Part shown: piece after piece, positions 1-64,000 of the stretch
Layout of the letters: each line of letters opens with the position of its first letter
How positions within the stretch are numbered: position 1 is the first letter of the stretch
From: Candidatus Poribacteria bacterium
GTDB lineage: Bacteria; Poribacteria; WGA-4E; WGA-3G
NCBI GenBank assembly: GCA_022825665.1
Contig: JAJDWI010000153.1
Location: 1 to 64,000, forward strand
Length of the DNA stretch: 64,000 nucleotides
Reading direction: 5' to 3'
Notes under the pieces: generated by a model
What the model was told of the DNA's origin: nothing
Database searches by the model: none
What the model saw: the letters and a program-made list of their open reading frames with translations, nothing else
Translations under genes and position numbers: made by a program

Positions 1-169
1 ATTGCTTTCCTATCCAGTTGACATTATAATTATACCATATTTCTTGAATAAAATCAAGGACTTTTTTAACGATGGAGACGTTTGGCGTTGTTTCATCCCA
101 AAGCTTAAAGCATTGGGCTTTCACACCGCAACGTTTGGTAATTTACCAAGAAGAAAGTTATAAAAGAGA

Positions 170-1540
170 ATGCTCAACAAACAAAATCACCAACGACGAA
201 ACTTTGGATTTGCCCTGCTTCAAGGCACATTTATGCGGATAAACCTCTCCTTCGTAGATGCATCCACCGTTCTTTCTGCTTTTATTTATAAATTAACTCA
301 ATCAGGTTTCCTTGTAGGTTTGACAGGATCAATGATGGCAGCGGGTTGGATGTGGCCCCAGCTGTTGGTATCAAATCTACTGGAACATCGGCAGCGGAAA
401 ATGCCGTATTACGCACTTGGCATGAGTGTTCGCGTGTTGGCATGGTTAGCAATCTCATATTGTACCGTAAGAATAGGAGCGGAAAGTCCAATTCTACTTG
501 CTGGATGCTTTTTAGGGTTCTACTTTCTCTCCTCCTCATCTATGGGAGTTTCAACGCTCCCCTACATGGACATTGTCTCTAAATCTATTGCACCGAATCG
601 ACGTGCACGTTTTTTTAGTCTGCGACAAATGCTCGGCGGGTTCTTTGGAATCTGGGTTGGGTTTTTAGTGCGAGCGATGCTCGGTAAGGAAGAGGAATTT
701 ACCGGTATACTCGGTGGGATTACGCAATTTTTCAAAACCCTATCCGTATATCTCATCAGTTCCATCGGTCTATCTGATACTGAGCTCGGTTTTCCATCAA
801 ATTACGCTTTTCTCTTTATCTGTTCGGTAATTGCAGCATTCCTTTCTTTTATTAGTTTCTTAGGGATACGCGAACCTATCCACCCTGTTAACGCTACACG
901 CCAACCGATATGGCAACATCTGAAGCAGGGACCGCATTTTTTGCGAACTGACAAGAACTACCGTCGGTTCATCTTCTTCCGTATCGGCACACATTTTGCC
1001 GGTATGGCATCCCCTTTCTATGTACCGTATGCCCTGGAGGTATTAAAAGTTTCGGAGGCTGACATAGGTTTTTTCATCGTTTGTTCTGCCCTGAGTGGGG
1101 TCATCTCAAATGCGATGTGGGGATATATCGGTGAGAAATATGGGGTGCGTTGGTTGTTAATTATCAGCGTTGGTCTGATGTCGTTTCCACCTATCATAGC
1201 GTTTTCGTCAAAGTTGTTGCCACCCTCTTTACACGTACCCGCATATATGTTAATTTTCACTATCGGTGGGATATTAGCGAACGGCGTGATGGTTGGATTC
1301 ATGTCGTATATGCTCAACATTGCCCCTCCGCGAAGTAGACCGAGTTATATCGGTTTTATGAATACGCTACTCGTACCAGTTAGTTTCGCACCAGGGATAG
1401 CCGGGTTACTTGTACCGTATATTGGGTATCGATCGCTTTTTGTAATCTGTTTTTGTATCTGCCTTATTGCCTTCCGCATTGCTACCGGACTCCAGGAAAT
1501 CATGCACGAGGAAGAGTTTGAGGAGGATATTGAGGTGTAA
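170..1540 (+). CDS. MFS-family transporter
   Basis: A 456-residue, strongly hydrophobic protein with roughly eleven to twelve membrane segments and a short charged tail, matching the size and layout of major facilitator superfamily permeases. A basic loop after the second hydrophobic segment (HRQRKMPY) and another near residues 143-152 (NRRARFFSLRQ) fit the conserved MFS cytoplasmic loops. It would sit in the inner membrane and move a small solute by ion coupling. Substrate cannot be read from the sequence. ATG 170 is chosen because it precedes the first hydrophobic stretch; the upstream purine run (AAAGAGA) is a weak ribosome site placed very close to it. The gene stands alone, 86 bp before the FRG gene, which has its own promoter candidate. 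Confidence 0.8.
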   Translation: MLNKQNHQRRNFGFALLQGTFMRINLSFVDASTVLSAFIYKLTQSGFLVGLTGSMMAAGWMWPQLLVSNLLEHRQRKMPYYALGMSVRVLAWLAISYCTVRIGAESPILLAGCFLGFYFLSSSSMGVSTLPYMDIVSKSIAPNRRARFFSLRQMLGGFFGIWVGFLVRAMLGKEEEFTGILGGITQFFKTLSVYLISSIGLSDTELGFPSNYAFLFICSVIAAFLSFISFLGIREPIHPVNATRQPIWQHLKQGPHFLRTDKNYRRFIFFRIGTHFAGMASPFYVPYALEVLKVSEADIGFFIVCSALSGVISNAMWGYIGEKYGVRWLLIISVGLMSFPPIIAFSSKLLPPSLHVPAYMLIFTIGGILANGVMVGFMSYMLNIAPPRSRPSYIGFMNTLLVPVSFAPGIAGLLVPYIGYRSLFVICFCICLIAFRIATGLQEIMHEEEFEEDIEV

Positions 1541-1559
1541 GATAGTATTCGCAATTCCT

Positions 1560-1588
1560 TTGCAATTGTTTACTAAACATGGTATTAT
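1560..1588 (+). promoter_or_regulatory. Putative sigma70-type promoter for FRG-TPR-sulfatase genes
   Basis: TTGCAA, a 17-base spacer and TATTAT lie 39 bases before the FRG gene start. Spacing is ideal and both boxes are close to consensus. Transcription would begin near 1595. Prediction by pattern only. Confidence 0.5.
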
Positions 1589-1626
1589 TTTCGGACAAGT
1601 TAAATCAGTAATACCAAGTGAAGTGA

Positions 1627-2325
1627 ATGCATAAACCCCGTACAGTCAATGGAATACTCAGAAAAATTGAAGAAAAAGCGGATACAGGGGAATATCTATA
1701 CCGTGGTAAACCCAAGCACTTTCAAGATGACCCGTATTGTGGGAAAGTTTCCTCTAACTTCTATCGTATTTTCCTTGATGATGGGAACTTTAATGTTGAA
1801 ACGGAACACTTTGATATAGAAGAACTCCAGATAGCTATATTGAGTACATCTGAACAATTTTCACGCAAACCAATCAGTGAGTTTGAACGTCTTTCTGAAA
1901 TTCAACACTATGGAGGTAAAACCAACCTCATAGATTTTTCTAAGGATTATCTTATTGCACTTTTCATGGCATGTGATGGCTCTCCTGACGAGGATGGTAG
2001 GATTATCTTGCAAGAAAAGGTACTGATGGAACCCTATATTGAAGAGCCTTATGAACCAATAAATCGCGTCATTGCTCAAAAAAGTGTATTCGTGCGGCAC
2101 CCAGATGGCTTTATTCAACCAAACGAAGATGACATCATCAATATTCAGTCTAAACTAAAACAGCCAATGCTAATACATCTGCGAAATTTTCACGATATAT
2201 CTGTTGAAACAATCTACAACGATATACATGGCTTTGTAAAAGATCAAAGCAACCACATGCAATTCTACAAGACGATTTATGAAGGTTTAGTCCAAAAGCA
2301 GAAAGGAGATACAGGAAATGGCTAA
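1627..2325 (+). CDS. FRG domain-containing protein
   Basis: A 232-residue soluble protein with the hallmarks of the FRG domain: an N-terminal YRG (residues 25-27; the family name comes from a conserved F-R-G) and the later core IQHYGGKTNLIDFS (about 92-105) followed by a hydrophobic LIALFMAC helix. FRG domains are of unsettled biochemistry and are often found in conflict or toxin-like gene contexts; that is family knowledge, not shown here. The stop overlaps the start of the TPR gene by 8 bases, so the two are almost surely translated together. No signal peptide or membrane segment is visible. Start ATG 1627 has only a weak upstream purine stretch. Confidence 0.72.
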   Translation: MHKPRTVNGILRKIEEKADTGEYLYRGKPKHFQDDPYCGKVSSNFYRIFLDDGNFNVETEHFDIEELQIAILSTSEQFSRKPISEFERLSEIQHYGGKTNLIDFSKDYLIALFMACDGSPDEDGRIILQEKVLMEPYIEEPYEPINRVIAQKSVFVRHPDGFIQPNEDDIINIQSKLKQPMLIHLRNFHDISVETIYNDIHGFVKDQSNHMQFYKTIYEGLVQKQKGDTGNG

Positions 2326-3940
2326 TACATCAAAGATAACACATTATGAAGAAGCTGCTAAACATTTTAGCGAAGCTATTCGTATGAGACCAGGTTTTGC
2401 TATGTCCTATATCTACCGAGGCGAGGTATACCATAAAATGGGCAAGTTTGATCTCGCAATTGATGACTTTACTGAGGCAATTTTCTGGACTCGGAAACCA
2501 GCAAGGGCATATTTTGGTCGTGGAATGGCACATGGTGCTAAAGGTGATATTGGCGCGGCAATAGAGGACTTCACTAAAGCAATTCAGTATAAACCTGACT
2601 ACGCTGAAGCATATTACCATCGCGGGCACGCGTATGTGAATAAAAACGAGTTTGATCTTGCTATTGAAGACTGTGATAAAGCAATAGAACTTAACCCTGA
2701 TCTTGCTGATGCCTATATCATTCGCGGCAATGCCTATAGCGACAAAGGTGCGTTTGATTTCGCTATTACGGACTATAGCAAGGCTATAAGACTTAAGCCA
2801 GATTATGCAAATGCTTACGCTGTTCGTGGCAACGCTTATTTTTACAAACACGAGTTTGCTTCCGCAATGGCAGATTATACAAAGACATTAGAACTAAAAC
2901 CACAGGACGCTAATGCCTATGTTATGCGAAGCAATATCAGTATACTTAGGGGAGATTATGATTTGGCAATTGCAGATTGTCAAAAAATGATGAGACTCAA
3001 CCCAAATGATGCCGGACCTTACATCACTCGTGCAACTGCCTATAGCCTTAAAGAAGATATTGACAAAGCAATAGAAGACTGTAATAGTGCAATAGAACGC
3101 AATCCTAAAGCGGCTGATGCCTATCTGGTTCGTGGCATGGCTTATAATAATAAGGGTAAGTTCGACTTAGCTATAAAGGATTATGCAAAAGCAATAAGAT
3201 TAATTCCCTACAATGTAAATGCCTACTATGAACGGGGTAACGCATACAGTAATAAAGATGAATTCGATCAAGCGATCAGGGATTATTCCAAAGTTATCGG
3301 AATTATTCCTCATCACACTGAGTGTTACTTTAATCGCGGTCTAGCATACAACAACAAACAACAGTATGATAAAGCAATCGCAGACTATAATGCGGTCATC
3401 CAATTCCAACCTGATTATGTTCCTGCATACGTCAATCGCGGTATCACTTTTGCTGTCAAAGGTGATTTTGATAATGCCATAGCAGATTTTACACGAGCGT
3501 TACAACTCAATCCACTGTTAGGGAAATTGTATTATAATCGCGGGAAAGTTTATACGAGTCAGAATAACTTTGATATGGCAATCACAGATTTAAATAAAGC
3601 GATACAGATTAATCCTGATGATGCACAAGCATATTATAGTCGCGCTAAGGTGTGGATGTACCAAAAAGAATGGAAGAAAGCAAAATCAGACTTAACGACT
3701 GCAGCTGACAAAGGTATTAATATTACTACTATTTTTAGCAACGATTTTGATAACGTCGCAGGTTTTGAGAAAATAACTGGGATTAAATTGCACAGAGATA
3801 TTGTGGCAATATTAAAACAAGCAGAACAAAACCCTAAACCGTCTACAGAAAAAGTGTTTATAGAATCGTCCTTATTTGAGATATTCAAGGGGATGCTCCA
3901 ACGTCAAGAAGGATTACATTCTGCACGATATTCACTCTGA
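2318..3940 (+). CDS. Tetratricopeptide repeat (TPR) protein
   Basis: A 540-residue protein made almost entirely of about thirteen consecutive 34-residue TPR units, from about residue 6 to residue 445, each with the pattern AY..RG.AY..KG.FD.AI.D...AI.L.P. The last 90 residues are non-repetitive and end in a region with no family I recognise. TPR arrays form a right-handed superhelix used as a protein-binding scaffold. There is no signal peptide, so it is predicted cytoplasmic. It starts inside the end of the FRG gene (8-base overlap), which suggests it is the partner or scaffold of the FRG protein. The sulfatase start follows 14 bases after its stop. Confidence 0.85.
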   Translation: MANTSKITHYEEAAKHFSEAIRMRPGFAMSYIYRGEVYHKMGKFDLAIDDFTEAIFWTRKPARAYFGRGMAHGAKGDIGAAIEDFTKAIQYKPDYAEAYYHRGHAYVNKNEFDLAIEDCDKAIELNPDLADAYIIRGNAYSDKGAFDFAITDYSKAIRLKPDYANAYAVRGNAYFYKHEFASAMADYTKTLELKPQDANAYVMRSNISILRGDYDLAIADCQKMMRLNPNDAGPYITRATAYSLKEDIDKAIEDCNSAIERNPKAADAYLVRGMAYNNKGKFDLAIKDYAKAIRLIPYNVNAYYERGNAYSNKDEFDQAIRDYSKVIGIIPHHTECYFNRGLAYNNKQQYDKAIADYNAVIQFQPDYVPAYVNRGITFAVKGDFDNAIADFTRALQLNPLLGKLYYNRGKVYTSQNNFDMAITDLNKAIQINPDDAQAYYSRAKVWMYQKEWKKAKSDLTTAADKGINITTIFSNDFDNVAGFEKITGIKLHRDIVAILKQAEQNPKPSTEKVFIESSLFEIFKGMLQRQEGLHSARYSL

Positions 3941-3954
3941 AATTTATTGACAAT

Positions 3955-5358
3955 ATGTCTGAAAACCAACCCAACATCCTCCTCATCATGTCTGATGAAC
4001 ATGCACCGATGTTCAGCGGATCTTATGGACATCCGCTCGTTCAAACACCACACATGGACAGACTTGCGAATGACGGTGTTACCTTCACAAATGCCTATTG
4101 CAATTCACCTCTCTGTATGCCATCCCGGATGTCATTTATGACAGGAAAGTATATCCATCACATCGGTGCGTGGGACAATGCTGCACCTTTGCGTCCAGAT
4201 GCTGTTACATGGGCACACCTCCTACGTGATGTGGGGTACGATGTTGTTCTCTCAGGAAAACAGCATTTCGGAGGAATGGATCAGTTGCACGGTTTCCGCG
4301 CGCAACTCGCACGAGACCTCCATGCTGAACGAAAACATGGACTTACAGATTGGGAAAATGGCACACCACCAGCATCACGCCCGTGGCAAGGACCCGCACA
4401 AGCACGTCCCGGAACAACAGAGGAAATTGAGGTAGATGACCTTGCCGAAACAGAAGCCTTAAAATATCTTCAAGACCCAGCACGTCAAGAGCAACCGTGG
4501 GCACTCAACGTCTCCTTCATTGCACCACATTTTCCACTTGTTGTTCCGCAAAGATTTTGGGATCTCTACCCACTTGATGAAATTGATATGCCCAATATTC
4601 CTGAAGGACACCTTGAGAATCAGCATCCAGTTTACCAACGGATGCGGCGAATGTTTGGATGTGTTGAATTTCCTGAGGAATTAGTCCAGCGCGCCCGTGC
4701 TGGCTATTATGGATTGATTACCTATCTTGATGAAAAGATTGGTAGATTGCTGCAAACTCTTGAGGAAACAAATCAGTTGGAGAATACTGTTATCATCTAT
4801 ACAAGTGACCATGGTGAGATGAACGGTGAACACGGTATGTGGCGTAAATCCAATTTCTATGAAGCATCCGCTCGCGTACCACTACAGATTACGTTTCCTG
4901 ATGGTATGTCCGCAGGTAAACGTATTGATGAAATCGTTTCTCTTGTAGATCTGACTGCAACGGTTGTTGATATCGGAGATGTACAGTCCACAACTCAACT
5001 TGATGGAGATAGCCTTATTCCGTTGATACAAGGCACGGCTTCCGATTGGAAAGATTTTGCGTTCTCAGAATACCTTGCACACGGTGTGGAACGACCGATG
5101 GCAATGTTGCGGAAAGGTAGATTTAAATATAACTATAGTCTCGGTGATCCACCTGAACTTTACGATATAGATGAAGATCCCGGTGAATTTCGCAATCTTG
5201 CCAATGAGTTGGAGTATCAGGAAATCTGCAACGGTATGCAAGCAGAACTGTTAGCAGAGTGGAATCCTATTGATATTGAGAAGCAAGTACGCGAGAGTCA
5301 GAAGGCACGCATCCTCATTGATAATGTCACTCAAGGACAATGGCGAAAACCAATATAA
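3955..5358 (+). CDS. Type I (formylglycine-dependent) sulfatase
   Basis: A 467-residue alkaline-phosphatase-superfamily hydrolase. The sulfatase signature CMPSRMSFMTGKY begins at Cys54, which a formylglycine-generating enzyme or anSME would convert to the catalytic aldehyde. Other metal-site pieces are visible: SDEH near residue 13 and TSDHGEMNGEHG near residue 285. It should cleave sulfate esters from a carbohydrate or similar substrate; which one cannot be told. No signal peptide is evident, unlike many secreted sulfatases, so it may act on imported substrate. The start follows the TPR stop by 14 bases and a second sulfatase follows directly, giving a sulfatase pair. Confidence 0.9.
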   Translation: MSENQPNILLIMSDEHAPMFSGSYGHPLVQTPHMDRLANDGVTFTNAYCNSPLCMPSRMSFMTGKYIHHIGAWDNAAPLRPDAVTWAHLLRDVGYDVVLSGKQHFGGMDQLHGFRAQLARDLHAERKHGLTDWENGTPPASRPWQGPAQARPGTTEEIEVDDLAETEALKYLQDPARQEQPWALNVSFIAPHFPLVVPQRFWDLYPLDEIDMPNIPEGHLENQHPVYQRMRRMFGCVEFPEELVQRARAGYYGLITYLDEKIGRLLQTLEETNQLENTVIIYTSDHGEMNGEHGMWRKSNFYEASARVPLQITFPDGMSAGKRIDEIVSLVDLTATVVDIGDVQSTTQLDGDSLIPLIQGTASDWKDFAFSEYLAHGVERPMAMLRKGRFKYNYSLGDPPELYDIDEDPGEFRNLANELEYQEICNGMQAELLAEWNPIDIEKQVRESQKARILIDNVTQGQWRKPI

Positions 5359-5386
5359 GACAATTACCATAGTAGAAGGAATTGAC

Positions 5387-6805
5387 ATGACTTCATCAAA
5401 CAGGAACCCTAACCTTGTTTATGTCTTTGCCGATCAACTTCGTTACCAAGCGTGCGGCTATGCGGGGGATGCACGCGCACGAACACCGAACATTGATCGA
5501 CTTGCAACAGAAGGTGCGAATTTCTGCAATGCAGTCTCTGGCAGTCCGATGTGTGCACCGTATCGCGCATCCCTATTCACCGGGAAATATGCAAGTAGCA
5601 CAGGTATGGCAATCAACGAACTTCGAATTAATCCAAACCACGACTGCTTCGGACACGTATTGCATCGCAACGGATACCAGACAAGTTATATCGGCAAGTG
5701 GCATCTATGGGCTAATCAACTGGGAAGGCATCATGACTCTCAGAATTCGTATATTCCACCAGGACCGCATCGTCTCGGTTTTGATGGAGAATGGTCTGCA
5801 TATAACTTCCATCACACCTATTTTGACACATACTATCACAAAGACAGTCCAGATAGGATTACAATTCCCGGATATGAACCGGATGGACAAACAGATTTAG
5901 CGATAGAATACCTACAACGCGCATCAACTGATGGTGTCCCTTTTGCGCTTTTCCTATCAATCGGCACACCCCATGACCCGTGGACACAAGACAATGTACC
6001 AAGTGAATATTACGACATGTTCAGAGATGTTGACTTTCCGCTGCCACCGAACTATAAAGAAGAAAATGATCCTTATGGCGATGCGTGGGCAATGATGTCT
6101 GCTGATCAGCGCGCCAAACTCCCCGAATGGATGCGTGTCTACTATGCGATGACAACTAACTTAGATTGGAATATCGGCAGGTTGTTAACCGCGATTGACG
6201 AACTCGGATTGCGAAACGACACCATCTTTGTATTTACATCAGACCATGGTGAGATGTTTGGAGCACAAGGACGTAAAGCAAAAAACATCTTTTACGAGGA
6301 GGCAGTTCGTATTCCGTTTCTTATCCGTTGGTCTAAACAGATACCTGATGGACATGCCGCAGATGCATGTTTAAATACCCCTGACATTATGCCAACACTA
6401 TTGTCTATGATGGATCTGCCAATTCCAAAAGATGTTGAAGGTTCAGATTTGAGTCAAGCAGCGTTAGACCAACCTTTTGATGAACCAGTTGCAGCGTTCA
6501 TGCAGGGAATGGGGTGTACCGCGAAATGGGAAGATGGATATGAGTGGCGTGCACTGCGGACAAAACAGCATACCTACGCCGTCCACCGTCCAGATGGTAG
6601 CGAGAAACTCTTTGATAATGAATCGGATCCATATCAAACCTATAATCTAATTGATGAACCCACAGTACAGACACTCCGAAATGATTTCCGTGAGATGTTA
6701 AAGCAGCGTATGGATGCTCTTAACGACACCTTTGAGGCATGCACATGGTATCGTGATAATTGGACAAAGGATCGGATCATTCTGAGGACAGCGACGCTGA
6801 ATTAG
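5387..6805 (+). CDS. Type I sulfatase (second copy, CAPYR signature)
   Basis: A 472-residue sulfatase. The ORF track starts at 5270 inside the previous gene, but ATG 5387 is preferred: AGAAGGA lies six bases upstream and the protein then begins just before the conserved NLVYVFADQLR strand. The signature is CAPYRASLFTGKY (Cys56), so the Ser of the usual C-x-P-S-R is Tyr; the C-x-P-x-R core needed for formylglycine formation is intact. Metal-site motif TSDHGEMFG is present. It is 28 bases after the first sulfatase and probably co-transcribed. The two proteins differ clearly in sequence, so they may act on different sulfate positions. No signal peptide is visible. Confidence 0.88.
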   Translation: MTSSNRNPNLVYVFADQLRYQACGYAGDARARTPNIDRLATEGANFCNAVSGSPMCAPYRASLFTGKYASSTGMAINELRINPNHDCFGHVLHRNGYQTSYIGKWHLWANQLGRHHDSQNSYIPPGPHRLGFDGEWSAYNFHHTYFDTYYHKDSPDRITIPGYEPDGQTDLAIEYLQRASTDGVPFALFLSIGTPHDPWTQDNVPSEYYDMFRDVDFPLPPNYKEENDPYGDAWAMMSADQRAKLPEWMRVYYAMTTNLDWNIGRLLTAIDELGLRNDTIFVFTSDHGEMFGAQGRKAKNIFYEEAVRIPFLIRWSKQIPDGHAADACLNTPDIMPTLLSMMDLPIPKDVEGSDLSQAALDQPFDEPVAAFMQGMGCTAKWEDGYEWRALRTKQHTYAVHRPDGSEKLFDNESDPYQTYNLIDEPTVQTLRNDFREMLKQRMDALNDTFEACTWYRDNWTKDRIILRTATLN

Positions 6806-6856
6806 ATTCTTGGTGACTTAATCTATTTATTTTATTCTTCTTAGGGTGGATTATTT

Positions 6857-7822
6857 CTAATACCACATCGCTTTATTCACAACATTCTGCAAAGGTTCAC
6901 CTTCAGCGAATCTTCGCGCGTTTTCTAAAAACACTTCAAAATGTCGTTCTGATATATTCTCTGCATCCTTGACAGCAATGTGCGGTGTTAACAGTACATT
7001 CTGCATTTTCCACAACGGACTTTCTGCAGGTAGTGGTTCAACTTCAAACACGTCCAACCCACATCCCGCAATAGTTCCTTGCTCAAGTGCTTCAATCAGG
7101 TCAGCAAGTTTTGTGGTTTTACCGCGACCGATATTGATGAAGTAAGCAGTCTTTTTCATCAGCGCGAATCGATCTTTGTGCCACATCCCTTCCGTTTCAG
7201 GTGTATGTGGTGTCGTCACGATCACAAAGTCGGCAAGTGGAATGAGTGTGTCTATGTTATCGGGATCATGTTTTTCTACATAAGGCACATCATGTTCCCA
7301 TCTTGCATCAACTCCGAGTATCTTCATTCCAAATTCCACACATAGCCGTGCGGTTTCATGTCCAATTCCACCTACACCGACAATCAATGTCGTTGCTTGT
7401 ATAAGGTCTATATAACCACTTTTTCGAGCATTGTTATCCCAGATTCCTTCACGTTGTGCTTCCATATAGTAAGGTAATCCACGAGCAAGTGCAAGCACGA
7501 ACATCAGGATATGTTGTGCAATATGGTCATTGTATATACCACGCGGGTTACAGATAACAACAGGATGTTCAATAAGCGCGGGGTAATAGAAACCAGCAGC
7601 TGGACCTGCTGCTGGACTCTGTAACCATTGCATGTTTTTTGCTAAAGGCAATTGTTCTGGAGATACCCAACCGTATACAGCATCTGCATCAGGTAGGTGT
7701 GCATTGACCTCTTCGTCTGTTTTTGGTAAGACAACGGTGTATGAGGGAATATCGTTCTGAATGCGTTCTGCCCACGTTTGTAACTCCGAATTCTGTGGCG
7801 GCATCATAATGAGTTTCGGCAC
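6857..7822 (-). CDS. D-2-hydroxyacid dehydrogenase (NAD-dependent)
   Basis: Member of the D-isomer-specific 2-hydroxyacid dehydrogenase family, interconverting a 2-oxoacid and its D-2-hydroxyacid with NAD(P). The Rossmann motif VGVGGIGHETA sits mid-protein, followed by INIGRG, the GCGLDVFEVEPLP segment carrying the catalytic Glu, and TPHIA with the catalytic His. The track begins at a TTG (7840). GTG 7822 is more likely, because AAAGGA lies nine bases before it; that gives 321 residues, normal for the family. The gene converges on the second sulfatase, 51 bases away, and has its own promoter candidate upstream. The physiological substrate is unknown. Confidence 0.85.
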   Translation of the reverse strand: MPKLIMMPPQNSELQTWAERIQNDIPSYTVVLPKTDEEVNAHLPDADAVYGWVSPEQLPLAKNMQWLQSPAAGPAAGFYYPALIEHPVVICNPRGIYNDHIAQHILMFVLALARGLPYYMEAQREGIWDNNARKSGYIDLIQATTLIVGVGGIGHETARLCVEFGMKILGVDARWEHDVPYVEKHDPDNIDTLIPLADFVIVTTPHTPETEGMWHKDRFALMKKTAYFINIGRGKTTKLADLIEALEQGTIAGCGLDVFEVEPLPAESPLWKMQNVLLTPHIAVKDAENISERHFEVFLENARRFAEGEPLQNVVNKAMWY

Positions 7823-7863
7823 GAATTTGTTTCCTTTCAAAGTCTTCTCAGCAATATATTTTC

Positions 7864-7892
7864 ATCATATCACGGCATCACAGTAATTGCAA
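7864..7892 (-). promoter_or_regulatory. Putative promoter of the hydroxyacid dehydrogenase gene
   Basis: On the minus strand, TTGCAA and TATGAT are separated by exactly 17 bases. The predicted start point near 7857 gives a leader of about 35 bases to the preferred GTG start. Pattern-based prediction. Confidence 0.5.
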
Positions 7893-7994
7893 GAGATGTA
7901 GAAAAATGGCAGAGCTATTTAGTTTTCGATTTTTTCTGATATATTTTTCATAATTCAATAAGACACTTTGTATGTTAGGTAGAGGCGTGCGACA

Positions 7995-8090
7995 CCCATA
8001 AGCGTCAATTTAAGAAGGAGATGCGTTGTAGCCGCGCAATTCATTGCGTCTCGGACATTCCGTAGGGGCGAGGTCGCCTCGCCCGCATGC
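7995..8090 (+). repeat. Intergenic repeat module D, copy 1
   Basis: Begins CCCATAAGCGTCAATTTAAG, passes through GCGCAATTCATTGCG and ends in the GC-rich hairpin GGGCGAGGTCGCCTCGCCC. The same sequence recurs in reverse at 38121-38212 and, without its CATAAGCG end, at about 41700-41750. Short fragments of the CATAAGCGTCAATTTA end also occur at 37939 and 41431-41475. Confidence 0.75.
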
Positions 8091-8093
8091 TTA

Positions 8094-8322
8094 TACCATT
8101 TCTATAGATTATTTTCTCATTTACGGTTATTATGGTTGTAATCTTTCAGGGCACAAACTAAATGAAGATTAATTTTTAAATTCGGTAATTTTATAGAAAG
8201 ATCCAGTGCGGTTAGGAAACCGCACCTACCGAATTTGGGAAAATTAGAATTACCGAAATATTTTATTAATCTTCATAAAGTTTGTGTTACAAAAAAAGAG
8301 ACATTATATGTTAGAAATAGTA
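8094..8322. mobile_element. MITE-like palindromic element, copy 1
   Basis: A 229-base imperfect palindrome with terminal inverted repeats TACCATTTCTA / TAGAAATAGTA, flanked on both sides by TTA. Nested inside are a second inverted pair (CACAAACT..ATGAAGATTAA and TTAATCTTCATAAAGTTTGTG), a third (TTCGGTAAT / ATTACCGAA) and a central hairpin GTGCGGTTAGGAAACCGCAC. It has no ORF. A second copy lies inverted at 44415-44634. Module D-F junctions elsewhere in the window lack the insert, which identifies it as a mobile insertion with a 3-base target duplication. Confidence 0.82.
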
Positions 8323-8333
8323 TTACATATAGT

Positions 8334-8370
8334 CCGGTAGGTCGGAGCGAGCAAAGCAACCTCCGACATG
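8334..8370 (+). repeat. Intergenic repeat module F, copy 1
   Basis: A hairpin-forming unit: GGTAGGTCGGAGCGAGC, then AAAGC and AACCTCCGACATG, so GTCGGAG pairs with CTCCGAC. Reverse-orientation relatives lie at 38062-38096 and 41651-41683. Confidence 0.65.
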
Positions 8371-8371
8371 G

Positions 8372-8554
8372 TGTCTGAACCAGGATTTACAGGATTATAG
8401 GATTCTCAGGATGCCTTTTATCAAAGGTCTCTTCTAACAATTGAAACAAAATCTATAATAGCAGATACAGAACAGTAGATACTTGGCAAGGAACGTGATT
8501 GTCGATACTCTTATCCTGAAAATCCTGTCCATCTTGCAAATCCTGGTTCAGACA
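8372..8554. repeat. Inverted pair of repeat module C (183 bases)
   Basis: Bounded by TGTCTGAACCAGGA and its reverse complement TCCTGGTTCAGACA, with further matching ...ACAGGAT / ATCCTG... sequence inside each arm. The same bounded arrangement occurs at 41499-41644, while single arms occur at 37811 and 38612. No coding capacity is seen. Confidence 0.75.
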
Positions 8555-8684
8555 AAAAACATACACACCATCAAAAACCTCCTACTTCCATGTCTTCCAT
8601 GCTCTCAGCGATTCAAACAATAACATACCCTCCGCGATTCAGACAGAAAATGGACAATTGAATGCCTCTGATGTACATAATGGT

Positions 8685-8712
8685 TTGAATTCTTGCTGAT
8701 TTTTGGTAAAAT
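8685..8712 (+). promoter_or_regulatory. Putative promoter of the XPB/Bax1 genes
   Basis: TTGAAT, a 16-base spacer and TAAAAT, 53 bases upstream of the helicase ATG at 8766. Reasonable but not perfect boxes. Confidence 0.4.
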
Positions 8713-8765
8713 ATAAATATTATTCGTAATAGAAAATCCAATTGATGTGATGAGATAATAATACT

Positions 8766-10145
8766 ATGACTCCACTCAAAATAGACTTTGACAAAGGCAC
8801 CCTTATCCTACAGAACGTCCCAGATGAAATCGAATCACAATTGCCAGATATCCTCTGGGACGAACGCACACTCACTTACCGAGCACCCGCCTACCGTTAT
8901 CGTCATATCGTCTCACAGTTACTGGCACATAATATACATTATGAGGATACAGCACGACAATTTACAATCAAACACTTCGACAACCAAAAAACAGTGTCAC
9001 CATACCCTTATCAATCTGAGGCTATTGACGCATGGCATGCTAACGGTAAGCGCGGCGTTATAAGTCTTCCAACAGGTGCAGGTAAGACTTTCATTGCCAT
9101 TTTACTAATTGCAGATACACAACGTCCAACCCTTGTGCATGTCCCGACAATTGATTTAATGCACCAATGGTCTGATGTGCTGAAAGAACATTTTGGAAAA
9201 GAGGTAGGACTTTACGGTGGTGGTCAACATGAATTGCATGATCTCACTGTAACAACTTATCAATCTGCTGTCATGCATGCACCGCACTACGGGAACCGAT
9301 TCGGATTTGCCATTTTCGACGAGTGTCATCACCTACCGGGAGATCAGTATCAATATGCAGCAATTAGTAGCATCGCTCCTTTTCGCTTAGGATTGACAGC
9401 AACACCAGAACGGGTTGATGGTAAGGAGCGTAGACTCTATGCACTTGTCGGGGATTGTTGTTATGAAGCAAAGGTGCAGGAACTTTCAGGGAAAACGCTT
9501 TCACCGTACCGAGTTGTTACTATCGCTGTTGATATGAAAGACACAGAGCGAATTCAGTATGAAGCGGCACGTCGTACCTACCTAAACTTCCTAAAACAAG
9601 CAAGGATTAACATGGGAGCACCGAAAGGTTGGCAAACATTCTTGTGGAAGTCCTCACAATCCGAAGCAGGAAGGACTGCTTTTAAAGCGTATCTTACACA
9701 GAAACAACTCAGTTTTGCCTCTACCACAAAACAGGAGTGGGTGTGGAAACTAATTCAGCGACATCGTGGTGACCGAATCATCATCTTCACACAGGATAAT
9801 GACACTGCATACCAACTTGGGAGGCACTTCATTTTGCCAGTTTTAACACATCAAACAAAGCCAAAAGAACGTAACTCCTTTCTGAACGGTTTTCGTGATG
9901 GAACATATTCCATCCTTGTCACCTCAAAAGTGTTGAATGAGGGTGTAGATGTGCCAGAAGCAAACGTTGCTATTATTGTCTCTGGAAGTGGAAGTGTGCG
10001 GGAACATGTGCAGCGGTTAGGACGTATCCTACGCAAACGGGAAGGCAAACAAGCGGTACTTTACGAACTTATTTCCAAGCGGACAAGCGAACAGTTTGTC
10101 AATAAACGTCGAAGGCAACACCACGCATACCAATCAAAATCGTAG
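8766..10145 (+). CDS. XPB/Rad25-type superfamily 2 DNA helicase
   Basis: A 459-residue SF2 helicase. Residues 1-75 resemble the short damage-recognition-like N-terminal domain of XPB proteins. Motif I is LPTGAGKTF (101-109), motif II DECHH (185-189), motif III TATPER (211-216). The second RecA domain has IIIFTQ, the SKVLNEGVDVPEA segment and motif VI QRLGRILRKREG. XPB unwinds DNA at lesions in nucleotide excision repair, and in archaea works with the nuclease Bax1. The next gene encodes a Bax1/DUF790 protein 26 bases downstream, which supports this assignment over a generic DEAD-box annotation. A repair role in this bacterium is inferred. Confidence 0.85.
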   Translation: MTPLKIDFDKGTLILQNVPDEIESQLPDILWDERTLTYRAPAYRYRHIVSQLLAHNIHYEDTARQFTIKHFDNQKTVSPYPYQSEAIDAWHANGKRGVISLPTGAGKTFIAILLIADTQRPTLVHVPTIDLMHQWSDVLKEHFGKEVGLYGGGQHELHDLTVTTYQSAVMHAPHYGNRFGFAIFDECHHLPGDQYQYAAISSIAPFRLGLTATPERVDGKERRLYALVGDCCYEAKVQELSGKTLSPYRVVTIAVDMKDTERIQYEAARRTYLNFLKQARINMGAPKGWQTFLWKSSQSEAGRTAFKAYLTQKQLSFASTTKQEWVWKLIQRHRGDRIIIFTQDNDTAYQLGRHFILPVLTHQTKPKERNSFLNGFRDGTYSILVTSKVLNEGVDVPEANVAIIVSGSGSVREHVQRLGRILRKREGKQAVLYELISKRTSEQFVNKRRRQHHAYQSKS

Positions 10146-10171
10146 GCACAGTCTCTGTGCAATCCAACATT

Positions 10172-11419
10172 ATGCTTACCAAAGATTTACTCATATATAA
10201 AATAAAAAACGGGCAAATATTTCCACAATTTGTTAATCCAACGGACACCATATTATTATCAATCGCTGAACAACTCATTACCAAATTTGAGGAATCGTTG
10301 AATGAACCAAGATCATCGTTATTGGAAGCAAGTAAGCATATAATTGAAAGCACATCGGGAATCCTTATTGTCAAGCGCGGACTTGAGAAACTTCTGTTAG
10401 ATAGAACAGAGTTTGATACCACACCTAACACAGAACTCATTGCATTCCGCCAAAAACTCTTCTCGAAAACAAGCCAACTGCTTTCACAAGAACAGTTTCC
10501 AAATTTTGAGGACTATCAGCAGAGAGTCTTACAGATAGTAAAGGACGAAATGCATTATGAGACGGAACATTTAGATGAAAGACTATATGAGGATCTACCG
10601 AGTTGGCAACCGATTATGTCATTTAAAACACTTTCCCCTGAACACCTGCTTCATCGCTACAATACTGCACAGGTACAAGGGTTACTCCTCCATTGTAATA
10701 CACTTACATTAAAACTCACTGATTCCATGACAGCCGAACTCCGTCAGTTGTTTAAATATCTTAGATTCAATCAACTCCTTTCCACAATTCGTAAGGATAA
10801 AGACGGAAACGATGATGTGTTCCAGATTACAGTAGACGGTCCACTTAACCTATTCTACAAAACGAAGCGGTACGGTATGAATTTGGCTAACTTCTTCGTT
10901 GCTGTGCTACATCAACCGAAATGGGAACTCGCAGCAGAGATTCAGTTTCGAAATAAACGAAGTTCACGGTTACACCTTGATGAATCGTGCGGGATAAAAC
11001 CTATTTCACAACAATTCCTCGCCTACATTCCTGATGACATTCAACTCTTTCAGGAGATGCTCCACAACAAAACCGATGAATGGAAAATACGTCCAGGAAG
11101 TCAGTTTCTACCTTTACCCGGAGATTATTACTGTTTTCCAGACTATCAATTGGACCACAGTAGTGGTGTGGAAGTAGCGATCGAATTATTCCATCCATGG
11201 CATCAAGGACATCTTCTTGCCAGACTTAATACACTGTCAGAACATACTAATACACCTCTTATCCTTGGTGTCTCTAAGGAATTAGAGAAAAAACCGATAA
11301 TTGCAGATGCATTAGATGAATCTTCCTATTTTTCAGAATTCGGTTTCACGTTCCGAGATGTTCCGACAATGGGTTCATTGCTACCTATACTTAACACACT
11401 GGTTGACGATAACCTTTAG
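10172..11419 (+). CDS. Bax1-like nuclease (DUF790), XPB partner
   Basis: A 415-residue protein with the DUF790 pattern: it opens LLIYKIKNGQIFPQFVN, has the mid-protein motif RYNTAQVQGLLLH, and ends with a nuclease-like segment where PDY (about 323) is followed by EVAIELFHPWHQGHLLARL. Bax1 is the structure-specific nuclease that binds archaeal XPB, so this gene and its neighbour form a repair-type pair. Where many relatives have Lys in the YLxRK position, this copy appears to have Arg (LLARL). The track's GTG 10157 is possible, but ATG 10172 fits the family N-terminus better. No strong ribosome site is seen for either, suggesting coupling to the helicase. Confidence 0.78.
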   Translation: MLTKDLLIYKIKNGQIFPQFVNPTDTILLSIAEQLITKFEESLNEPRSSLLEASKHIIESTSGILIVKRGLEKLLLDRTEFDTTPNTELIAFRQKLFSKTSQLLSQEQFPNFEDYQQRVLQIVKDEMHYETEHLDERLYEDLPSWQPIMSFKTLSPEHLLHRYNTAQVQGLLLHCNTLTLKLTDSMTAELRQLFKYLRFNQLLSTIRKDKDGNDDVFQITVDGPLNLFYKTKRYGMNLANFFVAVLHQPKWELAAEIQFRNKRSSRLHLDESCGIKPISQQFLAYIPDDIQLFQEMLHNKTDEWKIRPGSQFLPLPGDYYCFPDYQLDHSSGVEVAIELFHPWHQGHLLARLNTLSEHTNTPLILGVSKELEKKPIIADALDESSYFSEFGFTFRDVPTMGSLLPILNTLVDDNL

Positions 11420-11501
11420 ATATACGACCCATTCAATCTTGATTACCCTATCAGATTCTGGTAGAATAGAGACAAGCGATACTGACAACAAGGAAATGAT
11501 T

Positions 11502-13100
11502 ATGAGATGTTTCGAAACACGAGGTCCTGTGAATCCAGAAAAGAACTACGTGGTTTCACGAACTGAGGAAACTGCTGATTTCATTAACCGTATCAAAATG
11601 GGAAGATATATCGTTCTCTTCGCACCTCGCCAGACCGGAAAAACTACCTTTTTCAAACAGGCAATTAATATACTGGTAACAGATGAGCCAAATATTATTC
11701 CAATCCAAATGAATTTTGACACGTATGCAGAACTCTCCATGTCAGAGTTTTATGAATGTCTCTATGAAGATCTTCGCGAAGAAATAGTTAATGTTTTTGA
11801 TCGGCGTGACAGCGTTCCTCCTGATACACTAACTGAATTATTAGATGATACAATACTCACTAATGCTTTCTCAATGAGAAGGTTTTTTAGTAAATTTGAA
11901 AGAGTTCTGAATAACCAAAAAGTTTTGCTCATTATTGACGAGTTTGATGGTATCCCACAAGACGCTGTTAGTGGGTTTCTTAATGCACTCCGCCATGTCT
12001 ACCTTTCTGATAATCTTCATTGCCCGTACAGTGTCGGCATTGTTGGTGTTAAGAGTATTGCTCAACTAAATTATGACCGGTCTATTTCTCCATTCAATAT
12101 CCAAGATGATTTCAACTTGCCCAACTTCACACTCAAGCAGATACAAGAACTTTTTTCACAGTATACCGAAGAAACAGGACAAGACTTTACACCAGAAGTC
12201 ATTGAAATAATACAAAAACAGACCGGAGGTCAGCCCTTCCTTGTCAGTCGATTCGGACAGATTCTCACTGAAGAACTTGGCATCCCGAAGACCGAAACAA
12301 TTTGCATGGAACACTTTTTACACGCACATTCCCGCATTTTTCAAGAACGAAACGTCAACTTTGAACATCTGCTTACGAATGTTCGTCAAGAACCACGTTT
12401 CAAAAGTATTCTCATGAAGATCATATCTTTTGAGAGTGGTGTTCCCTTCAATCTGTATGATGACCTTATGAATGAACTCATCACTTATGGTATCATAGCA
12501 AAAGGAAAAGACGATCTGTGTGAGATTGTCAACCCAATTTATCAGCAATGCATCTTACAAGCATTTAGACCGTTGATAAACGGACTTGAAAATGAATACT
12601 TTCTTGAAGGGACTGATTTTAAGGATTATCTCTCACCAACAGGATATATTGATTTGGAACGATTGCTTGATAATTTCCGTGATTTCATTGCTCGCGTGGG
12701 CTTTCGGATACTTCAAGTGCCAGATACACCACAAGAGTTCGTCGGACAGGACTTGCTTTATGCATACCTTGACCAATTCGTTAGCATTGTTCGCGGTGCG
12801 ATGTATCTTGAAGTGCAAACCGGACGAGGTAGAATCGACCTTATCATTTGCCATAATGGACGAAAATACATCGTAGAGACAAAAATATGGGAAGGTGAAA
12901 GACGATATCAGTCGGGAAAAAAACAACTGATGACATATTTAAAATTAGAACAAGCGATAGAAGGATACTACGTTGTTTTTGACCATCGTGAAACCCCTAC
13001 TTCATTGACAGAAATGGAAACAGAGGAAAATATTACGATTCGTAGTTACGTAATTCCTGTAGTGCAAGAACGTCCTTCTTCCACATCATCCATACCTTGA
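11502..13100 (+). CDS. AAA-like ATPase fused to a PD-(D/E)XK nuclease domain
   Basis: A 532-residue protein. The N-terminal half is an AAA/STAND-type NTPase: Walker A APRQTGKTT at 41-49 and Walker B LLIIDEFDG near residue 140. The C-terminal 120 residues carry GRGRIDLII followed by YIVETKIW, the D...ExK arrangement of PD-(D/E)XK nucleases. The track starts at 11316, inside the Bax1 gene. ATG 11502 is preferred, with AAGGA seven bases upstream; ATG 11496 is the alternative. Such ATPase-nuclease fusions are common in mobile or defence-related contexts. Whether it works with XPB-Bax1 is unknown, but the three genes run in the same direction with short gaps. Confidence 0.75.
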   Translation: MRCFETRGPVNPEKNYVVSRTEETADFINRIKMGRYIVLFAPRQTGKTTFFKQAINILVTDEPNIIPIQMNFDTYAELSMSEFYECLYEDLREEIVNVFDRRDSVPPDTLTELLDDTILTNAFSMRRFFSKFERVLNNQKVLLIIDEFDGIPQDAVSGFLNALRHVYLSDNLHCPYSVGIVGVKSIAQLNYDRSISPFNIQDDFNLPNFTLKQIQELFSQYTEETGQDFTPEVIEIIQKQTGGQPFLVSRFGQILTEELGIPKTETICMEHFLHAHSRIFQERNVNFEHLLTNVRQEPRFKSILMKIISFESGVPFNLYDDLMNELITYGIIAKGKDDLCEIVNPIYQQCILQAFRPLINGLENEYFLEGTDFKDYLSPTGYIDLERLLDNFRDFIARVGFRILQVPDTPQEFVGQDLLYAYLDQFVSIVRGAMYLEVQTGRGRIDLIICHNGRKYIVETKIWEGERRYQSGKKQLMTYLKLEQAIEGYYVVFDHRETPTSLTEMETEENITIRSYVIPVVQERPSSTSSIP

Positions 13101-13106
13101 TTTCAA

Positions 13107-13250
13107 ATGGAAACAACTACCCAACATACATCACATATCACAATTGACGGATATAAGGATGGAGTCAATAGTGTTGCTTACAGTCCCGATGGAGAAACTC
13201 TTGCGAGCGGCAGTGAGGATGGTACAGCACGTCTGTGGAATCTTGACTAA
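13107..13250 (+). pseudogene. Single WD40 repeat remnant
   Basis: A 47-codon ORF, below the track cutoff, from ATG 13107 to TAA 13250. It encodes one textbook WD40 blade: VNSVAYSPDGETLASGSEDG then TARLWNLD. A functional WD40 propeller needs about seven blades, so this is best read as a relic of a larger protein or of a recombination event. It starts six bases after the ATPase-nuclease stop. WD40 arrays are known to be fused to AAA/STAND ATPases, so it may once have belonged to that gene. Confidence 0.65.
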
Positions 13251-13272
13251 ATTTTTTCGTTTAATTGCAGTG

Positions 13273-13301
13273 TTGACATAATTTCTGATTTCAACTACAC
13301 T
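13273..13301 (+). promoter_or_regulatory. Putative sigma70 promoter for the ThuA/racemase genes
   Basis: A perfect TTGACA, a 17-base spacer and TACACT, about 70 bases before the ThuA start. Strong match in box sequence and spacing. Confidence 0.55.
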
Positions 13302-13373
13302 GATGTCTAACGGATAGGTCTATTGGTCTGTTCTCATGATATTAACCCGTTCGCTTTTCTATCGGAGGAAATT

Positions 13374-14021
13374 ATGTCAAAAATTCTCGTGTTATCTGGT
13401 GAAAACCATCGCTTCAATGCGAGCGCAAGTGTGATTCACGGTTTTCTTGATGAAGATGCAGAAATATCAGCGACGTTAACTGATGATAAAGATATCTTAG
13501 CGTCCAAAGAGTTAGATGACTACGATGTGTGTGTCTTTGGTACAGGTTTTACACGTTCGGAGCGTCAGGAAGATGGTACATCCAAACGTGTTCCAGATTT
13601 GACCGCTGCTCAAGAAGACGGTCTGTTTCAGTTTGTTGAGGGTGGCAAAGGATTAGTCGGTATTCATGGCACTGCTTGGTGGATAGGAGGACGCGCCGTT
13701 GACCTGATTGGTGGTCACGCAAACTGGCATCCGCCAGGTTCCACATTTACTGTGCATATTGAGGACACAGAACACCCTACAACCCAAGGTGTTTCTGATT
13801 TTGACGTTGAGGATGAAATATATGTCTCAGCACATGATCCACACATTCATGTATTAGCTACTGCGAAATGGTTTGGAAAGGCACACCCGATGGCGTGGGT
13901 TAAGTCTTACGGTTCTGGTAAGGTATTTTATACCACCTTGGGACATGGACCAGGTACTTTTGAGCGTTTAGGTATGCAGAAGTTTCTTACAAATGCAGTC
14001 AGATGGGCAGCGACATCTTGA
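13374..14021 (+). CDS. ThuA-like domain protein
   Basis: A 215-residue protein of the trehalose-utilisation ThuA-like family, which has a class I glutamine-amidotransferase-like fold. Typical family pieces are VCVFGTGF, GLFQFVEGGKGLVGIHGTAWW, the DLIGGHANWHPPG segment and the end motif GSGKVFYTTLGHGPGTF. Start ATG 13374 is chosen because GGAGGAA sits just upstream; the track's 13323 start lacks one. The exact reaction of ThuA-like proteins is unclear, though some are needed for sugar breakdown. A mandelate-racemase-like gene follows eight bases later, so a joint role in sugar or sugar-acid catabolism is likely. Confidence 0.82.
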   Translation: MSKILVLSGENHRFNASASVIHGFLDEDAEISATLTDDKDILASKELDDYDVCVFGTGFTRSERQEDGTSKRVPDLTAAQEDGLFQFVEGGKGLVGIHGTAWWIGGRAVDLIGGHANWHPPGSTFTVHIEDTEHPTTQGVSDFDVEDEIYVSAHDPHIHVLATAKWFGKAHPMAWVKSYGSGKVFYTTLGHGPGTFERLGMQKFLTNAVRWAATS

Positions 14022-14029
14022 ATTAGAAA

Positions 14030-15118
14030 ATGCCCACGTTAAAGATCAAATCCATAGAAACGGAAATCATTCCAGTCAACCACCGCGGCAATTGGTTGTT
14101 CATAAGGTTACACGCTGAAGATGGAACAATCGGCATCGGTGAAGCTTCTCACGGTAGAGACGACAAAGGTGTTATACACCAGATTGAAACTTTGAAACCC
14201 AGACTCGTTGGGTGGAATGTATTTGAACTTGAGAACTTTCGCAGTCGTTTCTTTCGTGAGAGTGAAGGACACACTTATCATACTGCGTATAGTGGCATTG
14301 AACAAGCGATGTGGGACTTGGCAGGGAAAGCGTTAGAGATTCCGATTTATCAACTATTGGGTGGCAAGTGTCGAAATCGGATTCGTCTTTATGCGAATAT
14401 AAACCGTGCAACGGTAGATCGGAGTCCGCAAGGTTTCACAAAGAATGCTGAACAAGCAGTCGCTGAAGGATTTACAGCAATTAAATGTGCACCGTTTGAT
14501 GGCGTTTCAGCTTCTGATATAGAAAAGTCTACACTTACCCATGCTATCCACCAAGGAATTGAACGAATTCGTGCTATCCGAACTGCCATTGGTCCTGAGA
14601 TTGACCTATTAGTGGATTGTCACAGTCGATTTAATCCGGGACTTATTATCCAAACTTCAAAAGCATTGGACGATCTGAACCTGTTTTGGATTGAAGATCC
14701 TGTTCCGTTGAATGATCTTGACGCGGTTGCACATGTAAGTCAATCTACTTCCATGCCAATTGCAACAGGGGAACGTTTACGTACTCTGACTGAATTCGAT
14801 AGGCTGCTAAAATATGGACGTGTTGACTATATTTTACCAGATGTTAAACATGTCGGCGGTTTATTAGGATTGAAGAAGATAGCAACCCTTGCTGAAACTA
14901 CAAATGTAAAGGTAACACCTCATAATCCGAGTGGTCCGGTTGCGACAGCAGCAAGTGTGCAGTGTATGGCAAGTGTACCAAATTTTGGTATCCTTGAGTT
15001 CGCTTGGGGTGAGGTGGATTGGCGTAGTAAACTTGTTGATCCATCTGAAACAATTATTAACGGTTTTATTGAACTTTCTACACTGCCTGGATTGGGATCA
15101 ACCCTCAAATCATTGTAA
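14030..15118 (+). CDS. Mandelate racemase/muconate lactonizing-like enzyme (enolase superfamily)
   Basis: A 362-residue enolase-superfamily protein with the capping domain at 1-125 and the barrel after it. Metal-binding acids are readable in order: LLVDCHSRF (Asp), WIEDPVP (Glu) and ATGERL (Glu). The general-base candidates are the Lys of FTAIKCAPFDG and the His of VTPHNPSGP. Enzymes of this group abstract a proton alpha to a carboxylate, commonly dehydrating sugar acids or racemising acids. The substrate is not readable. It is eight bases after ThuA and is followed by two lipoprotein genes in the same direction. Confidence 0.85.
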   Translation: MPTLKIKSIETEIIPVNHRGNWLFIRLHAEDGTIGIGEASHGRDDKGVIHQIETLKPRLVGWNVFELENFRSRFFRESEGHTYHTAYSGIEQAMWDLAGKALEIPIYQLLGGKCRNRIRLYANINRATVDRSPQGFTKNAEQAVAEGFTAIKCAPFDGVSASDIEKSTLTHAIHQGIERIRAIRTAIGPEIDLLVDCHSRFNPGLIIQTSKALDDLNLFWIEDPVPLNDLDAVAHVSQSTSMPIATGERLRTLTEFDRLLKYGRVDYILPDVKHVGGLLGLKKIATLAETTNVKVTPHNPSGPVATAASVQCMASVPNFGILEFAWGEVDWRSKLVDPSETIINGFIELSTLPGLGSTLKSL

Positions 15119-15147
15119 TAAAGAACAACTATAGGAGGAAGATGCAA

Positions 15148-15894
15148 ATGAAACTATTAACACTTCTTAATCTCTTTCTAATAGTATGTTTGTTTGGATG
15201 TCTTGGAAGCCAACAAACTGCAACACAATCTACCGAAACAGGGACATCGTCTACTGATGAAGATACATCAAGTACGCTCGCGATGATTGAACTATCATCA
15301 CCAAAGACAACCTATCCTGTTCAAGACCCGATTCCGCTTGAACTTACCACTACAAACGGTAAGTTCGATCTGCTTGTCCCGATTTCCAGTGTTACAATGC
15401 AAAGGGCATTCAGACAACTTACAGTCACAGATAGCAACGGTCAGATTGTTATGATCAAAAAACCGATTCCGCTTAGTAATACCATGAAAACGCTCTATAA
15501 AACTGGAAAATCTGTTCGATGTGTCCAAGGGTTAGATATGAAAGCGGGAACAACACATACAGTTGAATTAGAGAATCTACAGACACACTATAAACTTGAA
15601 CCCGGTAGTTATACAGTCCAAGTAAAGCTTGAATTAGAGGTATACCGTGAATTCATGCAGGATCAGCATCCTGAAATAATTGAATTAGAACGTGAGATCT
15701 TTGGTATTCAGAATAGCAAGAATCCACAGTTTACACCCGATGTAAAAAAAGAGGCAATTGGTTATACTCAAGACCAAATAGACTTAATGAAAGAAAAATA
15801 TAAAGATGAATTGCAGGACATTTATCTGCCATTGAATGCACGTCGGGGTAAAGCTTTACTTGAATCCAATACCATTTCTCTTACTATACAATAG
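15148..15894 (+). CDS. Hypothetical lipoprotein
   Basis: A 248-residue predicted lipoprotein. The signal peptide LLTLLNLFLIVCLFGC ends at a lipobox with Cys18 (counting from ATG 15148), then a Ser/Thr/Gln-rich linker. The middle resembles a beta-sandwich domain (ISLE-like strands around TYPVQDPIPLELTTTNGK), and the C-terminus is helical and charged. No family is recognised. ATG 15148 is chosen over ATG 15142 because AGGAGGA is better spaced from it. The gene lies 29 bases after the racemase gene and eight bases before another lipoprotein, so they may share a transcript. Confidence 0.7.
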   Translation: MKLLTLLNLFLIVCLFGCLGSQQTATQSTETGTSSTDEDTSSTLAMIELSSPKTTYPVQDPIPLELTTTNGKFDLLVPISSVTMQRAFRQLTVTDSNGQIVMIKKPIPLSNTMKTLYKTGKSVRCVQGLDMKAGTTHTVELENLQTHYKLEPGSYTVQVKLELEVYREFMQDQHPEIIELEREIFGIQNSKNPQFTPDVKKEAIGYTQDQIDLMKEKYKDELQDIYLPLNARRGKALLESNTISLTIQ

Positions 15895-15902
15895 AGGCGA
15901 AC

Positions 15903-16568
15903 ATGAAGACATTAATGGTTTTAGGTGCGCTACTTCTCATTTTTAGTAGTTGTATCAGCCAAACGACACAGAGTACTCAGAATTCTCAAAACACTCCAAA
16001 TATACAAGAGGAACGTGAGGATTTGCTTGAATCTTACGGAGAGATTCGACGGGATCAGGATAAACAGACGCATGAATATGCAGTGCGCGATCAGTTGATT
16101 GGTAAATGGCAACTTGTTAGTCTCGCATTTGAGGAGGGTGATATACCGGAACCAAAGTTAGCTATTAAAGTGTCACTTGCTGCAACTGCACGTCAGAACC
16201 TGATTCTTGAATTCTTCAATGAATATGCTCGTTATGGATTTCGCGGGAATAGTCGTGGTATAGAAGTAGGCGGAGATTATGACATTAGAAGTTTTCTCTA
16301 TGCAGAAAATCTGTATCCTATAATATCTTTTACACGTCGCCAAGGTGAAAATATTGACCGTTTCTTATTAGGTGAGGCAGCGAGACGTGATGAAAGCGAT
16401 GTTCCTTTTTCAAGAGATTTAATCCCGGGTATCCATGTCTCATTTTCTAAAGGTGAATCTGATATTGAAGATATATTGCATTTGACGCGTTACGGAAGGA
16501 TGGAACTGCATCCCGAAGGTTGGGGAATGACGGGTAAAATTCGCTGTACTTTCCGAAAAATTAAATAG
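15903..16568 (+). CDS. Hypothetical lipoprotein
   Basis: A 221-residue predicted lipoprotein with signal MKTLMVLGALLLIFSSC (lipobox Cys17) and a low-complexity TQSTQNSQ linker. From residue 60 it contains DQLIGKWQLVSLAFEEGDIPEP, similar in style to lipocalin-like proteins that begin 'GtWkLvs', but I would not assign a family on that alone. It ends 19 bases before the convergent PHP gene. An AGAGGCGA site precedes the start. Function unknown; the pairing with the preceding lipoprotein suggests an envelope role. Confidence 0.68.
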   Translation: MKTLMVLGALLLIFSSCISQTTQSTQNSQNTPNIQEEREDLLESYGEIRRDQDKQTHEYAVRDQLIGKWQLVSLAFEEGDIPEPKLAIKVSLAATARQNLILEFFNEYARYGFRGNSRGIEVGGDYDIRSFLYAENLYPIISFTRRQGENIDRFLLGEAARRDESDVPFSRDLIPGIHVSFSKGESDIEDILHLTRYGRMELHPEGWGMTGKIRCTFRKIK

Positions 16569-16587
16569 GTAATTTTGTATAATGATG

Positions 16588-17355
16588 TTAAAATGGACTG
16601 GTTGGATGCCAAAGATGTTCTTCTGTCACTCCCAAATCTTCTAAAATTGGTGCAAGCAGTGATAGTTCTTCCAACTGCTTTGTGTTATGTGCATCACTCC
16701 CGATGAGCAATTTTACATCCCTTTCCATGCAAAGTTGATAGAATTCAATAAGATGCTGTTGATTGTACCGTACCATCTTAGGACTGATTTCTACTCCCAA
16801 CCCACGTTGAGATACAAGATCAAGTTGATAAATCAACCTTTTCTGTTCAATGTTACGCATCATTTCCTGTCCGAAAGCACTAAGTTCCTCTTTAGAAAAC
16901 TGAAAAACATTAGGTGAAAGAAGAAATGGGTGGACGATTGCATCAGTGATTGGACATGCCACCGCTGCTTCAAACATATAAATTTCGTGGAGTGCTACAC
17001 GTCGCGGGTCTCGGAAGTTTTTTGGTTGTGCAACGCCGCGTAAATGATAATGATTTGGAGCCATCAGGACATAATCAAAATATGAAGCCAAACGGATGGA
17101 AATTGAGGTAACCTGATATTCCAGCATCTGAGACTCAACACCAAAGTGCACTTCAATTGAAGGTTCAGCTGCCTTTATTGCTTGGTGTGCGGCTTGTATT
17201 GTCTTTATTTTGGATTGATAACTGTAATCGTGGTCGGTTATTCCGATTGATTCAATTCCACGTATCTTTTGAAGTTGGATAATTTTTTCTATATTGAACT
17301 CATTGTCCGCGCATCCAGAAAGTTGTGTATGAATATGGTAGTCACAACTATACAT
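16588..17355 (-). CDS. PHP-domain phosphoesterase
   Basis: A 255-residue PHP (polymerase and histidinol phosphatase) domain protein. The metal-binding motifs are in place: DYHIHTQLSG near the start, GITDHDY, later HFGVESQ, IVHPF and LLIGSDAHNT. These enzymes hydrolyse phosphomonoesters or phosphodiesters using up to three metal ions; histidinol phosphatase-like activity is one option. ATG 17355 is chosen because GAAGGAG lies six bases before it, and the extra five residues in the track come from a TTG. The gene is monocistronic by appearance, convergent with the lipoprotein and divergent from the complex I operon. Confidence 0.8.
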   Translation of the reverse strand: MYSCDYHIHTQLSGCADNEFNIEKIIQLQKIRGIESIGITDHDYSYQSKIKTIQAAHQAIKAAEPSIEVHFGVESQMLEYQVTSISIRLASYFDYVLMAPNHYHLRGVAQPKNFRDPRRVALHEIYMFEAAVACPITDAIVHPFLLSPNVFQFSKEELSAFGQEMMRNIEQKRLIYQLDLVSQRGLGVEISPKMVRYNQQHLIEFYQLCMERDVKLLIGSDAHNTKQLEELSLLAPILEDLGVTEEHLWHPTSPF

Positions 17356-17516
17356 TTCGTACTCCTTCAAACTGTTTCATTCCTAATAAATTATTGCAAA
17401 CTTTTATATATATTGCAAGCAAAAATTTGTTAAACCAAGGAACTGTAAACAATACTTTCTGAAGAAACGCTGGATTCTGTAAGATAACGGAAACACGTGA
17501 GTCGTCTTTTTTTTCC

Positions 17517-17546
17517 TTGCAAATTACGTTAATGTTAAGATATAAT
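17517..17546 (+). promoter_or_regulatory. Putative promoter of the nuo operon
   Basis: TTGCAA, an 18-base spacer and TATAAT, in the 263-base gap between the PHP and nuoA genes. The predicted leader to nuoA is about 65 bases. No other structure stands out in this gap. Confidence 0.55.
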
Positions 17547-17618
17547 TGATACGATAAAAACACGATTCTAACAAGACTGACAGAAACTTCGTCCCTCCTG
17601 TAACGAGGATAAGATAAA

Positions 17619-18029
17619 ATGCTGTTTAATTTTGCCAATGTTCTGATTTTCCTAATTGTCGGATGCATATTTGTCGTTCTCAATTTAACTGTTTCTCGCC
17701 TCTTACATACAAAGTTATTTTCAGGAGAAAAAAATATCCCTTATGAATGCGGGGAAGACCCCATAGGCGACACACGAATAAAATTCAATACCCGTTTCTA
17801 TGTCATTGCACTTATATTCCTAATTTTTGATGTTGAAGTGGTATTCCTTCTTCCATGGGCAGTAGTTTTCCGAGATTTTGGTCTCTTTGCTTTTTTAGAG
17901 ATGCTTGTCTTTATCACTATCTTGTTAGTTGGTCTTGCGTATGTGTGGGCAAAAGGTGACCTTGAGTGGATCCGTTCTACACAGTTAGAGGTGCAATCCA
18001 TCCAAAGGGAGGAAGGCTATGATAATTGA
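17619..18029 (+). CDS. nuoA: NADH-quinone oxidoreductase subunit A
   Basis: A 136-residue inner-membrane protein with three hydrophobic segments and the family's conserved loop [20 protein letters not shown], which carries the Cys of the quinone-gate region. NuoA is part of the membrane arm at the junction with the quinone site. The C-terminal tail (from WAKGDLEW on) is somewhat longer than usual. A GAGG site lies about ten bases upstream of ATG. It is first in an eleven-gene operon and overlaps nuoB by 11 bases. Confidence 0.93.
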
Positions 18030-18642
18030 TGAAAAATTAGACAAGAATGTCATTGTTACCTCTGTTGATGCAGTTGCGAATTGGGCGCGTTCTTCCGCGC
18101 TTTGGCCTATGACCTTCGGTCTTGCTTGCTGCGCTATAGAGTTTATGGCGGCTGCAGCTTCTAACTACGATCTGGACAGGTTCGGAGCAGGTGTTCCACG
18201 TGCAACACCGCGTCAATCTGACTTGATGGTAATTTCTGGAACAGTAACTCTCAAAATGGCAACACGGATCAAAAGACTTTATGAACAAATGCCGGAACCG
18301 AAGTATGTTATATCCATGGGAAGTTGTGCAACCAGTGGCGGACCTTACTGGCAGCACGGATACCACGTCCTCAAAGGTGTTGACAGAATTATTCCTGTTG
18401 ACGTTTATGTTCCCGGATGTCCTCCACGACCGGAGGCACTCATTGAAGGCTTGTTGAAATTACAAGAAAAAATAAAAACACAGACCGTGGCAAAACGCAC
18501 CAATGTTCCATTCCTCAAAAGGCTCTTTACTAAATCAGAATGGTACGAACACGAGAAAACTGAAAAAGCTGAAACCGAAGATGAAACAGATGAAACAGAA
18601 ACGCCTATATCTGAAGATGAAAGTCCTGATAATACGCAGTAA
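18019..18642 (+). CDS. nuoB: NADH-quinone oxidoreductase subunit B
   Basis: A 207-residue peripheral-arm subunit that binds the terminal N2 [4Fe-4S] cluster next to the quinone site. The adjacent cysteines are in GLACCAIEF, the third in [11 protein letters not shown] and the fourth in [11 protein letters not shown]. The core ends near residue 160 and is followed by an unusual Glu/Thr/Asp-rich acidic tail of about 35 residues ([18 protein letters not shown]). The start overlaps the end of nuoA, with AGGGAGGAA just before it. Confidence 0.94.
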
Positions 18643-18669
18643 ATAATAGATCATTTGGGAGTAGTATAC

Positions 18670-19155
18670 GTGAAGTCGGAAGAAATCTATGATGTATTAG
18701 TAGACAAGTTTGGTGAATCCATCTTGGGTATTGACTCCGAACTTGCGGGAGATCCGAGTATTCAAATTGCTCCTACAGCAATTTCGGATGTGTGCCAATT
18801 CCTTGCTGATACTGACACGTTGGCATTCGATTCATTGATGTGTCTTAGCGGTATTGATCTTGGTGTTAAAGAAGAAGTATTGTCAGTCGTCTATCATCTC
18901 CACTCTATGAAAAATCATCACAATGTCGTTTTGAAGACATCTGTTCCAAAAACTGACGCGCACATTCCGACCGTATCACATATTTGGAAAACAGCAGACT
19001 GGCACGAACGGGAAACTTATGATCTCTACGGAATTTTGTTTGATGGGCACGCCGACCTGCGTCGTATCTTACTACCGGATGATTGGGAAGGATACCCACT
19101 ACGAAAAGATTATCAGGAACCCGACTTTTATCGTGGTATGCGCGTTCCGTACTAA
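18670..19155 (+). CDS. nuoC: NADH-quinone oxidoreductase subunit C
   Basis: A 161-residue NuoC with the family signature ERETYDLYGILFDGHADLRR and the ending LRKDYQEPDFYRG. It is separate from NuoD, unlike the fused NuoCD of enterobacteria. The track starts at TTG 18655, but GTG 18670 is preferred because GGGAG falls eight bases before it. NuoC is a hydrophilic connecting-module subunit with no cofactor. It lies 27 bases after nuoB and 56 before nuoD. Confidence 0.92.
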   Translation: MKSEEIYDVLVDKFGESILGIDSELAGDPSIQIAPTAISDVCQFLADTDTLAFDSLMCLSGIDLGVKEEVLSVVYHLHSMKNHHNVVLKTSVPKTDAHIPTVSHIWKTADWHERETYDLYGILFDGHADLRRILLPDDWEGYPLRKDYQEPDFYRGMRVPY

Positions 19156-19211
19156 AAATTAGAGATATTTAATAGATAAAATAAATACAATTAAACAAGA
19201 TAATCCGCACT

Positions 19212-20417
19212 ATGGAAAGCACACAACAGACAGAATCAAAAATCATTGAACTTAAGCCTTTCACTGATGAAATGGTAGTTAATATGGGACCCCAGCATCC
19301 GAGTACACACGGGGTGTTGCGGTTGGAATTGAGGTTGGATGGTGAGATCGTGCGGGAAGCAATTCCACATATCGGCTACCTACACCGTTGTTTTGAGAAA
19401 CACTCCGAGAACCTCTCTTATCCCCAAATCATTCCTTTTACGGATCGGATGGATTACGTTGCGGCAATGAATCAGAATTGGGGGTTTTGCCTTGCCGTTG
19501 AGAAATTGCTTGAGATGGATGAAACCAAGGACTTTGCTGTGCCAGAACGGGCAGAATATTTGCGTGTGCTAATCTGTGAATTGAATCGGATTGCGAGTCA
19601 TCTGCTGTCTTTCGGTACCTACGGTATGGACATCGGAGCGTTCACCCCTTTTCTTTATGCCTTTCGCGATCGTGAACGGCTGCTTCTGCTTTTTGAGAAG
19701 GTCTGTGGCGCGCGTCTCACCTATAATTATATCCGTATTGGCGGTGTCTCCGAAATCATTCCTCTTGAACCCGGTTCAATTGCTGAACAGAATTATTTAG
19801 ACGAAATTGAAGGTTTTCTGGACTATTTTGAACCGAAGATTGACGAATACAACGATCTGTTGACATCAAACAGTATTTTTTCTGAACGGACTATGGGAGT
19901 TGCTGTGATGCCAGCCGAAATGGCAATCAGTTATGGTGCTACTGGTCCGAACCTTCGCGGTTCTGGTGTTGATTGGGATTTACGACGAGACGAACCTTAT
20001 TCCATCTACGACAGATTTGATTTTGATGTACCTATTGCTAAGGACATTCCAGAGTTAGGGGCTGTTTTAGGGGACTGCTGGAGTCGATACAAGGTGCGTA
20101 TGGATGAGATGAAGGAATCTGTTAAGATAGTCCGACAGATTTTGGCGGAAGGTCTCCCTGACGGTCCTGTCATGGCAGATTTGAAAGCGGTGCGTCCACC
20201 GAAAGGCGAAATCTATTTCCGTAGTGAAGCCCCACGCGGTGAACTCGGATTTTATATTGTAAGTGATGGTACACCGAAGCCTGTGCGAGTTAAAGGACGT
20301 TCCCCTTGCTTTAGTGCGTTAAGTGCACTCCAAGAACTGAGTCGTGGTTTAATGGTCGCAGATATTATTGCAATTATTGGCAGTATTGATATTGTGATGG
20401 GAGAAGTTGATAGGTAA
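19212..20417 (+). CDS. nuoD: NADH-quinone oxidoreductase subunit D
   Basis: A 401-residue 49-kDa-type subunit forming most of the quinone pocket with NuoB. The quinone-site loop MGPQHPSTHGVLRLELRLDGE and the C-terminal ending IIGSIDIVMGEVDR are both typical. The length matches standalone NuoD proteins. Related to [NiFe] hydrogenase large subunits, but the hydrogenase nickel-binding cysteines are absent, as expected for NuoD. Confidence 0.94.
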   Translation: MESTQQTESKIIELKPFTDEMVVNMGPQHPSTHGVLRLELRLDGEIVREAIPHIGYLHRCFEKHSENLSYPQIIPFTDRMDYVAAMNQNWGFCLAVEKLLEMDETKDFAVPERAEYLRVLICELNRIASHLLSFGTYGMDIGAFTPFLYAFRDRERLLLLFEKVCGARLTYNYIRIGGVSEIIPLEPGSIAEQNYLDEIEGFLDYFEPKIDEYNDLLTSNSIFSERTMGVAVMPAEMAISYGATGPNLRGSGVDWDLRRDEPYSIYDRFDFDVPIAKDIPELGAVLGDCWSRYKVRMDEMKESVKIVRQILAEGLPDGPVMADLKAVRPPKGEIYFRSEAPRGELGFYIVSDGTPKPVRVKGRSPCFSALSALQELSRGLMVADIIAIIGSIDIVMGEVDR

Positions 20418-20459
20418 ACTATCACTAACGGTTCGTGTACCAGTTGGTTAGGAGACTTG

Positions 20460-21695
20460 ATGTCAGATTTTTTTTCTGATGGATTCTTTAAAAATATAAA
20501 TTTGCAAGACAGTTCTAATTGGGCAACAGATTTCGTGCAGGATGTCATAATTCCACGACTGCCAGAGGCGGTTGCAGGACATTTTTCTGTGGAATTAGGC
20601 ACGGTGATTGTGATGTTAGTATGTGCAGGTATATTTGTTGCCGTTGTGCCATTACTCCCTTTGGTATTAGTGCTTGCAGAGCGGAAAGTTGCAGCGCGTT
20701 TTCAGAATCGCACTGGTCCCATGCGTGTTGGACCGTGGGGCACACTTCAAACCTTAGCCGATGGTCTAAAACTCATTTTCAAAGAGGATTTTATTCCACC
20801 GCAAGGTGATAAAGTTCTTTTCCTGCTTGCACCTTATGTCATATTTGCATGCTCTTTTGCTGTATTCGCAGCAATCCCATTCGGTCAGGATATCTTGGTA
20901 AGTGACTTTAATATTGGCATTTTCTATATCATGGCGATCTCATCTGTGATTGTCATGGGTGTCATTATGGCAGGTTGGTCTTCAAACAGTAAATGGTCAC
21001 TGTTGGGGTCATTACGTTCCGCAGCACAAATTGTTAGTTATGAAATCCCACTGGGACTTTCCATTCTGACTATTGTCATGCTTGTAGGTAGTTTGAGCAT
21101 GCGTGAGATTGTAGCAAGTCAGGATGGTGGCATTTTCACTTGGATCATATTTCGGTCGCCTTTTACCTTTATTGCATTCTTTATCTTCTTTATATCTGCT
21201 ATTGCTGAGGTAAACCGAACGCCATTTGATCTACCAGAAGCGGAGTCCGAGATTGTGGCAGGATTCCACACTGAATATAGTGGCATGCGTTTTGCGCTTT
21301 TCTTCATTGCTGAATATGCAAATATGTTCGCGGTGAGTGCAATTGGGGTGACGCTCTTCCTCGGTGGGTGGCAAGGTGTTTTGCCGGGATATGATTTTCT
21401 CGGTGGATTACCTGGATTTGTCATTAAAACATTAGGACTTGTATTCCTAATGATGTGGTTGAGATGGACGTTACCACGTTTACGGGTGGATCAACTGATG
21501 AATCTCTGTTGGAAATACTTTATCCCAATTTCATTTTTTAATATATTAGGTACAGGTATATGGGGATTGATTTTTAAGGAAGATGATGTGTGGAGTATTG
21601 GCATCAGTTGTGCAATTATCTATATTGCTCTAATCAGTGCATACGCGATTGCTGGAAGAAATCTTGCGAGAAGACCGGAACCACAACCGAGTTAA
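20460..21695 (+). CDS. nuoH: NADH-quinone oxidoreductase subunit H
   Basis: A 411-residue polytopic subunit joining the two arms and lining the quinone channel. Diagnostic pieces are LAERKVAARFQNRTGP, GPWGTLQTLADGLKLIFKED and AEVNRTPFDLPEAESEIVAGFHTEYSG. ATG 20460 is chosen over the track's TTG 20457, since GGAG sits five bases upstream. A soluble N-terminal stretch of about 45 residues precedes the first membrane segment, longer than in enterobacterial NuoH. Confidence 0.94.
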   Translation: MSDFFSDGFFKNINLQDSSNWATDFVQDVIIPRLPEAVAGHFSVELGTVIVMLVCAGIFVAVVPLLPLVLVLAERKVAARFQNRTGPMRVGPWGTLQTLADGLKLIFKEDFIPPQGDKVLFLLAPYVIFACSFAVFAAIPFGQDILVSDFNIGIFYIMAISSVIVMGVIMAGWSSNSKWSLLGSLRSAAQIVSYEIPLGLSILTIVMLVGSLSMREIVASQDGGIFTWIIFRSPFTFIAFFIFFISAIAEVNRTPFDLPEAESEIVAGFHTEYSGMRFALFFIAEYANMFAVSAIGVTLFLGGWQGVLPGYDFLGGLPGFVIKTLGLVFLMMWLRWTLPRLRVDQLMNLCWKYFIPISFFNILGTGIWGLIFKEDDVWSIGISCAIIYIALISAYAIAGRNLARRPEPQPS

Positions 21696-21791
21696 TTATC
21701 ACTCCTGCTGTAGGAATAATTTTCGAATCTCGACCTTTGAACTCACATTTGAATAGGCAGCAACAATCAAGTGTTGGAGGATTAGTTAGCC

Positions 21792-22511
21792 ATGGACAAA
21801 TACATACGCAACATATACAAAGGTGTCTACACCGTCCTTGTTGGAATGCGGATTACGATTCGGCAGTTCTTTGAACCGAACGTAACACACCAATATCCTT
21901 ATGAACACGATTTTGAAAAGAAGCAGAACGTCAGAGAGATTCCGAAAGGTTATCGTGGACAACTCTACAATCGGATTGAGGATTGCATCGGATGTAAAAA
22001 GTGTGAGTTAATTTGCCCTGTAGATTGTATCACGATTACAGGTGATAAACTTCCCAAAGGTGAACAACTGTGGGATAGTATGAATGTCATTCATCTTAAA
22101 GATGGACGTGAAATCATCGGTCTCATTGAAGGTGAGGACAAAAAATTAAACCTTGACGAGGAACTCACTATCACAAATATTACCTCGCGCCAAGGACCAC
22201 AGGAAGTTATTGACCGACTTGAGCAATCTGGAGATGAGAGCAGAACGCAAACCATTTCTGGAAGCGAAGTTTCACGTGTCGTCACGCGAAATCCTGTTGT
22301 TTTCTACCTTGACCAGTTTGATATTGACATGTCTCTCTGTATGTATTGTGGACTTTGTACAGAGGTATGTCCGACAGAATGTCTTACAATGATAGATACA
22401 CTTGAAGGAATTGAGTATTCAAAGTTTGACCGTACAGATTTAATTTTCAATTTTGACAAGCAGGAGATGTACGGAAAAGACGAAACAGATACTGCAGAAG
22501 CAGCAGATTAG
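21792..22511 (+). CDS. nuoI: NADH-quinone oxidoreductase subunit I with an insertion between its iron-sulfur motifs
   Basis: A 239-residue NuoI, the two-[4Fe-4S] ferredoxin-like subunit (N6a and N6b) that passes electrons to NuoB. The first motif is CIGCKKCELICP (Cys65, 68, 71, 75) and the second CMYCGLCTEVCP (Cys183, 186, 189, 193). The two are separated by about 108 residues, where typical NuoI has about 30-40. The insert contains a stretch resembling a small beta domain (VIHLKDGREIIGLIEGED) and a polar linker. Both cysteine motifs are complete, so it should still carry two clusters. The gene sits 96 bases after nuoH. Confidence 0.9.
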   Translation: MDKYIRNIYKGVYTVLVGMRITIRQFFEPNVTHQYPYEHDFEKKQNVREIPKGYRGQLYNRIEDCIGCKKCELICPVDCITITGDKLPKGEQLWDSMNVIHLKDGREIIGLIEGEDKKLNLDEELTITNITSRQGPQEVIDRLEQSGDESRTQTISGSEVSRVVTRNPVVFYLDQFDIDMSLCMYCGLCTEVCPTECLTMIDTLEGIEYSKFDRTDLIFNFDKQEMYGKDETDTAEAAD

Positions 22512-22551
22512 AAAGTTCTATTACAAGGTTCTTGTAGGGATAGTATTATAG

Positions 22552-23070
22552 ATGGAATTTACGCTTAAAACATTTATCTTTTACGGTTTTGCGCTGATGA
22601 CAATCGCATCTGCACTTGCAGTGGTAACAGTTCGGAACATTGTGCATGCTGCTTTCGCACTGATGGTTACGCTGTTCGGTGTCGCCGGACTTTATGTATT
22701 TCTACAAGCCGATTTCCTCGCAGCAACACAGGTCATTGTTTACGTTGGTGGTATTTTGGTTCTTATCCTTTTCGGTGTTATGATGACAAGTGGAAGATTA
22801 GAGATGCGTATCCACATTGAACGAGGTCAGCTTCTATTAGGTGGTGGTATTTCTCTTGCACTGCTAATGCTTCTTTTAACGGTCATTGCCAATACACCTA
22901 TCTGGAAGAATCTCACTGATGATGGGACGCAACTTGCTCCAACAACAGAACGTATCGGTCAACTTATACTGAATGAAAAGTTTTTGTTGCCTTTTGAGGT
23001 AGTCTCTGTGCTACTGTTAGTTGCGTTAATCGGTGCTGCCCTTATTTCTCGCAAGGAAGTAAGGGATTAA
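22552..23070 (+). CDS. nuoJ: NADH-quinone oxidoreductase subunit J
   Basis: A 172-residue membrane subunit with five hydrophobic segments and the NuoJ pattern VRNIVHAAFALMVTLFGVAGLYVFLQADFLAATQVIVYVGGI. The pi-bulge helix region and end (LLVALIGAALISRKE) match the family. It is part of the E-channel and proton-pumping membrane arm. Located 40 bases after nuoI and 24 before nuoK. Confidence 0.93.
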   Translation: MEFTLKTFIFYGFALMTIASALAVVTVRNIVHAAFALMVTLFGVAGLYVFLQADFLAATQVIVYVGGILVLILFGVMMTSGRLEMRIHIERGQLLLGGGISLALLMLLLTVIANTPIWKNLTDDGTQLAPTTERIGQLILNEKFLLPFEVVSVLLLVALIGAALISRKEVRD

Positions 23071-23094
23071 TCCTTACTGTCTTTAGGTTAAAAA

Positions 23095-23427
23095 ATGAGT
23101 TTACAACACTATTTGGTAATCAGTTCAATTCTATTTTCTCTTGGTATTTTTGCAGTGCTAACTCGTAAGAATGCAATCAGCATTCTGATGGGTATTGAAC
23201 TCATTCTCAATTCCTGCAATCTAAACTTTGTCGCATTTTCGCGGTTTGTTACACCCGCTGAAACCATTGTCGGTTCGGAAGTTTTCCGCTTTGATGGACA
23301 AATAATCGCTATCTTCGGTATTGTACTCGCTGCAGCTGAAGCTGCTGTGTTTCTCGCTATAATTCTCGCTATCTACCGTGAGTTCGGTAGTATACGTCCA
23401 GATGAAGTAGATACCTTGAAAGGTTAA
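23095..23427 (+). CDS. nuoK: NADH-quinone oxidoreductase subunit K
   Basis: A 110-residue protein with three membrane helices and the conserved glutamates of NuoK in ISILMGIELILNSCNLNFVAF and VLAAAEAAVFLAIILAIYR. These acids take part in proton transfer. Slightly longer than usual because of an extended loop (VTPAETIVGSEVFRFDG). It lies 15 bases before nuoL. Confidence 0.93.
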   Translation: MSLQHYLVISSILFSLGIFAVLTRKNAISILMGIELILNSCNLNFVAFSRFVTPAETIVGSEVFRFDGQIIAIFGIVLAAAEAAVFLAIILAIYREFGSIRPDEVDTLKG

Positions 23428-23442
23428 TAGTAAAGTAAAAGC

Positions 23443-25647
23443 ATGGTTGTTCCCTTAATAAGTATCATCTTACTTGCCCCGCTTGCATCCTTTGCAATAT
23501 TTGCATTATTAGGTTTAGCAAAACGGAATTTCCCACGACAAGACTATCTGTCTACCTTTGCGATGCTTGTCGCACTCGGATGTTCTCTCCTTCTCATACA
23601 GGAAGTAACTTCAGAACCTACACCGCTTACAGTAGAGTGGCTTTCACTCGGAAGTGTTAACTTCTCAATGGGATTCTATCTTGACAGCGTCACGGTGATT
23701 ATGCTGATTGTTGTCACTCTGGTGAGTAGCCTTGTCCATATTTTCTCTATTGGCTACATGCATGGGGATCCACGGTATTCTCGCTTTTTCGCTTTTCTCT
23801 CCCTTTTCTCATTTTCAATGCTGTTTTTGGTCGTATCGGATAACCTACTCGGTATTTATATCGGTTGGGAACTTGTTGGTCTGTGCTCCTATCTGTTGAT
23901 TGGCTTCTGGTTCGAGAAGGATACTGCTGCGAATGCATGTAAGAAGGCTTTTCTGACAACACGGGTCGGTGATGTCGGTATGTTCATCGGCATGATGATG
24001 CTGTTTGCAGAATTCAGAACACTATCTCTCTATGGGGATACTGGAATCTTTGAAGCAGTTGCGACATTAGAATCAGGACAGATAGCATGGCTCTCTATTG
24101 CCGGTATTCTCATATTTTGTGGTGCTGTCGGTAAATCTGCTCAAGTGCCGTTGCATACGTGGTTGCCAGACGCAATGGAAGGTCCAACACCTGTGAGTGC
24201 GTTAATCCACGCTGCAACGATGGTTGCCGCAGGTGTGTATCTTGTTGCTCGGATGTTCCCAATTTTGACCCCAACCTCGTCTCTGGTAATTGCTTATGTC
24301 GGTGGCATAACCGCACTCGTCGCAGCGACAATTGCTATTGTTAGATTTGATATTAAACGTGTTTTGGCATATTCTACGATTAGCCAATTGGGGTATATGA
24401 TGTTGGCAATTGGTGCTGGGAGTTATGTTGCGGGGCTTTTTCATCTTACCACGCACGCATTTTTCAAAGCATTGCTGTTTCTCGGTTCTGGTAGCGTTAT
24501 CCACGCCTTCCACGCAATGCATGCCCACCATGATGATGCGGAACACACAGAAGATGCAGCGCATGAACACGCTGACAACAGTTTGGTTCACGAACACGGT
24601 TCCGAAATTCCACCTGACCAAGATATGCGTAACATGGGTGGACTCCGCCGTAAAATGCCATTGACTTTCATTACGATGCTCATCGCTACGTTATCTATCT
24701 CTGGTGTGCCGTTTGTCTTTTCAGGTTTTTGGAGTAAAGATAAGATTTTAGGTGGCGTACTTGGACGCGCAATGGAATGGAACTCGGTGCATCATTACAT
24801 ATTATTTGCTATGGCACTGATTGCTGCGGGTATAACAGCGTTCTACATGTTCCGCTTGATATTTATGACCTTCTTCGGCGAACCGCGCAATCAAGAGATG
24901 CACGACATGGCACACGAATCCCCTTGGGTAATGGTGGTTCCGCTTATTGTTTTGGCAGTCTTGAGTTTTCCAGTTGTCAATACACTTTGGTTTAACAAAG
25001 ATTATATTGAACCACCGCCACAACACCATATTCCTGCTCCACAACATGCTTACGTTTCACCTGATAGCAAAATAGGTGATGCGAACTTTGGTTTCTCTCT
25101 CTTCGGTGTTTCCACTGCCCAAGCTGCAGAAGAAGATGCTGGACCCGACACTGCACAGGCTGATGATGCCTATCACATACACCATCGTGCACATAATATC
25201 GCAATGGTGTTATCCATCTGTGTCGCAGGTTTAGGTATACTGCTATCTTGGTTGTTTTACCATAGACGTAGGTTCTCTGCCGAAGGCGTTGCAACAACTT
25301 TCCGCCCGGTCTATAACCTATTTTGGAATAAATACTATTTTGACGAATTTTACGACGGTGTTCTGGTTGCATTGACAGTATGGAAATCACGACTTTTTGC
25401 CAAATTTGACCTTTCTTTCATTGACGGTATCGTCAATGGTGTTGGAAAGATAACACGTGATATTTTCGCCGCCTTTATAGGCTTTTTTGATAACCGTGTT
25501 GTTGATGGTTTCGTCAACCGCGTAGCAGAGGTTACGTGGGCAGCAGGCGGTAGAATCCGAAAAATACAAACAGGAGCAATACAGACCTATCTCTTTGTCG
25601 TTCTTGGCGGAATAGTGTTGATAATATTGATTTTCAGACTTTTCTAA
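23443..25647 (+). CDS. nuoL: NADH-quinone oxidoreductase subunit L with His-rich loop
   Basis: A 734-residue antiporter-like subunit, about 120 residues longer than E. coli NuoL. The core is standard: GWELVGLCSYLLIGFW, the proton-path segment QVPLHTWLPDAMEGPTPVSALIHAATMVAAG and the long lateral helix at the C-terminus. Two insertions explain the extra length. One, around residues 355-390, is rich in His, Asp and Glu (HAHHDDAEHTEDAAHEHAD). The other, near residues 525-585, is a polar Pro/His/Ala stretch. It pumps protons at the distal end of the membrane arm. Confidence 0.93.
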   Translation: MVVPLISIILLAPLASFAIFALLGLAKRNFPRQDYLSTFAMLVALGCSLLLIQEVTSEPTPLTVEWLSLGSVNFSMGFYLDSVTVIMLIVVTLVSSLVHIFSIGYMHGDPRYSRFFAFLSLFSFSMLFLVVSDNLLGIYIGWELVGLCSYLLIGFWFEKDTAANACKKAFLTTRVGDVGMFIGMMMLFAEFRTLSLYGDTGIFEAVATLESGQIAWLSIAGILIFCGAVGKSAQVPLHTWLPDAMEGPTPVSALIHAATMVAAGVYLVARMFPILTPTSSLVIAYVGGITALVAATIAIVRFDIKRVLAYSTISQLGYMMLAIGAGSYVAGLFHLTTHAFFKALLFLGSGSVIHAFHAMHAHHDDAEHTEDAAHEHADNSLVHEHGSEIPPDQDMRNMGGLRRKMPLTFITMLIATLSISGVPFVFSGFWSKDKILGGVLGRAMEWNSVHHYILFAMALIAAGITAFYMFRLIFMTFFGEPRNQEMHDMAHESPWVMVVPLIVLAVLSFPVVNTLWFNKDYIEPPPQHHIPAPQHAYVSPDSKIGDANFGFSLFGVSTAQAAEEDAGPDTAQADDAYHIHHRAHNIAMVLSICVAGLGILLSWLFYHRRRFSAEGVATTFRPVYNLFWNKYYFDEFYDGVLVALTVWKSRLFAKFDLSFIDGIVNGVGKITRDIFAAFIGFFDNRVVDGFVNRVAEVTWAAGGRIRKIQTGAIQTYLFVVLGGIVLIILIFRLF

Positions 25648-25745
25648 GTGCTTATTGCATAATATTCCCATATTAGTGTGAGAGTACAGAATTAACTATA
25701 ACAATTTTGCCTATAGTGCAAATTCAGTGAGGAAGAATACAAAAA

Positions 25746-27272
25746 ATGTTATTGTCGCTAATGATTTTTGTCCCTTTGCTTGGGATGATCGTTGTCCTAC
25801 TTTTACCACGAGAGTCGGAAGAACTAATAAAACGCGCTACGCTTGCTTTCACACTTGTTCCGCTTGTACTTGCTGTTGTATTATTTGTATCTTATGACCG
25901 ATCAAGTGCTGGAACGCAGTATTTTGTCAATGTTCCTTGGATTGATGCATTTAATATCAATTATCATATCGGTATTGACGGTTTAAGTGTAACGCTCTTG
26001 CTGCTTACTGCACTCTTGGGACCAATCTGTGTCCTTGCCTCTTGGCGCAATATTGAAAAAGGTCTTAAGGCATATATGGCACTGTTCCTGTTGCTTGAGA
26101 CAGGGATGCTCGGATTTTTCGCAGCGTTGGATCTGTTCCTGTTCTTTGTTTTCTTTGAATTGACACTGCTACCGATGTATTTCCTGATTGGTGTATGGGG
26201 TGGACCACGTAGAGAATATGCGGCAATAAAATTCTTTCTGTATACCTTATTTGGCAGTGTGCTGATGTTGGTTGCCATGATTGCAGTCTACCTCAACAGC
26301 AATGTGATTAACGGTGTAGCAGAAGGTGTCCGAACCTTTGACATTCCAACACTTATTACATTAGCAGGAACAACAGGACATGCCCTTGCCGATTCAACTT
26401 TCCAAATGTGGGTATTTCTTGGTTTCTTTATCGGTTTTGCTGTAAAAGTGCCGATCTTCCCCTTCCATACTTGGCTTCCCGATGCACACGTTGAAGCACC
26501 CACTGCAATTAGCGTTATCCTTGCGGGTGTTCTACTAAAGATGGGTACTTATGGAATAGTGCGTATTAATATGGCGATGTTCCCAGAAGGTCTGGCAATC
26601 TTTACGAATGGCGTTGGTTTCTGGGGTAACAGTTTAGCATTACTCGGTTTCATCAATATTGTCTACGGGTCATTCTGTGCATTAGCACAAACCGATTTTA
26701 AGAAGTTAGTCGCATATTCAAGTATCGGACACATGGGATTTGTAATTTTGGGACTTGCTGCAGGAAATTCTGCCGGTATCAACGGTGCAATACTCCAAAT
26801 GTTCAATCACGGTGTCATTAGTGCGATGCTCTTCCTCCTTGTTGGTGTACTCTATGACCGTGCACACCATCGCGAAATAAACGGGTTTGGTGGTATAGCA
26901 ACAAAAATGCCAGTCTACACAGGTATAACTACGCTCGCGTTTATGGCATCTTTAGGCTTACCCGGATTAAGTGGATTTGTTGGTGAAGCATTATCTCTAC
27001 TGGGTGCATTCCAAGAATTCGAACTAATAACTATCCTTTCTACAATAGGCATTGTTGTCGGTGCAGCATACTTCCTCTGGACACTTCAAAGGGTTTTCTT
27101 AGGGCAACTTAACCCCAAATACGAAGACCTACCAGAAATCAATAAACGTGAAATCCTGACTTTGGTACCACTTGGGATTCTCACCATAGTCCTCGGTATA
27201 TGGCCCAACTTTGCACTTGATATGTTTAGCGAATCTGTTACCAATCTCGTTAACGTATTAGATGCAATATAG
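25746..27272 (+). CDS. nuoM: NADH-quinone oxidoreductase subunit M
   Basis: A 508-residue antiporter-like proton-pumping subunit. Conserved pieces include LLLETGMLGFFAALDLFLFFVFFE with its key Glu, VPIFPFHTWLPDAHVEAPTAISVILAGVLLKMGTYG and KLVAYSSIGHMGFVILG. The length is normal for the family. A 98-base gap separates it from nuoL, the largest gap in the operon apart from that before nuoI; no clear promoter or terminator is seen there. It is ten bases before nuoN. Confidence 0.94.
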   Translation: MLLSLMIFVPLLGMIVVLLLPRESEELIKRATLAFTLVPLVLAVVLFVSYDRSSAGTQYFVNVPWIDAFNINYHIGIDGLSVTLLLLTALLGPICVLASWRNIEKGLKAYMALFLLLETGMLGFFAALDLFLFFVFFELTLLPMYFLIGVWGGPRREYAAIKFFLYTLFGSVLMLVAMIAVYLNSNVINGVAEGVRTFDIPTLITLAGTTGHALADSTFQMWVFLGFFIGFAVKVPIFPFHTWLPDAHVEAPTAISVILAGVLLKMGTYGIVRINMAMFPEGLAIFTNGVGFWGNSLALLGFINIVYGSFCALAQTDFKKLVAYSSIGHMGFVILGLAAGNSAGINGAILQMFNHGVISAMLFLLVGVLYDRAHHREINGFGGIATKMPVYTGITTLAFMASLGLPGLSGFVGEALSLLGAFQEFELITILSTIGIVVGAAYFLWTLQRVFLGQLNPKYEDLPEINKREILTLVPLGILTIVLGIWPNFALDMFSESVTNLVNVLDAI

Positions 27273-27281
27273 GAGAACGGT

Positions 27282-28757
27282 GTGGAGCCCTTAAAAAATA
27301 TAGAAAGTCTTGCCTACTTCAGTCCAGAGATACTTCTTGTGGTCTTTGCTGCTGCTGTCATTATCGCTGATCTTCTTATAAAAAATCGTGAAAGTGAATT
27401 AGTCGCGTATATCTCGCTTGTGGGACTCGGATGTTCCTTAGTTGCAATCCTAATTACCAATTCCCTAATCAACAGTAATGAACCGATACCCCTATTTTTT
27501 GGGATGATTCGTCTTGATGGCTTCGCTGTATTCTTCAAAATACTTCTGCTTTTGGCAACCGCTGCAACGATTCTATTCTCACTTCGCTCCGAAGAACTTG
27601 ATGCAAGACTAAAAGGTGAATACTATGCCTTATTGTTAGCAGTTACCTTTGGTATGTTTCTCATGGCATCGTCAACAAACCTGTTGATGATATTCATCTC
27701 GTTAGAAACGGTAAGTCTTACCTCCTATATTCTCGCTGGATTCTTGACGCATAGCCCACGTTCAAGCGAAGCAGCATTCAAATACATTACTTATGGTGCG
27801 GTTGCATCTGGAACGATGTTATTTGGATTGTCCATGATTTTCGGTATGGCTGGAACGGGAGATCTATCACAAATTAGTTCGCAAATAGCTTCAGTCCTTG
27901 CTTCTGGTGGTGTATCTACGCTCAGTGTGTTAATTGCGATCACTTTCATTTTAGCAGGTATAGGTTATAAAATCGCATCCGTTCCATTCCACATGTGGTC
28001 TCCCGATGTTTACGAAGGTGCTCCGATTCCGATAACAGCGTTTCTCTCTGTTGCATCAAAAGCAGCAGGGTTTGCGCTATTTCTTAGGTTTTTCCACGTA
28101 GGATTTGGTAAACCTGAAATCCTGCAATCTATTGATTGGGGATTTATATTAGCGATTGTTTCAGCACTTACAATGACTGTAGGAAACCTTGCAGCACTTC
28201 CACAACGGAATGTCAAACGTCTATTAGCATATTCAAGCATTGCCCACGGTGGTTACCTATTGATGGGTGCTGTCCTACTCACACCTGAGGGACTTGGTGC
28301 TATCTTCTTCTATCTGATCGTTTATTTATTCATGAATTTAGGCGCATTCTATGTTGTTGTTCTCATTGCTAACGAAGCAGGTACGGAGATGATTGATGGA
28401 TACCGAGGACTTGCTACTCGTGCCCCGTTAGTTGCAGGGGCAATGGCAATTTTCCTTTTCTCACTTACAGGAATTCCCCCGTTAGCAGGATTCTTTGGAA
28501 AATGGGTACTGTTTTACGCTGTGATAGGTGAAGGATTGTATTGGTTGGCATTTATCGGTTTGCTAAATAGTGTCGTTTCCCTTTACTACTACGCCCGCAT
28601 TGTAAAAGCGATGTATTTTGAGACATCGGAAGATACAAATGGTCTCTCATTTTCTACAGGCACTTTTGCCCTCCTAAGTGTTTTTGCTATTCCCACAATT
28701 TTCATAGGTCTTCTAAACATCTTCTATACCTTCTCAGATAAAATAACACTTCAATAA
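27282..28757 (+). CDS. nuoN: NADH-quinone oxidoreductase subunit N
   Basis: A 491-residue antiporter-like subunit, last in the operon. Characteristic stretches are LETVSLTSYILAGF, KIASVPFHMWSPDVYEGAPIPITAFLSVASKAAGFAL and KRLLAYSSIAHGGYLLMG. The start codon is GTG with AGGAGA immediately upstream. With NuoL, M and H it completes the set of pumping subunits. No nuoE, F or G follows; the next genes are a tRNA and a DUF1801 gene. Confidence 0.94.
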   Translation: MEPLKNIESLAYFSPEILLVVFAAAVIIADLLIKNRESELVAYISLVGLGCSLVAILITNSLINSNEPIPLFFGMIRLDGFAVFFKILLLLATAATILFSLRSEELDARLKGEYYALLLAVTFGMFLMASSTNLLMIFISLETVSLTSYILAGFLTHSPRSSEAAFKYITYGAVASGTMLFGLSMIFGMAGTGDLSQISSQIASVLASGGVSTLSVLIAITFILAGIGYKIASVPFHMWSPDVYEGAPIPITAFLSVASKAAGFALFLRFFHVGFGKPEILQSIDWGFILAIVSALTMTVGNLAALPQRNVKRLLAYSSIAHGGYLLMGAVLLTPEGLGAIFFYLIVYLFMNLGAFYVVVLIANEAGTEMIDGYRGLATRAPLVAGAMAIFLFSLTGIPPLAGFFGKWVLFYAVIGEGLYWLAFIGLLNSVVSLYYYARIVKAMYFETSEDTNGLSFSTGTFALLSVFAIPTIFIGLLNIFYTFSDKITLQ

Positions 28758-28778
28758 TATATAGACAATCTGAAACGG

Positions 28779-28807
28779 TTGACAAGCAGTATAGATTAGG
28801 GTATACT
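28779..28807 (+). promoter_or_regulatory. Putative sigma70 promoter of tRNA-Gln
   Basis: TTGACA, a 17-base spacer and TATACT, ending 14 bases before the mature tRNA. One of the two best promoter matches in the window. Confidence 0.65.
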
Positions 28808-28821
28808 TAACTTTAAGTCAA

Positions 28822-28892
28822 TGCCCGGTCGTCTAATGGTAGGACGCATGGCTCTGGACCATGTAGTGAAGGTTCGAGTCCTTCCCGGGCAG
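28822..28892 (+). tRNA. tRNA-Gln (anticodon CTG)
   Basis: A 71-base cloverleaf: acceptor arm TGCCCGG pairs with CCGGGCA, discriminator G; D arm GTC...GAC; anticodon arm CATGG-CTCTGGA-CCATG with CTG at positions 34-36; T arm GAAGG-TTCGAGT-CCTTC. No CCA is encoded. The ORF track runs a reading frame through it, which is spurious. Confidence 0.9.
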
Positions 28893-28949
28893 TTATTTTG
28901 TCGTAAAAAACTGTTTGAATTTCGTCGTATTGCCCTTAGAGGAGAACTT

Positions 28950-29384
28950 ATGGATCGGGTAGAAACTTCACCTGATGACTATATAGCCGATCAAGAACCA
29001 GAAACCCGTGCAGTTTTAGACGAACTTCACACGTTAATTAAGACTGCCTTACCAGACAGTGATTACTGCATGTGGGAAGGTGTATTCTGGGGTGGTAGCG
29101 AACAACACATCATTGGTTACGGTAATCTTTCTTATGTTCGGTCTGATAAGAAGAAAGTTGAATGGTTTCTGGTGGGGTTGACTCGGCAGAAGAATTACTT
29201 TAGCGTCTATATTAACGCAGTTGAAGGGAGACGTTATCTGGCAGAAATCTACAAAAACCGACTTGGGAAAGTCAAAACAGGGAAAAGTTCTATCAGTTTT
29301 CGTAACTTAGAAGATGTTAACGTTGATGTGTTGCGTGAAATGATTGAACATGCGGATAGATTGACTAACGAAAACGACACATAA
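28950..29384 (+). CDS. DUF1801 domain protein
   Basis: A 144-residue soluble protein of the DUF1801 (YdhG/YobT-like) fold: SPDDYIADQEPETRAVLDELHTLI, then PDSDYCMWEGVFWGG and a beta core ending SSISFRNLEDVNVDVLREMIEHA. Some members are described as iron-chaperone-like, but the biochemical role is unsettled. The track's start at 28821 lies in tRNA-Gln and must be wrong; ATG 28950 has GAGGAGA just upstream. It is flanked by the two tRNA genes. Confidence 0.82.
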   Translation: MDRVETSPDDYIADQEPETRAVLDELHTLIKTALPDSDYCMWEGVFWGGSEQHIIGYGNLSYVRSDKKKVEWFLVGLTRQKNYFSVYINAVEGRRYLAEIYKNRLGKVKTGKSSISFRNLEDVNVDVLREMIEHADRLTNENDT

Positions 29385-29430
29385 ATCAACATTTACAAGG
29401 AATCCTACCCATTTCAATATCTCAGTATCT

Positions 29431-29502
29431 GCCGCTATCGTCTAGGGGTTAGGACGGATGGTTCTCAGCCATCAAACCGGGGTTCGAATCCCCGTAGCGG
29501 TA
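29431..29502 (+). tRNA. tRNA-Glu (anticodon CTC)
   Basis: A 72-base cloverleaf: acceptor GCCGCTA with TAGCGGT (first pair G-U), discriminator A; D arm GTC..GAC around TAGGGGTTAG; anticodon arm GATGG-TTCTCAG-CCATC with CTC; T arm CGGGG-TTCGAAT-CCCCG. CCA is not encoded. Confidence 0.9.
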
Positions 29503-29593
29503 TCTCTTCTTTAGTGTAGACGGGAACATTACTTGTCCTTTGTCATAAAGCATAATCTTTCTTAACTTTCATCCAACGCTGGAGAATGCACAC

Positions 29594-31657
29594 ATGCATG
29601 ATAATCCTAAACATACCAACCGTTTAATTCACGAAACCAGCCCGTATTTACTCCAACACGCTCACAACCCAGTTGACTGGTACCCTTGGGGTGAAGAAGC
29701 CTTAAAACTCGCTAAAAGTGAACAGAAACCTATTCTGCTGAGTATAGGTTACTCAGCGTGCCACTGGTGTCACGTCATGGAACGCGAATCCTTTGAAAAT
29801 GAGGAAATCGCTGCAATCATGAACGAATTATTTGTGAACATCAAGGTAGATAGAGAAGAACGACCTGATTTAGACGAGATATATATGAACGCTGTGCAAG
29901 CCATGACCCGACAGGGTGGATGGCCCATGACAGTTTTCCTCACACCGGATTTGAAGCCATTTTATGGTGGCACCTATTATCCACCTGAAGATAGATATGG
30001 AAGACCTGGATTCCCTAAGGTGATGAATGCAGTTGCAGAGGCATTCAACGAAAAAAATGAACAGGTACTTGAACAAGCAGAACAAATCACAACGCAACTG
30101 AGCCAGATAAGCAATCTTGTTGATCCGCATGAACATGAACTTACGGAAGAACTCATGAACAAAGCTTTCCAGCATTACCGTTCCCAATTCGATGCACAAT
30201 ACGGTGGATTTGGTAATGCCCCAAAATTTCCGCCCAGCATGGGGCTTCCTTTCTTACTGCGTTATTGGCATCACAGTGGCAATGCAAATGCATTAGAAAT
30301 GGTAGAAACCACATTGCAAAAGATGGCGCGCGGTGGAATATATGACCAACTTGGCGGTGGATTTCACCGATATTCTACCGATGAGCGTTGGCTTGTTCCG
30401 CATTTTGAGAAGATGCTTTATGATAATGCACAACTTGTTGTCGCTTATTTTGAAGCATACCAAGCCACACAAAACACTTTTTATCGTGACATAGGCACAG
30501 AAACGTTAGATTATGTCCTACGCGAGATGTACGATGCAGAAAATGGAGGTTTCTATTCTACACAAGATGCGGATAGTGAAGGCGTGGAAGGCAAATTTTT
30601 TGTCTGGGAACCTTACGATGTGGAAGATATTATCGGAGAAAAGAACGCAGAAATATTCTGTGAGTATTACGACATCACACCGCAAGGCAATTTTGAGGGT
30701 GAGAATATCCTTCATGTGCAAACCCCATCGGACATTTTTGCCAGAAAACTTGGAATGGATAATGATGAATTAGAGGCACTCCTTGCAGATGGAAGACAGA
30801 AACTATTTGAAGAAAGAGAAAAGCGTATCAAACCTGGGTTAGATGACAAAATTCTGACCAGTTGGAACGGTATTATGATGCGCGGTATGACAATGGGGTA
30901 TCAGTTGACTGGAAAACCTGAATACCTTATTGCATGTGAGAAATCTGCTGAGTTTGTTTTAGCTACATTATCTCAAGATAACGGACTGCTATTGCGAACC
31001 TACCGTGCAGGTAAAAGCCATCTCAATGCATATCTTGAGGATTACTCATATTTCATCGCTGGCTTAATCGCTTTGTATGAAGCGAGTTTTGAACCGAGAT
31101 GGCTTACTGAAGCAGCACGTTTAGCACATCTCATGATTGACCAGTTCGGGGATGAAGAAGGCAATGGTTTCTTCTTCACAGGTAAAGTACATGAGACGCT
31201 GATTGTCCAATCTAAGTCTGCTTACGACGGTGCTACACCCTCTGGTGCATCCATGGCAATTCACAGCCTATTGCGTCTCGCGAAACATCTTGACAACCAA
31301 GGATTTTATGACAAAGCAGTGGAAACGTTGAAACTCTATTTCCATCAAATGGAAGTGATGCCTTCAGGTTCCGGACAACTGCTTTGTGAGTTAGCATTTC
31401 TATTGTCAACTCCAAAAGAGGTCGCTATAATTGGTAAAAAAGAAGATACAAAAACTGGGGAAATGTTAAGCGTGTTACACGGGATGTATCTACCTAATAA
31501 AATTGTCGCATTGACTGATTCCACTGAAGGCATTACGTTACCGCTCCTTGTAAATAAATCGCAAATTGATAACAACACAACTGCTTATATATGTGAGGAT
31601 TATGTCTGTAAAACTCCAACTACGGATGTTGATACGTTTTTGGACATGCTTCAATAA
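29594..31657 (+). CDS. Thioredoxin domain-containing protein, YyaL/SPATA20 family (DUF255)
   Basis: A 687-residue protein. The first 165 residues are the thioredoxin-like DUF255 domain with the opening [24 protein letters not shown], the redox motif CHWC at 56-59, and the hallmark [16 protein letters not shown]. The rest is an alpha/alpha-barrel like that of six-hairpin glycosidases or epimerases (for example [27 protein letters not shown]). The length is standard. Its function is poorly known; redox or sugar-modifying roles have been proposed. No signal peptide, so it is cytosolic. GGAGA lies eight bases before the ATG. Confidence 0.92.
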
Positions 31658-31753
31658 TGAACAAGTTGCTGTAGCCATTTAAATAATATACATGTTTATG
31701 AACTTTATTATATGACGGTTATATCTCGTGCAATGGACACACGGAGGAAAGAA

Positions 31754-33019
31754 GTGAAACTTATTATAACCAAGCGATTGCTTATCGTGTTTCTGATATG
31801 TTCTATATTTGGATGCAGCGAAACAGAGGAACGAGAACCAGTCATTCCAGAAGTTAACTTAGAATTTGTAGGGTATATAGAGGTCGGAAAAGCAGAATTT
31901 ATGTTGACTGTGAAGCCGCTTACCAAGGAAATACCAATTTTGATAAAATTTGACTCCGTTGGGAAGGAATCGTTTCACATCTGGCAAATTATGGAGAGGG
32001 GACCTCTGTCACAGAATTTTACAGTGCTGATGGATACATCTGTGGTTTGGGAGGTGTCAATTTTGCCTGTCCCGGAAGGGATTACAAAGGAATATTCGTT
32101 GGTTGATTCTGGCATCTCCTCCGAGGATGAGTTAAGTGAATATGTGTTAGGAGAATCCTCAACAATTACAACACCGTCGTTTGTTCCGACCGTTGAACCT
32201 GAGACTGTGGTAATCCCTGAAGGTATGGTGCTGATTCCTGAGGGAGAATTTAGTATGGGAAACAACAATGGATCAGATGAAGAGAAACCGATGCATACTG
32301 TCTACGTTGATGCATTCTACATTGATATTCACGAAGTAACTGTAGGCGAATATGCTAAGTTTGTTAGAGAATCAGGTCACAGTCCCTTACCCGATTGGGT
32401 TGTTAATCGTTCTCCGACGGAAGAATATCCTGTTATAGGAGTAGGTTGGCACGATGCAATAGCATACGCGAAATGGGCAGGTAAACGTCTACCTACTGAA
32501 GCAGAATGGGAAAAGGCGGCGCGTGGTGGATTAAGTGGACATTTATACCCTTGGGGGAACGAACCACCTGACGGGACACAGTGTAATTATGCGGATAAAC
32601 ATACCGTTGATTTGGTCTGGAATTTTGATGGTGAGGAAAAACGTATTACTTGGGCGGATGAAGATGTAGATGATGGTTATAGATTCAATGCGCCAGTAGG
32701 GAGTTTTCTCCCTAATCCGTACGGTTTACACGATATGGCAGGTAACGTGTGGGAGTGGTGTCTTGACGAGTACGATCCAGATTTCTATGAGAATTCTCCG
32801 CTTGAAAATCCAATCGCAGGTAAAGATATATTAGATACAATAGAAAATTCAAGAACCATTATCACACATCGTGTAACTCGGGGTGGTTCTCACGCGTCTG
32901 GTGCCAATGGAATAAGGGTTTCTCTACGCAATGGAACATATCCTGTGAAAGAGTATAATGATGTCGGTTTTCGGTGTGTGAAACCTGTAAAAACTGAATT
33001 AAAGAAATTGGGACAGTAA
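31754..33019 (+). CDS. SUMF1/FGE-domain lipoprotein (non-catalytic type)
   Basis: A 421-residue predicted lipoprotein. GTG 31754 with GGAGG upstream gives signal peptide IVFLICSIFGC (lipobox Cys21); the track's 31712 start lacks a ribosome site. After a 130-residue N-terminal region the formylglycine-generating-enzyme-like (SUMF1) domain begins at GMVLIPEGEFSMG and ends RNGTYPVKEYNDVGFRCVK. True FGE has two active-site cysteines between the RGGS motif and the R.G segment. Here that segment is RGGSHASGANGIRVSLRNG with none, so it should not make formylglycine. A binding or structural envelope role is more likely. Confidence 0.82.
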   Translation: MKLIITKRLLIVFLICSIFGCSETEEREPVIPEVNLEFVGYIEVGKAEFMLTVKPLTKEIPILIKFDSVGKESFHIWQIMERGPLSQNFTVLMDTSVVWEVSILPVPEGITKEYSLVDSGISSEDELSEYVLGESSTITTPSFVPTVEPETVVIPEGMVLIPEGEFSMGNNNGSDEEKPMHTVYVDAFYIDIHEVTVGEYAKFVRESGHSPLPDWVVNRSPTEEYPVIGVGWHDAIAYAKWAGKRLPTEAEWEKAARGGLSGHLYPWGNEPPDGTQCNYADKHTVDLVWNFDGEEKRITWADEDVDDGYRFNAPVGSFLPNPYGLHDMAGNVWEWCLDEYDPDFYENSPLENPIAGKDILDTIENSRTIITHRVTRGGSHASGANGIRVSLRNGTYPVKEYNDVGFRCVKPVKTELKKLGQ

Positions 33020-33052
33020 TATAACTTCTGTATGATATAGCAACACACATTA

Positions 33053-33859
33053 TCATGTAAATCTGATAACATCCTTTTTAACGATTTCTTTGGTGTGATT
33101 GGTGTCTGCTTGTGCGATTAATTCCAATGTTTCTGGTGCTAAGCGATCTCTCACCTCTGCAGGTAAACGACTCTCTCCTCTGTCTTGTGGTCTATACCGT
33201 AAAACAAGAAAACAACGTTTCCGGTCCTTCGGTTTCCAAGGTAGTGCGCCGTGTGTCAGGAGTTCAGAGATTATCACAACATCACCTGCTTTTGGTATAA
33301 GGTTTACGACACCTTGTGGAATTTGGTTAACATCATCAATTGTGCCGTTATTGAATATGTGCTCAGGTCGGTCGTATTCTGCTTTGTGTGAACCGGGAAC
33401 AACTAACAGTCCACCATCACCAGGAAAGACATCTGTCAGATAAGGAAAAATGACGAAATCATCACAATAGATCCTACCGTTTCTGTTCTCAAAGCAGTTT
33501 CTGCCCTGCCCATAATCTTCTCTTGCACAATGTAGACGTAATGCTTCCTCAGACTCGGACATCCCCGCACGGTCAGCAATCATCGTTCCACGAAAAAGTT
33601 GCGGTTTATTGTCGGTCAGTTCTTTGATGATGGACCAAGTTGCAGGATGTAGGGCGAGTGCTTCCAAAGCCCTTGAGAACGCGACACCATTTGGAAGGTG
33701 TTTGCCACTGGAATCAAATCCTGGTGGAAGTTCATCGGGAGAAGCGTTGATGTAACTATTTGCTGCATCTTGGGCTGCTTTTAATTCTTCACCAGTAATT
33801 ACATTCTTCAGGTGTAAATATCCAGTTACATCAAAGAAATATCGTTGTTCAGGTGTCAT
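33053..33859 (-). CDS. Phytanoyl-CoA dioxygenase (PhyH) family protein
   Basis: A 268-residue Fe(II)/2-oxoglutarate oxygenase-type protein: opening YFFDVTGYLHLKNVI, the core strand FPGDGGLLVVPGSHKAEY and the distal His and Arg in ELLTHGALPWKPKDRKR. At the usual H-x-D iron motif the sequence reads HCA (His110, Ala112), so the carboxylate ligand seems to be missing. It lies seven bases downstream of the J-domain/SUMF1 gene on the same strand and is probably co-transcribed. The substrate is unknown; this family is often expanded in marine and sponge-associated bacteria. Confidence 0.85.
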   Translation of the reverse strand: MTPEQRYFFDVTGYLHLKNVITGEELKAAQDAANSYINASPDELPPGFDSSGKHLPNGVAFSRALEALALHPATWSIIKELTDNKPQLFRGTMIADRAGMSESEEALRLHCAREDYGQGRNCFENRNGRIYCDDFVIFPYLTDVFPGDGGLLVVPGSHKAEYDRPEHIFNNGTIDDVNQIPQGVVNLIPKAGDVVIISELLTHGALPWKPKDRKRCFLVLRYRPQDRGESRLPAEVRDRLAPETLELIAQADTNHTKEIVKKDVIRFT

Positions 33860-33866
33860 TATTACC

Positions 33867-34886
33867 TTAATCCTTTTTTACACATCGAAATCCTATGCTT
33901 GTAACAGCAAAGATGGGAACGTCTCTTGATCGATGAGATACGCGTAAATAATCTGATGGATAATACCATGTTCCTCCACGAAAGACACGTGAATTTTTGA
34001 CTGATTTATACTTATCAAGAATTCCTTCAATGCTGTCACCTGCAATTGGATTATGACGGGGTGAATTTACATAGAAATCGGATTGATAGGCATCGAGACA
34101 CCATTCCCGTACATTACCTACCATATCACACAGACCGTATCCATTCGGTGTATAACTTCCAACAGGTGTTGTGCGAATTGTAGCGATTCGTCCATCCCAG
34201 CGGTTGCCGTAGTTTGCTTTGTTTTTATCAATTGAATTACCCCACGGATAGGTTTGACCTATTAACCCACCGCGTGCGGCTTTCTCCCATTCCGCTTCTG
34301 TCGGTAGTCGTTTCTCTGACCATTGTGCATACGCCATTGCCGCATACCAACTTACTGCAACAACAGGATGGTTACTTTTTGATAACGGAAAACAACTATC
34401 GTCATCCCAGAGTTTTAAGTAGTTCCCATCATGGTATTCTTTTGGAATTCTGTCTTTTCTCCACTTTGGATTATCATCAACGAATGCTTTATATTGGTCA
34501 TTTGTGACGGGGTGTCTATCCATCAAAAAATTGTCAATGTAGACCGCATGTGTGGGTACCTCGTCCGCATCTCCGGTGTTACTTCCCATGATAAATTCAC
34601 CAGCGGGAATCAGCACCATCTCGTCACCATTGGCATCATACACAATATCGTAATTTACAGATTGTTTCAAATTAGATGGTTGATTCTGGTCGTAAAGTTC
34701 ACGTTTCACGACATCAGACAATACCTCATAAGCCTCTGTAATCTCTTGAAATAAGGCAGCAGCTTTATTTCCCGAACTTTTATCAGGATGATATTTTAGT
34801 GCGAGTTTTCGGTATGCCTTCTTTATTTCATTCGTAGATGCATCTCGTGATACATTCAAAATGGTGTAATAATTGCGTTCTTGCAT
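33867..34886 (-). CDS. J-domain/SUMF1 fusion protein
   Basis: A 339-residue fusion. Residues 1-70 are a J domain ([20 protein letters not shown], with HPD at 33-35), the part that stimulates DnaK-type ATPases. Residues about 88-339 are an FGE-like SUMF1 domain from [13 protein letters not shown] to [10 protein letters not shown]. The segment after RGGT ([16 protein letters not shown]) has no cysteines, so formylglycine formation is not expected. There is no signal peptide. A PhyH gene follows seven bases later. The fusion suggests recruitment of a chaperone to whatever the SUMF1 domain binds; this is inference. Confidence 0.85.
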
Positions 34887-34929
34887 TGTGTTTTGAACTG
34901 AAAGAATTGATTGAACCTAACCAATTCTT

Positions 34930-35289
34930 TTATTGAATACCTAAAGCAGATTTTAGACATTCATCTATCTGTTGCATCGCAGAATCAGGAAGACTACCGA
35001 TAATTCGAAGAATCAAATTTTGGTCCTGGGTGACTAAATTTTCGCATTGAACAATGGAATTTAAGTGAAGTCCTGTTTGTTGTCCTTCAACTGTTGCAAT
35101 ATCCACATCATATTGTGTAGTTGCTCCGATCTTTCTTTGAGAACTACTGGTAATGATAGCAAGAATTGTATCATCAATCCGCTGATTCCATAAATCCGAT
35201 TGTACAACCAATGCTGGTCGTATTTTACTACCTGTGTTGTCGCTGTAAGGGAAATCTACAAGGACAATGTCACCGCGCTTAACTTTCAT
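34930..35289 (-). CDS. MazF/PemK-type toxin
   Basis: A 119-residue type II toxin of the CcdB/MazF fold: MKVKRGDIVLVDFPYSDNTG, then KIRPALVVQSDLWN and ILAIITSS, as in MazF/PemK endoribonucleases, which cleave mRNA and halt growth. The track's 35388 start lies well inside the antitoxin gene; ATG 35289 with GGAGAG upstream gives the standard N-terminus. The gene overlaps the end of the antitoxin by 11 bases, the usual arrangement for coupled translation. Confidence 0.88.
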   Translation of the reverse strand: MKVKRGDIVLVDFPYSDNTGSKIRPALVVQSDLWNQRIDDTILAIITSSSQRKIGATTQYDVDIATVEGQQTGLHLNSIVQCENLVTQDQNLILRIIGSLPDSAMQQIDECLKSALGIQ

Positions 35290-35548
35290 TTTCTCTCCGT
35301 GGATCCAGTTCATTGTAAACATCCATTTCCGGATCATCCCATCCTGCACGTAGTCCAGCTTGAACCAGTAGTGTCTGTTTTTCTTCAAGTGTTAAAGGAC
35401 TGTCATCGTATTGTATCACTTGCATCTGCGCGTATGTTTCTGCAGGTAATACAACATATTCTGCCTTTGTTTCTGGGTCTACAAGACGCACAAAGTTGTG
35501 TTTGGAATTTTTCACTGCTTCCCGAAGTTCTTCAGAAAGGGTAATCAT
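35279..35548 (-). CDS. Antitoxin paired with MazF-type toxin
   Basis: An 89-residue protein directly upstream of the toxin and overlapping it by 11 bases. The N-terminal half has VRLVDPETKAEYVVLPAETYAQM, a small family commonly seen before PemK/MazF toxins in planctomycetes and cyanobacteria. The C-terminal half is acidic (GWDDPEMDVYNELDP), as expected for a toxin-wrapping tail. A good AAGGAGA site precedes ATG. It probably also autoregulates the pair. Confidence 0.8.
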   Translation of the reverse strand: MITLSEELREAVKNSKHNFVRLVDPETKAEYVVLPAETYAQMQVIQYDDSPLTLEEKQTLLVQAGLRAGWDDPEMDVYNELDPRRENES

Positions 35549-35559
35549 GATTTTCTCCT

Positions 35560-36249
35560 TTATAATCCTAAAATTGCGAGTATTTCTTCCAACGTAGTAA
35601 TTTCGTAATCGGGTTGAATATCTGTGTTGTTGCTTATCCGTTCGCGGTTAAGCCAAACAGATGGTGCTCCAACATTCTTTGCACCTGCGACATCGTTCTC
35701 AAGCGAATCGCCTACATGCAGTAATTGTGAGAATTCACAACCTGCTTGCTGAGTAGCGACTTCAAAGATTTTTGGGTCAGGTTTTTCAACCTGTACATCT
35801 TGGGAGAAAACAACAAAGTCAAAACGATCTTCAAGTCCGCAGCGTTCCGGATATGTATTTCCATTTGAGAGTAACCCCAACTTAAAATGTTGTGCCAAAA
35901 CATTAAAGGTAGGTATCACATCCGGATATAATTCTATATCTTCAAAACGGTGCTTCCGATATATTGTATTCAGGTGTGCTGCAAGATTTTTGTCTGGGTA
36001 ACCTACATGTTCAAGTGTGCGTTCAAACGCTCCCATTCGAATTTCTTCAAGGTTCCAGATTTTGCCCTTTACCTCATCAGCATATTGATTGCGGATCCAG
36101 ATCATCTCGTCAATTGTGAGTTCTGTAACGCGTTGTGTTGGGACCCGTTCTTGCATCTCCAACAATGTCTGCTTGAGTGAGTGACGCATAACCTCCAGAA
36201 AATCCCACAAGGTCATGTCACCATCAAAAGAAATGGTAGATATATTCAA
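35560..36249 (-). CDS. HAD-superfamily hydrolase
   Basis: A 229-residue haloacid-dehalogenase-type hydrolase. Motif I is FDGDMTLWDF near the start, motif II LLSNGNTYP, motif III with the Lys of VEKPDPKIF, and motif IV HVGDSLENDVAGAKNVG. It likely dephosphorylates a small metabolite. The track begins at 36315, but TTG 36249 is preferred: GGGAGG lies five bases before it and the protein then starts right before motif I. The gene overlaps none of its neighbours with this start; it follows the SnoaL-like gene by 17 bases in the same operon. Confidence 0.85.
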   Translation of the reverse strand: MNISTISFDGDMTLWDFLEVMRHSLKQTLLEMQERVPTQRVTELTIDEMIWIRNQYADEVKGKIWNLEEIRMGAFERTLEHVGYPDKNLAAHLNTIYRKHRFEDIELYPDVIPTFNVLAQHFKLGLLSNGNTYPERCGLEDRFDFVVFSQDVQVEKPDPKIFEVATQQAGCEFSQLLHVGDSLENDVAGAKNVGAPSVWLNRERISNNTDIQPDYEITTLEEILAILGL

Positions 36250-36266
36250 GAATGCCTCCCGAAAAA

Positions 36267-36653
36267 CTAAGATATAAGCACACCGATTGAGGCGTGTATC
36301 TGTGCAAACTTCCACGAACCATCAAACATTTCTAACACACCTGTCATTCGCATAACGAATTCTTCTGGAGTGCCTTGCCACTTGAGTTTCCAGACCTGAC
36401 GTGTGTAGAACCATGCGATATCTATGCGTTCTTGTACATCAAGGGTAATGTAGGTGATGCTAAAATCCTCAGTACTTGCGACATGATTTCTATAATAAGC
36501 TGCAATTTCGTTGTTACCTTCAATGACTTCGTTTGCATCTGTGCCGATTTTTACATAGTGTGCGGCAGGGAGCATCATGGCAATAAGGGTTTCAGCATCT
36601 TTTGCAAGCAACGCGTCAAAATATGCTTTCACAGTATCATGCGCATTCGGCAT
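36267..36653 (-). CDS. SnoaL/NTF2-like protein
   Basis: A 128-residue single-domain protein with the NTF2-like cone fold: HDTVKAYFDALLAKDAETLIAMM, then HYVKIGTDANEVIEG and a beta sheet ending GVLEMFDGSWKFAQIHASI. The SnoaL-like_3 group is a likely home. Function ranges from enzyme to ligand-binding accessory domain. ATG 36653 (MPNAHD) is chosen, overlapping the TenA-like gene by 17 bases; the track's 36686 start extends further into it. Co-transcribed with the flanking genes. Confidence 0.75.
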   Translation of the reverse strand: MPNAHDTVKAYFDALLAKDAETLIAMMLPAAHYVKIGTDANEVIEGNNEIAAYYRNHVASTEDFSITYITLDVQERIDIAWFYTRQVWKLKWQGTPEEFVMRMTGVLEMFDGSWKFAQIHASIGVLIS

Positions 36654-37227
36654 CGTGGATTCCGGTGAGTGCATCCCATAAGGCACTACTCATCTGCTCA
36701 CATGCTTGTACTACTGTCTTTTGAGAATCTGATGGTAACGTACCAATTCGGTCAAGTAGTTTTTCAGCTTCGTGTTCATTGTGAGAATGCGTTTCAAAAT
36801 AGGGTTCAACCTTTTCAGGAAATTGATAGAACTCTTTCAAGCCCGCTAACTTTGACTTTGCAGTTTCCGGCTGTTGTGCCTCAAAAGCATAGAGTGCCCC
36901 TAATGCTGTTTCGTCGTTAGAAAAGAGTTTGTTTGCTGTATCTACAAGCGATTTCACTTGTGGTATCTGTGCGTCAGAAATCTCTGTGTTAAGACCGTCA
37001 GCAAAATCTTCCCACATTTCAATGTGTTCTGTTTCCTCTTCCGCTGTCTCGGCATCGTTCAGTGTTTCCCATCCTTTGGGTATTATTGAGATAAAAGCAC
37101 CATATTCCCGTGCATAACACTTCAATACATCAACCGGTAATTCTCCAGCACTCCATGCTTGATAAAACGGGTGGTCAAGTAAGTTGTAAGTTGTAATTTT
37201 ACTATCTAATGCCTGTTTGATATCCAT
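36637..37227 (-). CDS. TenA/PqqC/CADD-like (haem-oxygenase fold) protein
   Basis: A 196-residue all-helical protein. The N-terminus LLDHPFYQAWSAGELPVDVLKCYAREYGAFI and the acidic/His segment DAETAEEETEHIEMWEDFADGL are typical of the haem-oxygenase-like diiron families (TENA/THI-4/PQQC and the Chlamydia CADD group). Members hydrolyse or oxidise small molecules, for example in thiamin, PQQ or p-aminobenzoate synthesis. Which applies here cannot be decided. It is first in a three-gene operon (with SnoaL-like and HAD genes), preceded by a strong promoter with a dyad. Confidence 0.75.
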   Translation of the reverse strand: MDIKQALDSKITTYNLLDHPFYQAWSAGELPVDVLKCYAREYGAFISIIPKGWETLNDAETAEEETEHIEMWEDFADGLNTEISDAQIPQVKSLVDTANKLFSNDETALGALYAFEAQQPETAKSKLAGLKEFYQFPEKVEPYFETHSHNEHEAEKLLDRIGTLPSDSQKTVVQACEQMSSALWDALTGIHDAECA

Positions 37228-37315
37228 ATCTATTGGACTCCATTCTTATTTGTGCTTAGGTTACTTGTCAACTCACAATGTTTGAATTGTAAGTTATTTC
37301 TAAAATCTGTTTGAA

Positions 37316-37344
37316 AGTATAGCACATCTATGTGCTGATGTCAA
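37316..37344 (-). promoter_or_regulatory. Strong sigma70 promoter with operator-like dyad in the spacer
   Basis: Minus strand: TTGACA, exactly 17 bases, TATACT. The spacer is dominated by the dyad AGCACAT-CT-ATGTGCT (37321-37336). A regulator bound here would block polymerase. The predicted leader to the TenA-like start is about 80 bases. Confidence 0.6.
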
Positions 37345-37425
37345 GAATCTGTATTAACCGGCAGGTTTATTTAGTTTTCGGTTTTCTGATGCAATTTCTT
37401 ATCTGCGTAAGAAACAAAAAATAGC

Positions 37426-37590
37426 TTTTAGTTGTTTTTAGTTGTTTTTAGTTGTTTTTTAGTTGTTTTTTTCATATTTTTGTTTAAGTGTCCTCGATCC
37501 TGTAGTGATAAGGGTTTAAGCCTGATTTTTTTGTTGATGGAAATTAAAAAAAACAACTAAAAGCAAGTTTTTTTTAGTTGTTTTTTCGGT
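37426..37590. repeat. TTTTAGTTGT tandem repeat with inverted partner
   Basis: Four head-to-tail copies of about ten bases (TTTTAGTTGT) at 37426-37466 and a T run. Then at 37546-37586 comes a hairpin of AAACAACTAAAA and TTTTAGTTGTTT around GCAAG. The element lies in a gene-free gap and matches no gene end, so it is not a terminator of a neighbour. Confidence 0.7.
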
Positions 37591-38061
37591 TTTTGTGTTT
37601 TGGTACGTTGTCATCGCATTGCATAAGTTTGTGTGATTTATTTGAGGGTTTAGTCTTTGGATTTGGTTGATTGTCATTGTGTTCCTCTATTTTGTAAATT
37701 GTGTATTGGATGTTGGGTTTATTATACTTGATGGTAGTTTGGTTTTGTAGTGTTATTGCGTTCGATAACAATATATATCCAATATGTTTGATGTCCATTT
37801 TAGTTTTCATTGTCTGAACCAGGATGGACAAGATTACAGGATTTACAGGATAAGAGTTCGGGATATCCACGTTACCTTTACGGTACCTAAGTTTCTAAGG
37901 CTGCTATCCAACATTGTTGTTCAGTTTTACAAAATAACCATAAGCGTCAATTTAGTACGTAACCTTAAGGCATCTAATACACCTTTCGCCCCTCTGGGGC
38001 TTGCTATTAGCAGAAACAACGTTTACTATACACCTTTCGCCTCTCCGAGGCTTTAGTGTGT

Positions 38062-38212
38062 ATGTCGGAGGTCCGCTATACTTGCTCCGACCTACGTTAA
38101 TGTAAGAGGAGCGTGAAGATGGGCGAGGAAACCTCGCCCCTACGGAGAATATCCGAGGCGCAATGAATTACGCGACTACAAACGTATTTCTTCCTTAAAT
38201 TGACGCTTATGG
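38062..38212 (-). repeat. Composite repeat modules F and D (uninterrupted copy)
   Basis: Module F (ATGTCGGAGGTCCGC...GCTCCGACCTACG) is followed directly by module D in reverse, from GGGCGAGGAAACCTCGCCC to TTAAATTGACGCTTATGGG. The join contains ATGTAAG, whose complement CTTACAT has a single TTA. In island 1 the matching site reads CTTA-MITE-TTACAT, so this is the empty site. Confidence 0.75.
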
Positions 38213-38782
38213 GTAGAGAAACCCACCACTACGAAGGGTTATGAATCGCATAAATTGCTCCTTCTAAAAACGTACACAAAAAGGGCGTTTTTCGTTTCTG
38301 TGTACGTTTTGATTTTTGGGGTTATGCCAGTCTGGGACTGGGTTTATAGGTGTGTACGAAACTTTTTGAAATTTTCTGTTTGGTACGTTTTTATTTGCTT
38401 GGTTACGGTCTGTTTTTGGGCGGATATTTTTTGGGTAACGGGTGTCGGTTTTTGTTGTGAATATGGGGTGTAGTCGGTTTCTGTTTTTCATAGTGGTCGT
38501 ATTATAACAGGTGTTGGGAAGGGTGTGAAAGAGTTGTGGTGTTTGGAACAATATCTTTCATGTATGTTTGGAGTAGTTTTCAGTTTTTAGTGGTCAGTTT
38601 TACTTTTTAGTTGTCTGAACCAGGATTAGCAGGATTTCAGGATAAGAGAAGAGGGTTTTGGTAGGAGTATATACCTTTCGTCCCGCTGGTGCTACGGATT
38701 CGATACGAAGATTGCTCTTACAAAGGGAGGCTTAATATTAAAAACAATAGAATTCGGAAAACTGAATGGGTCCGGTTTTCCA

Positions 38783-38811
38783 TTTCAATTTAAATAGAAT
38801 CCTGCTACAAT
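38783..38811 (+). promoter_or_regulatory. Possible promoter of the second PhyH gene
   Basis: TTTCAA, 17 bases, TACAAT, 38 bases before ATG 38850. The -35 box is weak. Confidence 0.35.
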
Positions 38812-38849
38812 CATTATATTATTAAACATGTCTACGGAAGAGGAATCCC

Positions 38850-39593
38850 ATGACTGAAGAACAGAAATTTATATTTGACTTAAAAGGATATCTCTTACTC
38901 CCAGAAGTGCTAACACCCTCTGAAGTTACTGAAGTGAAAGCTCAGATTGATACCATTCGAACGGATGCTGAAGCATTACCGCCGCATGAACGTCAGTTTC
39001 CGGGTGGTGCGTCCTCTATGTTAATTGACCATCCTGTTATCATGGATATCCTTAAGGAAATATTAGGTGAAGTTCGGATGGAATCAAGTTGGTTTACCTA
39101 CCGTTCTATGGGGAATGGTGGTCCTCCGCCTCACGGTGGTGTACGAAATGTCAATCCTAATTTTAGTTATCAGTGTACAAATGGTAAGATATACTCAGCC
39201 TTGACACGTGTGGTGTTTGAATTAAACGAAGTAAAGGTAGACGAAGGTGGTACTCTTTTTCTTCCGGGAAGTCACAAAGCTAACTTCCAAATTCCAGAGT
39301 CACATCGAACAACAGAATCCTCACTTTTTGAGACATATAGTTGCCCTCCTGGTTCAGCGATTATCTTCACAGAGAATCTCTGCCATTCAGGGGATACGTG
39401 GAAGAATCCGGATCGTCCTCGAATCGCAGTCTTTAATTGCTATAATTTTGTTGGTTGTCAATTTCATAGACCGACAGTGCCAAAACATATAATTGATGGG
39501 TTACCTCCAGATAAACAAGCATTTTTCCGCAATGTCTGGGTTTGGCATCAGGGAGGACCTGATAACGGTAAAAATCTACGTTATGACGGTTGA
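38850..39593 (+). CDS. Phytanoyl-CoA dioxygenase (PhyH) family protein, second copy
   Basis: A 247-residue PhyH-type protein: FIFDLKGYLLLPEVLT at the start, DEGGTLFLPGSHKANFQ in the core and the distal His/Arg region ENLCHSGDTWKNPDRPR. At the iron motif the sequence is PPPHGGVRN (His95, Gly97), again without the acidic residue of H-x-D. It is not a close duplicate of the copy at 33 kb. AGAGGAA lies before the ATG. A small membrane protein gene follows 15 bases downstream. Confidence 0.85.
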   Translation: MTEEQKFIFDLKGYLLLPEVLTPSEVTEVKAQIDTIRTDAEALPPHERQFPGGASSMLIDHPVIMDILKEILGEVRMESSWFTYRSMGNGGPPPHGGVRNVNPNFSYQCTNGKIYSALTRVVFELNEVKVDEGGTLFLPGSHKANFQIPESHRTTESSLFETYSCPPGSAIIFTENLCHSGDTWKNPDRPRIAVFNCYNFVGCQFHRPTVPKHIIDGLPPDKQAFFRNVWVWHQGGPDNGKNLRYDG

Positions 39594-39608
39594 TGATGCG
39601 AAAAATAG

Positions 39609-39953
39609 ATGTACATGGCAAATACGACTGAGGTATCTTCAGAATTGCTTATCCGTGTTGCACAAGCGGATGCGCGTAGAGATGCCTCAAAGTGGCGTTG
39701 GAGGACGTTTGGGATAGGTCTTTGTATTGTATCTGTTATCAATATTGTCCTTCTCGGTATCGTCATTCTTTTTGTGTATCTGATAATACCTACAATTGAC
39801 CTATCTTCACCAGAGAGAGTAAATATCTACTCACAACATCCTGCTCTCTATACCAAGTATTACCGAAAAACATTGAAAACGTTACGAGCCATGAATATTT
39901 TTTGTGGGTGGATAATTGGAATAATCATAATTCTTTTTTTAAGTTTGTTTTAG
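39609..39953 (+). CDS. Small hypothetical membrane protein
   Basis: A 114-residue protein with two long hydrophobic helices (about 35-60 and 96-114) and an external or cytoplasmic loop of 35 residues between them. The N-terminal 30 residues are charged (RVAQADARRDASKWRWR). No family is recognised. ATG 39609 or ATG 39615 could be the start. It is followed 23 bases later by a DUF202 gene, also a small membrane protein. Confidence 0.6.
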   Translation: MYMANTTEVSSELLIRVAQADARRDASKWRWRTFGIGLCIVSVINIVLLGIVILFVYLIIPTIDLSSPERVNIYSQHPALYTKYYRKTLKTLRAMNIFCGWIIGIIIILFLSLF

Positions 39954-39976
39954 AGAAGGAGTAAAAATTTAACTGT

Positions 39977-40303
39977 ATGGTAGAAAAAGAAAAGCCGTAT
40001 GAGAATATTAAAGGTCAACTCATTCTGCGCGATCATCTTGCCGCAGACAGAACAATCTTGGCGAATGAGAGAACCTTCCTCGCCTATATCCGTACGGCAT
40101 TAACACTATTCGTTGCAGGATTATCTTTTGTACATTTTGATATAATGAATTCACTGCTTATTGATGGTATAATCGGTGGTGTGCTTATGTTTATCGGTGC
40201 TATTACATTTTTTTTGGGAATGTATAGATACCATAAAATGAAAACGCTTATTCGTGAGATCAAGCAGAAAGAATTAGCAGAAGGGATTGGTCATGAAAAT
40301 TAG
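39977..40303 (+). CDS. DUF202 family membrane protein
   Basis: A 108-residue protein with the DUF202 (YidH-like) core DHLAADRTILANERTFLAYIRTALTLF, in which the R-T-x-L-A-x-x-R-T-A pattern is typical, followed by two or three membrane helices. Its function is unknown across the family. The end overlaps the MDR gene start by 11 bases, so translation is coupled. Confidence 0.82.
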   Translation: MVEKEKPYENIKGQLILRDHLAADRTILANERTFLAYIRTALTLFVAGLSFVHFDIMNSLLIDGIIGGVLMFIGAITFFLGMYRYHKMKTLIREIKQKELAEGIGHEN

Positions 40304-41327
40304 AGAAGTTGTTGTAACTGGACAGAACCAAGTTGAACTACAAACAGGTGAGTTTGATGATTCAATTCAATCTCCTAACGAGATATTGATAGACACAGAA
40401 TATACGTTCATCAGTAGCGGAACTGAACTTGCCAACTATACAGGAAGAGAACCGAAAGTAACTCAGAAAGGCGCGTGGTGTGCTTATCCGTGGCGTTCTG
40501 GTTATGCTAACGTTGGGGTTGTGCGTGATGTTGGTACGAATGTTACTCGCGCTGCACCCGGAGACCGTGTCTTTACTTATGGACGACATGCGTCAACTAT
40601 ACGGTATTCACAGGATAGATTGATTGTACCTGTGAGTGAATCAATTGATCCGGGGGTTGTCGCTGCGTCACGGATGGCAGGCGTTGCGATGACATCCATC
40701 ATTGTCTCAGAGATTGGCACTAACTCGCGTGTTATTGTATTCGGATTAGGGTTAGTTGGGAATCTTGCATCACAGATGTTTCGAATTCATGGGTGTCGCG
40801 TTATCGGTGTGGACCCTGTGAAGGAAAGACGCGAGTTAGCGGAACGGTGTGGGATAGCGCAAACTGTTGGGAGAAATACAGAGGAAGTTCAAGCACAACT
40901 CCAAGACCTGACTAATGGGGAACTCGGTCATATCACTGTTGATGCGGTTGGACATAGTAGTGTAGTGATGCAAGCACTCCGTGCCACTGCGAGTCATGGA
41001 CAACTGGTTATTCTCGGTTCTCCGCGTGTTTCTGTTACAGGTGATTTGACAGAATTACTCTCAGATACACATTTACGATGGATAACAATTCGCGGTGCGT
41101 TGGAATGGTGTGTCCCGATGTATCCTGATATTGGTAACCGCGTATCACAATTCAGCAAGCAACAGACCATTTTTGATTGGATTGACCGGGGACAGTTGGA
41201 TGTTGAATCGTTAATTTCGCATCGTCTTAAACCTGATCAAATCAAGCAGGCTTATGATGGACTTCTGAATGAACCCAATGTTTATACCGGTGTTGTTTTG
41301 GATTGGGGTCAAGGCACCACTACCTAA
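40293..41327 (+). CDS. MDR-superfamily zinc-type dehydrogenase
   Basis: A 344-residue medium-chain dehydrogenase/reductase. The NAD(P) motif is VFGLGLVGNLASQ in the middle, followed by GCRVIGVDP. The N-terminal domain has EYTFISSGTELANYTG, where classical zinc ADHs have a catalytic Cys, so the catalytic zinc site is probably altered. Such proteins are often encoded with sugar-breakdown genes. ATG 40293 is chosen (GAAGGGA upstream), not the track's GTG 40287. It is related to the MDR gene at 62 kb. Confidence 0.82.
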   Translation: MKIREVVVTGQNQVELQTGEFDDSIQSPNEILIDTEYTFISSGTELANYTGREPKVTQKGAWCAYPWRSGYANVGVVRDVGTNVTRAAPGDRVFTYGRHASTIRYSQDRLIVPVSESIDPGVVAASRMAGVAMTSIIVSEIGTNSRVIVFGLGLVGNLASQMFRIHGCRVIGVDPVKERRELAERCGIAQTVGRNTEEVQAQLQDLTNGELGHITVDAVGHSSVVMQALRATASHGQLVILGSPRVSVTGDLTELLSDTHLRWITIRGALEWCVPMYPDIGNRVSQFSKQQTIFDWIDRGQLDVESLISHRLKPDQIKQAYDGLLNEPNVYTGVVLDWGQGTTT

Positions 41328-41856
41328 AGACTGAAGCTTGTGCTTGGTAGCAGTGATTTAAGGCTTTTTAGTTGAAGTATAAACCTTTCGCCCGCTGGGG
41401 CTTTGGGAGAGGGTGATAGGTGCTATACATATAGGTGTCAATTTAGTGCGTAACCATAAGCGTCAATTTAGTGATTCTTGTCTGTCTGAATTGCTTGTTG
41501 TCTGAACCAGGATTTTCAGGATTAGGAGTTGGTGACTATTTATATTCCGTTGTTAAGGATGAATGCTACCTTTTGGAAAAGAACATTGGCATATAAATCT
41601 CTTATTCTGCTAATCTTGTAATCCTGTAAATCTTGGTTCAGACATAATACATGTCGGAGGTCGCTTTGCTTGTTTCGACTTATGGGACTGTATGTGAGAT
41701 GACCTTGCCCCTACGGAATGTGAGAGGCGCAATGAATTGCGCGACTACGAACCAGAATGGTGTAAACATGTGCAAAAACATATCGTGTGTTAACTAACGT
41801 AGTACCTTGAGATAATATTTATCGTTATATATTTTGTTCTGATATGGACTGATTAG
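41328..41856. other. Gene-free repeat island 3
   Basis: No coding region is seen. It holds an E unit at 41381-41407, two tandem D-end fragments at 41431-41475, an inverted pair of module C at 41499-41644, module F at 41651-41683 and a truncated module D at about 41700-41750, all in the order opposite to island 1. Confidence 0.75.
41499..41644. repeat. Inverted pair of repeat module C (146 bases)
   Basis: Starts TGTCTGAACCAGGATTTTCAGG and ends with CCTGTAAATCTTGGTTCAGACA, its near reverse complement. Same plan as 8372-8554 but 37 bases shorter inside. Confidence 0.75.
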
Positions 41857-42609
41857 ATGCCGATACCTAATCTAAATTCTGAAGGTGAATTGCCTGTCGG
41901 AATACACCGAGCAACAATTGATGAAGTCGTTGGTCAATTTGGTAGGGGCACGTTACAACGGGAAATTGTTACAGACCGTTTGCGAAAGATTTATCAAATT
42001 GCTAAAGATACAGGACATCTTCAACGATTGCTCATATTTGGAAGTTATGTAACTGCAAAACCGGAACCTAACGATATTGATGTTGTTTTAGTTTTTGATG
42101 ACGATTTTAATATAGCGGTTTGCAATGAGGAAATAAAAAACCTTCTGAGTCATGAGAAAGCAGATGCTGTATTCGGCGCGAGTATTTTCTGGATACGTCC
42201 GTCACTACTGTTTTTAGAATCGCTTGAAGATGGTGAACAGTTTTATCTAAGCGATCGTCGTCAAGGTGGGGTTATATATCGCTTCTACAAACGGAAAAAT
42301 GGTTGGCCCCTTATCGGCGATGGTTCGGTGGCGAACAAACCACAGGTGTGGTATCGGGCTCAACTAACATTAGATGGAGATTCATTTACCTTTAAGTTAA
42401 AGGAACGAGATGATGATACACCTTTTGATAAGGTGGATATTGCAACATCAGCGAAAGACGGTGATTATAAAACCGGTAAGTTTGGGAACTACGGTCTTGT
42501 TTACATAGATAATCTGTTTATTGGTGATTCAGTTGATGACCTCGTTTTACCTGTAGAACCACAAAATAAGGTAAGCACAACTTGGGCAAAGATTAAATCT
42601 GCATATTAA
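41857..42609 (+). CDS. Chimeric protein: nucleotidyltransferase-like N-terminus, lectin-like C-terminus
   Basis: A 250-residue ORF that seems to join two unrelated parts. Residues 10-140 match the DUF6932-type nucleotidyltransferase-like pattern: ELPVGIHRATIDEVVGQFG and FGSYVTAKPEPNDIDVVLVF with the G-S...D-x-D motif. From about residue 150 the sequence becomes a beta-rich segment (QVWYRAQLTLDGDSFTFKLKE, GKFGNYGLVYIDNLFIGD) ending NKVSTTWAKIKSAY. That resembles the end of LamG/DUF1080-like exported domains, including the 'K..TTW..IK' tail. It may be a recombination product with a disrupted second gene. No signal peptide precedes the lectin-like part. Whether it is functional is uncertain. Confidence 0.55.
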   Translation: MPIPNLNSEGELPVGIHRATIDEVVGQFGRGTLQREIVTDRLRKIYQIAKDTGHLQRLLIFGSYVTAKPEPNDIDVVLVFDDDFNIAVCNEEIKNLLSHEKADAVFGASIFWIRPSLLFLESLEDGEQFYLSDRRQGGVIYRFYKRKNGWPLIGDGSVANKPQVWYRAQLTLDGDSFTFKLKERDDDTPFDKVDIATSAKDGDYKTGKFGNYGLVYIDNLFIGDSVDDLVLPVEPQNKVSTTWAKIKSAY

Positions 42610-42994
42610 TATACGGACAACAATATATGTATGTTAATAATCGACTGAATACTTGACCTAACAGCTATGCTTATTGTGTATGTTAAATATTCAGAATTTT
42701 CAGAGTCATTCCTGATAATATAGGTCATAAATAGCCTATGAATCCAAATATAATACGGGTATGTAGCACATGGCAAAATTGTGCATATTTTCGTCTGACT
42801 CTGAAAACTCTGAATCTTTCATATCAATATATACCGTAGATTCTTGGTGGTTTATGAATTAATTAGACACTGATGTATTGTAGGAGGGAACTCCGATTCC
42901 CGACTACCACAGTGTTTGGTTGCATATTGGAAACTGCTCCTTAAGACGATACCTATCTACACTAAAACTATTTTAGAATAATGAGAATTACATT
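42610..42994. other. Gap with a 20-base inverted repeat
   Basis: No gene is seen. A nearly perfect inverted pair bounds 42689-42815. Further on, 42879-42911 (TGTAGGAGGGAACTCCGATTCCCGACTA) looks like another short hairpin unit of the kind found in the repeat islands, but it is single-copy here. Confidence 0.6.
42689..42815. repeat. Inverted repeat element (127 bases)
   Basis: Left arm ATTCAGAATTTTCAGAGTCA and right arm TGACTCTGAAAACTCTGAAT match with one difference over 20 bases, around an 87-base AT-rich centre. No ORF. It could be another small non-autonomous element; only one copy is in the window. Confidence 0.6.
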
Positions 42995-44272
42995 ATGTCA
43001 ACATTTATTGAATACGGTGGAATTAACACTATCATTACATCAGAAGAGAAACGAGTGCTGCTACAAGAGGCACTATTGAAGTTGGGTGGCATACCAAAGA
43101 AGATATTAGTTATACCACCAGATATAACGCGTCTACATTCCAACGCAGGAGAACTGACGCGTATACTGTATCAACTTTGGGATGCTGCAAATGGCACTAC
43201 CTTTGATGTTTTACCTGCTATTGGAACACATTCTCCAATGACCGAAGGACAAATTTCTGAGATGTATGGTGATTTGCCAAAAGCCACTTACCATGAACAT
43301 CAGTGGCGGACAGGACTATACCATTTTGGTGAAGTTCCTTCTGAATTTGTTCAAGAAGTATCTTCAGGAAAACTGAATTATAGTATTCCTGTTGCAGTCA
43401 ACCGTAGACTTGTGGAAGGCGATTATGAACTCATATTCTCTGTAGGACAAGTAATTCCTCACGAGGTAATAGGGATCGCTAACGGATTCAAGAATGTTCT
43501 TATAGGTGCAGGTGGCGTTGAAATGATCAACAAGTCACATTTCCTCGGTGCTGTGGACGGTATGGAACGATTGATGGGAAGGACAGATACTTCTGTCAGA
43601 CGTGTGCTGAATTATGCACATACAAACTACTTGAAACAACTTGGTATTGTTTATGTGATGAGCGTGATGGATGTGGATACATCGGGTGAACGTGTGATGC
43701 GTGGACTTTACATTGGTGATGATGCACGGACTTTTGAAACAGCAGCAGAACTAAGCCGAAATGTGAATATGACGTTCTTGGATGAACCCTTAGATAAGGT
43801 AGTCGTCTACTTGGATCCGAAGGAATTCAAAAGCACGTGGCTCGGTAACAAAGCGATTTATCGGACGCGGATGGCAATGGCAGACGATGGAGAGTTAATA
43901 ATAATTGCACCGGGATTACAAGAATTTGGTGAGGATGCTGAGATAGACAGACTCATCCGAAAATATGGTTATCGCGGGACTGAAACAACACTCAAGGCAG
44001 TAGAGGAGAATGAGGAACTTCAAAATAACCTATCGGCTGCTGCACACCTTATTCACGGCAGTACTGAAGGTCGTTTCAAGGTTGTCTATGCCACCAAACA
44101 CCTCTCGCAAGAGGAAATTGAATCTGTTGGATATGAGTGGAGACCTTTGGACGATGTGATTGATGAATATAATATTGATAATCTTGTAGATGGATTCAAT
44201 GACGATGGATCTTTCTATATCAGTGAACCGGGGCAAGGTTTATGGGCTTTACGTTCAAGGTTTATTGAGTAA
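42995..44272 (+). CDS. LarA-like (DUF2088) protein
   Basis: A 425-residue protein of the lactate racemase N-terminal/DUF2088 family. Recognisable pieces are LVIPPDITRLHSNAGELTRIL, PAIGTHSPMTEGQI, SVGQVIPHEVIGIANGFKNVLIGAGG and FLGAVDGMERLMG. LarA racemases use a nickel-pincer cofactor made by LarB, C and E, none of which is in this window. Many DUF2088 homologues act on other 2-hydroxyacids, so a hydroxyacid racemase or epimerase is the likely class. It stands alone. A D-2-hydroxyacid dehydrogenase occurs elsewhere in the window but not nearby. Confidence 0.75.
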   Translation: MSTFIEYGGINTIITSEEKRVLLQEALLKLGGIPKKILVIPPDITRLHSNAGELTRILYQLWDAANGTTFDVLPAIGTHSPMTEGQISEMYGDLPKATYHEHQWRTGLYHFGEVPSEFVQEVSSGKLNYSIPVAVNRRLVEGDYELIFSVGQVIPHEVIGIANGFKNVLIGAGGVEMINKSHFLGAVDGMERLMGRTDTSVRRVLNYAHTNYLKQLGIVYVMSVMDVDTSGERVMRGLYIGDDARTFETAAELSRNVNMTFLDEPLDKVVVYLDPKEFKSTWLGNKAIYRTRMAMADDGELIIIAPGLQEFGEDAEIDRLIRKYGYRGTETTLKAVEENEELQNNLSAAAHLIHGSTEGRFKVVYATKHLSQEEIESVGYEWRPLDDVIDEYNIDNLVDGFNDDGSFYISEPGQGLWALRSRFIE

Positions 44273-44334
44273 ATTTAGCACAAATTATAGCGACATTTTG
44301 AATTATTAATACATTATAAATTAGAATTAGAATT

Positions 44335-44363
44335 TTGTATAACGGACTAATTTATGATATAAT
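44335..44363 (+). promoter_or_regulatory. Possible promoter upstream of tsaD, before the MITE
   Basis: TTGTAT, 17 bases, perfect TATAAT. It lies before the MITE copy, so a transcript from here to tsaD (start 44663) would carry the whole palindrome in its leader. Confidence 0.45.
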
Positions 44364-44414
44364 TTGACTCGTTAATTTAATGGTAAACGAAAACAATCAT
44401 TTTTACTATAGTTA

Positions 44415-44634
44415 TACCATTTCTAACATGTAATGTCTCTCTTTTGTAGCACAAACTTTATGAAGATTAATTCGGTAATTTCAACATTCCCAATCTCGGT
44501 AGGTGCGGTTTCCTAACCGCACCGGACTTTGATGTAATATTACCGAATCTATTTTTTAATCTTCATTTAGTTTGTGTCCCAAAGGATTACAACCATAAAA
44601 ACCGTAAATGAGACAATAATTTATAGAAATGGTA
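44415..44634. mobile_element. MITE-like palindromic element, copy 2
   Basis: A 220-base copy of the element at 8094-8322, in inverse orientation, with ends TACCATTTCTA and TAGAAATGGTA and flanking TTA on each side. Its central hairpin is GTGCGGTTTCCTAACCGCAC. It ends 28 bases before the tsaD start codon. No ORF of its own. Confidence 0.82.
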
Positions 44635-44662
44635 TTAGCTCTAAACACAGATAAATTGACTT

Positions 44663-45685
44663 GTGAAAATACTTGGAATAGACACATCTTGTGATGAAAC
44701 CGCTGCAGCAGTCGTTGAAGACGGTCGTAAGGTCTTATCAAATGTAGTTGCCTCTCAAATAAAAGACCACCAAGAATATGGTGGTGTGGTGCCAGAGTTG
44801 GCTTCACGTAAACATATTGAAGCAATCAACTATATCGTCAACAAGTCATTAAATGATGCAAATGTAACATTTGATGATATGGATGCGATTGCTGTAACAA
44901 ACCGACCCGGATTAATAGGTGCATTACTTGTTGGTGTTGCAGCAGCAAAAAGCCTTGCCTACTGTCACAACCTTCCATTGCTTGGTATAAATCATATTGA
45001 AGGACATATCTACGCAAATTACATGGTGCACGATTCCCTAACATTTCCGCACATTTGCTTGACTGTTTCGGGTGGACATACACTATTAGTAGAAGTTCAT
45101 GAAGGTTGGAAATACAAAGTATTAGGGACTACTCAGGATGATGCAGCAGGTGAAGTTTATGATAAGGTTGCTAAATATCTCGGACTCGGGTTTCCCGGCG
45201 GTCGTATTATTGACGAATTAGCACAGAAAGGTAATCCTACTGTCATTGACTTTCCTCGTCCAATGCTTCGAAGTGGTGATTATCAATTCAGTTTTAGCGG
45301 CATAAAAACCTCTGTTCGTTATTTTGTAGAGAAAGCAGAACGAGATGGAACTGTTGACAGAGGAGAAATCAGCATTGAAGACATCGCTGCAAGTTTTCAA
45401 GCAGCGGTTGTGGAGGTGCTTGTATATAAGACAATCCATGCTGCGAGAACAACTGGTGCCAGTACTATTACATTGACTGGTGGGGTTGCAGCAAACAGTG
45501 AATTACGATCATCTCTAAAAAATGCTGCTGAGGAAATCAACGCTGATGTATTCTATCCACCAATTAATCTATGTACGGACAATGGTGCTATGATCGCAGG
45601 TATTGCTTATGAAAAATTTCAACAAGGATTAAGAGATGAACTGTCTCTTAATGCTGCAGCAAACGGGTCTATAGTAGATGCATAA
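44663..45685 (+). CDS. tsaD: tRNA N6-adenosine threonylcarbamoyltransferase
   Basis: A 340-residue TsaD (Gcp/YgjD/Kae1 family), which transfers the threonylcarbamoyl group to A37 of ANN-decoding tRNAs. The opening MKILGIDTSCDETAAAVVEDG, the metal-binding HIEGH (His111, His115), SGGHTLLVEV and the late TLTGGVAANSELR and CTDNGAMIAG all match. The start is GTG without a clear ribosome site. tsaC follows five bases after the stop, so two of the t6A steps are in one operon. tsaB and tsaE are not here. Confidence 0.95.
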   Translation: MKILGIDTSCDETAAAVVEDGRKVLSNVVASQIKDHQEYGGVVPELASRKHIEAINYIVNKSLNDANVTFDDMDAIAVTNRPGLIGALLVGVAAAKSLAYCHNLPLLGINHIEGHIYANYMVHDSLTFPHICLTVSGGHTLLVEVHEGWKYKVLGTTQDDAAGEVYDKVAKYLGLGFPGGRIIDELAQKGNPTVIDFPRPMLRSGDYQFSFSGIKTSVRYFVEKAERDGTVDRGEISIEDIAASFQAAVVEVLVYKTIHAARTTGASTITLTGGVAANSELRSSLKNAAEEINADVFYPPINLCTDNGAMIAGIAYEKFQQGLRDELSLNAAANGSIVDA

Positions 45686-45690
45686 ATGGA

Positions 45691-46326
45691 GTGAAGTGTT
45701 TGGATTCTGATTTACGCGTCCAAAAGGCTGTTGATTGTCTAAATACTGGCGGTATTATCGCAATTCCTACCGACACTGTTTATGGTGTGGGAACAGACCC
45801 ATTTAATGTTGATGCTGTGCAAAAACTATACACCATAAAAGGTAGACCTGAAGATAAACCAATTCCTTTAGTTCTCGGTACTGTTGAAGATGTTGAACAA
45901 GTTGCACAGAATCTAACAGGATACTTCTACCATTTGACTGAAAAATATTGGCCGGGCGGATTGACAATCATTGTTGAGGCAAAGAATTTACTGCCACAAC
46001 TTACAGCAGGTGGGACAACAGTTGGTTTAAGGATTCCAAATCAACCAGTCCTCTTGGAGATTCTTCAGAAGTTTGGTGGTCCCTTGGCTATCACGAGCGC
46101 AAATATATCAGGAAAACCCGCAGCAACCTCTCCTGATGAATTTGGCGAAGAACTCACTTCAAAAATAGGCTACATCGTTGATGACGGAGAAACACCTGGA
46201 CCTATACCCTCAACAGTCTATGATATATCCGTTTCACCTCCACAAGTTCGCAGAGAAGGTGTAATACCGACTGAAACCCTTGCAAAGGAGTTGATGTGTT
46301 ACAACAGATACTTAAACAACTCCTAA
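45691..46326 (+). CDS. tsaC: L-threonylcarbamoyladenylate synthase (Sua5/YrdC/YwlC family)
   Basis: A 211-residue YrdC-domain protein that makes threonylcarbamoyl-AMP from threonine, bicarbonate and ATP, the substrate of TsaD. Motifs are GGIIAIPTDTVYGVGTDPF, KGRPEDKPIPLVLG, WPGGLTIIVEAK, VGLRIPNQP and GPLAITSANISG. The length is that of a YrdC-only TsaC, without the Sua5 extension. The start is GTG 45691; TTG 45700, with GGAG eight bases upstream, is a real alternative. It overlaps the next gene by 31 bases. Confidence 0.93.
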   Translation: MKCLDSDLRVQKAVDCLNTGGIIAIPTDTVYGVGTDPFNVDAVQKLYTIKGRPEDKPIPLVLGTVEDVEQVAQNLTGYFYHLTEKYWPGGLTIIVEAKNLLPQLTAGGTTVGLRIPNQPVLLEILQKFGGPLAITSANISGKPAATSPDEFGEELTSKIGYIVDDGETPGPIPSTVYDISVSPPQVRREGVIPTETLAKELMCYNRYLNNS

Positions 46327-46880
46327 ACTTCCTTGTCACCCCGACAGGGAATATGGTATTACTCGGTGTAGGATGTGTAATTGTATTAGGGATCGTATAT
46401 CACAGATGGAGACAAATACCTGGATTGACGGTATCTATAATTCAGGATGATACTTGGTTCATCAATCGAGATGATAATAACAAGTTGGCAATAGTTGTTT
46501 CGCTACATCTAATCAACAAATCTGGTGCTCCAATTCAATTATCCAAATGTAAGTTAAGTGGTTATACGCCAAAACCTCCGCCTGAACAGATATTTTTAGA
46601 AGGATATGACAAAACCATTGAACTTACCTATCCAGAGTATGACTCTTTTTCAGATGTAGTAGGAAAATCTGAAAACTTCAATTCTGCATACATTCTTAAC
46701 CCGTATACCGAACAACGAATGTGGACATATTATGAGTCGGGTATTGTAACATTAAAAAACATGCTTCGCACACCGATTGTTCTAAAAGATTTGAACAGAA
46801 AGAAAAAGTCTATACAGGTCGCTGTACCGCGCAATATGGAACAGATTCAATTATATCGCGAGGCAGCAATGCGTTGGTAA
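46296..46880 (+). CDS. Hypothetical single-span membrane protein
   Basis: A 194-residue protein with one membrane helix near the N-terminus (about 18-36, MVLLGVGCVIVLGIVYHRW) and a soluble domain of about 150 residues predicted to be beta-rich (KLAIVVSLHLINKSGAPIQLSKCKLSGY). No family is recognised; the pattern is reminiscent of immunoglobulin-like sandwich domains. GTG 46296 is supported by AAAGGAG five bases upstream even though it lies inside tsaC (31-base overlap). Co-transcription with tsaD-tsaC is likely. Confidence 0.68.
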   Translation: MLQQILKQLLNFLVTPTGNMVLLGVGCVIVLGIVYHRWRQIPGLTVSIIQDDTWFINRDDNNKLAIVVSLHLINKSGAPIQLSKCKLSGYTPKPPPEQIFLEGYDKTIELTYPEYDSFSDVVGKSENFNSAYILNPYTEQRMWTYYESGIVTLKNMLRTPIVLKDLNRKKKSIQVAVPRNMEQIQLYREAAMRW

Positions 46881-46962
46881 GTCTATTACTCTTTCAGGTG
46901 TAACTTCTTCTAATATATATACTCACTATTTCATACCAACCTTATATATCGTTCCAATTCAT

Positions 46963-46991
46963 TTGCCATTTTTCTAAGTGTATGGTATCCT
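46963..46991 (+). promoter_or_regulatory. Putative promoter of the corrinoid methyl-transfer genes
   Basis: TTGCCA, 17 bases, TATCCT, just before the GGAGG site of the corrinoid gene, giving a short leader of about 20 bases. No cobalamin or SAM riboswitch fits the 138-base gap. Confidence 0.4.
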
Positions 46992-47018
46992 ATATTCTCA
47001 TGGAGGGGTACCAAATCT

Positions 47019-47777
47019 GTGGCATCAATAAATGACATCGCAAACGAATTTATCCGTGAAGAAATTGAAGAATATCTTGAACGTCCTGATGAGATAGAAC
47101 TTTTCATCAATATGTTCGCGCAAGCAACACCTGAAATGCAGGACATTTCCGCTGCGTTAATTGATGGAGACCATCACACTGTTGACGACTTAACTAAAGA
47201 AGCACTTGCATCAGGTACAGAAGCTTTGGAAATTATGGATGATGGTCTAATTGCTGGTATGGGAATCGTCGGTATAAAGTTTCGTGAAAACTTCATCTTT
47301 GTACCTGAAGTTCTTGCATGTGCACGTGCAATGAAAGCAGGGATGGCACATATTGAACCTATTCTCTCTGAATCGGGTATCGAACCTGTAGGTACAGTTA
47401 TTATGGGAACCGTCAAAGGTGATTTGCACGATATTGGCAAAAACTTATGTATTATGATGCTGCGGGGAGCAGGTTTTGTTGTGTATGATTTGGGGGTAGA
47501 TACCTCCGAAGACGAATTTATTGATGCAGTGGAAGAATACGAAGCACCTATCTTAGGAATGTCAGCACTGCTAACTACAACGATGCCAAATATGGGTAAG
47601 ACAATAGATGCCTTTATTGATGAAGACCTACGTGAAGAAGTGAAGATTATGGTTGGTGGGGCACCTGTCACTCAGACATTTGCCGATGATATGGGGGCAG
47701 ATGGATACGGAAAGGATGCCTTAGCATGCGTCGCCTTAGCTAAGCAGTTTCTACAAGAAGAACCCGAAGAATGGTAA
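47019..47777 (+). CDS. Corrinoid (B12-binding) protein of a methyltransferase system
   Basis: A 252-residue corrinoid protein. Residues 30-118 form the helical cap domain and 120-250 the Rossmann-like B12-binding domain. The cobalt-ligand motif is GDLHDIGKN with His137, followed by LGMSALLTTTMPNM and GGAPVTQTFADDMGADGYGKDA. It would carry a methyl group on cobalamin between methyltransferases, as the central part of MetH does. GTG 47019 has TGGAGGGG about ten bases upstream. The next two genes encode a RACo-like activator and a homocysteine methyltransferase, so this is the shuttle of a three-part system. Confidence 0.88.
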   Translation: MASINDIANEFIREEIEEYLERPDEIELFINMFAQATPEMQDISAALIDGDHHTVDDLTKEALASGTEALEIMDDGLIAGMGIVGIKFRENFIFVPEVLACARAMKAGMAHIEPILSESGIEPVGTVIMGTVKGDLHDIGKNLCIMMLRGAGFVVYDLGVDTSEDEFIDAVEEYEAPILGMSALLTTTMPNMGKTIDAFIDEDLREEVKIMVGGAPVTQTFADDMGADGYGKDALACVALAKQFLQEEPEEW

Positions 47778-47798
47778 ATCAAACAGATTGTATATTAT

Positions 47799-49703
47799 AT
47801 GAAAAAAATAGACAAAGCCGAATACGAGAAACGGCTAAACAAAATCACACAGATTTTTGAAGACCTTGTTGTACACGCTGACGAACAGGCAACATACCGT
47901 TGTCCCTACAAAAACCGATACGACCACTGCACTGCTAAATTTGGTTGTCGAAACCAACGCAAGATACCTGAAGGTACAGGTCTGTTGTGTGTTGGCGACG
48001 ATAAATTAGATTATCGGGATGCATGGGAAACTGATGAAAATGACGAATCAGGACAGATACACAATATAGGAAATGGAACAATCACATGTGATGATAAGGT
48101 CTATAAACTCTCACCCGGTAAAACCGTTTTTGATTACGCTGACGATTTAGCCGTCCAAGTTCCCACCTCCTGCTTCCGTACCGGACAATGCCACGAGTGT
48201 ATCGTTGAGATAAAACGTGGTATGGAAAGTCTCCGTTCACCTAACGAGGCAGAATCCTTCCTCCGAGACAACTTCCGACTTGCTTGCCAAGCAATTGTCC
48301 TTGATGTAGATGCTGATATTGAGTTTACACCGCTTCGCCGCACACCAAGAATACTTACTCAAACAGAAAAAAATCCAACTCAACCTATTAATCCACTGGT
48401 CACACATCAAGATGGCACTGTCTATTACAATGATGAGCCAATTGATCGGTACCGTGGACATCTATACGGACTTGCACTGGATATAGGTACAACTACGGTC
48501 GTAGCGAATCTTGTGGATTTAGAGACAGCTGCGACAGTATCAGTCAGTTCTTTTGAGAACCCGCAACGTTTCGGTGGTAGTGACATAATGCACCGAATAT
48601 CTTATGACGGTGAATTTGAGGGCGAGTTACGCAAATCTCTCATCGCAGCATTAAACAGTCAAATCATGGATATGTGTGAAAAACACGGCTTTGTTCGGCA
48701 GGAAATTTATGAGATCGTTGTTGCTGGCAACACGACGATGCGCGACATTTTCTTTAAACAAGATATTCAAAGCATTGGGCAAAAACCGTATAAATCCGTA
48801 ATTGAACACGAATATCTTGATGGATACCGTTCAACAACATCATTAACCGAAAAAGCACGTCGGATAGGTATACGTTCTAATCCAAAGGCAATGGTTTATA
48901 GTCTACCCTTAATCGCAAGTCACGTTGGTGCAGATGTCGCAGCGGATTTAGTCGCAATTGACATGAAATCACAAGAAGACATAGTGATGTTAGTTGACGT
49001 AGGAACGAATACTGAGGTAGTCGTTGGGAATTCAGAACGGATGGTTACCGCATCGTGTCCGGCGGGTCCCGCGTTTGAAGGCGGTGGTATAGAATACGGA
49101 ATGCCTGCATATCCTGGGGCGATTGAATCAGTGAAATGGCTTGACGGTAAAATTGACTTTGAAACTATTGATGGCGAAAATCCGCAAGGTTTGTGTGGTT
49201 CAGGTCTTATTTCTCTATTAGCAGAACTTCGTAGGAACAATGAGATGAGCACGAAAGGTGTTTTTGCAGATAGAAAGCAGCGGGTAATGCAGCTATTACC
49301 TGAACACGGCATCACCTTCTCGCGCGATGATGCGAGTAATTTAGCACAAGCAAAAGCTGCCAATTATTGTGGACAATATATAGTGCTACGACATTTTGGA
49401 TGTTCTCCACAGCAAATTAGCAAACTATATTTAGCAGGTGGATTTGCAAACTATATCAACCTGAGAGATGCCATTGACATCGGCTTTCTTGCACCTGTTG
49501 CAGAGGATCGTATTGTCAAAATAGGTAACGCATCTGTAGGCGGTGCAACAGCAGTTCTACTTTCTAAAGAAAAACGCACAGAAATTGAATCCTTTGTCAA
49601 AAACATAGAACATATTGAGCTTGAAACCACACCTGATTTTTTTGAAGTTTTTGTGGAAGGATGCCAATTTAAACCGATGCCTACAGAAATAACAAAGATG
49701 TAA
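47799..49703 (+). CDS. RACo-like corrinoid activation ATPase/ferredoxin protein
   Basis: A 634-residue protein. Residues about 97-175 are a [2Fe-2S] domain (Cys125, 131, 134 and 163 in PTSCFRTGQCHEC ... RLACQA). Residues about 225-630 are the ASKHA ATPase domain (GLALDIGTTTVVANLVD, LVDVGTNTEVVVGN, LAGGFANYINLRDAIDIG). RACo/RamA-type proteins use ATP to reduce inactive Co(II) corrinoid to Co(I). An N-terminal extension of about 90 residues adds four cysteines (35, 44, 50, 64; YDHCTAKFGCRNQRK), possibly another metal site. It lies 21 bases after the corrinoid gene and 18 before the methyltransferase gene. Confidence 0.87.
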   Translation: MKKIDKAEYEKRLNKITQIFEDLVVHADEQATYRCPYKNRYDHCTAKFGCRNQRKIPEGTGLLCVGDDKLDYRDAWETDENDESGQIHNIGNGTITCDDKVYKLSPGKTVFDYADDLAVQVPTSCFRTGQCHECIVEIKRGMESLRSPNEAESFLRDNFRLACQAIVLDVDADIEFTPLRRTPRILTQTEKNPTQPINPLVTHQDGTVYYNDEPIDRYRGHLYGLALDIGTTTVVANLVDLETAATVSVSSFENPQRFGGSDIMHRISYDGEFEGELRKSLIAALNSQIMDMCEKHGFVRQEIYEIVVAGNTTMRDIFFKQDIQSIGQKPYKSVIEHEYLDGYRSTTSLTEKARRIGIRSNPKAMVYSLPLIASHVGADVAADLVAIDMKSQEDIVMLVDVGTNTEVVVGNSERMVTASCPAGPAFEGGGIEYGMPAYPGAIESVKWLDGKIDFETIDGENPQGLCGSGLISLLAELRRNNEMSTKGVFADRKQRVMQLLPEHGITFSRDDASNLAQAKAANYCGQYIVLRHFGCSPQQISKLYLAGGFANYINLRDAIDIGFLAPVAEDRIVKIGNASVGGATAVLLSKEKRTEIESFVKNIEHIELETTPDFFEVFVEGCQFKPMPTEITKM

Positions 49704-49721
49704 GGAGACATCAGGAGAATA

Positions 49722-50720
49722 GTGAAAGACTTTCGAGAACGTCTGAACTCAGATAAGCCGATCCTATATGACGGTGGGTTTGGGTCTCAACTTTTTGCAC
49801 GAGATATAGAACTTGCGAATAGTGCAGTTGCAAATCTGTCCCATCCAGATGATGTAGTCAGTATACATACAGATTATATCAAGGCAGGTGCAGAAGTTAT
49901 TGGCACAAATACATTCGTGGTTTCACCACTTCATTTGCAGATGGCTGAATTAGATAAATCGGACGCACAACGTCTCACACGGCTCGGTGTTCAACATGCC
50001 AAAACTGCAGTAGCAGAAAGTGAAAAAGATATATACATTGCTGGTTCTGTTGGACCCTCACCTGGTGCAATTGAGGCGGATAGTGGAGACACAACATTTG
50101 GCATAGCAAATACTGAGGTAAGGGAAGCACATAAACTCGTTATCAATACTCTTGCAGAAGAAGGTGTCGATTTTCTTTGTCTTGAAACAATGTTTTCTGC
50201 CAAAGAAGCAGCAATCGCAGTTGATGTTGCCCGCGAAACTGGACTCCCAATAGCAGTTAACTTAACATATAAATGCACAGAAAATCGTAAAACTGGTGAA
50301 GTCATCTATAAAACTGACTGGGGGCATTCTGCTTCAGACTTACTTCAAATCCTTGTCAGTGGAGAGTTTTCAAAAGGAGATTCACTTTTAGATTATGTTG
50401 ACATTATCGGTCTAAACTGTGGGGCAGAAACAAAACGAACTGAACATTCAGGAATGCCTTATGCCATCACAGGAACGCAGCAACTACATACTGCTTTGAC
50501 AGATATTGGGGTTGACGACAAACGCATGATGGCATATCCGAATGCAGGTATGCCACAACTTGACGAACATTACAACACTGTATACACACAGTCTGCTGAC
50601 GAAATGGGAGGGTATATTCCCGAACTCATCCAAGTTGGTGCATATATTATCGGTGGCTGTTGTGGTACAACCCAAGCACATATCAAAACTTTCCGTGAAG
50701 TTCTTAATTCCACAGAATAG
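49722..50720 (+). CDS. Homocysteine S-methyltransferase domain protein
   Basis: A 332-residue Hcy methyltransferase barrel like the first module of MetH or of BHMT. The start ILYDGGFGSQLFARDIELAN is typical, and the zinc-binding cysteines are in GLNCG (Cys233) and GGCCGTT (Cys313, 314). It would transfer a methyl from the corrinoid protein to a thiol such as homocysteine. A GTG start with AGGAGA upstream. It is last of the three-gene corrinoid operon. No pterin-binding (folate) module is present, so the methyl donor is open. Confidence 0.87.
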   Translation: MKDFRERLNSDKPILYDGGFGSQLFARDIELANSAVANLSHPDDVVSIHTDYIKAGAEVIGTNTFVVSPLHLQMAELDKSDAQRLTRLGVQHAKTAVAESEKDIYIAGSVGPSPGAIEADSGDTTFGIANTEVREAHKLVINTLAEEGVDFLCLETMFSAKEAAIAVDVARETGLPIAVNLTYKCTENRKTGEVIYKTDWGHSASDLLQILVSGEFSKGDSLLDYVDIIGLNCGAETKRTEHSGMPYAITGTQQLHTALTDIGVDDKRMMAYPNAGMPQLDEHYNTVYTQSADEMGGYIPELIQVGAYIIGGCCGTTQAHIKTFREVLNSTE

Positions 50721-50839
50721 TTGAAGAGATAATCTAATTATAGACGTTATATGATATACATTGTGAATACCTATAAAATTAGGTATTCATCAAGCCTGTT
50801 AGACACATCTACTCTGTATTATATTGCTGATACGTATAA

Positions 50840-51352
50840 ATGGAAACAATTACACTAACATATAGAAGACTACCAAATCGGGTTAACTATTTTAAACAGC
50901 ACCTACTTTATGAAGATGAAAAAGTAATCGTCACCTCTCAACGGGTAAAACCGTCCTCTCCAATTATTGAAAATGGCGTGACGGTATTAGGTGATAATTA
51001 CACTGCAGTCTGGTTTGTATTTACTGGAAAGTGGTATGACATCGGCAAAATATACAATCTGAATAATGAATGGACAGGATATTATTGTGACATCATAAAA
51101 CCTGTGATTCGCAGTGCAGATACATTTGAGATAGTGGATCTATTTCTTGATTTGTGGGTATCTCCGAATGGTAGTTATGAAATCCAAGATGAGGATGAAT
51201 TTGAAACTGCCATCCAAAAAGGTTTTATTTTATCTGATTTGGCAAAGAAAGCAAGGAACGCGTTAACCGACTTAATTGATGAAGTTACAACCGATAGATT
51301 TCCACCTGAATTTGTGAATAAGTTTGCACCTAAAAAACATCTGGAGTTTTGA
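50840..51352 (+). CDS. DUF402 domain protein
   Basis: A 170-residue DUF402 protein: AVWFVFTGKWYDIGKIYNLNNEWTGYYCDI, then VDLFLDLWVSPNGSYEIQDEDEFETAIQKGFI. The family includes nucleotidyl-hydrolysing and FomD-like phosphohydrolase members; the acidic metal-binding residues in D-L-x-L-D and D-E-D-E are here. The exact substrate is unknown. It begins 119 bases after the corrinoid operon and ends one base before the DegT start. Confidence 0.8.
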   Translation: METITLTYRRLPNRVNYFKQHLLYEDEKVIVTSQRVKPSSPIIENGVTVLGDNYTAVWFVFTGKWYDIGKIYNLNNEWTGYYCDIIKPVIRSADTFEIVDLFLDLWVSPNGSYEIQDEDEFETAIQKGFILSDLAKKARNALTDLIDEVTTDRFPPEFVNKFAPKKHLEF

Positions 51353-51353
51353 T

Positions 51354-52565
51354 ATGCCAAATTTAGCAATCAATGGCGGTGAACCGACCCGAACCGAGTC
51401 CTTTCCTTCTTGGCCCACTCTTGACCCAGCAGATATTGAGGCATTTGAGAATATCTATAATAGTGGACGATGGGGTGTTGGTGGAACTAATGTACCTGAA
51501 TTTGCAAAACAATTTGCCGAATTCCAAGGTGCAAAATATGGTGTTTGCGTCAATAGTGGAACTTCCGCACTCTATATTGCCCTTAAAGCCGCAGAGGTTG
51601 GTCCAGGTGATGAGGTAATTACCTCACCATATACATTTCAAGCCACAGTTGTTGCTATTCTAATGACACATGCTGTGCCAGTTTTTGTTGATACTGCACC
51701 CGACAGTTTCCTTTTAGATGTTTCCAAGATTGAAGAGGCAATCACAGAAAAGACCAAAGCAATTCTACCTGTTCACATTGCCGGATACCCTGCTGACTTA
51801 GACGAACTCACTGAAATATCAGAAAAACATAATCTCAAACTTATTGAGGACTGTGCCCAAGCACATGGTGCAGAATGGCGGGGAAAAGGGGTTGGCAGTT
51901 GGGGAGATTTCGGTTGTTTCAGTTTCCAGTCATCCAAAAATCTGTGTGCTGGTGAAGGTGGCATTATAATAACTAACGACAGAGAACTGTATGAACGCAC
52001 TTATGCCTTACATAATTGTGGACGCACGCCACCTGAAGCGGAATTTGGTAATATTGAACCGTTTGGCGGAAACTTCAGAATGACAGAATGGCAAGCATCA
52101 ATACTACTCTCACGATTGACAAGGCTTGAAGAGGAAACAAACCACAGACACATGAATATGCGTTGGTTAGATGGATGGTTTGGTGAGATTCCCGGCATCA
52201 AAGTCACCAGAATTGATCCACGTGCAACACGATGTGGTTCTCACGGATATAAAGCGATTTTTGATTCTGAGGAGTTTGAGGGTATTTCACGCGCGAGGTT
52301 TCTTGAAGCAATGCGTGCAGAAGGTATTCCTATAGGATATTGGTATACAACTCCGATGTATCGTTCAACATTCTTAAAATCCAATCTATTCGGTCAAAAC
52401 CTTGATTATTCAAATGTTGAGTGTCTCGAAACTGAGAAGATATGTCAAATAGGTTTAGCTTTCAGCCAGAATGTACTGATGGGAAATGTAAGGGATATGG
52501 AAGACATAATTAAGGCAACTATGAAAATCCGCAGAAATGTTAACGAATTAAAGGATGACACCTAA
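51354..52565 (+). CDS. DegT/DnrJ/EryC1/StrS-family aminotransferase
   Basis: A 403-residue PLP enzyme of the sugar aminotransferase family. The opening LAINGGEPTRTESFPSWP, the substrate loop VCVNSGTSALYIALKAAEVGPGDEVI, IEDCAQAHGAEW and the PLP-Lys195 in FQSSKNLCAGEGG are all in place. These enzymes aminate keto sugars of nucleotide sugars or inosose-type cyclitols. The track's 51324 start lies in DUF402; ATG 51354 with CTGGAG upstream is preferred. No sugar-nucleotide pathway genes flank it, so the substrate is undetermined. Confidence 0.88.
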   Translation: MPNLAINGGEPTRTESFPSWPTLDPADIEAFENIYNSGRWGVGGTNVPEFAKQFAEFQGAKYGVCVNSGTSALYIALKAAEVGPGDEVITSPYTFQATVVAILMTHAVPVFVDTAPDSFLLDVSKIEEAITEKTKAILPVHIAGYPADLDELTEISEKHNLKLIEDCAQAHGAEWRGKGVGSWGDFGCFSFQSSKNLCAGEGGIIITNDRELYERTYALHNCGRTPPEAEFGNIEPFGGNFRMTEWQASILLSRLTRLEEETNHRHMNMRWLDGWFGEIPGIKVTRIDPRATRCGSHGYKAIFDSEEFEGISRARFLEAMRAEGIPIGYWYTTPMYRSTFLKSNLFGQNLDYSNVECLETEKICQIGLAFSQNVLMGNVRDMEDIIKATMKIRRNVNELKDDT

Positions 52566-52676
52566 TTTTAATATACGGTGACCTAAATAAAAAATATGCA
52601 TTTTTCACAATTTTTACTATCCTTTTTCCATATATAAGACTCTATAATATCAAATGTCATATTAAGGAGATTTGAA

Positions 52677-53234
52677 ATGAGTAACGAACGTGATACGCAA
52701 CGAGAAATTCGGAGAATCGTCCGCATGTTAGAGGCAACTACAAGACTTCTTGATAAAGCTTCTATATTAGACGGTTTATCCAGTGGAGAGGCAAGGTGCA
52801 TCCGACAATTCAACAATGCCCTAACAAGACTCTATGAGTTAGATGCATTACCAGAAGGGTTGTTTGAACCTCTAAACGAGGATGCATCTGTCGGGGATAT
52901 AGGACAAGCATATCAACAAGCTGCAACTTATCTTAAAGATGGATTGAATGTTGATTTCGACTTTAAGAAAGAAAAAGAAACGATTGGAAACGTCATGAAG
53001 GACGTTGGTGATGTTGTTGCCCGTTCCATCTTTAGTATCAGAGATACGGATTCCGATGACTCCGAATCTGATGGTACAGCAACGGTTGAAGTTGTTGAAA
53101 TAGAGGATGATGAAAAATCTGATCCTGTTGATGCAAGGCTTGACAAATTAGAAGAACAGATGGGAACAGTTGTTGAAATACTTCAAGAACTTCGTCCGAA
53201 AAAGAACAAGAAAGAGAAAAAGGATGACAAGTAG
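52677..53234 (+). CDS. Hypothetical acidic/helical protein
   Basis: A 185-residue soluble protein. Residues 1-100 are helical (EIRRIVRMLEATTRLLDKAS). A DSDDSESDGT linker follows, and the C-terminus is a probable coiled coil (DARLDKLEEQMGTVVEILQELRPKK) with a Lys-rich tail. No family is recognised. A strong AAGGAG site precedes ATG. It converges on the membrane protein gene, with a hairpin between them. Confidence 0.65.
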   Translation: MSNERDTQREIRRIVRMLEATTRLLDKASILDGLSSGEARCIRQFNNALTRLYELDALPEGLFEPLNEDASVGDIGQAYQQAATYLKDGLNVDFDFKKEKETIGNVMKDVGDVVARSIFSIRDTDSDDSESDGTATVEVVEIEDDEKSDPVDARLDKLEEQMGTVVEILQELRPKKNKKEKKDDK

Positions 53235-53254
53235 TAGAATGGACACTGTTGGTG

Positions 53255-53322
53255 TATGATGAAGTTATGAATGACATGCAGCATTAGTAAAACGCTGAAT
53301 GTCAATTGCATGCTTCATCATA
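53255..53322. terminator. Large hairpin between convergent genes
   Basis: Outer arms TATGATGAAG / CTTCATCATA are perfect; inner arms GACATGCAGC / GCTGAATGTC have one mismatch around an 11-base loop. Its position between convergent genes suggests a two-way transcription stop. There is no T run, so it could instead be a palindromic repeat. Confidence 0.5.
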
Positions 53323-53378
53323 ATGTACCCATACAAGGTAGCCAAATATCTGTAATTTCAATTGAGATAATAACCATT

Positions 53379-55286
53379 TTACCAATGCTTGAAGGAATAC
53401 ATCCGTTGACCTAATGATAGACCCAGAATTGCCCATAGGCTGCCCATAACGAATTCACCCAGCATTGCACCAAAAAACAGCGGGAGTGCCTTGCGATATG
53501 CGCCAAGTCCACCATGTCTAACAAGTATGGATTTTATGACCCATGCAAGGAATACTGGGAACCATAATCTTCCAAAATTCCAATTGCCTGCAAGTGGATA
53601 TGCAAGTGGATGCAGTTGCCACCAGAGATAACGCAAACGCATAAAGAGAGTGCTTAGGGTGAGGAGTATACCAAAACTGAAGAAACCAAGATGCCTCCAT
53701 TCAGTATCACTTGGAAATGTCAACCATCGTTGTAGATCGTTGAATGCCTCTTGTCCCCGCCAAGTTCCCAAACTCCCGTGTTGATAGCCAGCATGTAGGA
53801 AGGCAACAAACCCAATAAATAGTCCTATAACCGTCGCACCCCACATCACCCAAAGCAGTTGGCTACTGTTGATTGCTCCTTTATCGGCAAGTTTGAATCC
53901 TTCCAGTTGGTTTGGCATCGGTTGCGATCGGTAGTTCCGTGTAAAACCGTATAGGAAAGCAAATCCAGTTAATGTCTGTGCTCCTATCTTCCTTGAACCG
54001 AAGAGTGAGGTAAGGAAAAAACCCGGTCCTGCTCGGTAGAAATCCATTGTTGGCGTTCCGAGTTCAGCACGCATCCGTGTAAAAGCCAATACCAATATAA
54101 AATGGATACTGAAAAAGCCGAGAATGCCCCACCACGACATACCCGCTTTTAAGCAAAACCCGAATACAACAGCAATACTTATTAGAAAACCAATGAATGC
54201 CATACGATAACCAATTGGTTCACTTTCAGAATCAATGTCACTCTTCATTCCTATAATATTACGGAATGCCTTCCATAGGTGTTTATGTGTAATCCAGATT
54301 GCGAAAAAACATAAACCAAAGTATGCTCCAAGTGATTGCATATCAATGTGTGGATATCCCGGTGTCTGATTCAAACCTGTCATTGACCCAAAGACAAGCT
54401 GCACCTTCCAAAATAGATAGAATAACCAACAGGATAATGACAAATCCAAGGGCATTAGAAAACCGATACCGATGGCATAAGGGTTTAGGTGGATAGGAGT
54501 TGACCCAATTGCGTTAAAGGGTTTTTCAGTGAACATTCCCCCTATATCATGTCGTATTGGAATGGCAGGAATATTGGGATAAATGAAATTCAACCCATTT
54601 ATCAAATCAAGTCCAAAACCTATACCAAATCCAATCCAAAGAAGATTGTTTCGATAGAATGAAGTTCCCTTCGTCATTTCAAATGGGAGTAGTATTATAG
54701 GATAACTTAGTTTTTCGTGTTCAATCCACTGTTTACGTAGGATCGCACTGAGCATCATCATAGAAAATGCAAGTGCCGAGAAAAAAAGCAACCAGAATAG
54801 GACAGGTGTAATCCATGCACGAATATGATCAAGTTCAAATAGGTTTGATGTGCCTTCATAATAACCTGTTAATGCACGTTTATCCATCACAGCAATCCAA
54901 TCTGGTATATATCTGAAGAAAAGGGATTGCCATTCGTTTTCCGGTGTAGCAAACCAACTTGCGTGTCCAAGAATGCACATCGTTGCTTGTAACAGGTCAT
55001 GTCCACACACAACACATGCCAAGGTGACCATAAGGTATACCGTCAGCATTTCAGCCTGTGTAAGTTTCCATCTCGGAAAAAATCGTGTTAGAAATATGTT
55101 ACAGATAGCAACTAAGAAAAGCGTGAAGACGGCGTTGAATAATATCGCCATCGTAGTGGGGTATTGTGTTGTCCATACCGTTTCTGTCTGAACAACAAGA
55201 TAGATATTGAGTGGAAGCGATAACAAACCCAGAACAATTGCACGAAATGTTATGTTCTCAGTTAACGGATGTGATGGTTTATCCAT
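53379..55286 (-). CDS. Large polytopic membrane protein (DUF6785-like)
   Basis: A 635-residue inner-membrane protein with about 12-14 hydrophobic segments. The start LTENITFRAIVLGLLSLPLNIYLV and internal HEKLSYPIILLPFEMTKG fit large uncharacterised membrane proteins (DUF6785/DUF6784) that are frequent in poribacteria and planctomycetes and look distantly like oligopeptide-transporter-family permeases. Function and substrate are unknown. It is 114 bases downstream of the Omp85 gene on the same strand but has a candidate promoter of its own. Confidence 0.68.
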   Translation of the reverse strand: MDKPSHPLTENITFRAIVLGLLSLPLNIYLVVQTETVWTTQYPTTMAILFNAVFTLFLVAICNIFLTRFFPRWKLTQAEMLTVYLMVTLACVVCGHDLLQATMCILGHASWFATPENEWQSLFFRYIPDWIAVMDKRALTGYYEGTSNLFELDHIRAWITPVLFWLLFFSALAFSMMMLSAILRKQWIEHEKLSYPIILLPFEMTKGTSFYRNNLLWIGFGIGFGLDLINGLNFIYPNIPAIPIRHDIGGMFTEKPFNAIGSTPIHLNPYAIGIGFLMPLDLSLSCWLFYLFWKVQLVFGSMTGLNQTPGYPHIDMQSLGAYFGLCFFAIWITHKHLWKAFRNIIGMKSDIDSESEPIGYRMAFIGFLISIAVVFGFCLKAGMSWWGILGFFSIHFILVLAFTRMRAELGTPTMDFYRAGPGFFLTSLFGSRKIGAQTLTGFAFLYGFTRNYRSQPMPNQLEGFKLADKGAINSSQLLWVMWGATVIGLFIGFVAFLHAGYQHGSLGTWRGQEAFNDLQRWLTFPSDTEWRHLGFFSFGILLTLSTLFMRLRYLWWQLHPLAYPLAGNWNFGRLWFPVFLAWVIKSILVRHGGLGAYRKALPLFFGAMLGEFVMGSLWAILGLSLGQRMYSFKHW

Positions 55287-55327
55287 AACTGTATTGTTCC
55301 GAATCCGGTAGGAGTGCTTGTGTTTCT

Positions 55328-55355
55328 ATTATACTGTTGGAAAGTGATGTGGAAA
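55328..55355 (-). promoter_or_regulatory. Possible promoter of the polytopic membrane protein gene
   Basis: Minus strand TTTCCA, 16 bases, TATAAT. The -10 box is perfect and the -35 box is fair. Confidence 0.4.
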
Positions 55356-55400
55356 TATCTACAATAGTATAATCTGTAAGTTTGACCTACAGATTAACAC

Positions 55401-57389
55401 TTAAAATGCTCGAAGGAATCCGTATTCAATCTTCGGTTTGATTGATGGAGAAAATGGTGGATCAAGTGGAAATGCAAGTTCAATACGAAAAATCCCAGTA
55501 TTGCTAACTCTTGAAAAACCACCACGTAATTCAATCCCGACACTTCGTTTTGGGTCTCTAATATCAAAAGTATGTTGTCCGTTCCAGATATATCCTGTAT
55601 CAGCAAAGATAGTAGTTCCCAACACAAGTCCGAGTCGAATTGGATTATCTACAAATGGCTTAGCACAGAATGTAGCTATTGCGGCAATTGCATCGTCAAT
55701 TTTCTCAAAAACTGCTCCACCAAAAACAGTACGTGATTCAAGTCTTAACAACATCATTTTTTCACCGCTAAATTGACGGTAATTGTAACCACGTAAGCCA
55801 CTGTATGAACCAAGTATGACCTGACTTTCACCACTCAAACCGAACTGCATCTCTGTTTTAAATTGCACAACAAATGTATGGTGAAATTCAAAAAGTCCGT
55901 TTTTCCGAAAACCTTTTGCTACCGTATAGATATCGTCCCCTGATTTAAAAGTATCTCTAAAAAAGAGCGTGCTCTTTGCCTGTAGGATAGAACGTTCAAA
56001 CTGATTCGTGAATATAGACCTTACACCAAGAAATGTCTCACTTAGGAACCGGTTTCCTATTGTCCAGCCTGACCTGACAGAGATTCCACCAATTGATTCT
56101 GACCGTTCCGATCCGTACCAAGGAGACGCATAGCCTATGGAGGCACTGTAATCAGCACCAGTATTGAAATATTCAGTGGGACCCATCTCTTTGAGAAAAC
56201 GCGTTTGACGGTGGTACACCCTTTTTCTCCCTACTGTAATACCAACTCTTTTGATATTCCGATCTAACGGCTTCGCCCTGGAATCATCCGACAATTCAAT
56301 TGTTTCATGTTTTGTAAAAAGGGAACTCATCCATAGTCCGGTGTATACCTGTTGATGTCTTTCACCAAAATATCGCATTACTTCACCATAACTATTTTGA
56401 TAATTTCTATGTAAAATTGCCGTTCTCTCTCCTGCATCGTACCAACGCACCTCATCAACGCCTTCCAATAGACTAAACTTTGTACTCCAACGGCTTTTTA
56501 AAGAATATTGAGGACGTTCTAATTGAACTATCCATGAGTCACCTTCACGTTTCTGTATATATTCACCATCAAAATTCCAGTATGATTTGAATAGACGGGG
56601 CATCTGATACCGTAATTTTAAAAAACTACGCGTTTGTTCACCTGTTTCACTTTTCCGTTCATACTGTAATTGCGTTCCATGTCCAGATCCATTTAAATTA
56701 GTTTCCTGAATCTTTAAAAGAAATGTTGAACTTTCACTTCCTAAAGATGGATCAAATGCACCTGTTATTGACCAATCCTCCGCGACTGTAACATGTATTT
56801 TTACATATTCCAACTCTGCATCCCATTGAGATTCTATATTCGCTGCACTGATGTATGCCTTTTCATGAAGTATTCTCTCGCTCTCTTCGACATCGTCCTT
56901 AGTATAAAAACTCCCCGTCTTAAAAAGAAGTTCTTGCAGTATTACCTTATCGTTGGTTTTTGGGTTTCCCTCTAATGTGATTTCACCGATAACACCCTTA
57001 TCAATTATTATACCGATATGAATTTCATCACCAACAAGTTTAACAGTGTCTTCCATACTATCAATACGGGCATAAATATAACCTTTATTTTTATAATAAC
57101 GAACAATGGTTGCAAGGTCTTTCTCAAATTGAGTTTCATCGAACATTTCCCCAATTTCTGTTACCATCAAACTACGAATTGCTATTTCTTCGGGTATAGA
57201 AAAAGTATCTATTTCTCTGATGACTATACTCTTGACTGTACGTCCATCATTCGCAGAAACCGATTGGTTTGTGAATAAACTAAATAGACATAATAAAATA
57301 ATGTGGATATTTACGCAAACAACAACTTTAGTACACAAGATCATCGTCTTGCCAAAATGAGATGGAGAGTATACGTTCACATTTCTCAT
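55401..57389 (-). CDS. Omp85/BamA-family outer membrane protein
   Basis: A 662-residue protein with an N-terminal signal segment (VNIHIILLCLFSLFTNQSVSA, with a 30-residue pre-region), two or so POTRA-type domains (about 50-195: VKSIVIREIDTFSIPEE, then IGEITLEGNPKTNDKVILQELLFKTG) and a C-terminal beta barrel with alternating strands. Omp85 proteins insert or secrete beta-barrel proteins in the outer membrane. Fewer POTRAs than the five of BamA suggests an accessory member rather than BamA itself. ATG 57389 overlaps the VWA gene's stop as ATGA, so translation is coupled and the start is supported. Confidence 0.8.
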   Translation of the reverse strand: MRNVNVYSPSHFGKTMILCTKVVVCVNIHIILLCLFSLFTNQSVSANDGRTVKSIVIREIDTFSIPEEIAIRSLMVTEIGEMFDETQFEKDLATIVRYYKNKGYIYARIDSMEDTVKLVGDEIHIGIIIDKGVIGEITLEGNPKTNDKVILQELLFKTGSFYTKDDVEESERILHEKAYISAANIESQWDAELEYVKIHVTVAEDWSITGAFDPSLGSESSTFLLKIQETNLNGSGHGTQLQYERKSETGEQTRSFLKLRYQMPRLFKSYWNFDGEYIQKREGDSWIVQLERPQYSLKSRWSTKFSLLEGVDEVRWYDAGERTAILHRNYQNSYGEVMRYFGERHQQVYTGLWMSSLFTKHETIELSDDSRAKPLDRNIKRVGITVGRKRVYHRQTRFLKEMGPTEYFNTGADYSASIGYASPWYGSERSESIGGISVRSGWTIGNRFLSETFLGVRSIFTNQFERSILQAKSTLFFRDTFKSGDDIYTVAKGFRKNGLFEFHHTFVVQFKTEMQFGLSGESQVILGSYSGLRGYNYRQFSGEKMMLLRLESRTVFGGAVFEKIDDAIAAIATFCAKPFVDNPIRLGLVLGTTIFADTGYIWNGQHTFDIRDPKRSVGIELRGGFSRVSNTGIFRIELAFPLDPPFSPSIKPKIEYGFLRAF

Positions 57390-59467
57390 TTGCCTTCACC
57401 TGATGTTGATTTACTGGCACGGTTTGACAGAAAACCTTCAAGTAACAACAGACAAACAGCAAAGATTAGCAATTCACCCCAAATCTCTCTTCCATGTCTT
57501 TTTATATCTAACTCTTCAGTATCCAACTCACCTGTCTCTGAAGTTTTTCCAGCCTGTGCATCAACCCGTTCAGATGCCAACTGTAAAGAAATAGAAGTCA
57601 AATCTGCTTCAACTGCGGGGGTGTTGACCGCAAAGAAATCTCGGTATAACTTATCTTGTGCTTTGACATCAATCTGATATATACCCGGTAGTTCAGTTAA
57701 TTCATACCGAACCGTACCATTTTCACTGATTGGAACAACTGAAATATCTTCATCATCTGTAGAATCAACCCGTTTAATCCAAGCACGTCCACCAGAATTC
57801 TGTGGATAACTTGCTACATAAGTATCTCCAACTGTTATATTTTTCTTTGTATCTTTGTGCATCACATATAATATACTATGTTGGATAAGTGGTAAGAAAT
57901 ATGGATTAACGAGCAATTCGTTACTATTTGGTTGTTGCTGAAGTTTACAGTTAAAGAGTAATATATGACTTTTTCCTTCACTACGTTCTATAAGGAACGG
58001 GGTTTCATCACCGAATCTCGCTATAACAGACGCATCAGAAGTAGGACTTACCGTCATGCTTTGAAAGAAACGAGGTCCGTATTGACCAGACAAAATATTG
58101 TCGGGAAAGATCTCAAAGATTGGATGCGTCTGATTATATTTACTGACCTGTTGAGGTATCTGCCAAGTAATAGGTTGACCGAATTGAGCAGGTAACCACG
58201 ATAGATTGTAATTGTCTGATGTGAAAACAATAATGCCCTTTCCTTGACGGATTGATTCACGTAACTGTTCAATAGCCTTTGTAGATAGAACTGACACATC
58301 AGCAAGAAGGATTATATCTACACTTTCAAGTGGATATGTTTCAAATTCTGTGGGCGTACACGCTGTTGGTTGAATCATTGAAGGCTTAAGAGACACATTC
58401 ACAGTCTGTTTATTTACATTCGGATTCAGTGCTAATGTTAGATATTCAGTCTGATTGCTAACACAGAGCACCCGAATTTCTCCAAGTGCTTCAAGTGCGA
58501 AATATCTACGATTATCTGCATTCAACCTGTCATCAGTCAGCTCAAAGTAGCCTGTATACGTACCCGGACCAGTAAATGTGTGTGTGAGGGATGTCATAAC
58601 TGATTCATCTGCTGTCGCAGAGAATGTCTGTGTTTTCTTTTTCTTTTCACCTACATAAAATGAAAGTGTTAGTTGTGAAATGGGTGTATCAGAATGATTA
58701 TTTAGTTTTGTGTTTATATGAAATGGTAAATCCACACCGATTAGTTGATGAGAGGGTCGTATTTCTTCAATATTTGTATTATGTGGATTCCCTTGAGTGA
58801 CGGGAAGTAATACTATTCTTGCACCAGACCGATTGGGAACTATTCCCCAATCCTCCCAACCATTCTGGGCAAAATCAGAGATGATATAAATTTCTTTATT
58901 CTGTTGTGTTGAATCAGAAAGTATATCATGTGCAAGTTCAACGCTTGATTGGATATTAGTCGCGCGATAGGATACCTCTGCTTGTTCAATTGCTGCTATA
59001 ACACTTTCTATGTCTGGAGTAAGTTGTCGAAACACTGGATGTGGAATGTCCGACATCAAAATCAGCGACGCTGAATCTCCATGACGTAAAGATCTGATTA
59101 CATCAATAGCCAAGGTTTTTGCTTTTTCAAACCAGATACCGTCTACATCCTTATATTGCATGCTGTATGAATTGTCTAATACTATTACAACGTCTGTCTT
59201 AGCACGAACAGCTGCAAGTGGAAGTCCAAGAGTAAGGAATGGACGGGCTAATGCGAGTGCAATGAGTGCTACGATTAGCATCCGAAGGAGTAAAATTAGG
59301 AGTTGTTTGAGTTGGACTCTACGTACATTTTGGCGATGTGCTGCCACCAAAAACATCAGACTGCTGAAGTCTACAGTGACCGCTTGTCGACGGCTCCACA
59401 AATGAATGATGAGTGGAATTGTGGCTGCCAATAAGCCAAAGAGAAACAGTGGATTGAGAAAAGCCAA
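57386..59467 (-). CDS. BatA/VWA-domain membrane protein
   Basis: A 693-residue inner-membrane protein. Residues 1-80 match the BatA N-terminal region (FLNPLFLFGLLAATIPLIIHLWSRR, then a second helix at 57-77). A von Willebrand A domain follows with MIDAS motif DNSYSM (98-103). The middle is beta-rich, and a last helix (WGELLIFAVCLLLLEGFL) precedes the C-terminus. BatA-like proteins often pair with MoxR ATPases, which are absent here. The start is TTG 59467; GGAG lies 12 bases upstream. It ends in a four-base overlap with the Omp85 gene. Confidence 0.82.
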   Translation of the reverse strand: MAFLNPLFLFGLLAATIPLIIHLWSRRQAVTVDFSSLMFLVAAHRQNVRRVQLKQLLILLLRMLIVALIALALARPFLTLGLPLAAVRAKTDVVIVLDNSYSMQYKDVDGIWFEKAKTLAIDVIRSLRHGDSASLILMSDIPHPVFRQLTPDIESVIAAIEQAEVSYRATNIQSSVELAHDILSDSTQQNKEIYIISDFAQNGWEDWGIVPNRSGARIVLLPVTQGNPHNTNIEEIRPSHQLIGVDLPFHINTKLNNHSDTPISQLTLSFYVGEKKKKTQTFSATADESVMTSLTHTFTGPGTYTGYFELTDDRLNADNRRYFALEALGEIRVLCVSNQTEYLTLALNPNVNKQTVNVSLKPSMIQPTACTPTEFETYPLESVDIILLADVSVLSTKAIEQLRESIRQGKGIIVFTSDNYNLSWLPAQFGQPITWQIPQQVSKYNQTHPIFEIFPDNILSGQYGPRFFQSMTVSPTSDASVIARFGDETPFLIERSEGKSHILLFNCKLQQQPNSNELLVNPYFLPLIQHSILYVMHKDTKKNITVGDTYVASYPQNSGGRAWIKRVDSTDDEDISVVPISENGTVRYELTELPGIYQIDVKAQDKLYRDFFAVNTPAVEADLTSISLQLASERVDAQAGKTSETGELDTEELDIKRHGREIWGELLIFAVCLLLLEGFLSNRASKSTSGEGK

Positions 59468-59539
59468 TAGTTAAACGCTCCAGTTTCATTCTCATCTAAT
59501 ACGGTGATAACATTTTATAGTAGAATCCATAATTATTTA

Positions 59540-59628
59540 CACACTACGGTAGGTTCGGTTTCCTAACCGAACTGGTGTTTGCTCAATCTCATAGATGCGG
59601 TTAGGAAACCGCATCTACCGGGAGTGTG
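59540..59628. repeat. Pair of GCGGTTTCC palindromes
   Basis: Two hairpins, TTCGGTTTCCTAACCGAA (59554-59571) and ATGCGGTTAGGAAACCGCAT (59595-59614), lie inverted to each other, enclosed by CACACTACGGTAG and CTACCGGGAGTGTG. The hairpin is the same unit that sits at the centre of both MITE copies, here without the outer arms. The 262-base gap holds nothing else that I can support. Confidence 0.75.
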
Positions 59629-59729
59629 CATATATTTTTAGGTTTCACTATAAGATTCATATACATATCCCAACATAGGATATTAACAATGATCAGCAAC
59701 AACTACTGAACTACTGTTATAATAATACC

Positions 59730-61226
59730 TCACTCTATAACATCAATATCAAGTTGATTGAGGGTTCGAAAAACACCTTCAGTAAATTCAACCATCGTTG
59801 CCGATTCAAGTATTCTTCCCTGTAGTTGAATATGATTTGCATCTGCAATAACTTGTCCAAAAGACGGATCCATTTGTACCCATTTCCCGACAAACACCTC
59901 TGCCCAAAAATGATAATAAAATGCATTTTTTGAAAAGACAAGTCCTGAACAGATTCTTGCAGGTATACCGACAGAACGCGCCAATGCAATCAGTAAGACA
60001 GTATGTTCTGTACAGTCACCAGTAAGTGTTTGAAGCGTTGTTAGGGATGAACTATAGCCACCACTTAATCCTTTTTCTTTGATAGATCTATACACCCATT
60101 TGCATAACTTTTTCGCAGCACGCCATGAATTATCTTCACCATCAATTATTTCTTCTGCTTTATCCCGAATGGCTTGATTGTCTGTCTCAACAAATGCTGT
60201 TGAGGACAGATATTTCTGATTCTCTGGATGCCGTATTGGCAATACAAGACAATCTATATCTTCAACATGTGGCTTGACAATTGTCAGTGTCCCTGTTTGT
60301 TTGGATTCCAACGTAATATTCTGTATATTGTTCGTCATAATAGTATCAACAAGGTTTCCCTTTGATAGTTGAACTTTCGCCACAAGACGAGATGCCCCTG
60401 TTTTAGGTGTTTTCCCAGTCGGAATAATACGAGTGTTCAATGTAATATCAACTTCTTCTACTTCACCAAGAGCAGATTTTCTATCAGTTTTAGCTAATGT
60501 TAAAAACTGACCCATCATACTTGTTTCAGATTTGTATGTTACACCATCACTGTCAACCCATAAACGTGTATTTATTCCACCTAATACGTCCATATTTTGT
60601 TCTAAGATATAGACATGTTTCTTTTGAGTATTATATGTAATATCATCCTCATCCACGACACTTAGTTCAGATTTTATAGGTTTAAGCATATCAAAGTTGA
60701 AAGTATAATAGTTGACTCTTTCACCAATTTTCAGAAGATTATTTGATATAAGTTTATTCACAGCAACAGTATCTGTAGTTGTATTCGGTGGAAGTTCAAC
60801 CTCTGATTCTGTCTTCTGTCCGTTTAATGTTGTAATGATAGACGCAACACCATTTTTTATTTTTCCCTCAACGTTTTTTTGACCTGATTCATTTGAGGAT
60901 GAAAAAAAGTAACGCGGCATAAAATCAAGATCAGAATATTCAACACGGTTTGTCTCTACAATTATATCTTTACCTAAACCCTTAAATTGCATGATGGTAT
61001 CTGTTTTGGTTCGTATCATTTCCTCGCCTTCATACTCGGTTTTTTCGATGTATAAATGTACGTGTCCAATTTTCATTCCCATCAAAGTCAGATTATACCA
61101 ATGTTCTTGTGGATTTGTAGAACTCATCTCATTTTCCACTCGTCCTATTTCCTCTGCATTACAGATTTGTAAAAAAACCATCAATAATAATAACGGAGTT
61201 AAACTCAAACTGTATATAAATTTCAT
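59730..61226 (-). CDS. Exported transglutaminase-like protein
   Basis: A 498-residue protein with a signal peptide (IYSLSLTPLLLLMVFLQICNA). The C-terminal third is a transglutaminase-core cysteine-peptidase-like domain: Cys in LTGDCTEHTVLLIALARSVGIPARI, His in YHFWAEVFVG and Asp in QMDPSFGQ form the triad. The first 300 residues are a beta-rich region of unknown type. These proteins often act in the periplasm as proteases or amidases. AAGGGAT precedes the ATG. It lies 30 bases after the RsmC-like gene on the same strand. Confidence 0.83.
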   Translation of the reverse strand: MKFIYSLSLTPLLLLMVFLQICNAEEIGRVENEMSSTNPQEHWYNLTLMGMKIGHVHLYIEKTEYEGEEMIRTKTDTIMQFKGLGKDIIVETNRVEYSDLDFMPRYFFSSSNESGQKNVEGKIKNGVASIITTLNGQKTESEVELPPNTTTDTVAVNKLISNNLLKIGERVNYYTFNFDMLKPIKSELSVVDEDDITYNTQKKHVYILEQNMDVLGGINTRLWVDSDGVTYKSETSMMGQFLTLAKTDRKSALGEVEEVDITLNTRIIPTGKTPKTGASRLVAKVQLSKGNLVDTIMTNNIQNITLESKQTGTLTIVKPHVEDIDCLVLPIRHPENQKYLSSTAFVETDNQAIRDKAEEIIDGEDNSWRAAKKLCKWVYRSIKEKGLSGGYSSSLTTLQTLTGDCTEHTVLLIALARSVGIPARICSGLVFSKNAFYYHFWAEVFVGKWVQMDPSFGQVIADANHIQLQGRILESATMVEFTEGVFRTLNQLDIDVIE

Positions 61227-61256
61227 GATTTATATCCCTTTAATGTCATAGTGATA

Positions 61257-61832
61257 TTATATTAACGTTGCCATTGCGACGGTGTGTGTATTTCTCTGTT
61301 TTATCTTTTGATAGTTACCAAATATTTCCATAAAATTCCTTTTGATAAACTCACGTAATCCTGAAATTGTGACGACATAGATTTTCCCGTTGTGTCTAAG
61401 ATGTTTTTTGGCATGTGAGAAAAAGATTTGGAGTAACTCCTTACCAACATTGGCTGGCAGATTAGATACGATCACATCAAACTGAAGATCGTTAAGATGG
61501 CTAAATCCATTACTTAGGAGAACCTGACAATTGTTGAGATTATTCTGGATAACGTTCTTACGTGCATATTCTACTGCTACAAAATCTTTATCTACCATAT
61601 AGACATTTGCGGTAGGTGAACATTTTGCCATAGTAATTCCAATTGCACCATATCCACATCCAAGATCAAGACATATAGACCCATCATCAATTACTAAGTA
61701 ATCAATCAACAAATGTGTGCCAGCATCAACGGCTTTCGGTGAAAATAGTCCCCATGTTGTGGTAAAAGTCAATTCAAATCCGCGTAGTTTTGTTTCAAAT
61801 ATAATTTCCGCTTGGGATTCTGTCATTCTCAT
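61257..61832 (-). CDS. RsmC/RlmG-like small methyltransferase (MTS domain)
   Basis: A 191-residue class I SAM-dependent methyltransferase. Motif I is CLDLGCGYGAIGITMA, and the catalytic loop VSNLPANVGKELL replaces the common NPPFH. The opening GLFSPKAVDAGTHLLID is typical of RsmC-like enzymes, which methylate guanine in rRNA. It contains only the catalytic MTS domain, so its target may differ. It is five bases after the MDR gene, thus in the same operon. Confidence 0.82.
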   Translation of the reverse strand: MRMTESQAEIIFETKLRGFELTFTTTWGLFSPKAVDAGTHLLIDYLVIDDGSICLDLGCGYGAIGITMAKCSPTANVYMVDKDFVAVEYARKNVIQNNLNNCQVLLSNGFSHLNDLQFDVIVSNLPANVGKELLQIFFSHAKKHLRHNGKIYVVTISGLREFIKRNFMEIFGNYQKIKQRNTHTVAMATLI

Positions 61833-61837
61833 ATTGA

Positions 61838-62806
61838 CTAACTATCTTGCCACTTGATCAATACACCAAGTGTTTCCTCTGGTGAATTCCATAATAAATC
61901 AAATGCAGCTTTGGCATCAGTATAGTTAAAACGGTGCGTTATCATGTCAGATGCACGGATTTCACCGTTCTGTATCTTTTGTAATGCACGCACGGCAAGA
62001 TTAGCACGAGACTCCTCTGTAAGAATACCTGCAACAAGCCTCTTATTCATCATTTTAGAGGAATGTAAAGGAAGTGGCTTTTGCTGATAGAGTGCAATGA
62101 GTTGTATTATACCGTGTTGTCTTACCATGTCTTGTGCTTGCTCAAAGGATTTTACACCCGCATGTCCACCGACACAATCAATTACAAGGTCTGCACCTTT
62201 ACCACCTGTCAGTTGGCGAACTGCTTGGATAGGATCTTCATCTTCAGCGTTGATTACCACATCAGCACCAAGTTGAAGAGATAGTTGGCATCGTAGGGGT
62301 AGTGCATCAACGGTAATAATTCGTTCTGGTGAATACCCGCGGATAACCTGCATCATCAGACTACCAACTAAACCTTGACCTAAAATAACGACTGTGTCAC
62401 CCTCCTGAACACCTGAAGAATCTGACCAAGCAACTGCACTTGTAGCTAAAGGAAGAAATGTACCTTCCTCAAAACCGATATCTGTATGAAGAGAAACTGT
62501 GCGACCATCTGTAGGGTTAATATCAGTCACGATATATTCTGCATGCGGTGCTACAGACATTACACGATCACCAACTTGAAAGTCCGTAATCTCACTTCCA
62601 ACTTTATCTACAATTCCTGTGAGTGAGTATCCCATGATTGCAGGAGAAACCGCTTCTTCCATAATGTACCGTCTAAATAGTTCTGAGCCACGACTAATCA
62701 AGGTAGTATCTGTTTTCACTCGAATCTGATTTGCATTGACATCGGGAATCGGTACTTCTTCAAGTTGTATATTCCCGAAACCTTCTGGTTTGATTACGCG
62801 ATACAT
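61838..62806 (-). CDS. MDR-superfamily dehydrogenase
   Basis: A 322-residue medium-chain dehydrogenase/reductase with VVILGQGLVGSLMMQVIRGY as the NAD(P) motif and DTTLISRGSELFRRY where zinc ADHs have a catalytic Cys; the catalytic zinc is likely absent or altered. This matches the pattern of the MDR gene at 40 kb. ATG 62806 (MYRVIK) is preferred since GGAG lies nine bases upstream, though ATG 62821 is possible. The gene begins the stretch with RsmC-like and transglutaminase genes. Confidence 0.82.
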   Translation of the reverse strand: MYRVIKPEGFGNIQLEEVPIPDVNANQIRVKTDTTLISRGSELFRRYIMEEAVSPAIMGYSLTGIVDKVGSEITDFQVGDRVMSVAPHAEYIVTDINPTDGRTVSLHTDIGFEEGTFLPLATSAVAWSDSSGVQEGDTVVILGQGLVGSLMMQVIRGYSPERIITVDALPLRCQLSLQLGADVVINAEDEDPIQAVRQLTGGKGADLVIDCVGGHAGVKSFEQAQDMVRQHGIIQLIALYQQKPLPLHSSKMMNKRLVAGILTEESRANLAVRALQKIQNGEIRASDMITHRFNYTDAKAAFDLLWNSPEETLGVLIKWQDS

Positions 62807-62857
62807 ATTTCTATTCTCCATAGATATGTTAAATCATTATTAGATGATAGTATCAAC

Positions 62858-64000
62858 CTAAGGATTCAACCGTTTCACTAAATCTTCACGGGTTGTAGGT
62901 GTATTCAAGTCCATTAGGTATACATGAAAATTATCACTTCTATCTGACACAAATGCTATGTAACGCCCATCAGGAGAAAATGTAGGTTGAATTGACCTAC
63001 CTATATCACTTGTTATTTGACGTTCATTTTTTCCATCGGAATCTATGAGATATATCTCCCAATCTCCATATCTTGCGGACATATAGACGATTTTCTTTCC
63101 ATCAGGTGAAACAGATGGGGAATAACAATCAAAACGGTTTGGATTGAAATGTTTTTCGTTTTTTCCATCAATATCAATTGTGTATAACTGGTTCAGATCA
63201 TTTCTTGAAGAAACAAATATAATAGTTTCTTCATTTGGAAAGAATGCAGGACTTCCTTCATCAGTTTCATTATGAGTAATACGTTGAGGTTTGATGTTCT
63301 CTGTCGTATATTCCGCAAAGTCAAGATTCCTCAAATCAATTAGATACAATTCCAAGTTTCCATCAGTATTGGATTCGTAAACTACCATATTACCAGATGG
63401 TGATGCGCTTGGCACGCGAGCACCGAAACTAATCGGTAATACTGCATGTGTAATCTTGCTATGGATGTGCGTGATGTTAAAACCTGCATATATTGGGGTT
63501 GAGCCACTACTCTGAATAACGAGTTTGATTTCACGCGTTGATTTTGGTTCACTACTATAGAATATATAATTTGGAGTTTTCAGGAATGCAGGAGAATTGT
63601 CATTAAAATCGGTTGAGTAGGTTACCCGACGATGAATGCGTCCATTTAAATCCATTATATAGATTTCACCATTATCAAGACGAAATGATGCGAAAGCAAT
63701 TTGAGAACCGGCTGGTGAAAAGGTAGGTGAATAGTTATCAGAATCTCCAGTTGTTAGTTGTTTAGAGGTGTAACTATCTCCAACAAGTTCAATTATTCTT
63801 TTAATTACTATGGGGTCTGATGTGGTTTTTTGGACAATATTGAGTATTTGGTATGCTGAATCTCTGTCACCATATATCAGATATGTGTTTGCTAATTCAA
63901 GTCTTGCACTAATAAGGTTCTTTGGTTGTGATGCATATAGTTGTGATGCCTTCTGAAACTGTAGAACCGCCTCATTGTACCGTCCCAATTCATTATATCC
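62858..64000 (-). CDS. TPR/TolB-like beta-propeller protein (5' end outside window)
   Basis: A C-terminal part of at least 380 residues. The reading frame stays open to the window edge and reads GYNELGRYNEAVLQFQKAS, a TPR, so the track's TTG start is an artefact. After two TPR units come about five WD40-like PD40 blades with repeated FSPAGSQIAFASF, VSPDGKKIVYMSA and FSPDGRYIAFVSDR. Such proteins are usually periplasmic or outer-membrane lipoproteins related to TolB. The stop is 51 bases before the MDR gene start. Confidence 0.8.
   Translation of the reverse strand, partial: GYNELGRYNEAVLQFQKASQLYASQPKNLISARLELANTYLIYGDRDSAYQILNIVQKTTSDPIVIKRIIELVGDSYTSKQLTTGDSDNYSPTFSPAGSQIAFASFRLDNGEIYIMDLNGRIHRRVTYSTDFNDNSPAFLKTPNYIFYSSEPKSTREIKLVIQSSGSTPIYAGFNITHIHSKITHAVLPISFGARVPSASPSGNMVVYESNTDGNLELYLIDLRNLDFAEYTTENIKPQRITHNETDEGSPAFFPNEETIIFVSSRNDLNQLYTIDIDGKNEKHFNPNRFDCYSPSVSPDGKKIVYMSARYGDWEIYLIDSDGKNERQITSDIGRSIQPTFSPDGRYIAFVSDRSDNFHVYLMDLNTPTTREDLVKRLNP

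Follow-up and report, generated by a model that had tools for sequence, protein, structure and literature searches.

Probable IS630-type MITEs of Candidatus Poribacteria duplicate a TNA target and carry a second MITE nested in their central palindrome

The systems closest to the one described here are small non-autonomous elements and insertion sequences (IS) of the IS630 family. RUP of Streptococcus pneumoniae is a MITE of IS630-Spn1, about 107 bp long and present in about 110 copies; it is AT-rich, has IS630-like ends and is presumed to be mobilised in trans, and the RUP literature also reports repeats inserted into one another (PMC2229807, PMC3049150). Correia elements (NEMIS) of Neisseria are IS630-type MITEs of about 107 or 155 bp with TA termini, for which evidence from filled and empty sites has been presented (PMC2229807, PMC2817692). 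ISHsp2 of Halomonas is an atypical IS of the same family, with HTH and DDE domains in two frames and a 4-bp TTAA target duplication instead of TA (PMC3606827).

The window (the whole analysed stretch of 64,000 nucleotides) contains two copies of a palindromic element resembling RUP in general features, namely its apparent IS630 type, size and copy number. RUP inserts at TA, whereas the Poribacteria element duplicates TNA and has other ends. Correia elements contain a 50-bp internal segment where a second MITE family is nested here, and their ends are unlike those of the Poribacteria element. The putative parent IS shares with ISHsp2 the family, the HTH and DDE domains in two frames and a target other than TA, with 3 bp of TNA here against 4 bp of TTAA in ISHsp2. 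REP/BIME palindromes are landing sites for other mobile elements, and the inner element described below is similar to REP/BIME-targeting IS in apparently using palindromes in this way; it differs from them in having terminal inverted repeats, an apparent IS630-type DDE parent and at least eight different palindromes as hosts. We consider it about 85% probable that copies 1 and 2 are non-autonomous MITEs of IS630 type which duplicate TNA and hold a nested second IS630-type MITE.

Copy 1, an outer MITE split by an inner one, spans positions 8094-8322 on the forward strand, with its left and right TTA duplications at 8091-8093 and 8323-8325. Copy 2 lies at 44415-44634 in the opposite orientation (reverse strand), is 83% identical to copy 1 and also carries the inner MITE; its TTA triplets, at 44412-44414 and 44635-44637, were delimited by comparison with the corresponding site of a sister genome. 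Both copies have the ends TACCATTTCTA ... TAGAAATRGTA, the right end of copy 1 being TAGAAATAGTA, with one mismatch. The copy 1 strand folds far better than its dinucleotide shuffles (z = -7.05, 0/200 shuffles as good). The original prediction of a palindromic MITE at 8094-8322, and of a second copy with like ends and flanks, was thus confirmed. The family has the features of a MITE, as it is short, non-coding, bounded by terminal inverted repeats, flanked by a target duplication and present in high copy number. The motif TWATACCATTTCTA occurs 99 times in the genome of the window against one occurrence in the control, and it was found in all 17 genomes of the same genus and in none of ten genomes of the same class outside the order. 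In a species collection searched with the end motif and the second box, 75 of the 80 listed loci belong to Candidatus Poribacteria, and the remaining five are, by our own estimate, close to chance expectation. An Rfam scan returned tRNAs only.

Further information about the target was obtained from the flanks of 159 elements with T-W-A on either side, at loci of this and related genomes. The flanks are TTA/TTA in 75 copies, TAA/TAA in 67 and mixed in 17, so that the two triplets are equal in 142 of 159 (Fisher p ~1.6e-25, with copies treated as independent). By hand count, about 31 of 33 motif pairs have equal flanks in the complete genome G009, and some copies show TGA on both sides. The target rule of the outer MITE is TNA (TTA, TAA and sometimes TGA), with a 3-bp duplication. 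A 3-base TTA duplication had been proposed from the window; the three bases and the element boundaries were borne out, and the restriction to TTA was not. The 17 mixed TACC elements, in which a TTA flank is paired with a TAA flank, exceed the expectation for simple mutation, other flank changes being few; recombination between copies or a mechanistic cause are possible.

At six insertion sites the target is seen to be one 3-base unit. The site orthologous to that of copy 2 is empty in the sister genome G002 (L149) and reads ACTATAGTTTGCAC against ACTATAGTTA-element-TTAGCTC in the window (in a longer readout, ACTATAGTTTGCACTACACACA against ACTATAGTTA-element-TTAGCTCTAAACACA), and the insertion points of L141, L038, L053, L285 and copy 1 align to empty homologues with one triplet. 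Another close species, G014, shows about 93% identity in the orthologous flanks. The D-F junction that holds copy 1 also exists without the element. Outside the window, element-free D-F copies read TTCTTACAT in L053 and GCTCACA in L138 and L051, so that a single TNA stands at the homologous junctions. Within the window, the empty D-F junctions described beforehand are indeed present, but they are weaker evidence than was stated: the one at about 41.7 kb, in a MITE-free homologous repeat (41604-41748, reverse strand), is a paralogous junction whose complement reads CTCACAT, with TCA and not TTA, while the one at about 38.1 kb reads CTTACAT in the complement and has a diverged spacer and a gapped alignment over the junction. 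The comparison of filled and empty sites, extended to the sister genome, gave pairs that align with one triplet.

The empty sites also bear on the possibility that the element is a canonical IS630/Tc1-type MITE, in which the duplication would be the terminal TA of TACC...GGTA and the outer TWA a mere preference. TA is the usual IS630 duplication (PMC3606827) and stands at the termini of most bacterial MITEs (PMC2229807). Such a model predicts empty sites of the form TWATATWA, however, and is contradicted because the observed ones consist of one TWA and nothing more; in 142 of 159 copies, moreover, both flanks share the middle base, beyond what a preference gives. We regard the TA model as very unlikely, and retain the TNA duplication.

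The nested arms and central hairpin of copy 1 had been read as an unusual feature of one element, and this did not hold: the palindrome of the window is two nested MITEs. The arms are those of a second MITE, which has been dispersed independently, has a separate core hairpin and here sits in the loop of the outer one. In alignment, the outer MITE without insert measures 112-113 bp, has TACCATTTCTA ends and a central palindrome CACAAACT-AAA-AGTTTGTG, and folds better than its shuffles (z = -3.32). The inner MITE, of about 113 bp with ends ATGAAGATTAA...TTAATCTTCAT, is inserted in that palindrome. It occupies 8163-8275 on the forward strand in copy 1, where it runs from TGAAGATTAA to TTAATCTTCA with the core hairpin GTGCGGTTAGGAAACCGCAC at 8206-8225, and 44461-44565 on the reverse strand in copy 2; other inner copies bear different core hairpins, for example GCGCGCTT.AAGCGCGC. 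Searches of the window's genome (G000; 170 contigs, 4.53 Mb) used the element, the end motif and the transposase families. The element search returned composite matches at both window copies and on contig C21, more than 20 places that match query positions 68-190 approximately and nothing else (the inner element alone), and three contigs (C103, C25 and C106) that match query 1-71 and 186-235 with nothing between, that is, outer copies without insert, which align on both sides of the insertion in copy 1.

These separate occurrences have to be weighed against the reading of copies 1 and 2 as one composite family of long, multi-level palindromes with a single origin and a function as a unit, for instance as an RNA hairpin or terminator. 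The fold is strong, and copies 1 and 2 and that on C21 hold the inner part at the identical place and orientation. Yet outer copies lacking the inner part exist, inner copies lie in at least eight different palindromes, and each of the two has its own transposase-bearing relative, so that we give a single composite origin hardly any credence. Under the preferred reading of two nested MITEs, co-movement of the composite is possible: outer and inner parts may have moved as one unit after nesting, or the inner MITE may have hit a favoured site more than once.

A likely clue to the origin of the inner MITE comes from another species, where an outer MITE with equal TAA flanks (L324) holds a full-length inner element at the same palindrome. 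This element has ends ATGAAGATTAATTTATTAATTCGGTAAT and encodes a 394-aa IS630-type transposase (178 bits), and is apparently the parent of the inner MITE. The placement of inner copies was studied in a strict set of 29, a looser set with two mismatches per end being mostly noise. In 20 of the 29 copies the flanks form a stem of 5 bp or more at a fixed 3/3 offset, compared with 0 of 699 mismatched flank pairs; these 20 cases are partly dependent on one another, as several of the host palindromes belong to repeat families. A 2-bp duplication model fits only 14 of the 29 (control 15%). The flanks of the outer MITE showed no such palindrome excess in a looser test. The nested hairpins are explained because the inner element sits at palindrome centres.

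We scanned the loci for distant end pairs and found in G009 (L299, 6408-7550) an IS of 1143 bp with ends TACCATTTTTA/TACCATTTCTA, enclosing an HTH frame and a DDE_3 frame. Protein search showed that G009 has four copies that are almost identical and that many members of the family have relatives, and IS with TACC ends occur in at least six genomes (G009, G006, G073, G023, G026, G033 and G002 are listed). Wherever both ends are readable they are TACC ends, and the ten undeleted copies measure 1142-1154 bp end to end. In G026 (L419) the transposase is intact, with 365 aa and 217 bits to NF033545, the NCBIfam IS630 model, whose cut-off is 100 bits. Scores of 217 and 214 bits to this model, the DDE_3 and HTH_32/HTH_29 domains and an acidic triad D, D, E in order (QDET, or EDES in G002; DNGRFH; NPIE) identify the enzyme as IS630-type. 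Between the second D and the E lie 31 residues in the outer group, against 60 for the inner-type protein. A sequence comparison with solved structures gave no match to the transposase. The search for a transposase with matching terminal repeats, which the original prediction had pointed to, thus led to an IS630-type element with TACC ends.

The TA dinucleotide duplication of the IS630 family was not found in this group. Flanks are equal in 9 of 11 parent IS copies (TTA, TAA and TGA, including TGA/TGA), and the same 3-bp TNA duplication appears in 142 of 159 TACC elements and at the empty sites. We therefore file the parent IS as a variant, with an IS630-type transposase and a non-canonical duplication; a narrow literature search with partial coverage returned no report of TNA duplication in the family. 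With the same ends and TNA flanks, the 1143-bp IS is likely the parent of the outer MITE. Similarity to the IS 3' end extends past the shared 11 bases in one arm of copy 1 (p <= 0.002); the other arm of the outer MITE agrees with the IS ends in the 11-bp core alone. Contigs C106 and C123 of the window's genome both start with an identical 138-bp IS 3' end followed by TTA; consequently, at least two parent IS copies are present there, broken by the assembly, in which contig-edge ends and no complete parent IS are visible. In the G009 IS, nine consecutive A (L299, 6926-6934) mark the junction between the HTH frame and the DDE frame, a two-frame layout that could be a programmed frameshift or decay.

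Other candidate parents were rejected. The transposase genes of L061 and L300 lie between TACC ends and belong to other insertion sequences with their own ends, located inside TACC MITEs (L061 987-2595 on contig C101 of G000, ends ATAGGTGTCAACTT; L300 1002-2513 in G009, ends AATACCTTCGCCAA). Occurrences of TTATACCATAGCTG near transposase genes are coding sequence, and singleton TACC ends stand mostly beside ordinary genes. On contig C93 of G000 (L139, 1069-2754), an oxidoreductase-like gene lies between two TACC ends with TAA on either side, so that the gene may be a passenger that was mobilised, or the two ends may be paired by chance. Three-base duplications are known in the IS5 group, and some IS5 subgroups duplicate TNA. 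These genomes do contain IS4/IS5-type elements, including the two within TACC MITEs. An IS5- or IS4-type transposase could be imagined to move the outer MITE, the IS630-type element having the same ends through convergence or because it inserted into MITEs. Nevertheless, L061 and L300 have terminal repeats of their own, none of the DDE_Tnp_1, DDE_Tnp_4 and DUF4096 loci examined (the G009 copies being covered in part) is bounded by TACCATTTCTA or places an IS5-type transposase between MITE ends, and the IS630-type copies are exactly bounded and near-constant in length in several genomes. An IS5- or IS4-type mover is thus highly improbable, and an IS630-type parent is preferred.

The island that hosts copy 1 (island 1, window 7906-8670) has no counterpart at the orthologous position of G002. 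Its limits are CAGAGCTATTTAG...AATGCCTCTG ends together with imperfect direct repeats of 13-14 bp (ATGTAGAAAAATGG / ATGTACATAATGG), so the island itself looks like a separate mobile unit. In L073 (G000 C115:34774-35235 region), a frame-broken DDE_Tnp_4 transposase is accompanied by ends similar to those of island 1 (CAGAGGCATTCAGTT / AATTTAATGCCTCTG), an element that is a possible parent of the islands.

We hypothesize that the HTH and DDE_3 transposase of the 1143-bp IS, if active, cuts the outer MITE at its TACCATTTCTA ends in trans, and that the MITE would be pasted at T-N-A with duplication of those 3 bases, by a 3-base stagger. The transposase of the second IS630-type element would likewise act in trans on the inner MITE and insert it at palindrome centres. 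The CACAAACT/AGTTTGTG palindrome of the outer MITE would thereby serve as a landing pad, producing nested hairpins. What the inner lineage recognises is perhaps no sequence but the structure, a hairpin or cruciform.

In summary, we lean slightly towards the view that two diverged lineages of IS630 type with changed target rules live in Poribacteria, one using TNA with a 3-bp stagger and the other palindrome centres, and that palindromic MITEs act as landing pads on which nested palindromes accrue. Textbooks present the IS630/Tc1/mariner transposases as the TA-specific DDE enzymes, and a natural group that duplicates TNA and includes an intact copy offers direct access to what determines target step and stagger. 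The palindrome-centre element could sense extruded hairpins in nature, and its way of landing would explain the accumulation of layered palindromic repeats in these bacteria.
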